A DNA stretch of 53,204 nt from Bacillota bacterium (GTDB lineage: Bacteria; Bacillota; UBA4882; UBA8346): positions 1-53,204 of the forward strand of contig JAAYEK010000034.1 in NCBI GenBank assembly GCA_012728785.1, written 5' to 3'. The position numbers were made by a program, and so were the translations under genes. The notes under the pieces were generated by a model, which saw only the letters and a list, made by a program, of their open reading frames with translations, was not told the origin of the DNA and ran no database searches. Positions 1 through 53,204 of this stretch are shown here, piece after piece. The first letter of the stretch is position 1; every line of letters begins with the position of its first letter.

Positions 1-2
1 GC

Positions 3-179
3 AAACCTTTTATGGTAATTGAAAATGTAATAGTGTTAAGAGATTTCAGAGATAAAAGCATTGGGAAAAAACTGATGACTGAGATTGAAAGAGGTGAACC
101 AGGCTATCCCTATCCTTTGAATATTGACGAGACTTTAACCAAATATATATTAGGATTGCTACCAGAAAACAACTGCTAA
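3..179 (+). CDS. C-terminal part of a GNAT-like acetyltransferase (5' partial)
   Basis: The frame is open from the window edge to a TAA at 177-179. The visible part reads like GNAT motif A: a beta strand (MVIENVIVL) followed by RDFRDKSIGKKLM, which matches the acetyl-CoA pyrophosphate-binding pattern R-x-x-G-x-G/A with Ser-Ile in the middle. The last roughly 28 residues (GEPGYPYPLNIDETL...) do not look like the usual GNAT C-terminal half, so the gene may be a deletion product or chimera. It stops 16 nt before the next start and is AT-rich like that gene. The substrate is unknown. The family call is moderate, and intactness cannot be judged because the 5' end is missing. Confidence 0.4.
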   Translation, partial: KPFMVIENVIVLRDFRDKSIGKKLMTEIERGEPGYPYPLNIDETLTKYILGLLPENNC

Positions 180-195
180 GGGGGTTATTAAACGT

Positions 196-837
196 ATGAA
201 TTTTAAAAAAATCCTATTGATAATATTGATATTTCTTATTTCTTTTTCGGTAGTAATTTATGTTTATTGTGAAATTCAATTAAATCTTGTGGCTAATAAA
301 AACATATCGGGATGTTTTTCAAAGGATGAGCTTAATATAGTTGATCACCGATTTAATAGAGCTTTATGGATTCATTATACCGATGATCAAGAAATGAAAC
401 TAGAAAAGATAACTTTGCTTAAGGTTTTATTTAAAGCTATTAGTAAAAAAGGGATTGATCCGAGCAGTGATACTATTGTGTATCTTTCTGCCGGAAGACT
501 TATTCATGAAAATAACGCCACCGAGTTTAAAGGGATTCATTGGCAGATTAGATGGTTATCCTTTTCTAAATGGATAAGTAGTAATTGGGATGTAGATGAG
601 TGTTTAAGTTATTTAGCAAACAAATCCTATTATGGACATGGATATAAGGGTATTAGTCAAGCTGCGAAAGGGTTTTTTCAGAAAAAGCCTAATGAATTAA
701 GCGTAGATGAGATCAGTATGTTGGTAGCCGCAACCATAGAGCCAACAACTTATAACATTAAAACCCCGGATGCGAAATTAATGAAAAAAACTAATCAGAT
801 CAAAGCTAAATTACTAAGAAGCAAGAATTGTATGTAA
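196..837 (+). CDS. Truncated GT51 (peptidoglycan glycosyltransferase)-like membrane protein
   Basis: A 213-residue protein with one N-terminal membrane helix (residues 6-26) and an extracytoplasmic domain. Residues about 140-185 (YYGHGYKGISQAAKGFFQKK, then LSVDEISMLVA) match the late motifs of GT51 transglycosylases of class A penicillin-binding proteins, where a Y-G-x-G-x-x-G-I-x-x-A-A-x-x-F-x-K stretch follows the active site. The earlier catalytic motifs (EDxxFxxHxG and the TITQQ block) are not recognisable, and the protein is much shorter than a monofunctional enzyme. It is therefore probably a degenerate or repurposed relative. An AAGGGGG ribosome site lies upstream. AT-rich composition contrasts with the hisS side, which hints at transfer. 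Confidence 0.55.
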   Translation: MNFKKILLIILIFLISFSVVIYVYCEIQLNLVANKNISGCFSKDELNIVDHRFNRALWIHYTDDQEMKLEKITLLKVLFKAISKKGIDPSSDTIVYLSAGRLIHENNATEFKGIHWQIRWLSFSKWISSNWDVDECLSYLANKSYYGHGYKGISQAAKGFFQKKPNELSVDEISMLVAATIEPTTYNIKTPDAKLMKKTNQIKAKLLRSKNCM

Positions 838-844
838 TAACATT

Positions 845-877
845 AAGACCATGGTCCAAAACCATGGTCTTTTTTTC
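845..877 (+). terminator. Rho-independent terminator after the GT51-like gene
   Basis: AGACCATGGT and ACCATGGTCT form a 10-bp stem around the loop CCAAA, followed by seven T residues. The T-run touches the end of the convergent hisS gene. Confidence 0.85.
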
Positions 878-2192
878 ACGACTTAATCTTAGCTATTATC
901 CCCTCAACATCCATTCTGCTCTGCTCTCCGGTTGCCATCTCCTTCAACGACAACAAACCGCTTTGCAACTCATCCTCGCCGAGGAAAATGACAAAAGGAA
1001 TCCCTAGTTTATTAGCGTAAGAAATCTTTTTATCCAATTTGGTCTCTTCGAAGTATAACTCGGCGACTATTCCCGCTTCCCGGAGCCGGTTGGCCACAGC
1101 TATCGACGCTTCAATATCGGTATTCATCGGGACAATCAAGACTTGGGCCAAGGTGGAGGCTTGGTTCAATTCGATAATCTTCGCCTCCTGAATCTGATAG
1201 AATAACCGGGTCAAACCGATGGAAATCCCGACTCCCGGCAGTTGTTGTTTGGTGTAATAGCCGGCCAGGTTATCGTAACGGCCTCCCGAACAAACACTGC
1301 CGATACCGGGATAATTATTAAGAATGGTTTCATAGATGGTGCCGGTATAATAATCAAGGCCTCTGGCGATGGTCAGGTCAATGGCCAGATTCCCTTCGGG
1401 CACATTGAAACACTTTATGTAATGAATCACCTGGGCCAACTCCTCCAAACCTTCATTAAACAAAGGATTAGGAATCGCTAGTTTTTGCAAGGAAGTCAAT
1501 ATTGCCTCATTTGAACCTTTAATACCGATAAAGTCAAGAATCCGGTCTACTGCCGCACCGCTGACCCCGAGCTTTTGCAACTCCTCAATCACTGCCTCGG
1601 TCCCGATTTTATCCAATTTATCGATGGTCCTTAAGACCCCGCTTCGGTCTTCGATATTAAGGGAATCGAAGAAGCCGTTTAACAATTTCCGGTTATTAAT
1701 CCGAATGGTAAACGAATCAAACCCCAGTCCTTTAAAGGTGGCGTAGATGATGCTGGGGATCTCGGCGTCATTGATCAAACTCAGCTTGTTCGCGCCGATA
1801 ATATCGATGTCACATTGGTAAAACTCCCGAAACCGCCCTTTCTGGTTCCGTTCGCCCCGAAAGACCTTTCCGATATGATAACGCCGAAAGGGGAATGCCA
1901 GTTCCGGAAAATGCTGGGCCACATAACGGGCCAACGGTACGGTAAGATCGAAACGCAGTACCAAATCGTTGTCGCCTTTAGTAAACTGGTAAACCTGTTT
2001 TTCGGTCTCCCCGCCTCCCTTGGCCAATAAAACATCGGCCTTTTCAATGGTCGGAGTATCCAAAGGGATAAACCCAAAGCGTTCGAAGTTGGTCCGGATG
2101 GTGTCCAGCATCTGATTGAAAGCGATTTGATCCGCAGGAAGCAGTTCCATAAATCCCGGCAGAATACTGGGTTTAACAATTTGTCGATCCAT
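876..2192 (-). CDS. hisS: Histidyl-tRNA synthetase
   Basis: Charges tRNA-His with histidine (class II synthetase, cytosolic). The 438-residue length is normal. Motif 2 (GKVFRGERNQKGRFREFYQCD, about 108-128), the histidine-specific segment ARGLDYYTGTIYE (about 276-288) and a motif 3 region (GVGISIGLTRL, about 320) are all present, followed by the anticodon-binding domain from about 345. The ATG at 2192 is preceded by a distant GAGAGGA. It is the last gene of a minus-strand run after speE, with 122 nt between them. No T-box leader is visible in that gap. The stop codon lies in the T-run of the convergent terminator. Confidence 0.97.
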   Translation of the reverse strand: MDRQIVKPSILPGFMELLPADQIAFNQMLDTIRTNFERFGFIPLDTPTIEKADVLLAKGGGETEKQVYQFTKGDNDLVLRFDLTVPLARYVAQHFPELAFPFRRYHIGKVFRGERNQKGRFREFYQCDIDIIGANKLSLINDAEIPSIIYATFKGLGFDSFTIRINNRKLLNGFFDSLNIEDRSGVLRTIDKLDKIGTEAVIEELQKLGVSGAAVDRILDFIGIKGSNEAILTSLQKLAIPNPLFNEGLEELAQVIHYIKCFNVPEGNLAIDLTIARGLDYYTGTIYETILNNYPGIGSVCSGGRYDNLAGYYTKQQLPGVGISIGLTRLFYQIQEAKIIELNQASTLAQVLIVPMNTDIEASIAVANRLREAGIVAELYFEETKLDKKISYANKLGIPFVIFLGEDELQSGLLSLKEMATGEQSRMDVEGIIAKIKS

Positions 2193-2314
2193 TTTTTGTT
2201 CAATCCTCTCATCCCGAATGTAATAGCCTCAAGAGCAGAAGATGACCCAAATTCTTCACTTATACTTCTGCCTACTGTCTTCTGTATTCTGACTTCAACC
2301 CTCTTAACTCCTAA

Positions 2315-3145
2315 CTACTCGTTTACCAATTCCGCGACAAACTGCGGCAGCTTAAATCCTCCAAAATGAATTTCAGGCGTATAATACTTAGTATCGATCG
2401 CTCTAATATTTGCCGGATCTACCTGCAAAGGGTCCCACTTTTTGCTGGCAATGGTGAAACTCCATAAACCCGACGGATAAGTAGGAATACTCGCCAGGTA
2501 CAGGCGTTTAATTGGAAAAACGCCGGTTAAATTTTGATGAATCATCCGAATCACATCCTGATTGACAAAAGGCGATTCGCTTTGGGCCACCATAATCCCC
2601 TCCGGTGTCAATGCTTCATAAACATCCTGATAAAACTCGCGGCTGAAAAGGCCCACCGCCGGACCGACTGGTTCGGTAGAATCAATCAAAATCACGTCAT
2701 ATTTGCCTTTGTTGCGACGGACATGCTCAATCCCATCGCCAATTTCCAAGGTGACCCGAGGATTAGTCAGGGCCCTGGCAATACTGGGCAAGTATTCCTG
2801 GCTGACTTCAACCACCCGGCGGTCAATCTCTCCCAAAACCGCCTCTTTCACGGTGGAGTGCTTAATAATCTCCCGGATAGCGCCGCCGTCACCGCCGCCG
2901 ACTACCAATACCCGTTCCGGATTAGGATGGGTGTTCAAAGCTACATGACTGATCATCTCATGATAGACGAATTCATCCGACTCGGTAGTCATGACCATGC
3001 CGTCCAAAACTAACATTCTTCCGTATTGTAAAGTGTCGATGACTGCCAAATCCTGATAATCCGTCTTTTCCATATGAAGAGTCTTCGTGATCTTACAGGA
3101 TAAACTCAAATTCGGCGTTTGTTTTTCAGTATACCAAAGTTCCAT
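2315..3145 (-). CDS. speE: Spermidine synthase (polyamine aminopropyltransferase)
   Basis: Transfers the aminopropyl group of decarboxylated S-adenosylmethionine to putrescine, giving spermidine and methylthioadenosine. The 276-residue protein has the N-terminal beta domain (MELWYTEKQTPNLSLSCKI), the Rossmann nucleotide loop VVGGGDGGAIREI (about 81-93) and the catalytic/substrate segment LIDSTEPVGPA (about 152-162). The YHEMISH segment typical of the family is seen at about 61-67. AAGGAGC precedes the ATG. The by-product methylthioadenosine is the substrate of MtnP, encoded at 24714-25508. No speD or putrescine-forming gene is in the window. Confidence 0.95.
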   Translation of the reverse strand: MELWYTEKQTPNLSLSCKITKTLHMEKTDYQDLAVIDTLQYGRMLVLDGMVMTTESDEFVYHEMISHVALNTHPNPERVLVVGGGDGGAIREIIKHSTVKEAVLGEIDRRVVEVSQEYLPSIARALTNPRVTLEIGDGIEHVRRNKGKYDVILIDSTEPVGPAVGLFSREFYQDVYEALTPEGIMVAQSESPFVNQDVIRMIHQNLTGVFPIKRLYLASIPTYPSGLWSFTIASKKWDPLQVDPANIRAIDTKYYTPEIHFGGFKLPQFVAELVNE

Positions 3146-3267
3146 CGTTTAGCTCCTTATTTCATCTATAGTATTCAGAAGCTAGGAGTCAAGAGCCAGC
3201 ATAAAACCTAAAACAGTTTTGAGTTCTAAGATACAAATCCTTTATCTACTGACTTCTGACTCCTGCT

Positions 3268-4425
3268 TTATACTCTCTCACACAAAATATTCATCAAATC
3301 CTCCGCAGTTGCTTCCCGAGGATTGGCTTTCATCGAACCGGAGTCAAGGCTTTCCTTGATAATCTCCGGGAAATCCGCTTCCGTAATTCCTAAACTATTG
3401 ATATGGGCGGGAATGCCCAATTTCCGGTTCAGTAGCATAATGTTTTTAATAGCCAAGGCCCCGGCATCGATGGTATCCCCACCGGGCAATTTGGCCCCCA
3501 TAGCGACGGCTATTTTAGCAAATTTTTCGTGGCTGACCGCCAAATTAAAGCGCATTACCGGCACAAGCAAAACCCCGCAGATCAAACCATGGGGCTTTCC
3601 GGTCCGAATCCCGATGGAATGAGCTAAGCCATGGACAGCCCCTAGTCTCGCAACACTCAAAGCAACACCCGCCATTAGACTGGCCATTGAGATCTCCATT
3701 CTGGCTTCAACATTTTGATTATCCTGTCGAACTTTAGGCAGACTCCTGCCCAAAAGTTCAATGGCAGTCAAGGAATAGATATCGGTTAAAGTATTAGCGC
3801 CTTTGGATATATAGGCTTCAATAGCTTGAACCAAAGCATCCGCCCCCGAATTAATCGTTACCGGTTCAGGTGCGCTAAAGGCAAGCTGGGGATCGACCAA
3901 AGCTATTTTGGCCGCTAACTTTGGATCACGGATCGACTTCTTGACCTTGTTTTCATGATCGGACAGGACGGCGTTAAAAGTTACTTCCGCTCCGGAGCCG
4001 GCAACAGTGGGAATAGTTACTAAGGGGATACCCTCTTTTTCTATCAGCCCGCCGTTAAAGTAATAGGGCAGATCCTGAGCACAGTGATATAATCCGGCAA
4101 TTACCTTAGCGGCATCCATCGCGCTACCCCCGCCTAAACCGATAATCCAATCGGTTTCTTCACTCCGAGCCATTGCCAAACCTTTAGCAACCGTTTCCAG
4201 GGATGGTTCCGGTTCTACCTCCGAAAAGAAAACCGGGGTAAAGCCTGAACCGCGTAATAATATGTTTACCCGGTGCAAAACACCGTTATCGATCACCGAG
4301 TGCTTGCCGGTTACCACTAATACATTTTTACCTAGATCCATAGCTTCATTAGGAAGTTCTCTGAGAGTTTCCAAACCAAATACAATCTTGGTCCGTAGTT
4401 GAAATCGTTGGATAGTGGGAAGCAT
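3268..4425 (-). CDS. Iron-containing alcohol dehydrogenase
   Basis: A group III (Fe-ADH) NAD(P)-dependent dehydrogenase of about 385 residues. The cofactor motif GGGSAMDAAK (about 98-107) and the downstream metal region VHGLAHSIG...KPHG are present. Aligned on the family metal ligands, Asp (GADAL) and two His (VHG, PHG; spaced 14 residues as expected) are kept, but the second ligand, usually His in DxxxH, is Gln (DALVQ). Gln at this site occurs in some relatives, so activity may persist with altered metal use. I chose the ATG at 4425, ten bases after AGGAGG; the GTG at 4434 overlaps that site. The substrate is not predictable. It sits 34 nt downstream of tlyA. Confidence 0.9.
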   Translation of the reverse strand: MLPTIQRFQLRTKIVFGLETLRELPNEAMDLGKNVLVVTGKHSVIDNGVLHRVNILLRGSGFTPVFFSEVEPEPSLETVAKGLAMARSEETDWIIGLGGGSAMDAAKVIAGLYHCAQDLPYYFNGGLIEKEGIPLVTIPTVAGSGAEVTFNAVLSDHENKVKKSIRDPKLAAKIALVDPQLAFSAPEPVTINSGADALVQAIEAYISKGANTLTDIYSLTAIELLGRSLPKVRQDNQNVEARMEISMASLMAGVALSVARLGAVHGLAHSIGIRTGKPHGLICGVLLVPVMRFNLAVSHEKFAKIAVAMGAKLPGGDTIDAGALAIKNIMLLNRKLGIPAHINSLGITEADFPEIIKESLDSGSMKANPREATAEDLMNILCERV

Positions 4426-4459
4426 TTTTGTCACACCTCCTGTCTGGTTGTAATCATAC

Positions 4460-5254
4460 TCATTTATCGTTCAAATCCTGCCAAGCGCTTTTTACTACTT
4501 CTTCAAGTGAGCCAATAAAACCACCCTCTTGACGCCAATGCCCCAGATATTCGATGTTTCCTTCCGGGCCGCGAATAGGCGAATAGGTTACATTCACCAA
4601 ATGCCAACCCTTCTGGGGAGAGCTTTCCGATAATCGTCGTAACACTTCCAAGTGGACTGCGGGATCGCGAACCACGCCCTTTTTACCCACCTTCTCCCGG
4701 CCAGCTTCAAACTGAGGTTTAATGAGGGTGACCAGTTCTCCTCCGAGCCCCACCAATTCCTGAAATTTAGTCAAAACTAATTCGAGAGAGATAAAGGAGA
4801 GGTCCGCCGTAATCAGGCTGGGTTCCCTGGTTAGCAAATCTTTGGAGAAATAGCGAATATTTTGCCGTTCCCAAACAGTGACCCGTGGGTCCTGCCGCAG
4901 TTTCCAAGCAAGCTGACCATAGCCTACATCAACGGCATCAACATGAGCGGCCCCCGCCTGTAATAAACAATCGGTAAAACCGCCGGTTGAAGCGCCCGCG
5001 TCAAGACAAATCCGTCCTTGGATGTCAAGGTTGAAAGCGGCGAGAGCCTTTTCCAGCTTATACCCGCCGCGGCTAACATATTTATCGGCAGCGCCGGTCA
5101 AGGTAATCAAATCTTCATCCTCAACCAACTGACTGGATTTTTCAATCCGTTTTTTATTTACCCAAACCGTCCCGGCCATCACCGCTCTTTGGGCCTGTTC
5201 GCGGCTTAGGAACTTTCCTTCCTCCACCAGCCGGAGATCAATCCGCTTTTTCAA
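4460..5254 (-). CDS. tlyA: TlyA family rRNA (cytidine-2'-O)-methyltransferase
   Basis: Expected to methylate the 2'-O of a cytidine in 16S and/or 23S rRNA. The 264-residue protein has an N-terminal S4 RNA-binding domain (MKKRIDLRLVEEGKFLSREQAQ..., residues 1-60), then an FtsJ-like Rossmann domain with CLDAGASTGGFTDCLL (about 83-98) and a catalytic-region block ITADLSFISLE followed by LIKPQFE. The start is a TTG after GGTGGGAA. It lies 20 nt downstream of the helicase gene and 34 nt before the alcohol dehydrogenase, probably co-transcribed. In many Firmicutes tlyA sits near recN/argR instead, so the placement is unusual. Confidence 0.92.
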   Translation of the reverse strand: MKKRIDLRLVEEGKFLSREQAQRAVMAGTVWVNKKRIEKSSQLVEDEDLITLTGAADKYVSRGGYKLEKALAAFNLDIQGRICLDAGASTGGFTDCLLQAGAAHVDAVDVGYGQLAWKLRQDPRVTVWERQNIRYFSKDLLTREPSLITADLSFISLELVLTKFQELVGLGGELVTLIKPQFEAGREKVGKKGVVRDPAVHLEVLRRLSESSPQKGWHLVNVTYSPIRGPEGNIEYLGHWRQEGGFIGSLEEVVKSAWQDLNDK

Positions 5255-5274
5255 TTCCCACCGCCATTATACAT

Positions 5275-7539
5275 TTATAAGTTAACCTTAATCAAGTCAC
5301 GATCCATCAAATCCATGCATTCTTTGAGCTTGGCGGCGAGGATCTGGTCCTGCCCGGCGCAGGCGGCCTTAATTTGACGCATGATATCGATACCCCGCCG
5401 AAATGACTGGACAATATCACCTTCCTGAATACTTCCTGCTTCCTTTAATAGGTCCGGAAAAGCCATCCCTTTACTCCATAGGTAAGCCAAATTGGAAATA
5501 CTAGGGTGAAATGTGGTATCCCGCTCGTCAACACCAAAACGGTAAATCAGGTTCCGGCTGATAGTTTTAATCGGCTTAATATCGAAAGGCAAATTCTTGG
5601 GATAAAACTCTCCCTTGCGCGGTTCATAGTCGATGGCCACTATTAAGGCGTTCAATTGATCCCGGTCCAACTCATGAAAAATACCGTTAAAATACAGCTC
5701 GGTGACGAGTAATTCCTGAATATAAATTTGAGAAGCGAATTCACCTCTGGGAAGTAATACCCCGTCTTTGAGATAATCCAAGTCTTCCAGGATCTCCGTT
5801 TTCAACTGTAAATCGCTATTAAACCGTCCGGAAGTGATGATTCGGTCGGCTCTTTCTTGCAGGGAACTGACCCGGTTGTGAAGGTCGGCCCATTCCTGAA
5901 TCTGGGCTTCACAATCTTTCTGGCGTTCCTGGGTACAAGGGGCTGGTTTGATATCCTGCAAGTATTTGGCCAGTTCGTTTATTTCAGCCACAACTGCCGC
6001 CCTGGCCCGGCCCTTGATAAATCGAGAACGGCGTTGCTTTTTCTTTAATTTCTGACGCAGCTTCAGATAGACAATAGGACATTGGGGGTTCTCCCGTTCC
6101 AGGCATAAACCGGAACTTAACTGGTCCAATTGCTGGGCCTCACTGGCCAATTGCCGTTCGAAATACTTTTTATCAATCCTTGCTTGGTAAGTCGCAAAAT
6201 TTTGATTTAAAATCAGGGAAATTTCATCCAGACCATGGTTTCGGTTTAGATTCAAGACCGAATTATAAGTCAGATTAAACTGGCTTTTTAAAGGTTCGAT
6301 TTCCTCCTGTTTGGTGCTGGGATATTCCTCCGGACGCAAAACCCGAAGATCCGCTAGTATATAAACAAACCCTTCAGTGTCGATCCCCCGGCGGCCGGCC
6401 CGGCCTGCCATTTGAAAATATTCCAGGTTGGTCATGGGCCGAAAAGTTATTCCGTCAAATTTGGAAGGACTGTCGAAACAGACCGTTTTCACCGGGTAAT
6501 TTATTCCCACCGCGAAAGTCTCGGTGGCGTACATCACTTTGATTAATCCCATCCCGAACAAGACTTCGACAATCTCTTTCAGACCCGGTAATAATCCGGC
6601 ATGATGATAACCGATTCCCTTGGTTAACAAAGTCCTAGCTTGGACCACTGTTTTTAAGGAGCCGATACTGTATTCGGCAATCAACCGATCGCAAACTTCC
6701 TCAACCTGGCGGGACTCAGTTTCGGTTAAAAAACTTCTTTGATAGCCTAGTTCTTCCGCCTTCAACTCACAAAGTCTCCGGCTGAAGACAAAATAAAGAC
6801 AAGGCAGACCATGGTTTTGATTGATATACTTGATCAAATCCAAATGGGTCGATTCCCACTTCCGTTTGTCAAACCCGGCTAACATCCCTTTCAACTCCAG
6901 CTCTTGCCGGTATTCGATAGTTCTTTTCAGAGAGGTGCCCCCCAAATGTTTCTCAAAAACGAAATGTTCAAGGGGAACCACCCGGTCCTTTTTGATGATT
7001 ACCTTTACTTCATGGCCTTTGATCTCTTCGATCCAGCCCGCTAATTCCAACGCATTGGGAATCGTCGCCGACAGGCCCAACAATCTCATCTCGGGAGGCA
7101 TGAAAATTATCGATTCCTCCCAAACCGTCCCCCGCTCCTCGTCGGATAGATAATGGATCTCATCGAAAATAATATGAGTAATCCCTTCGAGACGCTGTTG
7201 GTCCTGATGCAAAATGTTCCGGAATATCTCGGTGGTCATTAAACAGATTTCCGCTTCGGAGTTGATCACCACATCCCCGGTGACAATGCCGACCCGTTCC
7301 GGCCCGTAAAGAGCTTTGAATTCCTTGAACTTTTGGTTGGAAAGGGCTTTAATGGGCGCCGTATAGATGATCCGGTCCCCTTTGGTAATGGCCTGATCAA
7401 TCAGGTAATCGGCGATCAATGTTTTGCCCACCCCGGTCGGGGCCGACACCAGTACCGAATTCCCTTTTAACAGTTCAGCGATGGCCTGCTGTTGAAAGTC
7501 ATCCAGTTTATAGTCGCGATAGTACTCGGGAAGTTGCAT
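5275..7539 (-). CDS. Ski2/Mtr4-like DEAD/DEAH-box RNA helicase
   Basis: A 754-residue superfamily 2 helicase. Motif I (SAPTGVGKT, 32-40), motif II (DEIH, 126-129), motif III (SATIPN, about 157), motif IV/V region (GIGYHHAGLLPGLKEIVE) and motif VI (QMAGRAGRRGID) place it in the Ski2/Mtr4 branch. The C-terminal half (from about 440) has a long helical region with Cys-rich spots (CLERENPQC, CTQERQKDC) and ends in a DSHCT-like helical domain (YEPRKGEFYP...). Bacterial members are poorly studied; RNA unwinding or turnover is inferred from the family. AGGAGT precedes the ATG. It heads the run helicase-tlyA-ADH-speE-hisS. Confidence 0.88.
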   Translation of the reverse strand: MQLPEYYRDYKLDDFQQQAIAELLKGNSVLVSAPTGVGKTLIADYLIDQAITKGDRIIYTAPIKALSNQKFKEFKALYGPERVGIVTGDVVINSEAEICLMTTEIFRNILHQDQQRLEGITHIIFDEIHYLSDEERGTVWEESIIFMPPEMRLLGLSATIPNALELAGWIEEIKGHEVKVIIKKDRVVPLEHFVFEKHLGGTSLKRTIEYRQELELKGMLAGFDKRKWESTHLDLIKYINQNHGLPCLYFVFSRRLCELKAEELGYQRSFLTETESRQVEEVCDRLIAEYSIGSLKTVVQARTLLTKGIGYHHAGLLPGLKEIVEVLFGMGLIKVMYATETFAVGINYPVKTVCFDSPSKFDGITFRPMTNLEYFQMAGRAGRRGIDTEGFVYILADLRVLRPEEYPSTKQEEIEPLKSQFNLTYNSVLNLNRNHGLDEISLILNQNFATYQARIDKKYFERQLASEAQQLDQLSSGLCLERENPQCPIVYLKLRQKLKKKQRRSRFIKGRARAAVVAEINELAKYLQDIKPAPCTQERQKDCEAQIQEWADLHNRVSSLQERADRIITSGRFNSDLQLKTEILEDLDYLKDGVLLPRGEFASQIYIQELLVTELYFNGIFHELDRDQLNALIVAIDYEPRKGEFYPKNLPFDIKPIKTISRNLIYRFGVDERDTTFHPSISNLAYLWSKGMAFPDLLKEAGSIQEGDIVQSFRRGIDIMRQIKAACAGQDQILAAKLKECMDLMDRDLIKVNL

Positions 7540-7670
7540 TGTTACTCCTATTTTTGAGATTAACTAATAAGATTTCGGGATAGAGGCGATAAAATCCTTC
7601 TCTTTATGTTAAAAGTATGACTCTTTTAACCTTGGTCGATTCAGAAAAGACTATCGTAAAGAGAACCTGA

Positions 7671-7883
7671 CTTAGATTAGGCGAATATGTAACCGTTCAC
7701 TTTATGGGAGAACCGGCTGAAACCAGAGATATCATTATTAATAACGAAGAAGCTGTAATCTCTCCCAGCTGGTCGATACACTCCGGGGTTGGCACTAAAA
7801 ACTATGCTTTCATCTGGGGAATGGCTGGCGAGAATCAAATCTTTAACGATATGGACGCTATCGCCGTTTCCGATCCGAAATAA
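7671..7883 (+). pseudogene. kduI: Remnant of 5-keto-4-deoxyuronate isomerase (KduI C-terminus)
   Basis: The frame translates as [18 protein letters not shown], then [20 protein letters not shown] and [18 protein letters not shown], ending at a TAA (7881-7883). This is the conserved C-terminal quarter of KduI, a roughly 275-residue cupin isomerase that acts on the unsaturated-uronate product of pectin breakdown. The metal-binding His region and everything N-terminal are gone, and an in-frame TGA (7668-7670) closes the frame upstream. A ribosome site for kduD follows 10-17 nt later, so the original kduI-kduD operon spacing survives. Confidence 0.88.
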
Positions 7884-7900
7884 AAAAAGAAGGTGAAATA

Positions 7901-8154
7901 ATGATCCTTGATGAATTTAAATTATCAACCAAAGTGGGAATTATCGCTCAAGCGGTGGATACATTCGGTAAAATTGACATTCTAGTGAATAATGCCGGGA
8001 TCATCTGCCGGCAAAAGCGGGGTCATGGGTATTACCCGGGCGTTGGGGAACACCGAAAGATTTACAAGGGGTAGCGGTACTGTTGGCCTCAAACGCTTCC
8101 AGCTATCTGAATGGTTTTACAATTGCCATAGATGGAGGATGGTTGGCGAGGTAA
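7901..8154 (+). pseudogene. kduD: Remnant of 2-keto-3-deoxygluconate dehydrogenase (KduD)
   Basis: KduD is a roughly 250-residue short-chain dehydrogenase. Here about 254 bp preserve pieces in order: the start MILDEFKL-TKVGII, then AVDTFGKIDILVNNAGII, then (another frame) KSGVMGITRALG, then (a third frame) TPKDLQGVAVLLASNAS and IAIDGGWLAR to the native stop. The nucleotide-binding Gly-rich loop and the catalytic Ser/Tyr segment are deleted. At least three internal deletions, two of them frame-changing, explain the pattern. The ATG keeps an AAGGTGA ribosome site. It lies between kduI and kdgA remnants of a uronate operon. The product cannot be active. Confidence 0.88.
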
Positions 8155-8237
8155 GACAATAATTTTGTTGATTTAGCTTTATAATCATTTATGAAAATTA
8201 TCAAATCACCTGAATTTAATAAAAAGGGGGGGTTGAA

Positions 8238-8882
8238 ATGTTAGCCAAAGAAAAAGTACTGGCCGAAATAAAAAGAGTCGGACTGGTGGCTGTCGTCCGG
8301 GCGGAAAGTTCGGAGCAGGCCGTTAAAATTACCGATGCTTGTATCGCCGGTGGAGTCGCCGCTATTGAAATCACTTTTACAGTCCCCGGCGCCCATCGGG
8401 TCATCGAAGAATTGGCTGCCAAATATCAATCCGGTGAAATTATCATTGGCGCGGGGACCGTTTTAGACCCGGAAACCGCCAGAATAGCCATTCTCTCCGG
8501 GGCCCAATACATAGTCAGCCCTTGTTTAAATCTTGAAACCGTCAAACTTTGCAACCGGTATCAAGTAGCCTGCATGCCGGGGGCAATGACCATTAAGGAA
8601 GTGGTCGAATCCATGGAAGCCGGAGCTGATCTGGTAAAAGTCTTCCCGGGCGAGCTCTTCGGACCAGCTATCATTAAAGCAATCAAAGGTCCGCTGCCCC
8701 ACGCGCCCTTAATGCCCACCGGTGGCGTCAGCTTGGAAAACGTAAGCCAATGGATTAAGGCCGGAGCAGTAGCGGTCGGAGTTGGCGGCAAGCTTACTGC
8801 CGGAGCCAAAACCGGTGATTATAATTCGATCACCGCTATCGGCAAGGAATTTGTCGCAAAAATTCAAGAAGCGAGAAAATAA
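8238..8882 (+). CDS. kdgA: KDPG / 4-hydroxy-2-oxoglutarate aldolase
   Basis: Cleaves 2-keto-3-deoxy-6-phosphogluconate to pyruvate and glyceraldehyde-3-phosphate. The 214-residue TIM barrel has the catalytic Glu in AIEITFTVP (Glu44), GAGTVLDPE, the SPCLN block and the Schiff-base Lys in ADLVKVFP (Lys134), and the phosphate-binding PTGGVSLENV and GVGGKL loops. AAAAAGGGGGG precedes the ATG by 6 nt. It is 12 nt upstream of kdgK and directly follows the dead kduD, so it is the still-working lower half of a uronate operon. Codon use resembles the neighbours. Confidence 0.95.
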   Translation: MLAKEKVLAEIKRVGLVAVVRAESSEQAVKITDACIAGGVAAIEITFTVPGAHRVIEELAAKYQSGEIIIGAGTVLDPETARIAILSGAQYIVSPCLNLETVKLCNRYQVACMPGAMTIKEVVESMEAGADLVKVFPGELFGPAIIKAIKGPLPHAPLMPTGGVSLENVSQWIKAGAVAVGVGGKLTAGAKTGDYNSITAIGKEFVAKIQEARK

Positions 8883-8894
8883 GGAGGGTTTATC

Positions 8895-9917
8895 ATGGCA
8901 CAAGTTGTCTGTTTTGGGGAGATTATGTTGCGCTTGGCGCCTCCAGGTTATTTACGTTTCGTGCAAGCCGATTCCTTTGAGGTGGTTTATGGCGGCGGCG
9001 AGGCTAATGTCAGTGTATCATTGGCCAATTATGGCCTTGATGCGGCCTTTGTAACTAAAGTACCGGATAATCCCATAGGGCAGGCAGCCATCAATGAATT
9101 GCGCCGTTATGGAGTTGATACTCGGTCGATTGTCAAAGGTGGCGAAAGGTTAGGAATTTACTTTATGGAGAAAGGCGCCTCCCAACGGCCGTCAAAAGTT
9201 GTTTATGATCGTAAATATTCAGCCATCTCCCAGGCAAAAGCGGAGGATTTTAACTGGGGGCAAATTCTGAAAGACGCAAAATGGTTTCATTTTACCGGTA
9301 TTACTCCGGCTTTGGGTGATAATGTGGCCGGACTGACCCTGGAAGCCTGCAAGATTGCTAAGGAAAAAGGCCTTACAGTTAGTTGTGATTTAAATTATCG
9401 GAAAAACCTTTGGACCACCGCAAAAGCCGGTGAAGTGATGCAAGAATTAATGCCTTATGTCGATCTCTGCATCGCCAATGAAGAAGACGCTGAGAAAGTC
9501 TTCGGCATTAAAGCCGCCGATACCAATATTACTAGCGGTAAGTTGAGCCACGAAGGATATCAATCAGTTGCCCGGAAATTAAAGGAGCAATTCGGCTTTC
9601 AAAAGGTGGCTATTACTTTACGGGGAAGTATCTCCGCTTCGGATAATAATTGGGCAGCAATGCTTTACGACGGCAATGATTTTTATTTCTCCCGCAATTA
9701 TCCCATCCATATCGTCGACCGAGTCGGCGGAGGTGATTCTTTCGGCGCCGGAATGATTTACGCCTTGCTTAACCAATATGCCCCTCAAGATGTAATTGAT
9801 TTTGCAGTGGCTGCTTCTTGTTTGAAGCATTCAATTGAGGGCGATTTTAACCAGGTTACCGCCGCCGAGGTCGCCACTTTGATGAAAGGCGACGCCTCCG
9901 GCAGAGTGCAACGGTAG
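8895..9917 (+). CDS. kdgK: 2-keto-3-deoxygluconate kinase (PfkB family)
   Basis: Phosphorylates KDG at O6, giving the substrate of the aldolase encoded just upstream. The 340-residue ribokinase fold shows the N-terminal sugar-binding GGGEANVSVSLANYG (about 35-49) and the C-terminal signature DRVGGGDSFGAGMIYALL with the catalytic Asp. Length is close to that of bacterial KdgK proteins. AAGGAGGG lies 7 nt before the ATG. The pairing with KDPG aldolase and the kdu remnants makes KDG the best substrate; a different sugar acid is possible since PfkB specificity is hard to read. Confidence 0.92.
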   Translation: MAQVVCFGEIMLRLAPPGYLRFVQADSFEVVYGGGEANVSVSLANYGLDAAFVTKVPDNPIGQAAINELRRYGVDTRSIVKGGERLGIYFMEKGASQRPSKVVYDRKYSAISQAKAEDFNWGQILKDAKWFHFTGITPALGDNVAGLTLEACKIAKEKGLTVSCDLNYRKNLWTTAKAGEVMQELMPYVDLCIANEEDAEKVFGIKAADTNITSGKLSHEGYQSVARKLKEQFGFQKVAITLRGSISASDNNWAAMLYDGNDFYFSRNYPIHIVDRVGGGDSFGAGMIYALLNQYAPQDVIDFAVAASCLKHSIEGDFNQVTAAEVATLMKGDASGRVQR

Positions 9918-9947
9918 TTTTTATAGGATAATCTGTGATCTCTTGTT

Positions 9948-9975
9948 AGGGGCGTATTGCAATACGCCCTTACTT
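9948..9975 (+). terminator. Perfect palindrome downstream of kdgK (terminator or dispersed palindromic repeat)
   Basis: GGGCGTATTGCAATACGCCC is a perfect 20-bp palindrome, followed by a loose T-rich stretch (ttacttctttgttttt). It can fold as a hairpin at the end of the kdgA-kdgK transcript. With no unpaired loop and a weak T-tract it could equally be a copy of a dispersed palindromic repeat. Confidence 0.5.
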
Positions 9976-10046
9976 CTTTGTTTTTCCCAGTATGCTTTCC
10001 CCATACATCTCGGATCTACCCCTTTCACCTCCCAGACTCATTTAAT

Positions 10047-10310
10047 CTCCAGTTACTCTGAGTAATGGCGCTAAAATTAGTGGTTTTCAATTTGCCGGCG
10101 CTATAGAAAATGGCCCAGCACGAAATTTTATAAGCTTTACGATTCCGAACTTTTATTATAAAGGCGAATCCAGAATCAAAACCCCGATAACATCGGGACT
10201 AGAAGTGAAGTTTTATGCTTTGACTCCGGATAATGTAGTATGTGCTTATCAAACAAAAACAAATAAAAGTAGCCGTATTAATGTAGGATGGCTTTTAGTC
10301 CATCCTCCTA
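10047..10310 (+). pseudogene. Possible remnant of an unknown coding sequence
   Basis: The stretch 9918-10323 holds no intact gene. One plus frame stays open from about 10047 and gives protein-like sequence (SNGAKISGFQFAGAIENGP, FISFTIPNFYYKGESRIK, LEVKFYALTPDNVV), then runs into the antisense of the next gene. There is no credible start codon with a ribosome site. I do not recognise the family. It may be the tail of a further decayed gene of the uronate cluster, or simply a chance open frame. Confidence 0.25.
10280..10307 (-). terminator. Hairpin downstream of the TolB-like gene
   Basis: AGGATGG (10285-10291) pairs with CCATCCT (10300-10306); read on the minus strand it is followed, after about 15 nt, by a T-rich stretch. 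It lies about 18 nt past the stop of the gene at 10324-11391. The delayed T-tract makes this a weak terminator. Confidence 0.4.
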
Positions 10311-10323
10311 CTAAACCCGCCCT

Positions 10324-11391
10324 TCACTCCGGCCGGTACCAACTGGCCCATTCGGTGTTCCCTTCCCCGGATGAAACCCGTTTCAAGTTTTCTCCCTTAG
10401 GGTCCATCAGATACAACTGACGGCCAGGGGTTTCCCGGTTTGAGATAAATGAAATATAACGTTCGCTGAATGACCAGGCTGGATAATCATTGCTTCCCGG
10501 GCTATCGGTTAACACTTTTTTTTCTCCGGTAGAAACATCATATTTCATAACCAAGCTCCGAGTCGGTAATCCGTTGGGTTGGGACTGAAAGATTAAATAC
10601 TTCCCATCTTTGGACCAAGCCGGTATAAAAGATGCCATACTGTAATTGCTGAATAGATATTTAGCCAAAACCTGTTTTTCGACTAACACTAATTCCTTTT
10701 GCACCAGATCGAATAGATACAATGAATAGAACCCTTCTATGCCTTTATCTTCCTTAGCGTAAAAAGCGATTCGCCGTGAATCCGGGGACCAAACCGGCCA
10801 ATCCGGAATAATCATCATTCCCTTAGGCAATGACCAGACAGTCTCTGTTTTACCCTTTACCATTGCTTCAATTAATAACGTGGGACTTTGCGAAAACGCC
10901 GGGGTCTTGATTACCGCAGTTGCTTTCCGGTCCGGACTGGTTAAACTGGGAACCCGGGAAGTACCGGTGGCAAATTGAGGCTGTTTAACCCGGCGCAGGC
11001 TCCCATCGGACAATTCCAGCACATACCAGTTGAATATTTTATACTTGTCCTCGGCCACAACTAACGCTTGTTCCGGACCATCCGGAATGACTTCCAAGTA
11101 AACCCGTTTCTCCTCGAAAGTCGCCAACTCCTTGGAGCGGGCGGCCACGGCGTGATATTGAAATAGTTTTTGATCCTTTAAATATAAAAAGTACTTGCCT
11201 TGTAGAAAAACCGAGAGATTTTTCCCCCGGATCACTTCTTTCAATTCAACAGTCTCCGGTTGATAAGTATAGACGATAACTTGGTCTCCGGTTTTTTGAA
11301 TAAAAACCAAGTATTCTAGGGAGCTACCCAAGGCTACGCTGGAAAAGAAAATAACCATCAATATTAAAAGCAATGCAAACCGGTACTTCAT
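10324..11391 (-). CDS. Secreted TolB-like beta-propeller (PD40 repeat) protein
   Basis: A 355-residue protein with a signal peptide (residues 1-23, MKYRFALLLILMVIFFSSVALGS). The rest shows repeated WD40-like/PD40 blades: SPDRKATAVI, VWSPDSRRIAFYAK, AWSKDGKYLIFQSQ, AWSFSERYISFISN and LYLMDPKGENLKRV. These are the repeats of TolB and DPP-IV-type propellers, used for protein or ligand binding. No protease domain or TonB-like partner is attached. GGGAGTGA precedes the ATG. It follows hypE after 146 nt, so it may be the last gene of the hyp transcript or independent. The role is unknown. Confidence 0.75.
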   Translation of the reverse strand: MKYRFALLLILMVIFFSSVALGSSLEYLVFIQKTGDQVIVYTYQPETVELKEVIRGKNLSVFLQGKYFLYLKDQKLFQYHAVAARSKELATFEEKRVYLEVIPDGPEQALVVAEDKYKIFNWYVLELSDGSLRRVKQPQFATGTSRVPSLTSPDRKATAVIKTPAFSQSPTLLIEAMVKGKTETVWSLPKGMMIIPDWPVWSPDSRRIAFYAKEDKGIEGFYSLYLFDLVQKELVLVEKQVLAKYLFSNYSMASFIPAWSKDGKYLIFQSQPNGLPTRSLVMKYDVSTGEKKVLTDSPGSNDYPAWSFSERYISFISNRETPGRQLYLMDPKGENLKRVSSGEGNTEWASWYRPE

Positions 11392-11537
11392 TTAACTCAC
11401 TCCCATACTGGGTTTTGGCAATTGGCTAACGACTATTTGCTCAGAAAATTTTGACACTAGCAAGCCCACAGCTAATAGCCAATTACTATTTTATTCTTGA
11501 TTAACCGCCATCTTCCTTCAATAAATACGCAGCCCGG

Positions 11538-12548
11538 TCAACATATTCTTGGTAACAATTCTCCACTGCCCATCGGCAAGATCCGTTCACCGCCGCTTTG
11601 GCTCCTGATGCTGACTAGACCGGGGTTTTCCAAACCTACCACCCCAATAATCGCCGCTTTAGCCCCCAACTTTTCCCGGCTTAACCGTTCAATAATATCC
11701 GGGGCTAGCTCCGGCCTGGCAATAATAATCGCTTTTCCCTCATTGGCAAGATATAATGGGTCCAAACCTAACAACTCAGTGATCCCCTGCACTTCAGGCA
11801 ATATCGGGATTTGAGTTTCATCGAGCCGGATTGAGACCTTCGATTGTCTGGCGATTTCATTAAGGGTCACCGCCAATCCGCCCCGAGTTGGATCACGCAT
11901 TACATGGATCCCGTTATTAAAATTACCGACTAGCGGAAGCAAGATCCGATTCAAGGGAGCTACGTCGCTAACCAGTTGGGCTGAGATCCCCAACTCACCC
12001 CTTGCCAATAAAACAGCACCGCCATGATCACCAATAGTACCGGTGATCATTACCACATCTCCAGGCTGGGCCTTGTCACCGCTTAGATCAATTTCAGCTC
12101 GTAATTGGCCGATACCAGTGGTATTGATGAATATCCCATCCGCCGCACCTCTGCCGACCACCTTGGTATCACCCGCCACAATGGAGACGCCCGCCTCAAC
12201 CGCAGTCTCCGCCATTGACCGGGTCACTTGTTTCAGGGAATCCTCTTCAAAACCTTCCTCAATGATGAAAGAAACAGTTAAGGCCTTCGGTTCCGCCCCC
12301 ATCATCGTCAAATCATTGACTGTCCCTGCCACTGCCAACCTGCCGATATCTCCTCCGGAAAACTGCCAGGGAGTAACCACAAACGAATCGGTAGTGACTG
12401 CCAATTTACCGGGACCCCAGTCTAAAACGGCGGCATCGTTTCCTTTTAATAATTCGGGGTTCTTAAATTGAGACCAAAAAACTTCCTTGATTAAACGGGC
12501 GGTGGCTTCACCGCCTCCACCCTCGGCTAATCCAATTTTAGCTGCCAT
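11538..12548 (-). CDS. hypE: Hydrogenase maturation protein HypE
   Basis: With HypF, makes the CN ligands of the NiFe site: HypE's C-terminal Cys is carbamoylated and dehydrated to thiocyanate. The 336-residue protein has the PurM-like ATP-binding fold (KGNDAAVLDWG, VTTDSFVVTPW, GTVNDLTMMGA, GTIGDHGGAVLLAR, MRDPTRGGLA) and the exact functional tail PRIC at the C-terminus. I moved the start to the ATG at 12548 (MAAKIGLAEGGGG), which has GGAGTG upstream and gives the normal length; the tracked start at 12719 lies inside hypD. It overlaps hypD by 11 nt, indicating translational coupling. Confidence 0.97.
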   Translation of the reverse strand: MAAKIGLAEGGGGEATARLIKEVFWSQFKNPELLKGNDAAVLDWGPGKLAVTTDSFVVTPWQFSGGDIGRLAVAGTVNDLTMMGAEPKALTVSFIIEEGFEEDSLKQVTRSMAETAVEAGVSIVAGDTKVVGRGAADGIFINTTGIGQLRAEIDLSGDKAQPGDVVMITGTIGDHGGAVLLARGELGISAQLVSDVAPLNRILLPLVGNFNNGIHVMRDPTRGGLAVTLNEIARQSKVSIRLDETQIPILPEVQGITELLGLDPLYLANEGKAIIIARPELAPDIIERLSREKLGAKAAIIGVVGLENPGLVSIRSQSGGERILPMGSGELLPRIC

Positions 12549-13620
12549 TAACTTCACTCCGATAATAAAAATGAGCGGCGCAAGACCCTTCGGCTGAAAC
12601 CATACAAGGTCCGATAGGCTTTTCCGGGGTGCAATCTCTCCCAAAAAGCGGACACTCCTCCGGGCTAGCTTTACCGATAATAATCTCCCCACAGCGGCAA
12701 CCGGCAGGTTCCACCGCAACGATCTCCGCTAAACCAAACCGTTTTCGGGAGTCAAATTCCCAAAACGGACCGGCCAAACCCAAACCCGAGTCCGGGACTA
12801 AACCCAAACCCCGCCATTCGGCGGCTTCCGGTTCGAACACCTCTTTAATGAGCTGTTGGGCCCTTTGATTACCCTCAGCGGTCACCACCGACTCATATTT
12901 GTTTTCCAGTTCAGCCCGGCCTTTACTAATCTGTTGCAACAACGCCGCAATCCCCAGCCATATTTCCTCCGGTTTAAACCCGGTAATTACCGTTGGTAAC
13001 CGATAGCGCTCCGCCAAAAAAGCAAACGCACCGGCTCCGGTAATTACGCTCAAATGTCCAGGAGCGATCAAACCGTCGATATTAACTCCGGGATTTTTCA
13101 GCAAACATTCCAGAGCTGGTTTTAGGACTTTAAAAGCGGGCAAAATTGAAAAATTACGAATCTTTCTTTGCATAGCTTGCTTAACGGCCAAAGCGATCAC
13201 CGGAGCGGTCGTCTCGAAGCCAATGCCTAAAAAAATCACTTCCGCTTCGGGGTTAGTCTGGGCAATCTCCAAAGCATCCAGCGGTGAATATACGACTCGA
13301 ATGTCGGAACCTTCGGCCCTTACCTGAGTCAAACTGAGAGTATTACCAGGGACCCTTAACAAATCTCCAAAGGTGACGATTATCACCTTCGGATTCCGGC
13401 TCAATCGGACCGCTTGTTCAATATATCCACTCCCAGTAACGCAGACGGGACAACCTGGTCCTGATAATAGCCGGACCCCCGGGGGCAACAATTGATGGAT
13501 ACCGGCCCGCCTGATCCCATGGGTATGAGTACCGCAGACTTCCATCAAAACGCATTTGAGATTAGCAAATAAAGTCCGAATCTTATCCGGATAGTCCACT
13601 ACCCTTGCTTGACGAGTCAA
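12538..13620 (-). CDS. hypD: Hydrogenase maturation protein HypD
   Basis: Iron-sulfur scaffold on which, with HypC, the Fe(CN)2CO unit is assembled. The 360-residue protein shows the conserved MEVCGTHTH block (about 27-35), GPGCPVCVT (about 54-62), the GIGFETTAP motif, and the C-terminal Cys-rich region (CRCGEIIIGKA, CPLFGRDCTPEKPIGPCMVSAEGSC) that holds the 4Fe-4S cluster. The length is typical. It is 70 nt downstream of hypC and overlaps hypE. Confidence 0.97.
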   Translation of the reverse strand: MTRQARVVDYPDKIRTLFANLKCVLMEVCGTHTHGIRRAGIHQLLPPGVRLLSGPGCPVCVTGSGYIEQAVRLSRNPKVIIVTFGDLLRVPGNTLSLTQVRAEGSDIRVVYSPLDALEIAQTNPEAEVIFLGIGFETTAPVIALAVKQAMQRKIRNFSILPAFKVLKPALECLLKNPGVNIDGLIAPGHLSVITGAGAFAFLAERYRLPTVITGFKPEEIWLGIAALLQQISKGRAELENKYESVVTAEGNQRAQQLIKEVFEPEAAEWRGLGLVPDSGLGLAGPFWEFDSRKRFGLAEIVAVEPAGCRCGEIIIGKASPEECPLFGRDCTPEKPIGPCMVSAEGSCAAHFYYRSEVNGS

Positions 13621-13690
13621 TCAACCCTCGCCTACCTTTGCTTGATAAATATTAGTGATATTTAGCCTATCTTCACGGTTAATCTTAGGT

Positions 13691-13915
13691 TTACTCTTCA
13701 TCTTCGCTAAAAACTTCCTCGAACAACTCGATGGTTACCTTAGCCTCGTCCGGGGGGACGATTTGAATGGCGCACCCAGCGTGGACCAACACATAATCCC
13801 CTACTTTGACCTGGGGGATCAAGCTTAGATCGGCAATCCGAACCGCACCGGAAAAATTGACTTCCCCTTTGATACCGTTGATTTTCACTATTTCACCGGG
13901 TACCGCTAAACACAT
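13691..13915 (-). CDS. hypC: Hydrogenase assembly chaperone HypC
   Basis: A small chaperone that partners HypD and carries the iron precursor to the hydrogenase large subunit. The start is set at the ATG of MCLAVPG (13915), because Cys2 after removal of Met is the essential iron-binding residue of the family; the tracked ORF adds six residues. An AAGGGGA ribosome site fits this start. The protein has 74 residues, the usual beta-barrel pattern (GEVNFSGAVRIADLSLI, VGDYVLVHAGCAIQ) and an acidic tail. It overlaps the end of hypF by 23 nt. Confidence 0.96.
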   Translation of the reverse strand: MCLAVPGEIVKINGIKGEVNFSGAVRIADLSLIPQVKVGDYVLVHAGCAIQIVPPDEAKVTIELFEEVFSEDEE

Positions 13916-16175
13916 TGTCAATTCCCCTTTCAATCATTAAGCTGCCTAACCAGGCCTGGCCCAAGGCAATCCCCCCATCATTTATGGGGACCTTCTCCGG
14001 CAGAAAGACCTTAAAACCTTTCTGCTCCAAACCTTCCCATACCAGATCCAATAATAACCGGTTTTGAAAAACACCCCCGGCGAGGGCTACTTGAACGGCG
14101 CCGACTTCCTCTCTCAACCGTAGACAAACCTCTTCAACCATTGCGGCAACAGTCCGATGAAACTTGGCGCTAATTGCCCCGACGCTAAGACAACCCAAAT
14201 CCCACCGGAGTTGGTCTAAAATCACCCCGGGATCAATCTGCAATATATCGTTCTCGATCCTGATATCAAATTGATATGATCCCATAACTGCCAAATCAGC
14301 CTGATGCTCAAACCAAACCGCCGCTTCTCCCTCATAAGTCACTCTATGAATATTCCCGACTAAAGCGGCGGCTGCGTCAAACAACCTTCCCATCGAAGAA
14401 GTATCGGGAGCGTTAATTCCTTGATTGATCGCTATCCTTATCGGACCCCACTTCAAGGAAAGGCCGTTATTAGCCAACCATTCCTCTAAAAATCCGGGAG
14501 CAACAGTATTCAAATACGAAGCCACCATTCGCCAGGGTTCCCGGATTGCCGCTTCACCGCCGGGAAGGGGATAATATTGAAGATGACCCCTTCTAGCCCA
14601 TTGGCCATCCGCGCCGGTAAAAAACTCACTGCCCCATATTTTACCGTCCCTACCATAACCGGAGCCATCCAAAGCCACACCAATAATTGGTCCCTTAATC
14701 CGCCGTTCGGCGACGACACTAGCTATATGGGCCAAATGGTGTTGAATACCGATGGTTTTCAACCCCGAACTTAATGCGTAAATTGTTGAGTTATAATCCG
14801 GGTGTAGATCATGAACGGCATATTCCGGCCGACACTCTAATAAACGTTGCAATTTGGCAATGGTTTCCTTATATTTTAAGAAAGCCGTTAAATTATCTAA
14901 ATCCCCTTGGTGGGCGCTTAAAAATATCCGGTTCTCCTTGGTCAAGGCGAAGCTGTTTTTTTGTTGGGCTCCACAGGCTAGGACGGGTATTAAATTACTT
15001 TCCACTTTCAAAGGTGTCGGCACATAACCACGGGATCGGCGAATTCCAATAGTTCTCCCTCTTTGAAATCGGACCACCGAATCATCGAGACCCCAGTTAA
15101 TTTCTCGATCATGGACCAAAAAACCGTCCACCATTGGACCTAAAGAGTTCAACGCGGCTTGGTTATCAGTTATGAGCGGTTCTCCCGAAAGGTTCCCGCT
15201 GGTCATCACTAGCGCGGCCAGTTCCTGGTCAAACAGAAGTAATTGGATTCCGCTATAGGGCAAGAACGCCCCGATCTCCTTTAAACCGGGATTTACCTCC
15301 CGGGCCAAAGCGCTGTTATCCCTTTGTTTGAGCAATACTATCGGCCGGACCGGATCAAGGAGTAACTTTACTTCTTCGGGAGAAAGCCGGCAATGTTCTT
15401 TGATTGCCTCCAAATCACGGAAAAGAATAGCAAAAGGCCTTCGGTCCCGCTCTTTACGTTGTCTTAAGCTTCGAATGGCATCACCGGAAAATGCGTCCAC
15501 TGCTAGGTGATATCCACCGATTCCTTTAACTCCCAATATACCGCCTGATTTTAAAATACGCCGGGCTCCAGCGCCCGGTTCTTCTAACAATCGATGCCCT
15601 CGGGGATCAGCGAGCCAAAGAAGAGGTCCACATTGGGGACAGGCGATGGTCTGTGCATGAAAACGGCGATCTTTAAAATCAGTGTACTCGGAACGGCACC
15701 GATCGCAAAGCTGAAAACGAGCCATAGTAGTGCGGCTTCTATCAAAGGGCAGATCAGCGATGATGCTGAACCGAGGACCACAAATAGTACAACTATTAAA
15801 TGGATGTAAATAACGCCTGTTCGCTTGATTATTAAATTCGCTAAGGCAGTCCGGACAAATTCCTTGATCGGGAAGGGGCGAACCGGAAATTCCTCCCCTT
15901 TCGCTGGCAATAATTTTAAAACCGGTTTCTTCCGACCGGATTGATACTGGGAAGGAAACAACGGTTTCAATTTGGGCCGCTGCAGGCGCCTCCCCTTTGA
16001 TTCCACCTAAGAACCGTTGTAGACTTGCGATAGTTCCTTCAACTTCAACCTCTACTCCGGCGGAATTGTTCCGGACCCAACCGGTCAGACCGTTCTTTCG
16101 GGCCAGATTATACAAAAAGGGACGGAAACCCACCCCTTGTACTAAACCGGTAATTATTAACCGCCAACGTTCCAT
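13893..16175 (-). CDS. hypF: Carbamoyltransferase HypF
   Basis: Uses carbamoyl phosphate and ATP to carbamoylate HypE, the first step of cyanide-ligand synthesis. The 760-residue protein has all domains in order: acylphosphatase (TGLVQGVGFRPFLY, about 9-22), two zinc-finger pairs (CPDCLSEF...CTICGP and CDRCRSEY...CPQCGP, about 107-185), a YrdC-like domain (GGILGVKGIGGYHLAVDA; TSGNLSGEPLI) and a Kae1-like carbamoyltransferase domain (HHLAHIASVV, GVALDGSGYG, LAGGVFQN). It follows hypB by 7 nt and overlaps hypC. Nothing is missing. Confidence 0.97.
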   Translation of the reverse strand: MERWRLIITGLVQGVGFRPFLYNLARKNGLTGWVRNNSAGVEVEVEGTIASLQRFLGGIKGEAPAAAQIETVVSFPVSIRSEETGFKIIASERGGISGSPLPDQGICPDCLSEFNNQANRRYLHPFNSCTICGPRFSIIADLPFDRSRTTMARFQLCDRCRSEYTDFKDRRFHAQTIACPQCGPLLWLADPRGHRLLEEPGAGARRILKSGGILGVKGIGGYHLAVDAFSGDAIRSLRQRKERDRRPFAILFRDLEAIKEHCRLSPEEVKLLLDPVRPIVLLKQRDNSALAREVNPGLKEIGAFLPYSGIQLLLFDQELAALVMTSGNLSGEPLITDNQAALNSLGPMVDGFLVHDREINWGLDDSVVRFQRGRTIGIRRSRGYVPTPLKVESNLIPVLACGAQQKNSFALTKENRIFLSAHQGDLDNLTAFLKYKETIAKLQRLLECRPEYAVHDLHPDYNSTIYALSSGLKTIGIQHHLAHIASVVAERRIKGPIIGVALDGSGYGRDGKIWGSEFFTGADGQWARRGHLQYYPLPGGEAAIREPWRMVASYLNTVAPGFLEEWLANNGLSLKWGPIRIAINQGINAPDTSSMGRLFDAAAALVGNIHRVTYEGEAAVWFEHQADLAVMGSYQFDIRIENDILQIDPGVILDQLRWDLGCLSVGAISAKFHRTVAAMVEEVCLRLREEVGAVQVALAGGVFQNRLLLDLVWEGLEQKGFKVFLPEKVPINDGGIALGQAWLGSLMIERGIDNVFSGTR

Positions 16176-16182
16176 GGTTGAC

Positions 16183-16839
16183 TTATCCTTCTTTCAAAAG
16201 CGAAATTATTGTCCGCTCAAGCCATTGGCTCCATTCGGATAAACCCCTTCCCGTACGGCAAGAAACTTCAAAAATCGGAAGCCCAGGCCGGAGGGTCCTT
16301 ACCCCCTCTTGAAACCGTTCCCGATTAAAATCGACGTAAGGCTGCAAATCAATTTTATTAAGGATAACGGCATCAGCCCCTTGAAAGATATCCGGATATT
16401 TATAAGGTTTATCATCGCCTTCGCTGACGCCAACCATTACTACTCGGATTGACTCTCCCAAGGGAAACCCGGCCGTACAGATCAAGTTTCCGACATTTTC
16501 AATGATCAGTAAGGTATTCGGTTCCAGTTTAAACTCGTCCAGCGCCTTGGATACCATAGGCGCTTCCAAATGACAACCGCCCTCGGTATTAATCTGAACA
16601 GCGGGTATCCCGAGAGAGTTCAATAAATCCGTATCAATACTCGAAGCCGGGTCTCCCTCGATCACTGCCACCGGCTGTTTCAAAAGCGGGGCCGTACTCC
16701 GAATCATGCTGGTTTTACCAGCTCCCGGCCCCGCCAAGAGATTCAAAACGATAATCCCCATCTTTTGAAATAACTTGCGGTTGGCGACGGCCAATTCAGC
16801 TTCATGATCAAATAAATCCCGGCTGATATTAATCTCCAT
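16183..16839 (-). CDS. hypB: Hydrogenase nickel-incorporation GTPase HypB
   Basis: A GTPase that, with HypA, inserts nickel into the hydrogenase large subunit. The 218-residue SIMIBI GTPase shows a P-loop (GPGAGKTSM, about 38-46), the metal/dimer region GGCHLEAPMV (about 107-116), ENVGNLICTAGFPLGE (CP in most homologues, CT here) and the guanine motif NKID (about 160). There is no N-terminal His- or Cys-rich nickel-storage extension. The start codon overlaps the hypA stop by 1 nt (TAATG). Confidence 0.96.
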   Translation of the reverse strand: MEINISRDLFDHEAELAVANRKLFQKMGIIVLNLLAGPGAGKTSMIRSTAPLLKQPVAVIEGDPASSIDTDLLNSLGIPAVQINTEGGCHLEAPMVSKALDEFKLEPNTLLIIENVGNLICTAGFPLGESIRVVMVGVSEGDDKPYKYPDIFQGADAVILNKIDLQPYVDFNRERFQEGVRTLRPGLPIFEVSCRTGRGLSEWSQWLERTIISLLKEG

Positions 16840-17180
16840 TATTCCACCTCAATACTTTCGACAAACCATTCCCGGCCCGAACCGGTTAATCTACTCAACC
16901 CTCCACAAACCGGACAGTTAAAATCCCGGGGCGTTTTCTCAAATTCCAGTTTACAATCGGGACAAAAGAGCTTGGCTGTAGACAGACCAAACTCCAACTC
17001 AGCTCCAGCGGCGATTGTATCCCGAGCCGATAATTGAAAATAGTATGCCACACAATCTTTAATAATTCCGGACAGCTCGCCGAGGCATATTTTAATCTTC
17101 GTAATTTTTTCCGCTTGGTGGCGTTCAGCCTCGGTCAATACCAGTCTTAACATTTTTTCAGTTAAAGCCAACTCATGCAT
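16839..17180 (-). CDS. hypA: Hydrogenase nickel metallochaperone HypA
   Basis: Delivers nickel for NiFe-hydrogenase maturation. The start is set at MHELALTEKML (17180), since His2 is the nickel ligand and the resulting 113 residues are normal; the tracked start at 17306 lies in prmC. The zinc site is CPDC (about 75-78) and CPVC (about 90-93), with GREWFVESIEVE at the end. The start is only 13 nt after the prmC stop with a weak ribosome site, so hypA appears to ride on the prfA-prmC transcript. Confidence 0.95.
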   Translation of the reverse strand: MHELALTEKMLRLVLTEAERHQAEKITKIKICLGELSGIIKDCVAYYFQLSARDTIAAGAELEFGLSTAKLFCPDCKLEFEKTPRDFNCPVCGGLSRLTGSGREWFVESIEVE

Positions 17181-17193
17181 GGTTTTGATCCCA

Positions 17194-18066
17194 TTAATCC
17201 CTAGGGGTATTTTTATGCCCGATAATAATCCGGTCCAAACCGGCCAAATCCGAAATTGATTTGGAGATGAAACCCGAATCTTTAAACAGGTTCTCCAACG
17301 CATCACGCTGGTCCCAACCGTGTTCTACGGCGCAGATCCCATCGTCCGTGAGCAGCTCCTTGGCCTGAGGTAATAATTTACGATAAATATCAAGACCGTC
17401 CGGGCCGCCGTCCAAAGCAACAGAAGGTTCGCGGCGGACTTCAGGCTGGAGAGTTTCGATTGTTGCTGATGGGACATAAGGCGGATTCGATACAACCATA
17501 TCGTAACTTTCACCCGAAGCCATTAACGGACCCAACAAGTCCCCCTTTAGAAAACAAATTTGTTGGTCCACACCTAACTGGGCGGCATTAGCTTCGGCAA
17601 CCGCCAAAGCCTCCGGCGATAAATCAATTGCATACCATTTACTACCGGGAAGTAACTTAGCAAGAGTAATCGCGATAATTCCGCTTCCGGTCCCCACATC
17701 GACTCCGCATAAATCCCGACGGCCTTTGACCAGATCCACTACGGTTTCCACCAGAATTTCCGTCTCCGGCCTAGGAATTAACACCGCCGGAGTAACGTCA
17801 AAATCCCAACTTAAAAAAGATTTCTTCCCTGTTAAATAAGCAAGGGGCCACCCTTGGACCCTTTTCACAATTGCTTCGCGATATTGTTGAATCTCCCCCG
17901 GTTCCAAAGGCCGGTCCCAGTCCGAATAAAGTTTGACCCTGGGAAGTTTCAAGACTCCCGCCAGTAGTAAATCTGCTTCTAATCTAGGATTGGGCAAAGC
18001 CCTTTCTTTAAAAAAAGGAACGGTTTTAGCGATAATACTCCCGACAGTTAGGTTATTGGTCGACAT
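17194..18066 (-). CDS. prmC: Release factor glutamine methyltransferase
   Basis: Methylates the Gln of the GGQ motif of release factors RF1 and RF2 with S-adenosylmethionine. The 290-residue protein has an N-terminal helical substrate-binding domain (1-80), the SAM-binding loop [17 protein letters not shown] (about 115-131) and the catalytic NPPYVPS motif (about 185-191). It overlaps its substrate gene prfA by 14 nt, the usual Firmicutes arrangement. Confidence 0.96.
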
Positions 18067-19120
18067 TTTTTAATTGCTCCGCCTGATCGGCTGTGATTAA
18101 TGGCTCAATCACTTCGTCCAGGTTCCCTTCGGTAATTGATTCCAAGTGATATAAGGTAAGATTAATCCGGTGATCGGTAAGCCGATTTTGGGGGAAATTA
18201 TAAGTCCTAATCCGTTGACTCCGATCTCCGGAACCAACCATACCACGTCTGGCTTCAGCCATCTCTTCTTGCTGTTCGCTCTGAAATTTATCCAACAATC
18301 GGGCTCGCAGTACTTTCATGGCTTTTTCCTTATTCTTCAGCTGCGACTTTTCATCCTGGCAAGTTACCACCAGCCCGGTGGGTAAATGGGTGATCCGGAC
18401 CGCCGAGTCGGTGGTGTTCACACATTGGCCTCCATGGCCGCTAGCCCTATAAACATCTACCCTGATCTCATTGGGATTAATTTCGACCTCAACTTCTTCC
18501 GCCTCAATTAAAACAGCGACGGTAGCCGCTGAAGTGTGAATCCTTCCACCGGCTTCAGTCTCCGGGACCCGTTGAACTCGGTGGACTCCGCTTTCAAACT
18601 TCATTCTGCTATAAACGCGGTCGCCCTCAATCATAAAGATGATCTCTTTAAAACCGCCTAGATCCGATTCGCTGCCGCTCAAAAATTCAACCCGCCAACC
18701 TTTGGACTCAGCATATCTGGTATACATCCGGAAAAGAGCTCCGGCGAAAAGGGCCGCCTCCTCGCCTCCGGTCCCGGCGCGAATCTCGATGATCACATTC
18801 TTCTCATCATTAGGATCTTTCGGCAACAAGAGAATCTTTAATTTCCCCATCAGCCGCTCTTCATCCGCCTCCAACTGCTCGATCTCAGCCGCCAGTAATT
18901 TGGCGGAATCACCGCTCTCTTCCCCCAGCATCTCCCGGGCTGTCTCCAAATCAGCTTTGATCCTTTTAAATTCTTGATAAGTTTCAACCAACTCGCTGAT
19001 GGCGGAATGGGCTTTAGCCAGCTTCTGAAAGAGCGACTGGTCGGCGATGACCTTAGCGTCGCTTAGCTGGCTGTTAAGTTCATAATATTTTTCTTCAATC
19101 GCAGTAAGTTTATCAATCAT
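18053..19120 (-). CDS. prfA: Peptide chain release factor 1
   Basis: Recognises UAA and UAG and triggers peptide release. The 355-residue protein shows the stop-codon recognition region ([20 protein letters not shown], about 183-202) with the RF1-type P-x-T, and the catalytic [14 protein letters not shown] motif (GGQ near residue 231). GGTGATT precedes the ATG. The order rpmE-DUF1385-prfA-prmC is conserved in many Firmicutes, which helps place the organism. Confidence 0.97.
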
Positions 19121-19170
19121 TAAAAAATCACCGTAATTCTATCAAAAGTCATTCTTTCAAACTTAAAACC

Positions 19171-20094
19171 TCAAACTTCACTATTCACATATGCCTTTCC
19201 GCCAACTATCACCGGCGCATCTTCTTCCAGCACGGCCTCCAAAGCGTTAATGGCCACCTCAAGCTGGCTTTCATCCGGTTCTCTAGTAGTCATACGCTGC
19301 AGCCAAACTCCTGGTAAGGCCAGCCAACGCCAGAGAAAGAAATCCCGGTGTTTACCGGTGAATTTGATAATTTCATAAGAGATCCCGGTAACTACCGGCA
19401 ATAATACTATTCGGGAAATTAATCTCATTAATATTGAATCATACCTTAAAAAACTAAATACGATCGCGCTGACCACTACCACATACAATAAAAAGCTGGT
19501 CCCGCAACGAGGATGAAATGTGGTATAACCGCTGGCATTGGCTACAGTTATTTCTTTTTTAGCTTCGAAGGTATTAATCACTTTATGCTCAGCCCCATGG
19601 TAAGAAAAAACCCTCCGAATATCTTTCAAAAATGAAACCGATCCAATATAAGCGATTAAGATGACGAATCGTAATAGGCTCTCAAAAAGATTTCCCCAAA
19701 ATAGGTCATCCGGTAAAAACTTTTTGAAGAGCATTCTCCCTAATAACGGTAGCACAATAAAGAGCAATACGGTCATCACTAAAGCGGAACCGATCATTAA
19801 AAAACTTTCCCAGGGCGATAGTTTCGATTCTTCTTCTTCCTCCAAAAACTGGTCCGCCGAAAAAAGTAATGCTCTCAACCCAACCGTGAACGATTCACAA
19901 AGGGCGACGACACCTCTGAGGAAGGGCCACTTTAGAAAAGGTAGCTTTTTGGTAATGGATCCGACCGGTTCTTTTTTGACTACAATTTCACCGTTACTTT
20001 TACGGACGGCCACAGCCAAATAATTACGCCCCCGCATCATGACCCCTTCAATTACCGCTTGCCCGCCATAGCAAAAGTCGGACTGTTTATTCAT
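19171..20094 (-). CDS. DUF1385 family membrane protein
   Basis: A 307-residue inner-membrane protein of the DUF1385 family, usually found between rpmE and prfA. Residues 5-20 (FCYGGQAVIEGVMMRG) are the family signature. Helices are predicted near residues 90-125, 135-160 and 200-240, with HGAEHKVINTFE and HPRCGTSFLLYV as conserved blocks that could bind a metal. I use the ATG at 20094 with AAGGTG seven bases upstream; the tracked start at 20157 falls inside the rpmE terminator hairpin. Its biochemical role is unknown. Confidence 0.9.
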   Translation of the reverse strand: MNKQSDFCYGGQAVIEGVMMRGRNYLAVAVRKSNGEIVVKKEPVGSITKKLPFLKWPFLRGVVALCESFTVGLRALLFSADQFLEEEEESKLSPWESFLMIGSALVMTVLLFIVLPLLGRMLFKKFLPDDLFWGNLFESLLRFVILIAYIGSVSFLKDIRRVFSYHGAEHKVINTFEAKKEITVANASGYTTFHPRCGTSFLLYVVVVSAIVFSFLRYDSILMRLISRIVLLPVVTGISYEIIKFTGKHRDFFLWRWLALPGVWLQRMTTREPDESQLEVAINALEAVLEEDAPVIVGGKAYVNSEV

Positions 20095-20138
20095 GAATAC
20101 ACCTTCCCGCCAATTAGTTTGTTTTAGAAGTATATAGT

Positions 20139-20169
20139 TAGCAGGCGAGGATCCCATCCTCGCCTGCGA
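20139..20169 (-). terminator. rpmE terminator hairpin
   Basis: GCAGGCGAGGAT and ATCCTCGCCTGC form a perfect 12-bp stem around CCC, starting 16 nt after the rpmE stop. The T-tract on the minus strand is poor (TAACTATATACTTC), so it may attenuate rather than fully stop transcription into DUF1385-prfA. Confidence 0.7.
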
Positions 20170-20182
20170 AGTTACAATTAAA

Positions 20183-20383
20183 TTATTTCTTTTCCAGCCG
20201 TTTCTTGAACTTTTCTACCTGGCCACCACTGTCGACTACCCTTTGCTTACCGGTAAACAAAGGGTGACATTTGGAACAAATCTCAACCCGGATCTCCTTT
20301 TTGGTGGAGCCGGTTTCAAAGGTCTCCCCACAGGCGCAGGTCACCTTCACTTTATCAAATTTCGGATGAATGCCTTCCTTCAT
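20183..20383 (-). CDS. rpmE: 50S ribosomal protein L31 (zinc-binding form)
   Basis: A 66-residue large-subunit protein. It carries the four zinc Cys of the C+ form (CAC at 16-18 and CSKC at 36-39), the HPKF start block and [23 protein letters not shown]. It is the primary zinc-containing form rather than the zinc-independent paralogue. A promoter lies about 120 nt upstream. Confidence 0.97.
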
Positions 20384-20504
20384 TGCGCGTCACCTCACTT
20401 GCCATTCTAAAAAACTCTTGAAGCTTGTCGATAGGTTAATTCACTCTTAAATATCTAGTTTTAAAAGAAAATTAACTTGGCGACTTACTTAATAACTTTT
20501 ATAT

Positions 20505-20534
20505 TATAGCACAATGATTTTCTCGGCGCAACAA
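20505..20534 (-). promoter_or_regulatory. Likely sigma-A promoter with extended -10 for rpmE
   Basis: On the minus strand TGTGCTATAAT gives an extended -10 (TATAAT at 20505-20510). The -35 is weak (TTGTTG at 18-nt spacing). The surrounding 195 nt gap (20384-20578) otherwise holds nothing recognisable. Confidence 0.45.
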
Positions 20535-20578
20535 AATTATCCCCTAGGGCTTTAGCGGGTTTTATTATCTAGCCGGGA

Positions 20579-21664
20579 TCAAGATCGGTAATTATAGTGA
20601 CGGTCCAGTAAGATCTGTTCGCGAAGCCTTCGTAAACCATCTTTAATGGTTCTGGCGCGGACCTCGCCAATGCCTTCCACTTCATCCAATTCCTCGGTTG
20701 AAGCATCGATTATCTTCTGAAGTTCGCCAAAAGTCACCACTAAATTTTCCACTACCGGGAAGGGTAAGCGGGGAATCTTATTCAATAAACGATAGCCTCG
20801 GGCGGAAACCGATAAATCCGGAGTTGTTCCACCGGGATAGCCTAACAACCGTACCAGGGCGTTTAGATCCAGCAATTCCTCGTCATCCCAAGTTATTAAG
20901 GTCTCTTTAATATTAGTTAACAAATTGGAGTTGCTGTAAATATAGTCTCTGAGGACCAGCAATCCATCATTTTCAATATTGGCCATTAATTCTTCCAGTT
21001 GCATACTGACCAATCGTCCCTCAGCGCCTAACTCGCAAATATAGCGCCTAATTTCAGCGGCAATTCTACTTACCATTTCAGCCCTTTGCACTACCGCAGC
21101 CACATCAGAAAGGGTAACTAAATTTTCGAACTCTAAAGCTGAAAGGTTTTGCAAAGTTTGTTCTAAAACGCTCTTATACTTTTGTAAAGTCTGCAATGCT
21201 TGGTTCGCCTTTGCTAAAACCGTGCCGATTTCTCGAATTACATAACGCAGGTTTCCTTTATAAAGAGTGATCACGTTCCGTCTTTGGGAGATGGCAATCG
21301 CCATCTCGCCGGTTTGAATTGCCATCCGTTCGGCAGTCCGATGCCGGGTACCTGTTTCCGAGGTTGGGATTAAATGATCAGGTGTCAAATGAGCGTTGGC
21401 CACTAAAATCTTCTTGGCGTCTGTAGAAAGTACAATAGCCCCATCCATTTTAGCCAATTCATAAAGGCTGGACGGTTCAAGTTCCGAGTTGATCCTAAAT
21501 CCGCCACCAACCAACTTCAATACATTCTCCGAATCGGAAACCATAATCAAGGCCCCTGTCTTGGCCTTTAAAATATTTTCCAATCCTTCATAAAGAGTCG
21601 TACCCGGAGCTACCATTTTTAAAATTGCAAATAACTCCTCCTGCCTTTGTTCTCTTTCACCCAT
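20579..21664 (-). CDS. disA: DNA integrity scanning diadenylate cyclase
   Basis: Makes cyclic di-AMP from two ATP and scans DNA for branched structures. The 361-residue protein has the DAC domain with the DGA motif (74-76) and the RHRT motif (107-110), a long helical linker (150-290), and a C-terminal helix-hairpin-helix DNA-binding domain (EELDEVEGIGEVRARTIKDGL). It lies 39 nt downstream of radA, the common Firmicutes pairing. CGGAGGG precedes the ATG. It suggests c-di-AMP signalling linked to sporulation or DNA damage. Confidence 0.96.
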   Translation of the reverse strand: MGEREQRQEELFAILKMVAPGTTLYEGLENILKAKTGALIMVSDSENVLKLVGGGFRINSELEPSSLYELAKMDGAIVLSTDAKKILVANAHLTPDHLIPTSETGTRHRTAERMAIQTGEMAIAISQRRNVITLYKGNLRYVIREIGTVLAKANQALQTLQKYKSVLEQTLQNLSALEFENLVTLSDVAAVVQRAEMVSRIAAEIRRYICELGAEGRLVSMQLEELMANIENDGLLVLRDYIYSNSNLLTNIKETLITWDDEELLDLNALVRLLGYPGGTTPDLSVSARGYRLLNKIPRLPFPVVENLVVTFGELQKIIDASTEELDEVEGIGEVRARTIKDGLRRLREQILLDRHYNYRS

Positions 21665-21703
21665 ATTTCGACCCTCCGTTATTTACCCGGTCCTTAAGAT
21701 ATT

Positions 21704-23071
21704 TCATCCTTCAACGCTTAGCTCCGGCGTTAATGCCGGTAATCTACGCAAATGTTCTATTCCAAATACTTTTAGTTCCGACTGCTTAAGCTTAGAACGC
21801 TTTGCCAAAACACATTGTTCAAATCCGAGTCTGTTTCCTTCGCTTACCAACCGTTCGATTCCAGGTACCGGGCGGATTTCCCCTGAGAGAGTTAATTCAC
21901 CTACCCAAAACAATTTGGAACTAAAAGTAATACCGCGAATCGAGGAAATAATCGAAGCGGCTATCCCTAAGTCCAAAGCGGGATCTCCCGATTCGATGCC
22001 ACCGGCGATTGACACGAAAATATTTTTATTGGTTAACCGCTCACCCAACCAACGTTGAATAACAGCTGTTACTAATAACAGCCGGTTCCGATCGACACCG
22101 ATGGCAATTTGCCGTGGTGGTATTCCTTCAGCCGTCTCAGTAACCAAAGCTTGAATCTCGGTAAAAATCGGCCTGCTCCCTCTAGTACTGGCGACAATCA
22201 CCGAACCGGGCATGGTCTGATTTCTGCTCTCTAATAAATATTCGGAAGGATTCGCCACTTCAATTAGACCGGCAGCGGTCATTTCAAACAAGGCCACTTC
22301 TTCGGTAGGCCCAAATCTATTCTTGACAGCCCGGGCAATTCTCAAACTTTGGGTTCGGTCCCCTTCCAAATATACTACGGTGTCTACTAGATGCTCTAAT
22401 ACTCTTGGCCCAGCCAATTCTGATTCTTTAGTAACTTGCCCCACTAAAATTACGGGGACGTTCTCTTGTTTAGCTATTTTGATCAAAAATAAAGTACATT
22501 CTTTAATTTGAGACGGTGAACCGGGGGTCGAACGAAGCTTACTTAAAAATGATGATTGAATTGAATCAATAATAATTAACCTCGGTTTCAATGTTTCAAA
22601 ATGTTTCTTGACTAATTCCAAATTAGTCTCGGATACCACATATAAACCATCCGGAAAGGCTCCCAATCGGTCGGCGCGAATCTTGGTTTGTTCAGAAGAT
22701 TCTTCGCCGGATACGTAAAGAACTGTTCCGTCCCGGGCCATATTACCGGCGATAATTAAACTCAAGGTACTCTTGCCGATACCAGGATCGCCAACCAACA
22801 ACATCACCGAACCGATTACCAATCCGCCTCCCAACAACCGGTCGATCTCACCAATACCCGTAGAGAAACGGACTGTTGCGCCGCTTTTTACTTGGTTGAG
22901 GACCTGGGGAGTTTGAAAGCTGCTTAAATTAGTCAGTTCCTCAACATACTCTTCTTCAGGTTCTTCCTTGAGAGTCCCCCATTCTTTACACTCCGGGCAA
23001 CGGCCGACCCACTTCATTTCCTGATGGCCGCAATTTTCACAGTAAAATACGGTTCTTCTCTTTTTACTCAT
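21704..23071 (-). CDS. radA: DNA repair protein RadA
   Basis: A RecA-like ATPase that drives branch migration in recombination. The 455-residue protein has an N-terminal C4 zinc finger (CENCGHQEMKWVGRCPEC, 10-27), a Walker A (GDPGIGKST, about 93-101), the RadA-specific KNRFG motif (KNRFGPTEEV, about 250) and a C-terminal Lon-protease-like domain (from about 280). It is translationally coupled to the DedA gene (8-nt overlap) and followed by disA. Confidence 0.96.
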   Translation of the reverse strand: MSKKRRTVFYCENCGHQEMKWVGRCPECKEWGTLKEEPEEEYVEELTNLSSFQTPQVLNQVKSGATVRFSTGIGEIDRLLGGGLVIGSVMLLVGDPGIGKSTLSLIIAGNMARDGTVLYVSGEESSEQTKIRADRLGAFPDGLYVVSETNLELVKKHFETLKPRLIIIDSIQSSFLSKLRSTPGSPSQIKECTLFLIKIAKQENVPVILVGQVTKESELAGPRVLEHLVDTVVYLEGDRTQSLRIARAVKNRFGPTEEVALFEMTAAGLIEVANPSEYLLESRNQTMPGSVIVASTRGSRPIFTEIQALVTETAEGIPPRQIAIGVDRNRLLLVTAVIQRWLGERLTNKNIFVSIAGGIESGDPALDLGIAASIISSIRGITFSSKLFWVGELTLSGEIRPVPGIERLVSEGNRLGFEQCVLAKRSKLKQSELKVFGIEHLRRLPALTPELSVEG

Positions 23072-23726
23072 TTTTCGCCCGCCGTTTTTGGTTTTGATCT
23101 TTTATAAAGTTATAGAATCGGACCAATACTAAGTAAACTATTATCAAACATAATATTATCAAACAAATCGTTTTAATACGACTATTCCATAATTCCGGTA
23201 ACTTCCGCCAGTTTTGCCCTAAACGGCTGCCACTCACTACAAAGATAGACGTTGAAACGATAATTGAAACAGCGACTACCAAAAAAGAACGGCGCTTTTC
23301 CATATTGACCATACCGGCGGCTAAGATAATACCCGAACGAACAACCGGAATAAACCGGCTCAGTGCAATCGTCCAAAAGCCATACTTCCGAAACCACTTT
23401 TCCATCCTATAAAACATTTTAGAATTCAATAACTGCGAATCTTTGGAAGAATGCAACAAGGTCTTTCCCATTTTAGCGCCGAGAAGATATAACATAGTTG
23501 AAGAAGCGAAGGTCCCTAAGGAAGCGCTAATAATTATTCCTAGCGGATTACTGCCTGACAATCCCGTTAAGGAACCGCTTAAAATCAACAAGGAATCTCC
23601 CGGAAGGGGCGGAAAAACGACTTCAAAAAAACTATATAAAAAAACGATAATCACCAGGTATTTCCGATATTGGGCCACAAATTCCGGATCGCTCCAATGA
23701 GTCAATATTTCCATGAATTGTTCCAT
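23064..23726 (-). CDS. DedA family (SNARE-associated/VTT) membrane protein
   Basis: A 220-residue polytopic membrane protein. The family core is clear: YSFFEVVFPPLPGDSLLILSGSL near the N-terminus and SRFIPVVRSGIILAAGMVNMEKRRF in the second half, with four to five hydrophobic segments. DedA proteins are linked to undecaprenyl-phosphate or lipid flipping and to envelope stress. I prefer the ATG at 23726 (MEQFMEIL), eight bases after GGAG, over the TTG at 23804, which has no ribosome site. It overlaps radA. Confidence 0.88.
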   Translation of the reverse strand: MEQFMEILTHWSDPEFVAQYRKYLVIIVFLYSFFEVVFPPLPGDSLLILSGSLTGLSGSNPLGIIISASLGTFASSTMLYLLGAKMGKTLLHSSKDSQLLNSKMFYRMEKWFRKYGFWTIALSRFIPVVRSGIILAAGMVNMEKRRSFLVVAVSIIVSTSIFVVSGSRLGQNWRKLPELWNSRIKTICLIILCLIIVYLVLVRFYNFIKDQNQKRRAKNE

Positions 23727-23867
23727 TAAAAAACTCCAATCGTCATCTATAACCACAAACTCTATTTTAAGGGTTTTTACCAAATTGATAAAGTCTTTTT
23801 CCAAATTTTAAAAATTTGTTTATTAAAGTAAGTTTATTAATACTTACTTTTTCGAAACAAAAATATT

Positions 23868-23889
23868 AAAAAGCCGGCATAATGCCGGT
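23868..23889 (-). terminator. Terminator after the Cys-rich small gene
   Basis: On the minus strand CCGGC-ATTAT-GCCGG followed by CTTTTTAATATTTTT is a textbook rho-independent terminator, about 100 nt past the stop of the small gene at 23988. It closes the mtnP transcript. Confidence 0.75.
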
Positions 23890-23987
23890 AGAGTTGAAAA
23901 GCAAACCCTGAAAAATTTCTAATATGGTTTGAAAATTCAGGTCATCAACCAATAGTGATCCAAGACCCATTCCATTCCCTTGGTTAA

Positions 23988-24122
23988 CTATCTACTAAAT
24001 GAGGCGCAAGTCTCACGTCCATCTTCCCATAAATGGCAAAGCTGATAATGACGGCAAAATAAACATGGTAAACGTGACTCGAAATTTTCCTCAGTTAATT
24101 CCCTAACTTCTTGTTCCAGCAC
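23988..24122 (-). CDS. Small Cys-rich protein, 44 residues (not in ORF track)
   Basis: A GTG start six to seven bases after a strong AGGGGG ribosome site opens a 44-codon frame: an acidic helix (LEQEVRELTEENFESRL), then PCLFCRHYQLCHLWEDG and ETCASFSR. Four Cys (a C-x2-C pair, then two single Cys) plus two His suggest a zinc or iron-sulfur site. It lies 119 nt after the small membrane protein gene and before a good terminator, which supports it being the last gene of the mtnP transcript. I do not recognise the family and assign no function. Confidence 0.6.
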   Translation of the reverse strand: MLEQEVRELTEENFESRLPCLFCRHYQLCHLWEDGRETCASFSR

Positions 24123-24241
24123 AGCTAACCCCCTATAAATTCATTGGTTAAGATTAGTCTATGCGGTTAGAGGGTTTTTATGAGTTAGGAAAAAATCAAA
24201 TTGAAGTGTTGATGGACAAATCCCCGGTACTTGAATAAATG

Positions 24242-24712
24242 CTACTTGTCGAATAAGTTCGCCAAACCATAGGTAAGTAAGGTTACAATTAGACCAGCCA
24301 TTAATAAACCCAAAAGAATGGAGGAGAAGGCAACCCGTTTTCGGATTCTTAATAAAAACGCGATTAACGCTCCGGACCAAGCTCCGGTCATCGGTAGAGG
24401 GATTGCCACAAAAACGGTGAGTCCCCAAAATCCGTATTTTTCAATTTGGGGCGCTTTTCGTTGGCTCTTAGTAAAAACCCAATTAAAGAAACACTTAAAG
24501 ATATATATCCGGCTAAGTAATTTAGATATTGGTCCTATTAGAAGTATAATCGGTATCACCGGGAGCATATTACCGCTAACTGCTAACAGATAGGCTTCCA
24601 AGGGCTCAAAACCTAACTGCCAAGCTAAAGGAATAGCTCCCCGCAGTTCCAAGTAAGGAAGTATTGAAGCGCTTATTACTTTTAACCCGTCAATGAATCG
24701 GTCCGTCATCAT
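24242..24712 (-). CDS. Putative small multidrug export protein (COG2426-like)
   Basis: A 156-residue membrane protein with about four hydrophobic segments (45-65, 95-115, 128-150 and the SASILPYLELRGAIPLA segment). The motifs ELRGAIPLA and IPLPMTGAWSGALIAF are the signatures of the Sm_multidrug_ex family. Drug export is a database label only; the real substrate is unknown. The start follows the mtnP stop by one base (TAA-A-ATG), so it is translationally coupled to mtnP. Confidence 0.8.
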   Translation of the reverse strand: MMTDRFIDGLKVISASILPYLELRGAIPLAWQLGFEPLEAYLLAVSGNMLPVIPIILLIGPISKLLSRIYIFKCFFNWVFTKSQRKAPQIEKYGFWGLTVFVAIPLPMTGAWSGALIAFLLRIRKRVAFSSILLGLLMAGLIVTLLTYGLANLFDK

Positions 24713-24713
24713 T

Positions 24714-25508
24714 TTAAATCTCTTCTTTTAAATGGTCCCCACAGACACAATCCGGTCCTGTCGGAAGATCTTCGATCATCGCGAATAATAAATTCCGTAA
24801 TTTATCATTATTTGTGTTAAAGACCTTTAATACCTCTTCATGGGTTACCGGCTTGATATCGGGATTACCTTCCAACCCAACATCATAATCGGTGATCAAA
24901 GCGATATTTAGATAACAAATACCGAGCTCCCGGGCTAGCCAACCTTCAGGGTATTGAGTCATATTGATAACTTCCCAACCATTCTTGCTGTATTCTCTAC
25001 TCTCGGACTTGGTTGAAAAGCGAGGTCCTTGAATCACTACTACGGTTCCCGTTTCATGCACGGTAATCCCTAATTTTTGGGCACAGGAGATGGCTGTTTT
25101 CCGCATCCGTGAACAATAAGGTTCAGCTGCCGGAACATGTCTCACAATTGGGCCTTCAAAAAAGGTGTCTTTCCGGCCCCAGGTTCGATTTACAAATTGG
25201 TCGATTACCACAAATTCGCCTGGTTTTACATTTGGTTGTAAGCTACCGGCGGCGCATGGCCCGATAATTTGTTGGACACCTAAACTTTTCATCGCCCAAA
25301 GATTAGCTCGATAATTAATCAGATGCGGAGGATATTGGTGCCGTTTGCCGTGCCTCGGTAAAAAAGCGACCCGTTTTCCCCCAATCTCGGCAATGGCAAT
25401 TTCATCGCTGGGCGCCCCGTAAGGGGTTTCCACCGTCACTTCTTCGACATTATCCAATAAGGAATAAAATCCGGAACCCCCAAAAATCCCAATTTCAGCT
25501 GTTTTCAT
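24714..25508 (-). CDS. mtnP: S-methyl-5'-thioadenosine phosphorylase
   Basis: Phosphorolyses methylthioadenosine, the by-product of spermidine synthase, to adenine and methylthioribose-1-phosphate. The 264-residue protein has GIFGGSGFY (7-15), the phosphate site FLPRHGKRHQYPPHLINYRAN (about 49-69), IGPCAAGSL (about 83-91) and NMTQYPEG (about 188-195); the T-Q-Y-P-E version suits the MTA/MTIP group. Asp in ITDYDVG points to a 6-amino purine. GGGAGG precedes the ATG. It connects with speE at 2315-3145. Confidence 0.93.
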   Translation of the reverse strand: MKTAEIGIFGGSGFYSLLDNVEEVTVETPYGAPSDEIAIAEIGGKRVAFLPRHGKRHQYPPHLINYRANLWAMKSLGVQQIIGPCAAGSLQPNVKPGEFVVIDQFVNRTWGRKDTFFEGPIVRHVPAAEPYCSRMRKTAISCAQKLGITVHETGTVVVIQGPRFSTKSESREYSKNGWEVINMTQYPEGWLARELGICYLNIALITDYDVGLEGNPDIKPVTHEEVLKVFNTNNDKLRNLLFAMIEDLPTGPDCVCGDHLKEEI

Positions 25509-25654
25509 TATTTAACCTCCCTAAGATTCTCATTCAAGCGAGTTTCATAAATTACAATTTATATTCACAGGCAGGATCTGTTGTAGACTTAATGAGCTTA
25601 TTTTCGCTTAATTGGTATTAAACTCCTGCCAAGAGAGGTTTAAAATTTTTTTTA

Positions 25655-25687
25655 GAAGAAAAAAGAAAGGGCGAGAATTCTCGCCCC
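25655..25687 (-). terminator. Terminator of the spore-protein gene
   Basis: GGGCGAGAATTCTCGCCC (25669-25686) is a perfect palindrome; on the minus strand it is followed by TTTCTTTTTTCTTC. It starts about 9 nt after the stop of the SASP gene. The rest of 25509-25695 shows no gene. Confidence 0.85.
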
Positions 25688-25695
25688 ATAAGTAC

Positions 25696-26037
25696 TTAAT
25701 ACTTCTGGTCTAAGCTGTTAAGATTCAAATTGGAGATGTTTTGAACGGTATCATTCATTTTCTGATAGCCAAGTCCCGCATTAAAACCAGTTTGGACATT
25801 GGCAACAGCCTGTTGGGATAAGGAGCTCTCAGCAGCCTGGATCATATTTTTGACCATTTGCCCTCCAACATGACCGCAGTCTTTTGAAGTCATATAACCC
25901 CAGTAATCTCCGACAATCGGTGAAGTATCGATAATCTGAGCTGATGTTAAGTCTTTAGCGATTTCGTACTTCATGTTATTAAGAGCTTGAGCCGCTTGTT
26001 TAACAACATAAGAGTTGCTTCTTTGACCAGTACCCAT
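25696..26037 (-). CDS. Alpha/beta-type small acid-soluble spore protein
   Basis: Binds and protects spore DNA and is degraded by Gpr at germination. The 113-residue protein has the two conserved blocks: ALNNMKYEIAKDL (19-31, including the KYEIA protease-recognition core) and HVGGQMVKNMIQ (about 56-67). It is longer than the usual 60-90 residues, with a Tyr/Cys-containing linker (IVGDYWGYMTSKDCG) and a Gln/Asn-rich tail (VANVQTGFNAGLGYQKM). AAAGGAGGGG precedes the ATG. I could not pick out a clear sigma-G promoter in the 210-nt gap. It is the main evidence for sporulation. Confidence 0.88.
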   Translation of the reverse strand: MGTGQRSNSYVVKQAAQALNNMKYEIAKDLTSAQIIDTSPIVGDYWGYMTSKDCGHVGGQMVKNMIQAAESSLSQQAVANVQTGFNAGLGYQKMNDTVQNISNLNLNSLDQKY

Positions 26038-26247
26038 CCGTTTCCCCTCCTTTCGTTTTAACCTGAAATTAATTTGCCCAGCTATATAAGGTTAAAACCA
26101 CAAAAAGTCTGGAATTTTTCGAGTTTACTACCAACTGTGCCAATATCCTTTTTCAACAACACGCTTTTTCCAATTAAAGCCGGATTCTTCTTTGTTTACA
26201 TGAAAAATAAAGGCTTAAAATGAGGATAATAGACAAGAGGTGATCAA

Positions 26248-26433
26248 TTGGAGTACATCGTGGAAATGGATCATAATCATCAATTAGTTCTACCTGAGAC
26301 AGTAATCAACCATTTTCAATTAAAACCCGGGGACCATTTTACCCTTCAAACGGAAAACGGCCGCTTAATAATTGAATATCTTCCTTTTTCCAGTTTTGAT
26401 CAAGCCAAAACATTAGAGAAGATCTTATTCTAA
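26248..26433 (+). CDS. AbrB/SpoVT-like DNA-binding domain protein
   Basis: A 61-residue protein beginning with a TTG codon after AAGAGGTGAT. The swapped-hairpin AbrB fold is suggested by VEMDHNHQLVLPETVINHFQLKPGDHF and RLIIEYLPF, matching the pattern 'x-I-P-K-x-x-R-x-x-L-x-I-x-x-G-D'. The usual conserved Arg/Pro pair of strong DNA binders is partly replaced, so it may be an antitoxin-like or regulatory homologue. It precedes the aminotransferase gene by 49 nt on the same strand and may regulate it. Confidence 0.6.
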   Translation: MEYIVEMDHNHQLVLPETVINHFQLKPGDHFTLQTENGRLIIEYLPFSSFDQAKTLEKILF

Positions 26434-26482
26434 TGTACCACTTGGCGCTTTCCTTCATACTATGGAGTGAGGTGCCTTTTGC

Positions 26483-27751
26483 ATGGTTGATTATCGCGAC
26501 TTAATCTATGGAAATGATCAAAAAGTTCCAACTAAATTCGGGTTAAAACCTTATCTAAATTTGGATAATGCCGCTAGCACTCCTCCGTTTAAAGATGTAA
26601 TGAAGCTCATCGCTAATGAATGTTTATGGTATTCCAGCATTCACCGGGGGGCAGGCTATAAATCCAAGTACTTAACCGAGAGATACGAGGAAAGCCGGCG
26701 AGCCGTGACTGGTTTTATCAATGCCGACCCCAATCACGATGTTGTAATCTTTACCAAAAACACAACGGATTCAATTAATAAGGTTCGGCATTACCTTCCC
26801 TACTTACCGGGGGAATTGGTAGTTTACACGCGCCTGGAACATCATTCAAACGAATTACCTTGGCTCAATCATCAAAATATTTGCCTTGAACTTAACAATA
26901 ATACTCTTGACTTAGAACAATTAGAAAAGGTTCTTAAAAGAAACCACGGTAATATTAAACTACTGGCAGTAACCGGCGCTTCCAATGTTACCGGATACCT
27001 TCCCCCTATTTATATTTTAGCCGAAATGGCCCATGCTGCGGGAGCCCGAATCTTGGTTGACGCTGCTCAACTAGCCCCCCACCGTCCGATTTGGGTCCGC
27101 CCAGCCACCGATCCGCGCCATTTAGATTTTCTTGTTTTTTCCGGGCATAAAATGTATGCCCCTTTTGGAGCGGGAGTATTGGTCGGCCCAAAATGGCTTT
27201 TTAACCAGGGAGACCCGAGCCAAGTTGGTGGAGGGACCGTGAAGGCGGTCGATTCGGAAGGGATTTACTGGGCCGAACCGCCTGAAGTCGAAGAAGCCGG
27301 TTCCCCTAATGTCTTAGGTGCGTTAACAATAGCCGAGTCTTTTAAAGTCTTGCATAAAATCGGCTGGAATGAATTGTTCCACCATGAACAACAGTTACTG
27401 GAAGCTACTTTAACCGGATTAAAAAAAATACCGGGTATAACCGTTTATAATGAAGCAACCACTCAGCGAGTGGGAGTTATTGGTTTTAATGTCAAAGGCA
27501 TTTACCACCAAACAGTGGGCGAAGCTTTGGCGGAATATGGAATCGGAGTAAGGACGGGGTGCTTTTGCGCCCGAAATTATGTTAAGCATTTGCTTAATTT
27601 AAGCCATCTGATTTATCAAGGGACCAACCAGCGTAAACTTCCGGGATTGGTCAGGGTCAGTTTTGGATGTTATAATAATTTGACCGATGTGACTTATTTT
27701 CTAGATGTATTGGAAGAATTGATTAAAAGTGCTGATAGATTGTACGGATGA
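26483..27751 (+). CDS. Class V aminotransferase / cysteine desulfurase-like enzyme
   Basis: A 422-residue PLP enzyme of the SufS/Csd branch. It has the N-terminal NLDNAASTPPF, the PLP-binding Asp (LVDAAQ, Asp193), the Schiff-base Lys in FSGHKMYAPFG (Lys223) and, late, RTGCFCARNY (Cys360 or Cys362), which matches the position of the persulfide-forming Cys of group II desulfurases. Two Cys where most have one is unusual. No suf or isc genes are adjacent, so a role in Fe-S assembly is not shown. A sulfur-transfer role elsewhere, or a selenocysteine-lyase-like activity, is equally possible. Confidence 0.82.
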   Translation: MVDYRDLIYGNDQKVPTKFGLKPYLNLDNAASTPPFKDVMKLIANECLWYSSIHRGAGYKSKYLTERYEESRRAVTGFINADPNHDVVIFTKNTTDSINKVRHYLPYLPGELVVYTRLEHHSNELPWLNHQNICLELNNNTLDLEQLEKVLKRNHGNIKLLAVTGASNVTGYLPPIYILAEMAHAAGARILVDAAQLAPHRPIWVRPATDPRHLDFLVFSGHKMYAPFGAGVLVGPKWLFNQGDPSQVGGGTVKAVDSEGIYWAEPPEVEEAGSPNVLGALTIAESFKVLHKIGWNELFHHEQQLLEATLTGLKKIPGITVYNEATTQRVGVIGFNVKGIYHQTVGEALAEYGIGVRTGCFCARNYVKHLLNLSHLIYQGTNQRKLPGLVRVSFGCYNNLTDVTYFLDVLEELIKSADRLYG

Positions 27752-27813
27752 ATGTATCGTTAGATCTGTAAATGAAAGACGGCCATATGAATACTGTCGC
27801 TAATAAGCTACTT

Positions 27814-29058
27814 TTATTCTTTCGGTTTGGTATAATTACCCACTTGCAGCTGGGGAAATTCCCGTCTCAGGTCCTCGAGCCACTCTCCGACCGTTGGTAG
27901 TTCCTCATTATGATCATTAATTAACGGAGCTATTCTTTGCGGATCTATGTTTAGATTACGCAGTTGAATTTGATGAAGCCCAGTGGTAGCGATTAAGTCC
28001 TTCAAAGCTATTGTCTGTTCCCTCCGGTTGGAAAACCCCGGCAAAAACAATAAATTAAGAGCGACCCGCAGCCGATTTGCCACAGTATATGTTAATGACT
28101 CACGCACCTCAGCCAAGGTGTATCCTTGAGGACGATGATACCAATGATAATATTCAGGTATGGCTGAGAATAAACTGACTCTGATACTATCCAGACCCGA
28201 ATCGGTTAACGCCTTAATCGCCTCGGTAAATCCGGCGTTGCTGTTAATATTAATAGTCCCCTTGACTGTTTTTTGCCGGATTGTTTGGATTGATTTTACC
28301 AGTAATTCCTTTTGCAGCGAGGGTTCGCCTTCGCATCCTTGCCCAAAGCTGATAATTCCGTCCGGTGCTTGTTCTAAATGAGGCAAGGCAACTTCGGCCA
28401 CTTCAATTACATCCGGAACCCAATCAATCCGGTTCTGGGGCGACGGACAACACTCTGCAGGCTGTTTGGAAATGCAGCCAACACAATCCGCATTACAACT
28501 CGGCGAGACCGGGACTCCAGCTTCCCAACGCCGGTAAAAAAGATTTTGGGCCGTCAAACAATTATATTCCAAAGCACATTTAGCCAATTGTTGAATAATA
28601 CGATTTTGGGGATACTCGCTTTTCATTTCCCCGATCAGCCGGGACAAGTCGGAGGTATTATAATAAATAGGGTTCCATTTTAGTTGTTCATCAGTTTCGA
28701 TGGCGGCCACTTTTAACCTCCCGTCAACTGCCCCCACCGCCGTATATCCAAATAGTGGTAACTCTTGGTAATCGCTAATCTCATACCCCGGCGTCAAAGT
28801 CCTGGTATAACCCATCGGTAAGATGGCAGCCAAAGCAGTAACCCCTTCCACTACTTCAACTTGGTCTTCCCCTTGATGATAGCCCACCGGCAGTCTGCCC
28901 GGAAGTAACAACAACTCGCCTCCGGCTGGTAAATCCACCCAGGTTTCATCACTGAGTTCAACTTGATTACCATTGAATCCAACCGCTATCAACTGGGGAT
29001 CGGTTTGTAAATTACCGTTAGTATCGGAATAAATAAGAAAAGCTCTCGATGATAACAT
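27814..29058 (-). CDS. Radical SAM protein
   Basis: A 414-residue radical SAM enzyme of unknown substrate. The first 165 residues form a separate beta-rich domain with no Cys motif. The cluster motif CNADCVGC (Cys188, Cys192, Cys195) is followed by CISKQPAECCPS and the SAM-binding stretch FGQGCEGEPSL, then NINSNAG and DSIRVSLFSAIPEYY. There is no SPASM-type C-terminal Cys cluster. It is followed upstream (9 nt) by the RlmI-like gene on the same strand, suggesting co-transcription. A link to RNA modification is only inferred. Confidence 0.85.
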   Translation of the reverse strand: MLSSRAFLIYSDTNGNLQTDPQLIAVGFNGNQVELSDETWVDLPAGGELLLLPGRLPVGYHQGEDQVEVVEGVTALAAILPMGYTRTLTPGYEISDYQELPLFGYTAVGAVDGRLKVAAIETDEQLKWNPIYYNTSDLSRLIGEMKSEYPQNRIIQQLAKCALEYNCLTAQNLFYRRWEAGVPVSPSCNADCVGCISKQPAECCPSPQNRIDWVPDVIEVAEVALPHLEQAPDGIISFGQGCEGEPSLQKELLVKSIQTIRQKTVKGTININSNAGFTEAIKALTDSGLDSIRVSLFSAIPEYYHWYHRPQGYTLAEVRESLTYTVANRLRVALNLLFLPGFSNRREQTIALKDLIATTGLHQIQLRNLNIDPQRIAPLINDHNEELPTVGEWLEDLRREFPQLQVGNYTKPKE

Positions 29059-29067
29059 TTTATAACC

Positions 29068-30240
29068 TCATAACACTTCAAAAACATAACACTTTAAATA
29101 TTCTGTCTCCGGAACGCCTACCAAAACCGGATGGTCTAAACCCTGGCTCCGGCGTTCGAGTAAACGGATGCGTTGTTTATTTTCAGCGGCAGCGGCGGCA
29201 ATTATCTCCCAAAATAATTCCTGGCTTAAATGATAAGAACAAGAACAGGTTACTAATATTCCACCAGGGCGGAGCAATTTCAGACCCCGCAGATTAATTT
29301 CCTTGTAGCCCCGAATCGCGCCATCCAAGGCTTGTTTGCTTTTGGTAAAAGCCGGCGGATCTAAGATAACTAAATCATATACTTCTTTCTTACCCACCTG
29401 GTCCCGGAGAAAATCAAAAGCATTAGCCACTTTGAAACGGCAACGGTCGTCAACGCCGTTCAAAGCGGCATTGGCCTCAGCTTGGTTTATGGCATCATCG
29501 GAGATGTCCACTCCCAACACTGATGTGGCTCCATAGGATGCCCCATGAATCGCAAAACTCCCAATATGGCAAAAGCAATCTAAAGTTCTCCGCCCCCGTG
29601 CATATTTGGACAAAATAGCCCGGTTAGCCGATTGGTCTAAAAAATATCCTGTTTTCTGCCCTTCCAATAGGTTAACATGGAATTTTAGATTGTTATCAGT
29701 AATCACTAATGATTCCGGGCATGTCCCATAAATAATACCGGAACGCTCCGGAAGTTCCTCAAGATGCCGGGTTGAGGTATCGCTTCTTTCGATAATCCCT
29801 TTGGGCCGGCAGAGTTCCACCAGGATTTCCGTGATCAGATTACGGTTCACTTCCATCCCCATCGTTAGAAATTGGACCACCAAGTAATCCTCAAACCGAT
29901 CTACAATTAAACCGGGGAGCAAATCGCCTTCTCCGTGAATCAAACGATAACAAGAAGTCTCCGGTTTTATTTTTTTCCTAAAGGCAAAGGCATCCCTTAA
30001 CCGTTTCCTGAAAAAATCGGGGTCAATCGTTTCCCGCTGATTTGTAAGGAGCCGGACCGCGATAGTCGAGGCTTGGTTATAGTAACCCAAACCCAAAAAA
30101 CGTCCCCGGTTGTCAAGGACCTCAACCACCTCTCCGGACTTTACTCCTATCCCGATGATGCCGATTTCACCTTGATAAATCCAGAGATGCCCTGCTTTAA
30201 GCCTTTTTTCCTTTCCTGCTTTTAAAACTACCTGGTTCAT
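29068..30240 (-). CDS. RlmI-like class I SAM-dependent rRNA methyltransferase
   Basis: A 390-residue protein with an N-terminal PUA-like RNA-binding domain (GKEKRLKAGHLWIYQGEIG...), a middle linker domain (LIHGEGDLLPGLIVDRF, about 118-134) and a Rossmann methyltransferase domain with DCFCHIGSFAIHGA and VILDPPAFTKSK. This is the layout of RlmI, which makes m5C in 23S rRNA; the exact position here is not known. GGAGGAAAT precedes the ATG. It directly precedes the radical SAM gene. Confidence 0.88.
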   Translation of the reverse strand: MNQVVLKAGKEKRLKAGHLWIYQGEIGIIGIGVKSGEVVEVLDNRGRFLGLGYYNQASTIAVRLLTNQRETIDPDFFRKRLRDAFAFRKKIKPETSCYRLIHGEGDLLPGLIVDRFEDYLVVQFLTMGMEVNRNLITEILVELCRPKGIIERSDTSTRHLEELPERSGIIYGTCPESLVITDNNLKFHVNLLEGQKTGYFLDQSANRAILSKYARGRRTLDCFCHIGSFAIHGASYGATSVLGVDISDDAINQAEANAALNGVDDRCRFKVANAFDFLRDQVGKKEVYDLVILDPPAFTKSKQALDGAIRGYKEINLRGLKLLRPGGILVTCSCSYHLSQELFWEIIAAAAAENKQRIRLLERRSQGLDHPVLVGVPETEYLKCYVFEVL

Positions 30241-30260
30241 ATTTCCTCCAACACTACTCT

Positions 30261-30537
30261 TCAGCCCCTACTCTTATGAATCTCCCTCGCTGCAATCACA
30301 CCGGAGATCGAGGCCTGCATCAACACTCTGGTCACTCCGGCGCCGTCTCCCACTGCATATATATTTCGAATCTGGGTCTCCAACCCTTTGCTCAGACTCA
30401 ACCGGGACGAATAAAACTTGACTTCCACTCGCCGGTAACATTTCTTGAATCGCTAATAAATGCTGGTAGGGCAAGACTAAACTTAAGCCCTCGCCGACGC
30501 TGATCAGGTCAAAATATTCGGATAAATGGTTCACCAA
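30261..30537 (-). pseudogene. C-terminal remnant of an FAD-dependent dehydrogenase (COG2509-like)
   Basis: Two frames together give the C-terminus of the family: VGEGLSLVLPYQHLLAIQEML in one, then VEVKFYSSRLSLSKGLETQ and IRNIYAVGDGAGVTRVLMQ and SGVIAAREIHKSRG in the other, up to a TGA at 30261-30263. In intact relatives about 25 residues separate these blocks, so a deletion with a frame change joined them. The FAD-binding N-terminus is absent. The 87-residue ORF in the track is the hybrid reading frame. It lies just upstream of the RlmI-like gene. The 205-nt gap to its right (30541-30745) shows no gene. Confidence 0.8.
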
Positions 30538-30745
30538 CGTTTACTATATATTCCCAAGATCCGCTTTAGATCTCGACCGGCTTAACCGATTATAAGATTA
30601 GGTTTCCTGGAATACGCCGAAATATGTCCAGTCAACCTTTTATGTATTCAACAATCGGCATAGTTTTCCTTTATTTTATATGTTGGAGGAAAAATCCGGA
30701 AATATGGAGAATAATTGAATGGTAATAATGATTAATTTGTGGTGA

Positions 30746-32392
30746 ATGTGGATGGCTAAAAGAATAATCATGTTTCTATTGTTAGTATCTATTTTTACAT
30801 ATACCGGTTGTGGCGGTGGAGGTGGCGGCAAAAAGAAACAACCACCGCTGTTGAGTACGATTCAAGGCACGGTTACGTTTGATTTGTCGGGATCAACTTC
30901 CCATTACCAAACTAAGTCAATGTCCGCATTTTCAAAATCGGCATTTTTCCCTAAAGCTGCGATTCGTAAAACAAATTTTTCCCCGCAAGCGGTTCCTAAT
31001 GAAAAAATAGTCAAGTTTCGCCCGGAAACCAGCCATTCTCAAGCAGAAGATATCGTAGCCAAAATGGGCGGAAGGATTAAGAAAAAAATCTACGGGACCG
31101 ATTCTACATATTTAGTAACCATCGATGATCAGATCTTTTCCAAATCAACCGCTAACCCATATCCCGAGGTGGAATATATCGAAGACAACTTGATATATCA
31201 AGCTCTGGCTGTTCCCAATGACCCATTATATAAACCGCCTTATAATTGGAACTACAAAATGCTTAATATGGAGAAAGCATGGGAAGTGCTAAAGGAAGAC
31301 AAGATTGGATCCGGCGAGAAAATCATTGTAGCTGTATTGGATACGGGGATTGCGCCGAACCATGAGGATTTGAAAGATAATTTGGTGTCTGGATATGATT
31401 GCGTTGATGGAGATCCAGATCCATCAGACTTGAAAAACGGCCACGGGACACATGTCGCCGGTATAATCGGAGCTATAACAAATAATCAGTACGGCACCGC
31501 CGGTGTAGGTTGGAATGTAGTTAAAATAATGCCGATTCGAGTTTTAGATTCGGAAGGAAAGGGAGATACTCTCACTCTCGTCGAAGGAATCAATAAGGCG
31601 ATTGAAAACGAAGGCGTAAAAGTTATAAATTTGAGTCTGGGACAACCTGGCAAAATCGATGAAACACTTGAGAAAGCAATTAATGATGCTCTCGACGCTA
31701 ATATTACCGTAATCGCCGCAGCAGGCAATGAAGGCGGAGCAGTAACTTCTCCGGCTAATTATGACCCGGTTATCGCTGTGGCGTCTTTGGATCATACTTG
31801 CTCCAGACCTTCCTATTCCAATCATGGCCCGAAAATCGACTTTTGCGCTCCCGGTGGAGGGGAACCCCGAACTCAACACTTAGCGGAATGGGCTGTTAAA
31901 ACGGTCTTCAATACCTACTATTCCGGTTACGCTTATATGGCCGGCACCTCGCAAGCGGCCCCCCACATCTCGGGTCTAGCAGCTTTATTATATGCCCAAG
32001 ATCCGGATATCACCCCGGACAAGGTTGAAGAACGACTTAGGAATTATTGTATTGACCTAGGGAATTCCGGATTCGATGAGTGCTACGGTCACGGTCTTCC
32101 CGATGCATATGCCATATTAAAAAACGACTCTACTCCTTTAGAAATGGCCAATGTGAAAGTCTTTATCGGTACATCGGATGGCGCGATTATTAGCAATTTG
32201 CAACATGTGGGCGCTTCGGGGGACTTCACTCTTTCCGATCTAAATGAAGGGACTTATAATATATGCGCCTTTAACGATTCCAACGGGAATAACATGATCG
32301 ATCCCGGAGAAGCCTACGGTTTTACTCAGGTCTATTTACCAAAAGATACTCTCATAACGGAAGATAAAATTTCTTTAAACAATATTTTGTGA
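30746..32392 (+). CDS. Lipoprotein subtilase (S8 family serine protease)
   Basis: A 548-residue extracytoplasmic protease. A lipobox (TYTGC, Cys22) predicts lipid anchoring, followed by a Gly-rich linker. Residues about 85-155 resemble an I9-type inhibitory propeptide (EKIVKFRPETSHSQAEDIV, YIEDN). The catalytic triad is Asp199 (AVLDTGI), His233 (NGHGTHVAGI) and Ser402 (AGTSQAAPH), with oxyanion Asn328 (AAAGNEG). The C-terminus (from about 475) is a small beta domain with a calcium-loop-like DSNGNNMIDPGE. It is followed 74 nt later by a BsuPI-like inhibitor gene. The start could also be the ATG at 30752. Confidence 0.93.
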   Translation: MWMAKRIIMFLLLVSIFTYTGCGGGGGGKKKQPPLLSTIQGTVTFDLSGSTSHYQTKSMSAFSKSAFFPKAAIRKTNFSPQAVPNEKIVKFRPETSHSQAEDIVAKMGGRIKKKIYGTDSTYLVTIDDQIFSKSTANPYPEVEYIEDNLIYQALAVPNDPLYKPPYNWNYKMLNMEKAWEVLKEDKIGSGEKIIVAVLDTGIAPNHEDLKDNLVSGYDCVDGDPDPSDLKNGHGTHVAGIIGAITNNQYGTAGVGWNVVKIMPIRVLDSEGKGDTLTLVEGINKAIENEGVKVINLSLGQPGKIDETLEKAINDALDANITVIAAAGNEGGAVTSPANYDPVIAVASLDHTCSRPSYSNHGPKIDFCAPGGGEPRTQHLAEWAVKTVFNTYYSGYAYMAGTSQAAPHISGLAALLYAQDPDITPDKVEERLRNYCIDLGNSGFDECYGHGLPDAYAILKNDSTPLEMANVKVFIGTSDGAIISNLQHVGASGDFTLSDLNEGTYNICAFNDSNGNNMIDPGEAYGFTQVYLPKDTLITEDKISLNNIL

Positions 32393-32466
32393 ACCTGAGA
32401 ACTTTTAAATAAAGGAATACATCTTCAAGTGCGGTAATATTAAAATACAAACTGAGGTGACTAAAA

Positions 32467-32913
32467 ATGCGTCGAACCTTACTTTTATTGTTATTAGCAA
32501 TCCTAGTTATACCGATAACAAGCGAGGCGACTTTCATGTCCAAAATTTTCGTCGGAACCACCACCGACAAAGCCACTTACAAACAAGGGGAACCTATTGC
32601 CATGGCCTTAACGGTCCTGAACCAAAACTCCAGACCGGAGCAGCTCCGGTTCACCAGTTCTAAGATTTACGACTTCCATCTTTACGATGACGATGACCAA
32701 TTGGTCTGGAAATGGTCTGAGGATAAAATGTTCGCCATGTCCTTGATCGATCTGAAACTAGAATCAAAGCTGCCCCTGACTTACGTGGCAACTTTCAACC
32801 AAATCCCGGCTTCCGGTGAAGGGCTAAAACCGGGAAAATATCAGTTGGTCGGGGAGTTTTGCGCTAGTGATAAAGAATACCGTTCAAAACCGGTAGCAAT
32901 CAAAATTCGCTAA
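32467..32913 (+). CDS. Secreted BsuPI-type proteinase inhibitor domain protein
   Basis: A 148-residue protein with a signal peptide (MRRTLLLLLLAILVIPITSEA) and one immunoglobulin-like domain. The pattern MALTVLNQNSRPEQLRFTSSKIYDFHLYDDDDQLVWKWSEDKMF matches the intracellular proteinase inhibitor (BsuPI) family. The founding member inhibits an intracellular subtilisin in Bacillus; here a signal peptide sends the domain outside, next to a surface subtilase gene. Inhibition of that protease is an inference from family and position. A GAGGTGA ribosome site precedes the ATG. Confidence 0.85.
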   Translation: MRRTLLLLLLAILVIPITSEATFMSKIFVGTTTDKATYKQGEPIAMALTVLNQNSRPEQLRFTSSKIYDFHLYDDDDQLVWKWSEDKMFAMSLIDLKLESKLPLTYVATFNQIPASGEGLKPGKYQLVGEFCASDKEYRSKPVAIKIR

Positions 32914-33268
32914 AAGTCAAAGGGTAGGAGACTCAACACCATGAAGATCGGTGGGTGGCTCTCGAAAAACGATCAACCCCATGATTAGATCGTTGCGCCG
33001 CCCTTCAAAATCGATCAGCCCCATGACATAGTCTTATCAAGACGATATAAGTCCAAACCACAAATCAGCAATATTGGACTATCTAACTGATTCCTATAGA
33101 CAAGAATACAGGCAAAATGATCTAAAATGACTTCAAAGCATCAACAGTTCGTGGGCATTTGTTTACATTGACATCTTAAATCAGCCATCGGTACTGTCTT
33201 CTGTCTTCTGTCCACTATAGGCGTAAAATAATTTCTCTAGCTCCCCCAATTTCTGCTATACTTAAACC
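32914..33268. other. Gene-free gap with short direct repeats and a promoter
   Basis: This 355-nt stretch has no credible gene. It holds an imperfect direct repeat (CGATCAACCCCATGA at 32970-32984, CGATCAGCCCCATGA at 33012-33026), a degenerate period-7 tract (ACTGTCTTCTGTCTTCTGT, about 33192-33211) and, at its end, the promoter of the yigZ gene. Confidence 0.5.
33234..33262 (+). promoter_or_regulatory. Extended -10 promoter abutting the yigZ start
   Basis: TGCTATACT (TATACT at 33257-33262) is an extended -10 element lying six bases before the ATG at 33269. The -35 is poor. Transcription would begin at or next to the ATG, and there is no ribosome site. Confidence 0.45.
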
Positions 33269-33883
33269 ATGAACTATTCTGCCTATACTACAATCGATCA
33301 CCCCGCCGCCGCCGAATTGACCGTAGAACGCTCCCGTTTTATCGGCCATTGCCGTGAGGTGGCCTCTGAAACCGAGGCTAAGGCATTTGTCGCCCAAATC
33401 CGGGAGGAACACTCCCAGGCCAGCCATAATTGTTACGCCTACCGGATCGGCCCTATTGATAACCCAATCGAATACTTTAACGACCATGGCGAACCAAGCG
33501 GCACTGCGGGCAAACCGATCCTTGGAGCCATTCAGCGATTAAATATGACCAATGTGGTGGTAGTAGTCACCCGCTACTTCGGCGGTAAAAAGCTGGGGGT
33601 AAGAGGTTTAATCGAGGCTTACGGCCAGACGGCAACGCTAGTACTTAATGAAGCCGGGAGTGTTGTTAGGGTGCCCAAGTTTAAGGCCATATTGGTATAC
33701 AATTATTCCGAGCATTCCTTAGTCTTGCACCGGTTGCAACAAGTCGAGGCCGAAATAGTAAATACAGAATATACCGATTTGGTTACCCTTGAAATAGCGG
33801 TACCTGTTGTAAATGAGCAAGAGTTTTTGAGTGTAATTAACGAGCTTCCTTTTTTAAAAGTCGACATTCCTACAAAACAATAA
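33269..33883 (+). CDS. YigZ/IMPACT family protein
   Basis: A 204-residue two-domain protein: an N-terminal UPF0029 domain (VERSRFIGHCREV; SHNCYAYRIG; NDHGEPSGTAGKPILGAI; VVVVTRYFGGKKLGVRGLIEAYG) and a C-terminal DUF1949 ferredoxin-like domain. The family is related to eukaryotic IMPACT and is thought to bind RNA or ribosomes; the function is not settled. No Shine-Dalgarno sequence precedes the ATG, consistent with a leaderless message. Confidence 0.93.
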   Translation: MNYSAYTTIDHPAAAELTVERSRFIGHCREVASETEAKAFVAQIREEHSQASHNCYAYRIGPIDNPIEYFNDHGEPSGTAGKPILGAIQRLNMTNVVVVVTRYFGGKKLGVRGLIEAYGQTATLVLNEAGSVVRVPKFKAILVYNYSEHSLVLHRLQQVEAEIVNTEYTDLVTLEIAVPVVNEQEFLSVINELPFLKVDIPTKQ

Positions 33884-34040
33884 CCTCATTATCCTTCGCT
33901 CAATTCATCAAATTTGAACTTCAAAAATTTTATATATGTTATCTTTTTTCATTTTGGGTTAGCTAAATAGTTTGCTTTTTTGTTAATAAAATTGATTAAA
34001 TAGACTAAAAGTATTAATTTTTCCAATTTGCCAGTAGAGC

Positions 34041-34069
34041 TTGACCAAATATATTGTTAATGGTAAAAT
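34041..34069 (+). promoter_or_regulatory. Sigma-A type promoter of the beta-barrel protein gene
   Basis: TTGACC (34041-34046), 17-nt spacer, TAAAAT (34064-34069). It is 55 nt before the ATG at 34125 in an AT-rich leader that also contains a TATTGT...ACAATA hairpin. The remainder of 33884-34124 shows nothing else. Confidence 0.7.
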
Positions 34070-34124
34070 TTAAATGTATTGTGTAGATTATACAATATAT
34101 TAAAATTACCAAGGAGGAATTTAT

Positions 34125-34727
34125 ATGAAAAAAGTAATCATCCTATTTGCTCTAGTCAGTTTAATGGTATTTGCTCTTTCTATTAGCGCGCTCGGGGCTG
34201 GCTCGGTCTACTTTGACTACATTGTTGATGGAGAATGGGAGGAAGCTGATTTAACTGGTTTTGTTATAGGAGGAGAATACAAAACAGACACTTTTAAAAT
34301 CGGTTTCGACTACCTACTTGGAGAGATTGAATCTGAAATAGACTTGGATTACACCCAGTATATATTAAAAGGCGGTTACGGAATTAACGAAAATATTTTT
34401 ATAACATTATCATGGTTTGATTTAACTCAAGAATATATTGAGTTGGAAGCCACAATTGATGGACTTCTTTTAGGAGCAGATCTCTCTTATGATTTATCAG
34501 AACAACTCACTTTTGAAGGTTCTTTAGGCATCTCCGTTACAGGAAAATTCACAGAAACCGATGAGGATAGCGTGGACGCTGATTTTACTGCTCTTAAATT
34601 AAAATTAATCTATAACGTTTCCGATAATATTGGGGTTGCTATCGGTTACAATAATATTTCAATAGAAGTTGAAGACAATGAGGCAGATTTAAACTACATG
34701 ACTCTTGGGGCCGCTTATAAATTCTAA
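34125..34727 (+). CDS. Small outer-membrane beta-barrel protein
   Basis: A 200-residue protein with a signal peptide ending near ALGAG (residue 25). The mature part alternates hydrophobic and polar residues in about eight strands (GFVIGGEYKTDTFKIGFDYLLG; QYILKGGYGINENIFITLSWF; LLLGADLSYDLSEQLTFEGSLGIS; LKLKLIYNVSDNIGVAIGYNN) and ends in Phe (GAAYKF), the C-terminal aromatic recognised by the BAM machinery. It is acidic in the loops. AAGGAGG precedes the ATG. The ligand or role is unknown. It is evidence for an outer membrane. Confidence 0.8.
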   Translation: MKKVIILFALVSLMVFALSISALGAGSVYFDYIVDGEWEEADLTGFVIGGEYKTDTFKIGFDYLLGEIESEIDLDYTQYILKGGYGINENIFITLSWFDLTQEYIELEATIDGLLLGADLSYDLSEQLTFEGSLGISVTGKFTETDEDSVDADFTALKLKLIYNVSDNIGVAIGYNNISIEVEDNEADLNYMTLGAAYKF

Positions 34728-34751
34728 AATCAACATTATATTATTCAAAAA

Positions 34752-34792
34752 GCCAAAAGAGCTTATCATTTAGAGGATAAGCTCTTTTGCTT
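34752..34792 (+). terminator. Terminator of the beta-barrel protein gene
   Basis: AAAAGAGCTTATC and GATAAGCTCTTTT form a perfect 13-bp stem around an 8-nt loop, with the T-run forming the stem end. Confidence 0.85.
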
Positions 34793-34822
34793 GATTATAT
34801 CAAAATGTCCGAAAAAATCCTC

Positions 34823-34851
34823 TTGAAAAAAGCCCGAACCTGTGGTAGGAT
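34823..34851 (+). promoter_or_regulatory. Promoter of tRNA-Leu
   Basis: TTGAAA (34823-34828), 17-nt spacer, TAGGAT (34846-34851), 28 nt upstream of the mature tRNA 5' end. Confidence 0.6.
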
Positions 34852-34879
34852 AATTCTACACGCTATTCCATAGAACTTT

Positions 34880-34966
34880 GCCGAAGTGGCGGAATTGGCA
34901 GACGCAGTGGACTCAAAATCCACCGCCGTTAAAAGCGTGCCGGTTCGAGTCCGGCCTTCGGCACCA
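34880..34966 (+). tRNA. tRNA-Leu (anticodon CAA)
   Basis: An 87-nt class II tRNA. The acceptor stem is GCCGAAG/CTTCGGC with discriminator A and encoded CCA; the D arm contains GGCGGAATTGGCAGACGC; the anticodon stem GTGGA/TCCAC encloses CTCAAAA with anticodon CAA (reads UUG); a long variable arm (CGCCGTTAAAAGCGT) and the T loop GGTTCGAGTCC follow. It is followed by a terminator hairpin. Confidence 0.97.
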
Positions 34967-35180
34967 AAGATTATAAAACCGGTGAAACCGGTTTTTCTTG
35001 TTTTAAGGTCGGACTCTGAACCGGCTGCGAACCAGGGATGGTGAGCATACCGGTTCGGATCACGATGATGATGGCGAGCTTTGCGAGCCCTGACCGGCCT
35101 TCGGCACCAAAGATTATAAAACCGGTGAAACCGGTTTTTCTTGTTTTATGGCCGGACTCTGAACCGGCTGCGAACCAGGG
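34951..35180 (+). repeat. Tandem duplication of the tRNA-Leu 3' end and terminator
   Basis: An 87-bp unit at 34951-35037 recurs at 35094-35180 with two mismatches (period 143). It covers the last 16 nt of the tRNA (CCGGCCTTCGGCACCA), the terminator and the flank ending GCGAACCAGGG. The second copy has no tRNA body. Confidence 0.9.
34975..34998 (+). terminator. tRNA-Leu terminator (copy 1)
   Basis: AAACCGGT-GAA-ACCGGTTTTT, stem of 8 bp with a T-run; a second copy lies at 35118-35141 in the duplicated unit. Confidence 0.85.
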
Positions 35181-35287
35181 TCACCAAATTGTATTCTATA
35201 AAATTGATGATGGACAAAAATCTTTACTGCCAGATATTTTGTCCATCATTTTTTATTGATATGGTTGAATACAATTTGCATAGGTGA
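35181..35287. repeat. 107-bp palindromic (MITE-like) element
   Basis: The segment begins TCACC-AAATTGTATTC and ends GAATACAATTT-GCATA-GGTGA; the centre is ATGATGGACAAAA...TTTTGTCCATCAT. Together nearly the whole 107 bp folds on itself. It interrupts the second copy of the tRNA-Leu repeat unit, whose flank resumes after it (GGTGAACACGCCGGTTCGGATCA compared with GGTGAGCATACCGGTTCGGATCA in copy 1). It encodes no protein. The inner stem followed by TTTTTTATTG also looks like a plus-strand terminator. Confidence 0.65.
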
Positions 35288-35317
35288 ACACGCCGGTTCG
35301 GATCAGGATGGATGATA

Positions 35318-35352
35318 AAAAGAAACTCCTTGTAATAATAAGGAGTATTTTT
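35318..35352 (-). terminator. Bidirectional terminator at the end of the efflux operon
   Basis: ACTCCTT (35325-35331) pairs with AAGGAGT (35340-35346); T-tracts follow in both directions (TTTCTTTTT on minus, ATTTTTATT on plus). It lies 12 nt past the stop of the coiled-coil gene. Confidence 0.75.
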
Positions 35353-35364
35353 ATTGCGATAACT

Positions 35365-35613
35365 TTAAATGACTCTGCCTTGATAGACCCGTTTAATCTC
35401 AAACCGGGTATTGTTGATCTCATTGATCGCCTGCATTAATTGGTGATGTTCCGCCCGATTCTCCTTCAACTCGGATTCCACTTTGTCCAGCCGCTGTTCT
35501 ACCTTTGCCAAACGCCCGTCAATGCCGTCCAATCGCTGGTGAACACCTTCAAATTGGCGGTTAATATTATTGGTTAAGGACTCAAAAAGAACAATAATTT
35601 TTTGATCATCCAT
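35365..35613 (-). CDS. Small coiled-coil protein
   Basis: An 82-residue soluble protein that is almost entirely heptad coiled coil: LTNNINRQFEGVHQRLDGIDGRLAKVEQRLDKVESELKENRAEHHQLMQ. Similar short proteins appear in many genomes as hypothetical or phage-like coiled-coil proteins. I start it at the ATG at 35613 (MDDQKII), preceded by GGGGTGAT, rather than 35643. It lies 66 nt after the RND-TolC gene and before the terminator, so it is probably in the efflux transcript. No function can be given. Confidence 0.65.
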   Translation of the reverse strand: MDDQKIIVLFESLTNNINRQFEGVHQRLDGIDGRLAKVEQRLDKVESELKENRAEHHQLMQAINEINNTRFEIKRVYQGRVI

Positions 35614-35679
35614 ATCATCACCCCGAGAATACATATTAAACATTTATTTGGAAATTCCTTCTACCTAAAAATGATTTAA

Positions 35680-38600
35680 CTAGTTGCTCATGATTTCCAG
35701 CTTCAATCTCCCCGTAACCCTCAACAATTGGATCTCCGCCAAATAGAGCTCGCTCTTATACTTTTCATAATCAACTAGGGCTTTGTGATAATCAGCTTGA
35801 GCGTCCAACACTTCCTTAACCGATACCAAACCTAATTTTAATTTGGCTTCCATCGCATCAAAGTAAATCCGTTTTGACCTTACTTGAATAGCCCCGTTCT
35901 TCACCTCATCAAATAAATACCGATAATTATAAATTGCTTCTTCTACATCATAAGCGACATTCTTTTCCAACTTGCTCAGTTCGGCCTTTTTTTGTTCAAA
36001 TAAAATTTCTGCTTGCTTGACCCGTTCCCGACGGGCTTTCCCATCAAAAAGGTCCCACCTCAATGATAATTTAAGTGTTCCCGAATCCGAATCTGTCCCG
36101 GCACGCTCGGGATCCTGATATGGGAAAGCGCTAACACTCCCTTTAAGCCGCCATTCTTCGCTGGTTTTATTATCACTTTGATTGGTCAAGGCTAGCCCAG
36201 TCTGATAATCATCTTTATCAATACTCCAATTTATAGTGATGCCCGCCCGTTTCGATAAACGGGCTAACTTCAAGAGGTTTTCGGAACGGTATAAATCTTC
36301 CTGGGCAATTTTCAAATCGGATCTTCCGGATGCCTCGCTACGCATGGCTTCCAAATTTGGTTTCTTACCTTCCATAATTGGTTCAACCGGCTCCAATTCC
36401 AGTTCTGCGTTATGAGCAACCCCAATTAATTGACGAAGGCCGATCCGGGCCAAACGATAAAGCTGCCGGTAACGGTTAACACTGGTTTCGGCTTCAGCAG
36501 CCCTGGCTTCGGCCCCTACCTCATCAATAATACTGGTCATTCCCAGTTTCGACTTGGCCATAATTTCATCATAAAAATCGCGGCTCCGTTCCAAGTTTTC
36601 CTCAGCCAACTCCAAGTCTTTTTTGGCCAAGATCTCTTTCTGATAAGCAGTGATTACCTCATGAATCAAGTTTGATTCCATCACTTCCAGATCCAGTAAG
36701 GAGATTTTTCGAGTGCTTTCGTTCACCAAATCGGCTAAAGACTTTAGGCCGACTAGATTTTTTAAAGAAACTGATTTTTCCGCCGTAACGCTTAACCCGG
36801 CGCTTTCTTCCCCATCGGAATCACTAGCGTCAACTTCCGAATAAAGCTTGAGTTTCTGATCGCTTTGGTCCAGACGATACAGCGACTCAGCGTTCTCCCG
36901 CTTCAAGCGGATAATCTTGCCCGCTTCGCTATTTTCCAAAGCCATGGTAACTGCTTCGGCAATAGTTATTTTTTGGACTTCAGCGGCTTCCATCGGCACG
37001 GAAAACAGCGCCGTTAAACAGCTAATTAATAGAATCCCCAATCCAATCGCGGTGTTTCGGCGTCTACGCTTAATCTTTCGCAACATTTCTTCCACCCCGG
37101 CAAAGATTACCGGAATTAGAATTAGAGTCAAGATAGTGGAAAACGTTAAACCTCCGATAACTGTCCGCGCAAGCGGTGTTTGAGTCTCCGAGCCTTCACC
37201 TATACCCAGCGCCAAAGGTAGCAACCCTAAAACCGTAGTGATAGTGGTCATCAAAATCGGACGCAGCCTCGAACGGGAGCCTTTCAAGATGGCAGTGGCA
37301 AGTCCGACGCCCTGTTCCATTAAAATCCGATAGTAACTAATGAGTACAATAGCATTATTTACAACAACGCCGCCCAGCATAATTAAACCGATATAGACCT
37401 GGGTATTGATATTGGTATCAGTTAAAAATAACGCCAAAATGACCCCGCCCAGAGCAAAAGGTACCGAGAACATAATGATAAAAGGGTCTAAAAATGACTC
37501 AAATTGAGCCGCCATCACCATATATACCAATGCCAAAGCTAAGATCAAGGCAGTTAAGATTTCCAGAGACGACTTCTGCTGTTCTTCATAGTCGCCGGCA
37601 TAATAGATGTTGATTCCCGAAGGTAAAGTTAATTTAGACAGATCCTCCCTAATATCCTTAATTACACTAGAAAGGTCCCGACCGGCAAGACTGGCCGAGA
37701 CAGTCATGTTTCGTTCCTGATCTTTACGCTCGATAGCCGTCGGACTGTTACCCTGGACAATTTCCACTAAGCTCATCAAGGGGACGGTCTGACCTCCCGA
37801 CCCGCTAACTAAAATCCGTCTCAGATCTTGCCAGGAACTACGGTCAGCTTCATCTAAGTAGACCCGAACATCATATTCTTCGCCGTCTTTCCGGTAAATT
37901 GTGGCGATATCTCCTTCAACATTACCCTGAATTGCCTTACCGATCTGAACTGCACTGATTCCTAAGTCGGCAGCCCGTTTCCGGTTAATTTGAACATTCA
38001 ACTCCGGACGTTCCTCTTCCCGGGAAAAAGTGACATCGCCGATTCCGGGTATCTTACCAAGCCGTTCCATCACTAAGTCCGCAACCTGTTTGGCAGTTTC
38101 CTGGTCATACCCCCGAATATCAATATCGATTGGATATTGAGAACCGCCGTACAGCATCCGCATACTATTTTGTTCCCTAATTCTAACCCGCGCCCCGGGA
38201 ATTTTCAAACTTTGTTGAAGCAGCCTAACCACATCCTGAGTGGAACACTCTCTCTGGTTACGACTTTTTAAACGCAGTGTCAGATTAGCGCTTCCGCTAT
38301 AAACCGAAACCTCCATATGCTCCAATTCAGGTACCATTGTATTGATTGAATCTTCAACCAATTTGGCGGTTGAATCCGTCTCTTCCAACCGGGTTCCTTC
38401 CGGTAAATTAAGCCGGACCGAGATCACCCCTTCATCGGTAGTTTGGACCAATTCACTCCCGATTAATGGCCAAAGCATCAGAGTACTTAAAAAAATCAAA
38501 ACCCCTATGGCAAGCACTTTAGCTTTATGGGCCAAACACCATTCCAAGAGCTTTTCGTAGGAATCCTCCCACTGATGTTGAATTTTGACAAAATGACCTT

Positions 38601-40104
38601 TTAAATCATCGGTCTCATCTTCATTAAAGTCGCTCAGCTTTAAAAACTTGGAACAGAGCATTGGGATTAATGTAATCGCAACTACTAAAGAACAAATCAA
38701 AGAAAAAATGACCATAAATGATAGTTCTTGATAAACAATCCCCGCTCGTCCACTAATATAGATCATAGGGAAAAACACACAAATAGTGGTCAGGGTGGAG
38801 GCTGTGATCGCCGGCATCATTTCTGTGGTTCCTTCCAAAGCGGCGCTCCCGATATCTCCTTGGTTTTGTTGATGGATACGGAAAATATTGTCCAGTACCA
38901 CTACGGAGTTATCTACCAACATTCCGACTCCCAAAGCCAAACCGCCGAGGGAAATAGTATTGAGGGTCATTTTCCCGAAATATGCTAAGATAAAAGTGGC
39001 CAAGATCGAAATCGGCATCACGATTCCGGTAATTATGGTAGCCCTAAAATTGTGTAAAAAGAACAATAAAACAATCGCTGCCAAGAGCGCCCCAACCATG
39101 GCGGAATTGGAAACACTCCCGACTGCGCTCCTTATATAGGTGGAATTATCATTAATGATTCTCAACTGAATATCTTGATGGGCTTGTCGTAATTCTTCCA
39201 ACACTTTATAAACACGATCCGCGACAGCCACAGTATTGGCATCGGATTGTTTCTGGATCGAGAGTACAATCCCCGGTTTACCGTCGATCCTTACCAAGGA
39301 GCGAACATCTTCCAAACTCTCCTCAATAGTAGCCAAGTCTTTTAAATATACCGGGACCCCATCGCGAACCGTAATTACTATATTCCGAATCTCATCCAAA
39401 CTGCGAAACTCGCCTAAGGTCCGGAGTAAAAAATCCCCGGAACCGGCAGCCAAGTAACCTGCTGGAAGGTTGGAGTTTTCGGCGTTTATTACATTGGAAA
39501 TTTGATCGACGGTTATTCCTAATGCTTGGAGTCGTGCTTGTTTTAGTGTTACCCTAATCTCGCGCCCCCTGCCTCCTCTTACTTCGACACTGGCCACGCC
39601 GGGAATTTTCTGCAATTGATAGCTCAGATCATCCTCGGCCAAATCCCGCAAGTCCCCCTCGTCCATTTCGCCGGAAAGACCCAATGTCATAATGGGCATT
39701 GCCGTTGAGTCAAATTTAAAAACAGTTGGAGTGTCGGCCCCATCAGGCAACCTCCGGCGCGCCCGATCCAAATTGGAACGAATATCATTTGCGGCCGCTT
39801 CCAAGTCCGTACCCCAGGCAAAATGGACCCTCACCCGGGACCTTTCCTCCTCCGAAGTGGAGGTTATAGATTCGACCCGGTTTACCGTGGCTACCGCTCG
39901 TTCAATGGGAATGGTAATCAGCCGCTCGATTTCTTCGGGACCGGCTCCGGAATAACTGGTATTAATACTGATAGTCGGAAAAGAAATCGCTGGAAATAAG
40001 TCCATTGACATTCTCGAAAGACTGACCACCCCTAAGATCATTAAGGCAGCATAGAACATAACCGTTGTCACCGGTCTTCTAATGCTAAATCCAATTAGAT
40101 TCAA
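35680..40104 (-). CDS. RND efflux permease fused to a TolC-type outer-membrane factor
   Basis: A 1474-residue two-part protein. Residues 1 to about 1010 are a complete HAE1/AcrB-like RND permease: TM1 after MNLIGFSIRRPVTTVMF, porter domains (SYSGAGPEEIERLITIPIE), TM4 with LGVGMLVDNSVVVLDNI (the proton-relay Asp is kept, the second is Asn), TM10 with VVVNNAIVLISYY, and TM12 near 985. Residues 1013-1040 (RRRRNTAIGLGILLISC..., ending VPMEAA) are a perfect signal-peptide-like or membrane segment. Residues 1041-1474 are a TolC-like factor with long coiled-coil repeats (AYQKEILAKKDLELAEENL; SLRWDLFDGKARRERVKQA; LGLVSVKEVLDAQADYHKALVDY). The start overlaps the upstream fusion-protein gene by 4 nt. 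Confidence 0.93.
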   Translation of the reverse strand: MNLIGFSIRRPVTTVMFYAALMILGVVSLSRMSMDLFPAISFPTISINTSYSGAGPEEIERLITIPIERAVATVNRVESITSTSEEERSRVRVHFAWGTDLEAAANDIRSNLDRARRRLPDGADTPTVFKFDSTAMPIMTLGLSGEMDEGDLRDLAEDDLSYQLQKIPGVASVEVRGGRGREIRVTLKQARLQALGITVDQISNVINAENSNLPAGYLAAGSGDFLLRTLGEFRSLDEIRNIVITVRDGVPVYLKDLATIEESLEDVRSLVRIDGKPGIVLSIQKQSDANTVAVADRVYKVLEELRQAHQDIQLRIINDNSTYIRSAVGSVSNSAMVGALLAAIVLLFFLHNFRATIITGIVMPISILATFILAYFGKMTLNTISLGGLALGVGMLVDNSVVVLDNIFRIHQQNQGDIGSAALEGTTEMMPAITASTLTTICVFFPMIYISGRAGIVYQELSFMVIFSLICSLVVAITLIPMLCSKFLKLSDFNEDETDDLKGHFVKIQHQWEDSYEKLLEWCLAHKAKVLAIGVLIFLSTLMLWPLIGSELVQTTDEGVISVRLNLPEGTRLEETDSTAKLVEDSINTMVPELEHMEVSVYSGSANLTLRLKSRNQRECSTQDVVRLLQQSLKIPGARVRIREQNSMRMLYGGSQYPIDIDIRGYDQETAKQVADLVMERLGKIPGIGDVTFSREEERPELNVQINRKRAADLGISAVQIGKAIQGNVEGDIATIYRKDGEEYDVRVYLDEADRSSWQDLRRILVSGSGGQTVPLMSLVEIVQGNSPTAIERKDQERNMTVSASLAGRDLSSVIKDIREDLSKLTLPSGINIYYAGDYEEQQKSSLEILTALILALALVYMVMAAQFESFLDPFIIMFSVPFALGGVILALFLTDTNINTQVYIGLIMLGGVVVNNAIVLISYYRILMEQGVGLATAILKGSRSRLRPILMTTITTVLGLLPLALGIGEGSETQTPLARTVIGGLTFSTILTLILIPVIFAGVEEMLRKIKRRRRNTAIGLGILLISCLTALFSVPMEAAEVQKITIAEAVTMALENSEAGKIIRLKRENAESLYRLDQSDQKLKLYSEVDASDSDGEESAGLSVTAEKSVSLKNLVGLKSLADLVNESTRKISLLDLEVMESNLIHEVITAYQKEILAKKDLELAEENLERSRDFYDEIMAKSKLGMTSIIDEVGAEARAAEAETSVNRYRQLYRLARIGLRQLIGVAHNAELELEPVEPIMEGKKPNLEAMRSEASGRSDLKIAQEDLYRSENLLKLARLSKRAGITINWSIDKDDYQTGLALTNQSDNKTSEEWRLKGSVSAFPYQDPERAGTDSDSGTLKLSLRWDLFDGKARRERVKQAEILFEQKKAELSKLEKNVAYDVEEAIYNYRYLFDEVKNGAIQVRSKRIYFDAMEAKLKLGLVSVKEVLDAQADYHKALVDYEKYKSELYLAEIQLLRVTGRLKLEIMSN

Positions 40105-41345
40105 CCACTGACACCGCCTCTCTCCAGGCGTTTGCCATTATTAAGCGGGCCACCGGAATTGGCCTGTTCTCCTTTGGTCTGCCTTAGTTTGCCCTCGGCG
40201 CCGAAGACTTCAACTATTTGCCCGCTCCGTAATCGGTTCTGTCCCACCACCACTACCTTATCGCCGGTTTTCAATCCTGATTCCACTTCTACCTGGCCTT
40301 CGGCCTCTAGTCCCGTCTTAATCGGTTGAAACCGAGCTACATTGTCGGACCCAACTACAAATACCCCTTTTTGAGAATTAACTATAATCGCTTCCTGAGG
40401 AACAACCAAGGCAAAATCTTTACCCCCCATTAAGACTGTGACCACTCCAAACATACCCGGCAACAAAGTCCGATCGTCATTAGCGATATTTACAGAAAGA
40501 TTCAAAGTTCTGGTTTGGGGAGAGTAGACTGGAGCCACCTGATTGATTTTTCCATTATAAATCCGATTAGGCATTGCGTCACAAACAAAATCTACAGCCA
40601 TTCCGCGCCGAATCCTAGCGGCATCTTTCTGGTCGATATTAAAGGTAAGTTTGACCGCTGACAATGAGGCCATGGTGACGATGGTAGTCCCTGAAGTTAA
40701 ATTGATTCCGGGGGTAACGAATTTTCGAAGCACATATCCTGAGATCGGGGCATAAATCCGGGTCTGCTCCAACTGGATCTTTTGAAGCTGATAGTTTTTT
40801 TCAGCCACCGCCAGCTGGGCTTTGATTGTATCCAAATTGGCTTCCGCCGCCAAATATGAATTTTCAGCCTGTTCATATTCCCATTGGGATATGTAACGTT
40901 GGTCCAATAGTTCCCGATAGCGTTCTTTCTCGGATTTTAACCTTGCAACATTGACCATGGCTTGTTGCATATTGGCCTTAATACCGATGATATTTGCTTC
41001 AGACTGCTGAGCTTGAAGAATGAAAGCCTCGTCATCGATGACTCCGATCAAATCACCCTCTTTAACCGCGCTTCCCTCAGTAACCATCAACTCGATAAGT
41101 CTCCCACTAATCCTGGGTTGGATGTTTATTTCCGTTTCCGCTTCAATATTACCAACCAGTTCCAAGGTTTCCCGGATTGGTTCCAAGGTGACTTCCAAAG
41201 TCTTGACCAAAGGAATAGTAACGTTTGAACCGCTGTTTTGAGCCATACCCTGCTGGACCCGGTTTTGGTCCAATTTTATCTTTACTTTATAACCGACAAA
41301 ACCGAAAAAAACAAGAATAACACTGATAATAACAATCTTCTTCAT
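40101..41345 (-). CDS. RND efflux periplasmic adaptor (membrane fusion protein)
   Basis: The adaptor that links an RND pump with the outer-membrane channel. A 414-residue protein with an N-terminal membrane anchor (KKIVIISVILVFFGFVGYK), a split lipoyl domain (GNIEAETEINIQPRISGRLIELMVTEGSAVKEGDLI and YAPISGYVLRKFVTPG), a helical hairpin between (about 100-180), a beta-barrel domain and a C-terminal membrane-proximal domain (VVPQEAIIV; GLKTGDKVVVVG). There is no lipobox. I start it at the ATG at 41345, five bases after GGGCGGA, rather than the TTG at 41360. It overlaps the RND-TolC gene (ATGA). Confidence 0.93.
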   Translation of the reverse strand: MKKIVIISVILVFFGFVGYKVKIKLDQNRVQQGMAQNSGSNVTIPLVKTLEVTLEPIRETLELVGNIEAETEINIQPRISGRLIELMVTEGSAVKEGDLIGVIDDEAFILQAQQSEANIIGIKANMQQAMVNVARLKSEKERYRELLDQRYISQWEYEQAENSYLAAEANLDTIKAQLAVAEKNYQLQKIQLEQTRIYAPISGYVLRKFVTPGINLTSGTTIVTMASLSAVKLTFNIDQKDAARIRRGMAVDFVCDAMPNRIYNGKINQVAPVYSPQTRTLNLSVNIANDDRTLLPGMFGVVTVLMGGKDFALVVPQEAIIVNSQKGVFVVGSDNVARFQPIKTGLEAEGQVEVESGLKTGDKVVVVGQNRLRSGQIVEVFGAEGKLRQTKGEQANSGGPLNNGKRLERGGVSG

Positions 41346-41392
41346 TAATCCGCCCCCCAAGTTACCTGCTTACTGTATTAAATATATAGGCG

Positions 41393-41498
41393 GTTTCATA
41401 ATTACATTTAGTAAGATTTCGATACAATATATGGTGCCCGGCCCGGATGTATCTATCAATATATTGTATCGAAATGATAAATTTAGGAATCATGAAAC
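41393..41498. repeat. 106-bp imperfect palindrome between marR and the adaptor gene
   Basis: Arms 41393-41432 and 41459-41498 are inverted copies around a 26-nt centre (GGTGCCCGGCCCGGATGTAT...). The inner 17 bp are perfect (ATTTCGATACAATATAT); the outer ends match as GTTTCAT/ATGAAAC. No T-run follows, so it is not a simple terminator. It could be a regulatory site, an RNA hairpin in the leader of the efflux genes, or a MITE-like insertion. The rest of 41346-41619 shows no gene. Confidence 0.7.
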
Positions 41499-41619
41499 TC
41501 GCTCACTATTAGCAAAACCCCAAAATTCTTTATTGATTTTAACGAATTTTTAAGGTAATGATTCACCTAATTCTTTTTATTATTACTGGGAAAAGGCGAC
41601 GTAAAAACCTTCCCAAGTT

Positions 41620-42057
41620 TTAAACCTTGGTAAAGTCCCCATCGCAAATTTTTTCGGTCTTCTCGAGTAACGCAATCAACGCAGTAGTTTCGAAATCGGT
41701 AAGCGCCGCCAATAATTCACGGATAAAATCGTCATGTTTTGGAACAACCTCTTCCCATAATTTATTTCCCGCTTCCGTTAACTTGACCCGGATCGCTCTC
41801 CGGTCCTTAGGGTCCGGTTCTCGTCGAACTAAACCTTTGGCATCCAAGTGATCGATCGTTGCGGTCGTATTGCTATTTACTCTTAACATTCGTTCACTTA
41901 ACTCACTTAAGGTTAAGGAACTTTCTCCCAGATATTTAATAATACCAAATTCGGAACTGGAAAGGTTAAATTGGTCCAAATAAGTTTTGGCTAACCGCTG
42001 TAGTTTTCCTTGGACACGGAATAATACCTTATATACTAAGACCCGTTTATCTTCCAT
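41620..42057 (-). CDS. MarR family transcriptional regulator
   Basis: A 145-residue winged-helix repressor. The DNA-binding part is LSSSEFGIIKYLGESSLTLSELSERMLRVNSNTTATIDHLDAKGLVRREPDPKDRRAIRVKLTEAG (about 32-97), with the conserved wing D-x-R-A; helices at both ends make the dimer. It is the first gene of a marR-adaptor-RND-TolC set on the minus strand and probably controls it. Its own promoter carries a palindrome just after the -10 box, which suggests self-repression. AAAGAGGATA precedes the ATG. Confidence 0.92.
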   Translation of the reverse strand: MEDKRVLVYKVLFRVQGKLQRLAKTYLDQFNLSSSEFGIIKYLGESSLTLSELSERMLRVNSNTTATIDHLDAKGLVRREPDPKDRRAIRVKLTEAGNKLWEEVVPKHDDFIRELLAALTDFETTALIALLEKTEKICDGDFTKV

Positions 42058-42082
42058 TATTATCCTCTTTCGGCATTGGATA

Positions 42083-42126
42083 TTTCAATCTTGAAACATT
42101 ATACTCGATTATTAATTCCAGGCCAA
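42083..42126 (-). promoter_or_regulatory. marR promoter with a palindromic operator
   Basis: On the minus strand: -35 TTGGCC (42121-42126), 17-nt spacer, -10 TATAAT (42098-42103). Immediately downstream TTTCAATCTTGAAA (42083-42096) is a perfect 6-2-6 inverted repeat across the start-site region, where a MarR dimer would block transcription. Confidence 0.65.
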
Positions 42127-42249
42127 ACTCTAAAATGAGTTCCTGTGACCAAATAATGGAGCTGAAACCTCAATCCGTTAAGTAAGGTGAAAATTTCGAA
42201 CAATTTTTTACACCCCATCTGTTAAATGGGAGGATTATCATATTTGAAA

Positions 42250-42298
42250 AGATAAAAAGACTAACCTATACTCCTTATCAATATAGGTTAGTCCTTTT
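42250..42298 (-). terminator. Terminator after the chemoreceptor gene (bidirectional)
   Basis: GACTAACCTATA (42259-42270) pairs with TATAGGTTAGTC (42282-42293), 12 bp; TTTTTATC follows on the minus strand and CTTTT on the plus strand. It lies about 115 nt past the mcp stop. The rest of 42058-42409 contains the marR promoter and no clear gene. Confidence 0.8.
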
Positions 42299-42409
42299 AA
42301 TTAAAGATAGCGCATTCTTGCTTGGGTTCAATAAAATCGCTGAATTAAAGGGTATGGATTTTGCAGCCCACGTAGCAGTTGAGTTCAATAAAATGAACAA
42401 TCCTAGATT

Positions 42410-44527
42410 TTATGCCCCTTTATAATATTGTTCTTCATCAATCACAAATGAATTAGTTATTAAAACCAAGTTTTCAGCTAAAACATGCATTCTATCGGCT
42501 AAATCCCTAATCTGTTCGGCAAGAGCGGTTTGCTCCTCGGTAGAGGCCAATACTTCCTCACTGGATGCAGCGGTTTCTTCGGAGACGGAACTAATCGTCA
42601 TAATTGAATTCACAGTCATTTCTTTATAATCATTCATTTTTTTAATGGTACTTATCATATCAACATTTCTTTCAATAATACCGTCCATTGCCCCAACAAT
42701 TTCGTCAAATGCATCCCGGGCCGATAAAACCGAGGTCATTTGTTCTTTAACTAACAAGTGGGCTTGATCCGACGAACTAGCCGATGCCACGGTCTGATCA
42801 TGAATTCCAACAATCATGTCATTGATGGTTCTCGCTGCATCCCGTGATTGTCCGGCTAACTTGTTCATTTCCTCAGCGACAATGGCAAATCCGCGCCCTG
42901 CCTCTCCGGCTCTAGCAGCTTCGATAGCCGCATTTAACGCCAACAAGTTAGTCTGTTCGGTAATATCAGAGATCATCCCGGTAACGTTTTGAATCTTCTC
43001 CATACTAATAATGAACTCATTAATGTTCTTGGCGATCATCCCGGCAAGGGCTTCGTTTTCCGTGGCTTTTTGAGTTAAAAGATTAATCGCTTCTTTCGAT
43101 TTGAGGCTCAATTCTTTGGCATGACTGGTAATTTTCTCAACTACATTGGCATTACTCACAACGAAGTCAATTTCATTTGCCAGTTGAGTCATTTGGTTGG
43201 CGGTTTTTTCGGTCTCAATGGTTTGATCCGAGGTCCCCTGGCTGATTTGCTGCATAGCGACGGCGATTGCCTCGGAGGTTTGGACCGACTGGTTGGAGCC
43301 GTCTCTCAAGGCGGCACTCTGCTCTAACAATAATTGAATCGCTTGTTTAGTATTAACGATTAAATTTCCCAAACTGCCGACCATCTGATTAAAGTTATAA
43401 GCCAATTCGCCGATTTCATTCTCTGATTCGATATTAATTCTAGTATTCAAATTCCCTGCGCTAATTGTTTTGGTAGCGTCCCTTAGATGAACTAACGGCT
43501 TGGTAATTCTTCCGGAGATATAGGAACCGACTAAGACTGCCAATCCAAAACTAAAGACTAAAATTAATAAGGAAATAATAAAAGTAACCCTTACCGGTTC
43601 ATAGGCCTCCGAAATCGGAAGTTCCACCATAACCGCCCAGTCCGGGTTTACAAGCGGCACATAACTGATTACAACCGTATGATCATCAATCCCTTTCATA
43701 GTTTCAGCCTTGCTCGCCAGTCGCGAGCCACGGTTGTTCAGGAATTGGGCTACTTTTTCAACTTGGACTAAGTTCTCGCCTTTTAAAACCCGCCCGACAT
43801 CTCTGGCGGCGATTAGGTTGCCCATCCGGTCCACTACATAAGCCTGTCCCTTTTTACCAATTTCCAACGACCCAACTAAATCCCACATAAACTTGAGATT
43901 TACTTCAGCCATGATAATTCCTTTAGTGTTGCCAAAAAAATCGTGGATTGAAACTGCCATGATCATCATCGGTTCAAAAGTGGTATCATCGATATATACT
44001 GAACTGCTATAAGATTTTGCTGATTTTGAGCTTTCAAATACTTCCCGCTTATGATCCTCCATGGCTTTAGTAATCGCCTGTTTTGATAAACGCGATATTT
44101 TACACAACTCTTTACCTTGATGATCTAATAAGAATAATTGTCGAAAAGCCGGTTCAAGCCCAAACAACATTTCAAAAACCAGTTTTTGTTCCTCATAGGT
44201 GGTAGAATCTAGGTCCCCAATTGCAGCCGCTACCTCTAGCTTCCCTAACTTTTCTTGAATATAACTTTTAACAATATTGGCCGCATCTTTAGCGATCAGT
44301 TCCTGTTGATCGGTAACCACTTTCTTGTTGGTCGAAAAGTTGTTGTACATATTTAACGAACCGGTAATAATTAACAAAACAGCGCTCAAGGCTAAAAAAG
44401 CAAGGCCTAAGGTAACCCGTAAACTTATCAAACGTTTGCCTTTTTCAAAAATATCTTTTTTCTTTCCTGACGGAACCTTAAACCCACCTGAAACTTTAGT
44501 CTTGGTTTTAGAGTATTTTTTCTTCAT
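42410..44527 (-). CDS. Methyl-accepting chemotaxis protein
   Basis: A 705-residue transmembrane chemoreceptor. A basic cytoplasmic tail of 35 residues precedes TM1 (about 36-60); a dCache-like sensor spans about 65-315 ([43 protein letters not shown]); TM2 is about 318-340, then HAMP ([27 protein letters not shown]). The signalling domain has the kinase-contact tip [30 protein letters not shown] (about 525-555) and Glu/Gln-rich methylation helices. The ligand is unknown. No che genes are nearby, so it is an orphan receptor. Confidence 0.95.
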
Positions 44528-44570
44528 TTACTTCACTTCCCTTAAAACTTAGTTTAAAACCTGCTTAAGT

Positions 44571-44622
44571 AAAAAAAGAGGTGAGAAAAGACCTTCGTTA
44601 TTCGACCTTATTCACACCTCTT
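44571..44622 (-). terminator. Terminator after substrate-binding protein 1
   Basis: On the minus strand AAGAGGTG...CACCTCTT brackets a partly paired inner loop and is followed by TTTTTTT (44577-44571). It lies about 22 nt past the stop. Confidence 0.75.
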
Positions 44623-44643
44623 CCATCATTGATTATCTAGTTT

Positions 44644-45639
44644 TCATCGGAAAACCTGATCCGCTTGGACTAACAAACCTTCACTTACCTTAAGTCCTAA
44701 TTTTTGAGCTTCCTTATAATTGAGCTCAAAATAACTTTCGGAGGAGATTACCGGGATAGTACCCGCTTGAGTTCCTTTTAAAATTTTATCAGCCAATACT
44801 GCCCCGTTTATACCTGCTTCACTATCCTTAACATTCACTCCGTAAACCGACGAATAACCGTCTAATTCCATTAACACCCCACCCATAGGGATATTATGTT
44901 TCGTCGTATATTTATTCATCACCAGAAAAGCATCGGGATTGATCGTTAATACTTCAGCTATACAAAATAGAGCGTCAAAGTCGGGTTTATTAGCTCGTTT
45001 GCTTAAAAAAGCTTCAACTTCCTTGGCATCGCGTAAAGGCGATTCAATAATGGTAATGCCTGCGCTTTTTGCAGCCGGTCGTAATGCCTCCAATTGGGGG
45101 TAACACACCGGCAAATCCGGATGATATGGTAACCAATATGTTTTGGCCTCAGGAACCAATTGTTGCATGATGTCAAAACGCTTGAGCGCCAGATCCGGAC
45201 CAGGATAACGGACACCGGTGATATTGCCGCCCGGTTCACGGATGCTGTTAATCAAGTCCGAATTCTCAATGTTGGTAACCGCGAAAACCACCGGGATATT
45301 AGTTCCAGCAGTGGCTTTTTTTGCTCCCAAGGCAGCCTCGGTTGGATAACAAAAAATAAGGTCAACCTTGTCTTCCACAAACTGTTTACTAATCCGATCA
45401 ATACCTTCCATATAATCTACAGGCGTTTGCACATCATAGGTAATATTTTCCCCTTCGATGTAGCCTAACTCAGCCATTTTCTCCTTAAAACCCTCACTTA
45501 CAACAGCCATAAAATCGATTCCGTTCAAGATACCGACACGATAAACCTTTTTCTCACCACAACCGCTAAAGAATATACCCACCATAACGAAGAAAGATAA
45601 AACCAGAATGATTCGCCGAAATCCAATCTGTTTTTTCAT
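44644..45639 (-). CDS. ABC substrate-binding lipoprotein (PF04392/DUF534 type), copy 1
   Basis: A 331-residue lipoprotein (lipobox FFSGC, Cys27) of the family that includes TrpX-like amino-acid and other substrate binders. Two Rossmann-like lobes: YRVGILNGIDFMAVVSEGFKEKMAELGYIEGENITYDVQ and KVDLIFCYPTEAALGAKKATAGTNIPVVFAVTN, then GGNITGVRYPG. It is very similar to the next gene over the whole length, a tandem duplication. No permease or ATPase gene is next to either copy. GGGAGG precedes the ATG. The substrate is not predictable. Confidence 0.88.
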   Translation of the reverse strand: MKKQIGFRRIILVLSFFVMVGIFFSGCGEKKVYRVGILNGIDFMAVVSEGFKEKMAELGYIEGENITYDVQTPVDYMEGIDRISKQFVEDKVDLIFCYPTEAALGAKKATAGTNIPVVFAVTNIENSDLINSIREPGGNITGVRYPGPDLALKRFDIMQQLVPEAKTYWLPYHPDLPVCYPQLEALRPAAKSAGITIIESPLRDAKEVEAFLSKRANKPDFDALFCIAEVLTINPDAFLVMNKYTTKHNIPMGGVLMELDGYSSVYGVNVKDSEAGINGAVLADKILKGTQAGTIPVISSESYFELNYKEAQKLGLKVSEGLLVQADQVFR

Positions 45640-45710
45640 ACTTTTTAACCTCCCTTGTTATTCTCTGTACCTGAGTTTTTTATTTTGGATACTATATTAA
45701 CTGATGAGAT

Positions 45711-45725
45711 TATTATAATTATCGG
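45711..45725 (-). promoter_or_regulatory. Shared upstream element of the tandem binding-protein genes, copy 1
   Basis: The minus-strand text CCGATAATTATAATA (with TATAAT at 45712-45717) recurs as TCGATAATTATAATA upstream of copy 2 (47093-47107). It is a likely -10 region that was duplicated with the gene; neither copy has a good -35 box, so an activator may be needed. Confidence 0.35.
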
Positions 45726-45854
45726 AAAATAAAACTAGAGCTTTAGAGCTTTGTTAAATTTTTCTTACAATTATAGATTGAACAACTAAAAATTGTATTG
45801 TAAGGTAACAAGTCTTGGTTGATACCCCATCGACTGATTTCACTAAATTAAAAC

Positions 45855-45885
45855 AAAAACCGGAGCCTAAAAAGCTCCGGTATTC
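45855..45885 (-). terminator. Terminator after substrate-binding protein 2
   Basis: ACCGGAGC (45859-45866) and GCTCCGGT (45874-45881) form an 8-bp stem; on the minus strand TTTTTGTTTT follows. It separates the two copies into different transcripts. The remaining bases of 45640-45957 hold a duplicated 3' flank and the copy 1 promoter region. Confidence 0.85.
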
Positions 45886-45957
45886 AATAAACGTTTGAGA
45901 TTAATTGTAAACTTTCTCCGCCAACTATTTCCTCTTCCATCATTGATTATCTAGTTT

Positions 45958-46983
45958 TTATCGGATAACCCTATCGGCTTGGACTAGCAAACCCTCACTT
46001 ACATTAAGTCCTAGTTTTTTAGCTTCCTTATAATTGAGCTCAAAAAAACTCTCGGAGGAGATGACCGGGATAGTACCCGCTTGAGTTCCTTTTAAAATTT
46101 TATCCGCCAATACCGCCCCGTTTATACCTGCATCACTGTTCTTAATAGTCACTCCGTAAACCGATGAATAACCATCTACTTCCATTAGTGCGCCGCCCAT
46201 GGGGATTTTAAATTTACTCGTATATTTGTTCATCACCAGAAAAACATCCGGTTGAATCGTTAAGATCTCAGCTATACAAAATAACGCATCGAAATCGGGT
46301 TTTTCAGCACGTTGCTTTAAAAAAGCTTCAACTTCAGCGGCGTTACGCAGAGGTGATTCAATTAAAGTAATACCTGCTTCTTTTGCAACAGGGCGTAATA
46401 CTTCCAATTGGGGGTAACATACCGGCAGATCCAAATAATATGGCAACCAATATATTTTAGCTTCAGGCACCAATTGTTGCATAATATTAAAACGTTTGAT
46501 CGCCAGATCCGGACCGGGATAGCGGACACCGGTGATATTACCGCCCGGTTCGCGAATGCTGTTAATCAAGTCCGAATTCTCAATGTTGGTAAACGCAAAG
46601 ACCACCGGGATATTAGTCCCTGCAGTCGCTTCTTTTGCTCCTAAGGCAGCCTCGGTTGGATAACAAAAAATCAGATCAACCTTATCTTCCACAAACTGTT
46701 TGCTGATCCGATCAATATCTTCCATGTAATTTACAGGCATTTGCACATCATAGGTAATGTTTTCCCCTTCGATGTATCCTAACTCAGTCATTTTCTCCTT
46801 AAAAGCTTTGCCCACAGTAGCCATATTCTTGACTCCGGACAAGATCCCGACACGATACACTTTCTTTTCGCCACAACCGCTAAATAATGTGCCTACCATA
46901 ATAAACAACGCTAAAACTAGAAATACTCGCCCAAACAATAAACTTCTTTTGCGACTATTCTTTTTCAAACTCATTCCTACCAT
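45958..46983 (-). CDS. ABC substrate-binding lipoprotein (PF04392/DUF534 type), copy 2
   Basis: A 341-residue paralogue of the preceding entry, with lipobox TLFSGC and the same lobes (YRVGILSGVKNMATVGKAFKEKMTELGYIEGENITYDVQ). Most differences are conservative; a few lie in the likely ligand cleft (GVKNMATVG versus GIDFMAVVS), so the two may prefer different ligands. The start is set at the ATG at 46983, seven bases after AGGAGG; the TTG at 46989 touches that site. The 27 bases after the stop (CTCTTCCATCATTGATTATC...) are nearly identical in both copies. Confidence 0.88.
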   Translation of the reverse strand: MVGMSLKKNSRKRSLLFGRVFLVLALFIMVGTLFSGCGEKKVYRVGILSGVKNMATVGKAFKEKMTELGYIEGENITYDVQMPVNYMEDIDRISKQFVEDKVDLIFCYPTEAALGAKEATAGTNIPVVFAFTNIENSDLINSIREPGGNITGVRYPGPDLAIKRFNIMQQLVPEAKIYWLPYYLDLPVCYPQLEVLRPVAKEAGITLIESPLRNAAEVEAFLKQRAEKPDFDALFCIAEILTIQPDVFLVMNKYTSKFKIPMGGALMEVDGYSSVYGVTIKNSDAGINGAVLADKILKGTQAGTIPVISSESFFELNYKEAKKLGLNVSEGLLVQADRVIR

Positions 46984-47092
46984 TTTCAAGCCTCCTTTTT
47001 ATCGTCCTTGACTGCCAGTACTACTTGAAACTTAATAATCCAACAAAAAAAGACAGACTAAAACATTGTAATTGCTGCCAAAAATATTACAC

Positions 47093-47107
47093 TATTATAA
47101 TTATCGA
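47093..47107 (-). promoter_or_regulatory. Shared upstream element of the tandem binding-protein genes, copy 2
   Basis: TCGATAATTATAATA on the minus strand, with TATAAT at 47094-47099, matches the element at 45711-45725. It lies about 110 nt before the start codon. Confidence 0.35.
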
Positions 47108-47171
47108 CATGGATGTGAAATTTAATTATATTTTTCTGTTAAATCGATTCGATTTTCTAACAGGGGATATT

Positions 47172-48170
47172 TTAAGCTTTCCTTCTCCGGCGATTGTTGT
47201 CAACCCGTTTCAAGGTCGAATCCAAAATCTTCTTAATTAAATCGCCGTAATCAAGGCCCGCCAAGCCAGCTAAAATTGGTAGATCCGAATGTTTGGGATT
47301 TAACCCGGCCAAAGGATTTACTTCAATAAAATTGGGGACCCCGGCTCCATCAAGTTTTAAATCAACCCGTCCGGCGTCACGGCAACCCAAACCCCGCCAG
47401 GCTTTTAAAGCGACTGCAGCGCAACTTTGGGCAATTTCGCCGTTTACTAGCCGATATTCGACTAAGCGTTGATAGTTTTCTTTATTATGATAAGAATAGA
47501 CACCTGTTTCGGCATTTTCTTTTAAGAGCACTTCCATAACTCCAATGACGGCTGCTTCGTTTCCGGAGCCGATGATCCCCACGGTAAACTCCCGGCCCGG
47601 CAGATACCCCTCGACCAAGACAGGTTGTCGAAAGGTCCTCAGCAGATGAAGGCAGACTGATTTCAATTCTTGATAACTAGTTATTTTTGAAGTTTCGGCA
47701 ATCCCTTTACTAGTCCCTTCGGCCACAGGTTTAACGAACAGAGGCAGGGGCAGGTTCACCTCTTCTATTTGCGCTTCATTCTCAACCACGCAAAACTCCG
47801 GAGTCGGAACCTGTAAATCCCGGATTACCCTCTTAGTCATGGCTTTATGCAAAGTAAGGGCTAATACCAAAGGATCGGAAAAGGTATAAGCTATCCGGTA
47901 AGCATCTAACACTGCCGGAATTTGGGCCTCCCTGCCAAATCCGTACATTCCCTCGGCAATATTAAATACCAGATCCCAACGTTCACCAGCTGCCAACTTC
48001 TTAATTAAACTTTTAACATTTCCGATTCGTTCCGGTGTATGCTTGAAATGCCGGAGAACGGACTCAATGGTTTCAATTGTTTCAGCCTTATCAAATTCAG
48101 CGGTTTCTTCCTCGCCATATCCTTCAGCTAGGTATTGGTCACGGAGATCATAGGTAATACCGATTTTCAT
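47172..48170 (-). CDS. ATP-grasp ligase of the D-alanine-D-alanine ligase type
   Basis: A 332-residue ATP-grasp enzyme. The N-terminal domain contains DLVFNIAEGMYGFGREAQIPAVLDAY (the Ddl-like N-I-A-E-G-x-x-G block, where classical Ddl has HGxxGEDG), the central ATP site shows PLFVKPVAEGTSKGI and VLVEGYLPGREFTVGI, and the metal-binding end is RVDLKLDGAGVPNFIEVNPLAGLNP. Members with this N-terminal motif are often not cell-wall Ddl enzymes and join other amino acids. It overlaps kamA by 4 nt (ATGA), so the two products should act in one pathway, possibly on beta-lysine. Confidence 0.85.
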   Translation of the reverse strand: MKIGITYDLRDQYLAEGYGEEETAEFDKAETIETIESVLRHFKHTPERIGNVKSLIKKLAAGERWDLVFNIAEGMYGFGREAQIPAVLDAYRIAYTFSDPLVLALTLHKAMTKRVIRDLQVPTPEFCVVENEAQIEEVNLPLPLFVKPVAEGTSKGIAETSKITSYQELKSVCLHLLRTFRQPVLVEGYLPGREFTVGIIGSGNEAAVIGVMEVLLKENAETGVYSYHNKENYQRLVEYRLVNGEIAQSCAAVALKAWRGLGCRDAGRVDLKLDGAGVPNFIEVNPLAGLNPKHSDLPILAGLAGLDYGDLIKKILDSTLKRVDNNRRRRKA

Positions 48171-49387
48171 CTGGCAATCTCCTTAAGGGTTAATCCATCA
48201 TTATAATGATAGGTTAATCCCTGAAAATTCTTTAGCACAACACCGTTCTCATCCCGGCCTTGATAATAATCGGGAATTAACGGCACTTTTCCGCCTCCGC
48301 CGGGAGCATCGATTACAAAAGTAGGAACAGCATATCCACTGGTAAAACCGCGCAAACCTTCAATAATTTCCAGACCCTTAGCAACCGGAGTCCGGAAATG
48401 TGAAGAACCCAAAATCTGGTCGCATTGATATAAATAGTAAGGTCGGACCCGGATCTTTAATAAACCTTGCATCAGATGACGCATGGTATCAACATTATCA
48501 TTAATATCTTTTAACAAAACAGTCTGGCTCCCGAGGGGAACCCCGGCATCCGCCAAAGCTTTACACACATGACTAACTTCCGGTGTCAACTCATCGGGAT
48601 GAGTAAAATGAATACTCATATATAAAGGATGATATCTTTTTAAAATCCTTAGCAAACTTGGCGTAATCCGCTGGGGCAGCACAACCGGTATTTTGGTCCC
48701 AATTCGGACTATCTCCAAATGGGGAATCAAGCGTAATCTTGATAACAACCAGTCTAGTTTCAAATCGGGAAGGGTAAGCGGATCGCCGCCGGAGATCACT
48801 ACGTCCCGAATGTTGGGATTGGCTTTTATATAAGCCAATCCCTCCTCCCATACGGCCAGATCCAGCTTATATCGTTTATTGTTGCCGATCACCCGGGAAC
48901 GGGTACAATAGCGGCAGCTTACGGAACACCAGTTTGAAACTAAAAATAATACCCGATCCGGATAGCGATGCACTATCGCCCGGACGGGCCGATGTTTTTC
49001 TTCTCCCAATGGGTCGTCGGCTTCAAAGGGAGAATAGTTATATTCAGCTTTAACGGGAACAACGGAACGCCTAATCGGCTGTAAAGGGTCGTCGGGGTCA
49101 AGTAAACTTGCATAGTAGGGAGTGATTTTCAAGGGAGGAGTAATTTTCAAGTAATTCTGAACGGACAGTTCATTTTCGGTTAGTTTAATTATTTCGCCAA
49201 GACGTTCAAAGGAGTCAATGGAATGTTTGATTTGCCAATGCCAATCATTCCAATCGGCTTGCGTAGCGTGGGGGAAATAACATTTCCGAAAACGATGGGC
49301 CCGTTCGCTGATGGGTACAGTTAACTTGGGGAGAGGTTTTAGCCCGGCTTCATCAGAAGCGCTTTCGCTAATTTGTTCCATATTCAA
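48167..49387 (-). CDS. kamA: Lysine 2,3-aminomutase family enzyme
   Basis: Converts L-lysine to beta-lysine with a radical SAM cluster and PLP. The 406-residue protein has the cluster motif CSVSCRYC (Cys154, Cys158, Cys161), ISGGDPL, the substrate Asp in YYLYQCDQILG, the second substrate Asp in TFVIDAPGGGGK and the PLP Lys in the same PGGGGKVPLIPDY stretch. These match genuine aminomutases rather than EF-P-specific EpmB, which is shorter. The start is a TTG after AGAAGG, or the ATG six bases later. There is no AblB acetyltransferase gene; an ATP-grasp gene is coupled instead. Confidence 0.92.
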   Translation of the reverse strand: MNMEQISESASDEAGLKPLPKLTVPISERAHRFRKCYFPHATQADWNDWHWQIKHSIDSFERLGEIIKLTENELSVQNYLKITPPLKITPYYASLLDPDDPLQPIRRSVVPVKAEYNYSPFEADDPLGEEKHRPVRAIVHRYPDRVLFLVSNWCSVSCRYCTRSRVIGNNKRYKLDLAVWEEGLAYIKANPNIRDVVISGGDPLTLPDLKLDWLLSRLRLIPHLEIVRIGTKIPVVLPQRITPSLLRILKRYHPLYMSIHFTHPDELTPEVSHVCKALADAGVPLGSQTVLLKDINDNVDTMRHLMQGLLKIRVRPYYLYQCDQILGSSHFRTPVAKGLEIIEGLRGFTSGYAVPTFVIDAPGGGGKVPLIPDYYQGRDENGVVLKNFQGLTYHYNDGLTLKEIAR

Positions 49388-49586
49388 CTAAACCTTCTTT
49401 TTTACCAGCTTATAGCTGTTTTATTTGTAATAATTATAGTTTAGCGCAATACAACTGTCAAACAAGATTTTTGGTATTTTCGCAATTGTAATAATCTTAG
49501 TTTTTACACTAAAATAGCCCCTTCCAAGTTCGTTTTAATTTACTGATAAATATATCGTCCAAAACATAGCAAGCTTAAGTATTTTT

Positions 49587-50801
49587 TTAAACAATTCTCC
49601 GCCGTAACACCGTCCCTTTAGGAACCTCCGCTGTATAAGGTAGATATACTTGGTAGCCGTTATGGGCTTCACGGATCGGTGAACCTTGGGAATCCGTCAT
49701 CCGGCTCAGATCTAAATCTATCGTATCATTGGGCAATAATAATTCTACTTGGTCATCACCACTTAGCCGGTTACGAACTCCCACTAAAATGCGTTTTTCG
49801 ATCCGGTCATATTCTAAAACCGTTCCCGCTAAATCATGAGTTTGGATATATTTGACTCCAGGATTAGTTTCATTTATTTTCTGATCTTGAAAGTAAAAAC
49901 CAGTCGTATAACCCCGGTAGGATATCTTCTCCAGTTCTGCCACCCACTCCGGAAGGCATTGATAATGATCCGAGTCCTTCAAGTAAGCATCCAGCGCCCA
50001 CCGATAAGCTCGAGTGACCACTGCTACGTAATAAGCGGACTTCATCCGGCCTTCCACTTTCAAGCTGGTAACCCCCGATTTTAACACTTCGGGCAAATAC
50101 TCGATCATACAAAGATCTTTCGAACTCAACAAGTAACTATAATTATCGTCCTCCTCCACAATCAGTGGCGAATTAGGCCGAGTCGATTCCACCAGCCGGT
50201 ACTCCCAGCGGCAAGGCTGGGTACAGTCCCCTTGGTTGGAACTGCGCCGATTCCTAAATGCCGAAAGGTAACACCGGCCGGAGTATGCCATACACATGGC
50301 GCCGTGAATGAATAGTTCCACTTCCACCTCCGGAACTTCGCCGGCGATCTCCCCAATCTCCGCAAGAGTAAGTTCCCGAGCCAACACAACCCTTTCCACT
50401 CCTTGATTTTTCCAAAACCTAACCGCCGCTGCATTGGTGGTATTGGCCTGAGTGCTGAGGTGGATCGGGATTCCGGGTTGAATTTTTTTAACCGTTTCCA
50501 GAACTCCGGGGTCGCTAATGATTAAACCGTCAATCTTCAAGTCGGCCAAGTTATTGACTGTCTTAGCGACTTTATCCAGATCCCGGTTTCGGGCAAAGAT
50601 ATTCAAAGCCCCATAAACCTTGACCCCTTTTTGATGGGCTTCTTTGGTCCCAAGCTCCAAGTCCTCCATGCTAAACTCGGCCTGCTTGGCTCTTAAGCTC
50701 AGACCTGCCACTCCCACATATACCGCGTCTGCGCCATAAAGTACCGCAGTACGCAATTTTTCCAAATTTCCGGCGGGGATTAATAGTTCGGGACGGGACA
50801 T
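49587..50801 (-). CDS. Peptidase U32 family protein (TrhP/YegQ-like)
   Basis: A 404-residue protein of the U32 group, several of which work in tRNA or ubiquinone hydroxylation rather than as proteases. It has the N-terminal PELLIPAGNLEKLRTAVLYGADAVYVG (TIM-barrel start), the LSTQANTTN and VVLARELTLAEI blocks, and the family Cys region FIHGAMCMAYSGRCYLSAFRNRRSSNQGDCTQPCRW, followed by SSKDLCMIEYLPEVLKSGVTSLKVEGRMKSAYYVA. The order matches TrhP, which forms 5-hydroxyuridine in tRNA. I use the ATG at 50801 with GGAGG six bases upstream; the tracked start is 20 codons earlier. Confidence 0.88.
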   Translation of the reverse strand: MSRPELLIPAGNLEKLRTAVLYGADAVYVGVAGLSLRAKQAEFSMEDLELGTKEAHQKGVKVYGALNIFARNRDLDKVAKTVNNLADLKIDGLIISDPGVLETVKKIQPGIPIHLSTQANTTNAAAVRFWKNQGVERVVLARELTLAEIGEIAGEVPEVEVELFIHGAMCMAYSGRCYLSAFRNRRSSNQGDCTQPCRWEYRLVESTRPNSPLIVEEDDNYSYLLSSKDLCMIEYLPEVLKSGVTSLKVEGRMKSAYYVAVVTRAYRWALDAYLKDSDHYQCLPEWVAELEKISYRGYTTGFYFQDQKINETNPGVKYIQTHDLAGTVLEYDRIEKRILVGVRNRLSGDDQVELLLPNDTIDLDLSRMTDSQGSPIREAHNGYQVYLPYTAEVPKGTVLRRRIV

Positions 50802-50903
50802 GAAAACCTCCGGGTTTTTGTTGAAAGTTTGGATCGTTAACTCGCTTTCTAAATTGACCATCTCACAACTTATAGTTCAACTTATAGTTGTACATTGTAA
50901 ATT

Positions 50904-52277
50904 TTACATTGAACTAATAGGCTTCATTGTTTCATTGTGTTTCCGGTCCAATTGCTTTAACTCAAAATAAAGCCAGATGCCGGTAATCATCGAAGATCCA
51001 AAATCTGCTACTGGACCGGCGTAGTAAACACCATTTAATCCGAAAAAACGGGGTAAAATCAACAAAGCGGGGATTAAGAGCAAGACTTGCCGGGAAAGGC
51101 TCAAGATCATCGCTTGTTGGGGTTTGCCTACAGCCTGAAAGTAATTGGAGCTAATAATCTGAAAACCGATAATCGGAAGCATCATCAAATTAATCTGCAT
51201 CGCCCTTGACGAAACCTTAATCAATTCCGGATCTTGTTTGCTAAACAGACTGACTAAGCTTTCCGGAAATAGGCGGATCATGGTGAAACCAAGTAACACC
51301 ACCAGGGTAGCGGCGACAATCGCCAACTTCAAAGTCTTTTTAACCCGGTCGAACTTTTCGGCCCCATAGTTGTACCCGATAATCGGCTGCGCCCCCTGGT
51401 TAATCCCGAAGAGGGGCATCAAAAAAAACATGGCGATACTGTTGACTATTCCCATGGCGGAGATCGCCAGGTCTCCGCCATAACGGAGTAGACTAGTATT
51501 TAGTATCACCCCGATTACACTGGCAGCCATTTGCATCATAAACGGGGCGGAACCAATGGCCGTAATCTGCCGGATCACGTCTAGCTTTAATTTTAAATTA
51601 CGGATCTGAATCCTAAGATGACTCCTTTTACCGATAAAATAGGAGAGTACCCAGGCCGCCGAAGCGGCTTGAGAGATAATCGTAGCCCAAGCAGCTCCCT
51701 TAACCCCCCAACCCAAAACAAAGATGAAGATTGGATCTAAAATAGTGTTCGCAACCGCTCCCAATAACATGGTGGCCATGGCGATCTTCGGATTTCCCTC
51801 CGCCCGGATGAAATGGTTCATTCCAAAGCCGATAGACATGAAAACCTCGCCCAGTAAAATAATTTTCATATAATCGCGGGCATAAGGCAACACTTCAGCG
51901 CTGGCCCCAAAGAACAACAATAATGGGTCGAGAAAGATCAGACCCAAGGTAGTAACTGTTAAGGCGATCCCGATCAGACAGACCATAGCATTGCCGATGA
52001 TCAACTCCGCCTCCTCTTTACGCTGCTCCCCAAGGCGAATTGAGATTAAAGCAGTGGCCCCCAGACCGATTAACATTGCCAAGGCCATCATTACGGTCAT
52101 CACTGGAAAAGCGATGGTTAGCCCGGCAATCCCCATTCGGCCCACTCCTTGGCCGATAAAGATCCGGTCCACCACGTTATATAAAGCGTTAACCACCATT
52201 CCGGTAATAGCTGGAATGGAGAATTTAAGCAGTAACTTCGAAATTCTTGCTTCACCCAATTGTTTGGTATGTTCCAT
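50904..52277 (-). CDS. MATE family efflux transporter
   Basis: A 457-residue exporter with twelve predicted membrane helices in two similar halves. The family pattern is visible: ISKLLLKFSIPAITGMVVNALYNVVDRIFIG at the start, MNHFIRAEGNPKIAMATMLLGAVANTILDPIFIF in the first half and the QGAQPIIGYNYGAEKFDRVKK block in the second. Such pumps export cationic drugs or metabolites using Na+ or H+. AGGAGC precedes the ATG. No regulator is adjacent. A repeat tract (AACTTATAGTTC-AACTTATAGTTG) lies just past its stop (about 50869-50892). Confidence 0.93.
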   Translation of the reverse strand: MEHTKQLGEARISKLLLKFSIPAITGMVVNALYNVVDRIFIGQGVGRMGIAGLTIAFPVMTVMMALAMLIGLGATALISIRLGEQRKEEAELIIGNAMVCLIGIALTVTTLGLIFLDPLLLFFGASAEVLPYARDYMKIILLGEVFMSIGFGMNHFIRAEGNPKIAMATMLLGAVANTILDPIFIFVLGWGVKGAAWATIISQAASAAWVLSYFIGKRSHLRIQIRNLKLKLDVIRQITAIGSAPFMMQMAASVIGVILNTSLLRYGGDLAISAMGIVNSIAMFFLMPLFGINQGAQPIIGYNYGAEKFDRVKKTLKLAIVAATLVVLLGFTMIRLFPESLVSLFSKQDPELIKVSSRAMQINLMMLPIIGFQIISSNYFQAVGKPQQAMILSLSRQVLLLIPALLILPRFFGLNGVYYAGPVADFGSSMITGIWLYFELKQLDRKHNETMKPISSM

Positions 52278-52519
52278 GATTAGCTCCTGACTGTCGTTGA
52301 AAAAAGACTTTTTATATTATGCCCTTGAAGGATTAAATGAAATTGGAAGAATCCTACTTTATGAATTCTAACTATTTTCTGGGCGAAAAGCAAGGTGGAT
52401 TCAAGATTGTAGTTTTAATTTAACCAAAGATAATCCGGTTTTAAATAAACAAAGCCAGGGAAAGGGTGGTTAAAATTTCCATGTTTAAAATACTCTCTTC
52501 CGGTTATTCTATACTTGGG
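52278..52519. other. Gene-free leader region of the MATE gene
   Basis: AT-rich, 242 nt. I see no gene, terminator or clear promoter beyond a CATAATATAA stretch upstream of the MATE gene on the minus strand. Confidence 0.4.
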
Positions 52520-52539
52520 ATTTGTAGTGGCCGAGGCGC

Positions 52540-52960
52540 AGATTGATAACGGCTCCGTCTTAAAGACCTGAGGGTCGTTATCAGTCGAGCAACTGATCGG
52601 TATGGGTTCGATAGTAAGACCTTGCTTGGCATGGCGTTAACTTGCGGAATCCGCATAGGGAGCTGTCCATCTCCTGCAGGGAGGATCCATATCGGTCTGA
52701 GCTAGATTGTACGGGTTGGGCCAACTTATCACGGCAGTTGATGAGACTGTCGTGGTAGGGAAACTTAGTCCGTGCAGTCAAGCCTAGATTGTCACGGGAG
52801 CGAACGGGTTTGTTTGCAGTCGAAAGATTGCAGGCAGATTCCTAAGTTTCAGTGGCAGTCGATCAAAGGTTATCGTACTATGTGTAATGGGTGTTTGCAG
52901 CCGAAAGGTTGCAGGTATCCACGTAACGTGGTGCGGTAGCCGGAGATAAGGTCATTACAA
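52540..52960 (+). ncRNA. Candidate large structured RNA (strand not certain; may extend past the window)
   Basis: The segment contains at least nine nested complementary arms. Examples: TGATAACG 52544-52551 with CGTTATCA 52576-52583; GATCGGTATGG 52595-52605 with CCATATCGGTC 52687-52697; ATCACGGCAGT 52728-52738 with ACTGTCGTGGT 52746-52756; GAAACTTAG 52760-52768 with CTAAGTTTC 52842-52850 enclosing two more hairpins; two near-identical TGCAGYC-GAAA-GRTTGCA hairpins at 52815-52832 and 52896-52913; and GTAATG 52884-52889 with CATTAC 52953-52958. G-T pairs inside stems favour the plus strand, as does the GNRA (GAAA) loop reading. No start codon with a ribosome site is present. The class is not identified; a group II intron 5' part is one option. 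Confidence 0.55.
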
Positions 52961-53204
52961 GTTCCATTTATATTTAACTGATGGTTCTTTCCCTTCACTG
53001 GCTTGCTCACATAGTTCCCTTCCCCGGTGACCAGATGGTCCAAGAGTTCGATACACATGATCTTCCCCGCCTTTTTCAATCTTTGAGTGAGGAACAGATC
53101 ATCCCGGCTGGGAGTGGGATCGCCTGAAGGGGCACGAAGGGAAAATTCATGTAGAAGGGCTACGGGGGGCTAGATGGATTGTTCTACGTCGTGGGAGGAC
53201 CCGC
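52961..53204. other. Right-edge region without a recognisable gene
   Basis: Higher GC than the upstream gap, with further short inverted repeats (GTAGAA 53151-53156 with TTCTAC 53182-53187; GACCA-GA-TGGTC near 53029-53040). It probably continues the structured element. The 69-residue minus ORF (52870-53079) overlaps the stems and has no known motif. Confidence 0.35.

Follow-up and report, generated by a model that had tools for sequence, protein, structure and literature searches.

A large star-shaped noncoding RNA of endospore-forming Bacillota with a predicted forespore promoter

Is the array of nested stems at the right-hand end of a Bacillota contig part of a known element, such as a group II intron, that is cut off by the contig boundary, or is it an RNA in its own right? 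The window analyzed here, that is, the whole stretch of DNA, is one entire contig (JAAYEK010000034.1; 53,204 nt) of a 296-contig genome (GCA_012728785.1), and its right edge is the contig end. The original prediction placed a segment of a large structured RNA or intron in positions 52540-53204. We found a noncoding RNA gene on the forward strand, about 400-450 nt in length, which runs from its closing stem P1 to a U-rich tail (52517-52967) and is defined by homologues, covariation and the fold z-score. The true 5' end (52517) lies ~23 bases before the start of the predicted interval, the 3' end is at ~52967, and positions 52973-53204 are outside the RNA. The RNA is complete despite the contig end, and what was taken for a segment at the edge is a whole molecule within the window.

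The RNA gene is preceded by a divergent MATE transporter gene (50904-52277, minus strand). The earlier statement that the region carries no protein signal holds within the RNA but fails further along the interval, where a decayed RadC-like (JAB domain) coding fragment, recognized by eye, occupies the minus strand at roughly 53006-53140, at the contig end. Similar, more complete RadC-like copies are present elsewhere in the same genome (L009, L010, L011); the fragment accounts for the multi-copy DNA repeat at the contig end.

Fold, covariation and symmetry

The nested stems, G-U pairs and GAAA hairpins described originally are indeed present, and the observation is stronger than first stated. 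The segment 52526-52980 has a folding energy of -213.7 kcal/mol, compared to -140.6 +/- 5.4 kcal/mol in dinucleotide shuffles (z = -13.5), and none of the 100 shuffles was as good. An RNAalifold analysis of 20 sequences predicted 141 pairs, with compensatory changes in 100. For 58 more diverse sequences, aligned with MAFFT without structure information, the consensus contained 150 pairs, 129 of which showed changes on both sides. Paired cells made up 95.3% in the 58-sequence alignment, compared to 73.3 in shuffles and 33-43 when slid, and the covariation score was 0.704, compared to 0.267 in shuffles and 0.11-0.15 when slid. The covariation of the stems that the original prediction had proposed to look for is thus evident, and it is practically certain that the RNA family and its structure are real.

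The architecture is a star with a six-way junction, from which P1 and five arms emanate (all coordinates on the plus strand). P1 is a 16-bp stem that joins both ends of the RNA (52517-52532 paired with 52950-52965). Its 3' strand passes into a U-rich stretch (52950-52975 together) and, since a U-run follows P1 in many homologues as well, this stretch is a probable intrinsic terminator. Arms 1 and 2 have one helix of ~15 bp each, and their tips vary: arm 1 spans 52540-52586 (52540-52555 with 52571-52586), and arm 2 spans 52595-52697 (52595-52609 with 52683-52697), its tip (52610-52682) being an extension that is missing from most homologues. Arms 3, 4 and 5 each consist of two in-line 15-bp helices with an internal loop between them: (i) arm 3, 52705-52779 (52705-52720/52764-52779 and 52725-52739/52745-52759); (ii) arm 4, 52787-52860 (52787-52802/52845-52860 and 52806-52821/52826-52841), capped by a GNRA loop; (iii) arm 5, 52868-52941 (52868-52883/52926-52941 and 52888-52902/52907-52921), capped by GAAA. 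The GAAA hairpins of arms 4 and 5 are kept as GNRA loops in nearly all homologues.

The helices resemble one another in detail. Numbering P1 and the inner helices from the junction, and the outer helices from the apical loop, we found G.U wobbles predominating at positions 3, 12 and 14 in each of the nine 15-bp helices, with a mean wobble fraction of 0.80 at these positions versus 0.13 elsewhere (P<=1e-5, random profile rotations). Because many other pairs vary freely among GC, CG, AU and UA, the wobbles look selected rather than compositional. The six junction linkers have a common motif, YCGRGC(N)AAGR, from which J3 and J6 vary somewhat. The repeated helices and the common linker motif together indicate that the RNA is built of repeated modules with pseudo-six-fold order around a hub, and we infer that the repeated wobble modules form a surface for multivalent contact.

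Homologues and search for known families

By BLAST, the source genome contains one further copy, and 12 of 61 related genomes also carry the RNA. With a covariance model of arm 5, matches were found in 25 of the 29 genomes of the class and in 140 of the 399 genomes of a phylum sample; a broader covariance model raised the latter number to 171 of 399 genomes, in 118 of 267 genera. The cut-off was 0.001, at which few false positives are expected, and the best matches per genome had E ~1e-34. It should be noted that per-genome match counts in the phylum overstate the copy number, given that the model also matches other arms of the same RNA. Several copies per genome do occur in some relatives. 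The only clear tandem pair seen consists of two full copies on the same strand, ~640 bases apart (L083/L103, G011:C41:29383-30135). Another copy (L043, G008:C167) is interrupted by a run of N and includes a duplicated segment; an assembly gap is the probable cause. Phage and plasmid collections contain no match to the RNA; scanning viral contigs with 17-mers yielded 11 matches, which we estimate to be roughly the chance number, and searching viral sequences with the neighbouring MATE protein yielded none.

The Rfam search proposed originally assigned no known family: with Rfam 15, on both strands of the window, the RNA has no match at the gathering threshold or at E<=10. The only Rfam match across the whole window is a tRNA gene (RF00005, 34880-34963, plus strand). 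In 20 homologue loci, the sole Rfam match was a cobalamin riboswitch outside the RNA in one of them, and at a loose threshold five loci gave matches below gathering scores only. RNase P RNA, one of the Rfam 15 models, is not matched, and ARAGORN predicts no tRNA or tmRNA. The RNA is certainly absent from this release of Rfam. No description of it was found in the open-access literature, and a prior description elsewhere is possible. We regard the RNA class as new, "large structured noncoding RNA" being an existing descriptive kind. Being long, with a complex covarying structure and without coding potential, the RNA belongs among the large ornate noncoding RNAs; given overwhelming compensatory covariation and no family even at E<=10, the suggestion of a large ornate bacterial RNA or something new is supported.

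Promoter and link with sporulation

P1 was placed by complementarity, with 15 or 16 of 16 pairs formed in 96 loci, and 86 nonredundant copies were scored for promoter forms, using the sigma consensus letters of Bacillus subtilis. The sigma-F form GHATR-N14-17-GGNNANANTR was present within one mismatch in 67 of the 86 copies versus 0.4% of shuffles, and the sigma-G form GHATR-N16-19-CATNNTA in 43 copies versus 2.0% of shuffles. The boxes lie 2-16 bases upstream of P1 and family-wide stand at a fixed distance from the RNA 5' end, as expected of the sigma-F/sigma-G regulon. Small acid-soluble spore protein (SASP) genes of the same lineages served as a positive control: in about one third of cases, similar boxes precede the start codon by 25-35 bases. 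Promoters for sigma-A, -E, -K and -H were rejected, given that none fits above background upstream of P1: the sigma-A, sigma-E and sigma-H forms fit none of the 86 copies, and the sigma-K form occurs at background level. In the window, the family-wide pattern identifies a -35-like box GTTTA (52483-52487, plus strand; one mismatch to GHATR) and a -10-like box GGTTATTCTA (52502-52511, plus strand; one mismatch to the sigma-F form GGNNANANTR); TATTCTA, at the same -10-like box, has one mismatch to the sigma-G form CATNNTA. With two mismatches in all, this promoter is weaker than those of most homologues. On the strength of the conserved boxes, transcription of the RNA in the forespore is highly probable.

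The distribution points the same way. Reading two lists against each other for the 399 genomes of the phylum sample, we found spoIVA in 166 of 171 carriers of the RNA versus 170 of 228 non-carriers (odds ratio 11, Fisher P 7e-11, phylogeny ignored); the five carriers that lack spoIVA are draft genomes, four of them <=90% complete. This co-occurrence is support, not proof, of a link with sporulation. About half of the spoIVA-bearing genomes have no detectable copy, so the RNA is not essential to sporulation in general. The source genome has sigG and sigK, and a SASP gene (PF00269, 25819-26037, minus strand) in the window itself shows directly that the host possesses spore genes.

Several neighbourhoods are indicative of sporulation, too. 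At six loci, one of them the second copy of the source genome, sigK is encoded on the same strand 56-110 bp upstream of the RNA; in one family (f48), the RNA adjoins spoIVA, and spoVT and spoVA domains rank among the most frequent neighbours on the downstream side. In another family (f2), the weaker matches are found about 3-5 kb away from sigE, a position that makes it credible that they are true homologues. Elsewhere the neighbours vary: on each side, no protein family occurs in more than 4 of ~70 loci, so that no conserved partner emerges. Upstream genes mostly point away from the RNA (divergent) and downstream genes mostly towards it (convergent), so the RNA is an independent gene. Some extra copies of the RNA in the window's own family (L032, G003:C216; L040, G008:C319; L035, G007:C3) are located just upstream of large genes, which look like genes for methyl-accepting chemotaxis proteins.

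Possible roles and related RNAs

The best reading of these results is that the RNA is probably a forespore-transcribed architectural RNA of endospore-forming Bacillota. It would be the product of a free-standing noncoding gene without Rfam relatives, transcribed in the forespore from its own promoter by sigma-F RNA polymerase, perhaps also by sigma-G, and the transcript would stop where the P1 closing stem meets the U-rich stretch. The RNA would then fold into the star of P1 and five arms around the six-way junction, in which the ~15-bp helices, with wobbles at the same places, may offer the same recognition face on each arm, and the long arms with GNRA caps could form tertiary contacts. Accumulating in the forespore, it might bind several copies of one protein as a multivalent scaffold, or form a self-assembling RNA particle, and serve the developing or dormant spore. 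The parts of this reading differ in strength: the RNA family, its structure, symmetry and distribution are established, transcription in the forespore is highly probable, and the architectural role is put forward tentatively, the scaffold function being a guess; it is conceivable, at a similar level of doubt, that the pseudo-six-fold hub is made only in the forespore and organizes a spore-core structure via many protein copies or self-assembly. Several observations count against the best reading: the promoter of the window's own copy has two mismatches, many spoIVA-bearing genomes lack a detectable copy, and Acetohalobium arabaticum carries the RNA, though sporulation has not been observed in this species (PMC3035264).

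The forespore promoter and the distribution would fit equally well a forespore regulator of RNA polymerase or translation, comparable to 6S RNA or a ribosome-hibernation factor, instead of a scaffold, and a structured RNA that stands alone between a promoter and a terminator of its own is what one would expect of a trans-acting factor. The 6S RNA, at ~180 nt with one large bubble, resembles the star RNA in being structured, free-standing and closed by a stem; the star RNA, however, is ~400 nt long with a six-way junction, has no large open 6S-like bubble and matches no Rfam 6S model. Moreover, wobbles repeated in nine helices exceed the need of a single binding site, and we consider such a regulator unlikely. 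It is highly improbable that the RNA is a stable ribonucleotide store of the spore that is degraded at germination. The forespore-type promoter is compatible with a store, and abundant spore mRNAs have been proposed as a ribonucleotide reservoir (PMC7649253), but in a mere store the places of the wobbles, the motifs of the linkers and the GNRA loops would not be conserved across >100 genera, and a rigid fold would slow its degradation. Less probable still is a cis-regulator of neighbouring genes, for example, a 3' element of sigK, as the six same-strand loci might suggest, or an antisense RNA: elsewhere the neighbours vary, with most upstream genes divergent and most downstream genes convergent, and conserved helices lock up nearly all of the RNA. 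Finally, the group II intron domain suggested originally, or another mobile element, was rejected as having a negligible probability, in spite of the several copies per genome in some relatives, because no Rfam intron model matches either strand, the RNA has a closed P1, a promoter-like sequence and a U-rich 3' end with a terminator of its own, the 25 most frequent neighbour families of either side include no reverse transcriptase, and no phage or plasmid match was found.

Endospores have been studied mostly via their proteins. If the reading as a forespore-transcribed architectural RNA is correct, a conserved and very regular RNA whose occurrence tracks the sporulation programme across >100 Bacillota genera would represent not only a new kind of spore component but also a new class of large RNA, and one whose structure is exceptionally clear. 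For finding a partner or a mode of assembly, the repeated wobble pattern offers a direct lead, and the RNA is testable now, given the complete genomes of cultured carriers such as A. arabaticum.

Among RNAs linked to sporulation, as the star RNA is, the 294-nt sRNA Bvs196 of Bacillus velezensis (PMC9147052) and the Hfq-bound sRNAs of Clostridioides difficile, which act at sporulation initiation (PMC10267692), are noncoding as well; the star RNA itself matches no Rfam family of any kind, and Bvs196 was compared with it at the level of the published description. The raiA RNA (ModT), discussed in relation to growth, virulence and sporulation in C. difficile, is also a conserved structured RNA of Bacillota (PMC11706538), from which the star RNA differs in length, structure, neighbours and the lack of an Rfam match. 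The ROOL, GOLLD and OLE RNAs are similar in being long, highly structured, free-standing noncoding RNAs, mostly of Gram-positive bacteria, and cryo-EM has shown that they form homo-oligomers (PMC12286853, PMC11332333). Compared to these, the star RNA has a six-way junction, repeated 15-bp helices with periodic wobbles, a forespore-type promoter and sporulation neighbours, and it matches no Rfam family; by analogy, their homo-oligomers are a possible model for the star RNA.
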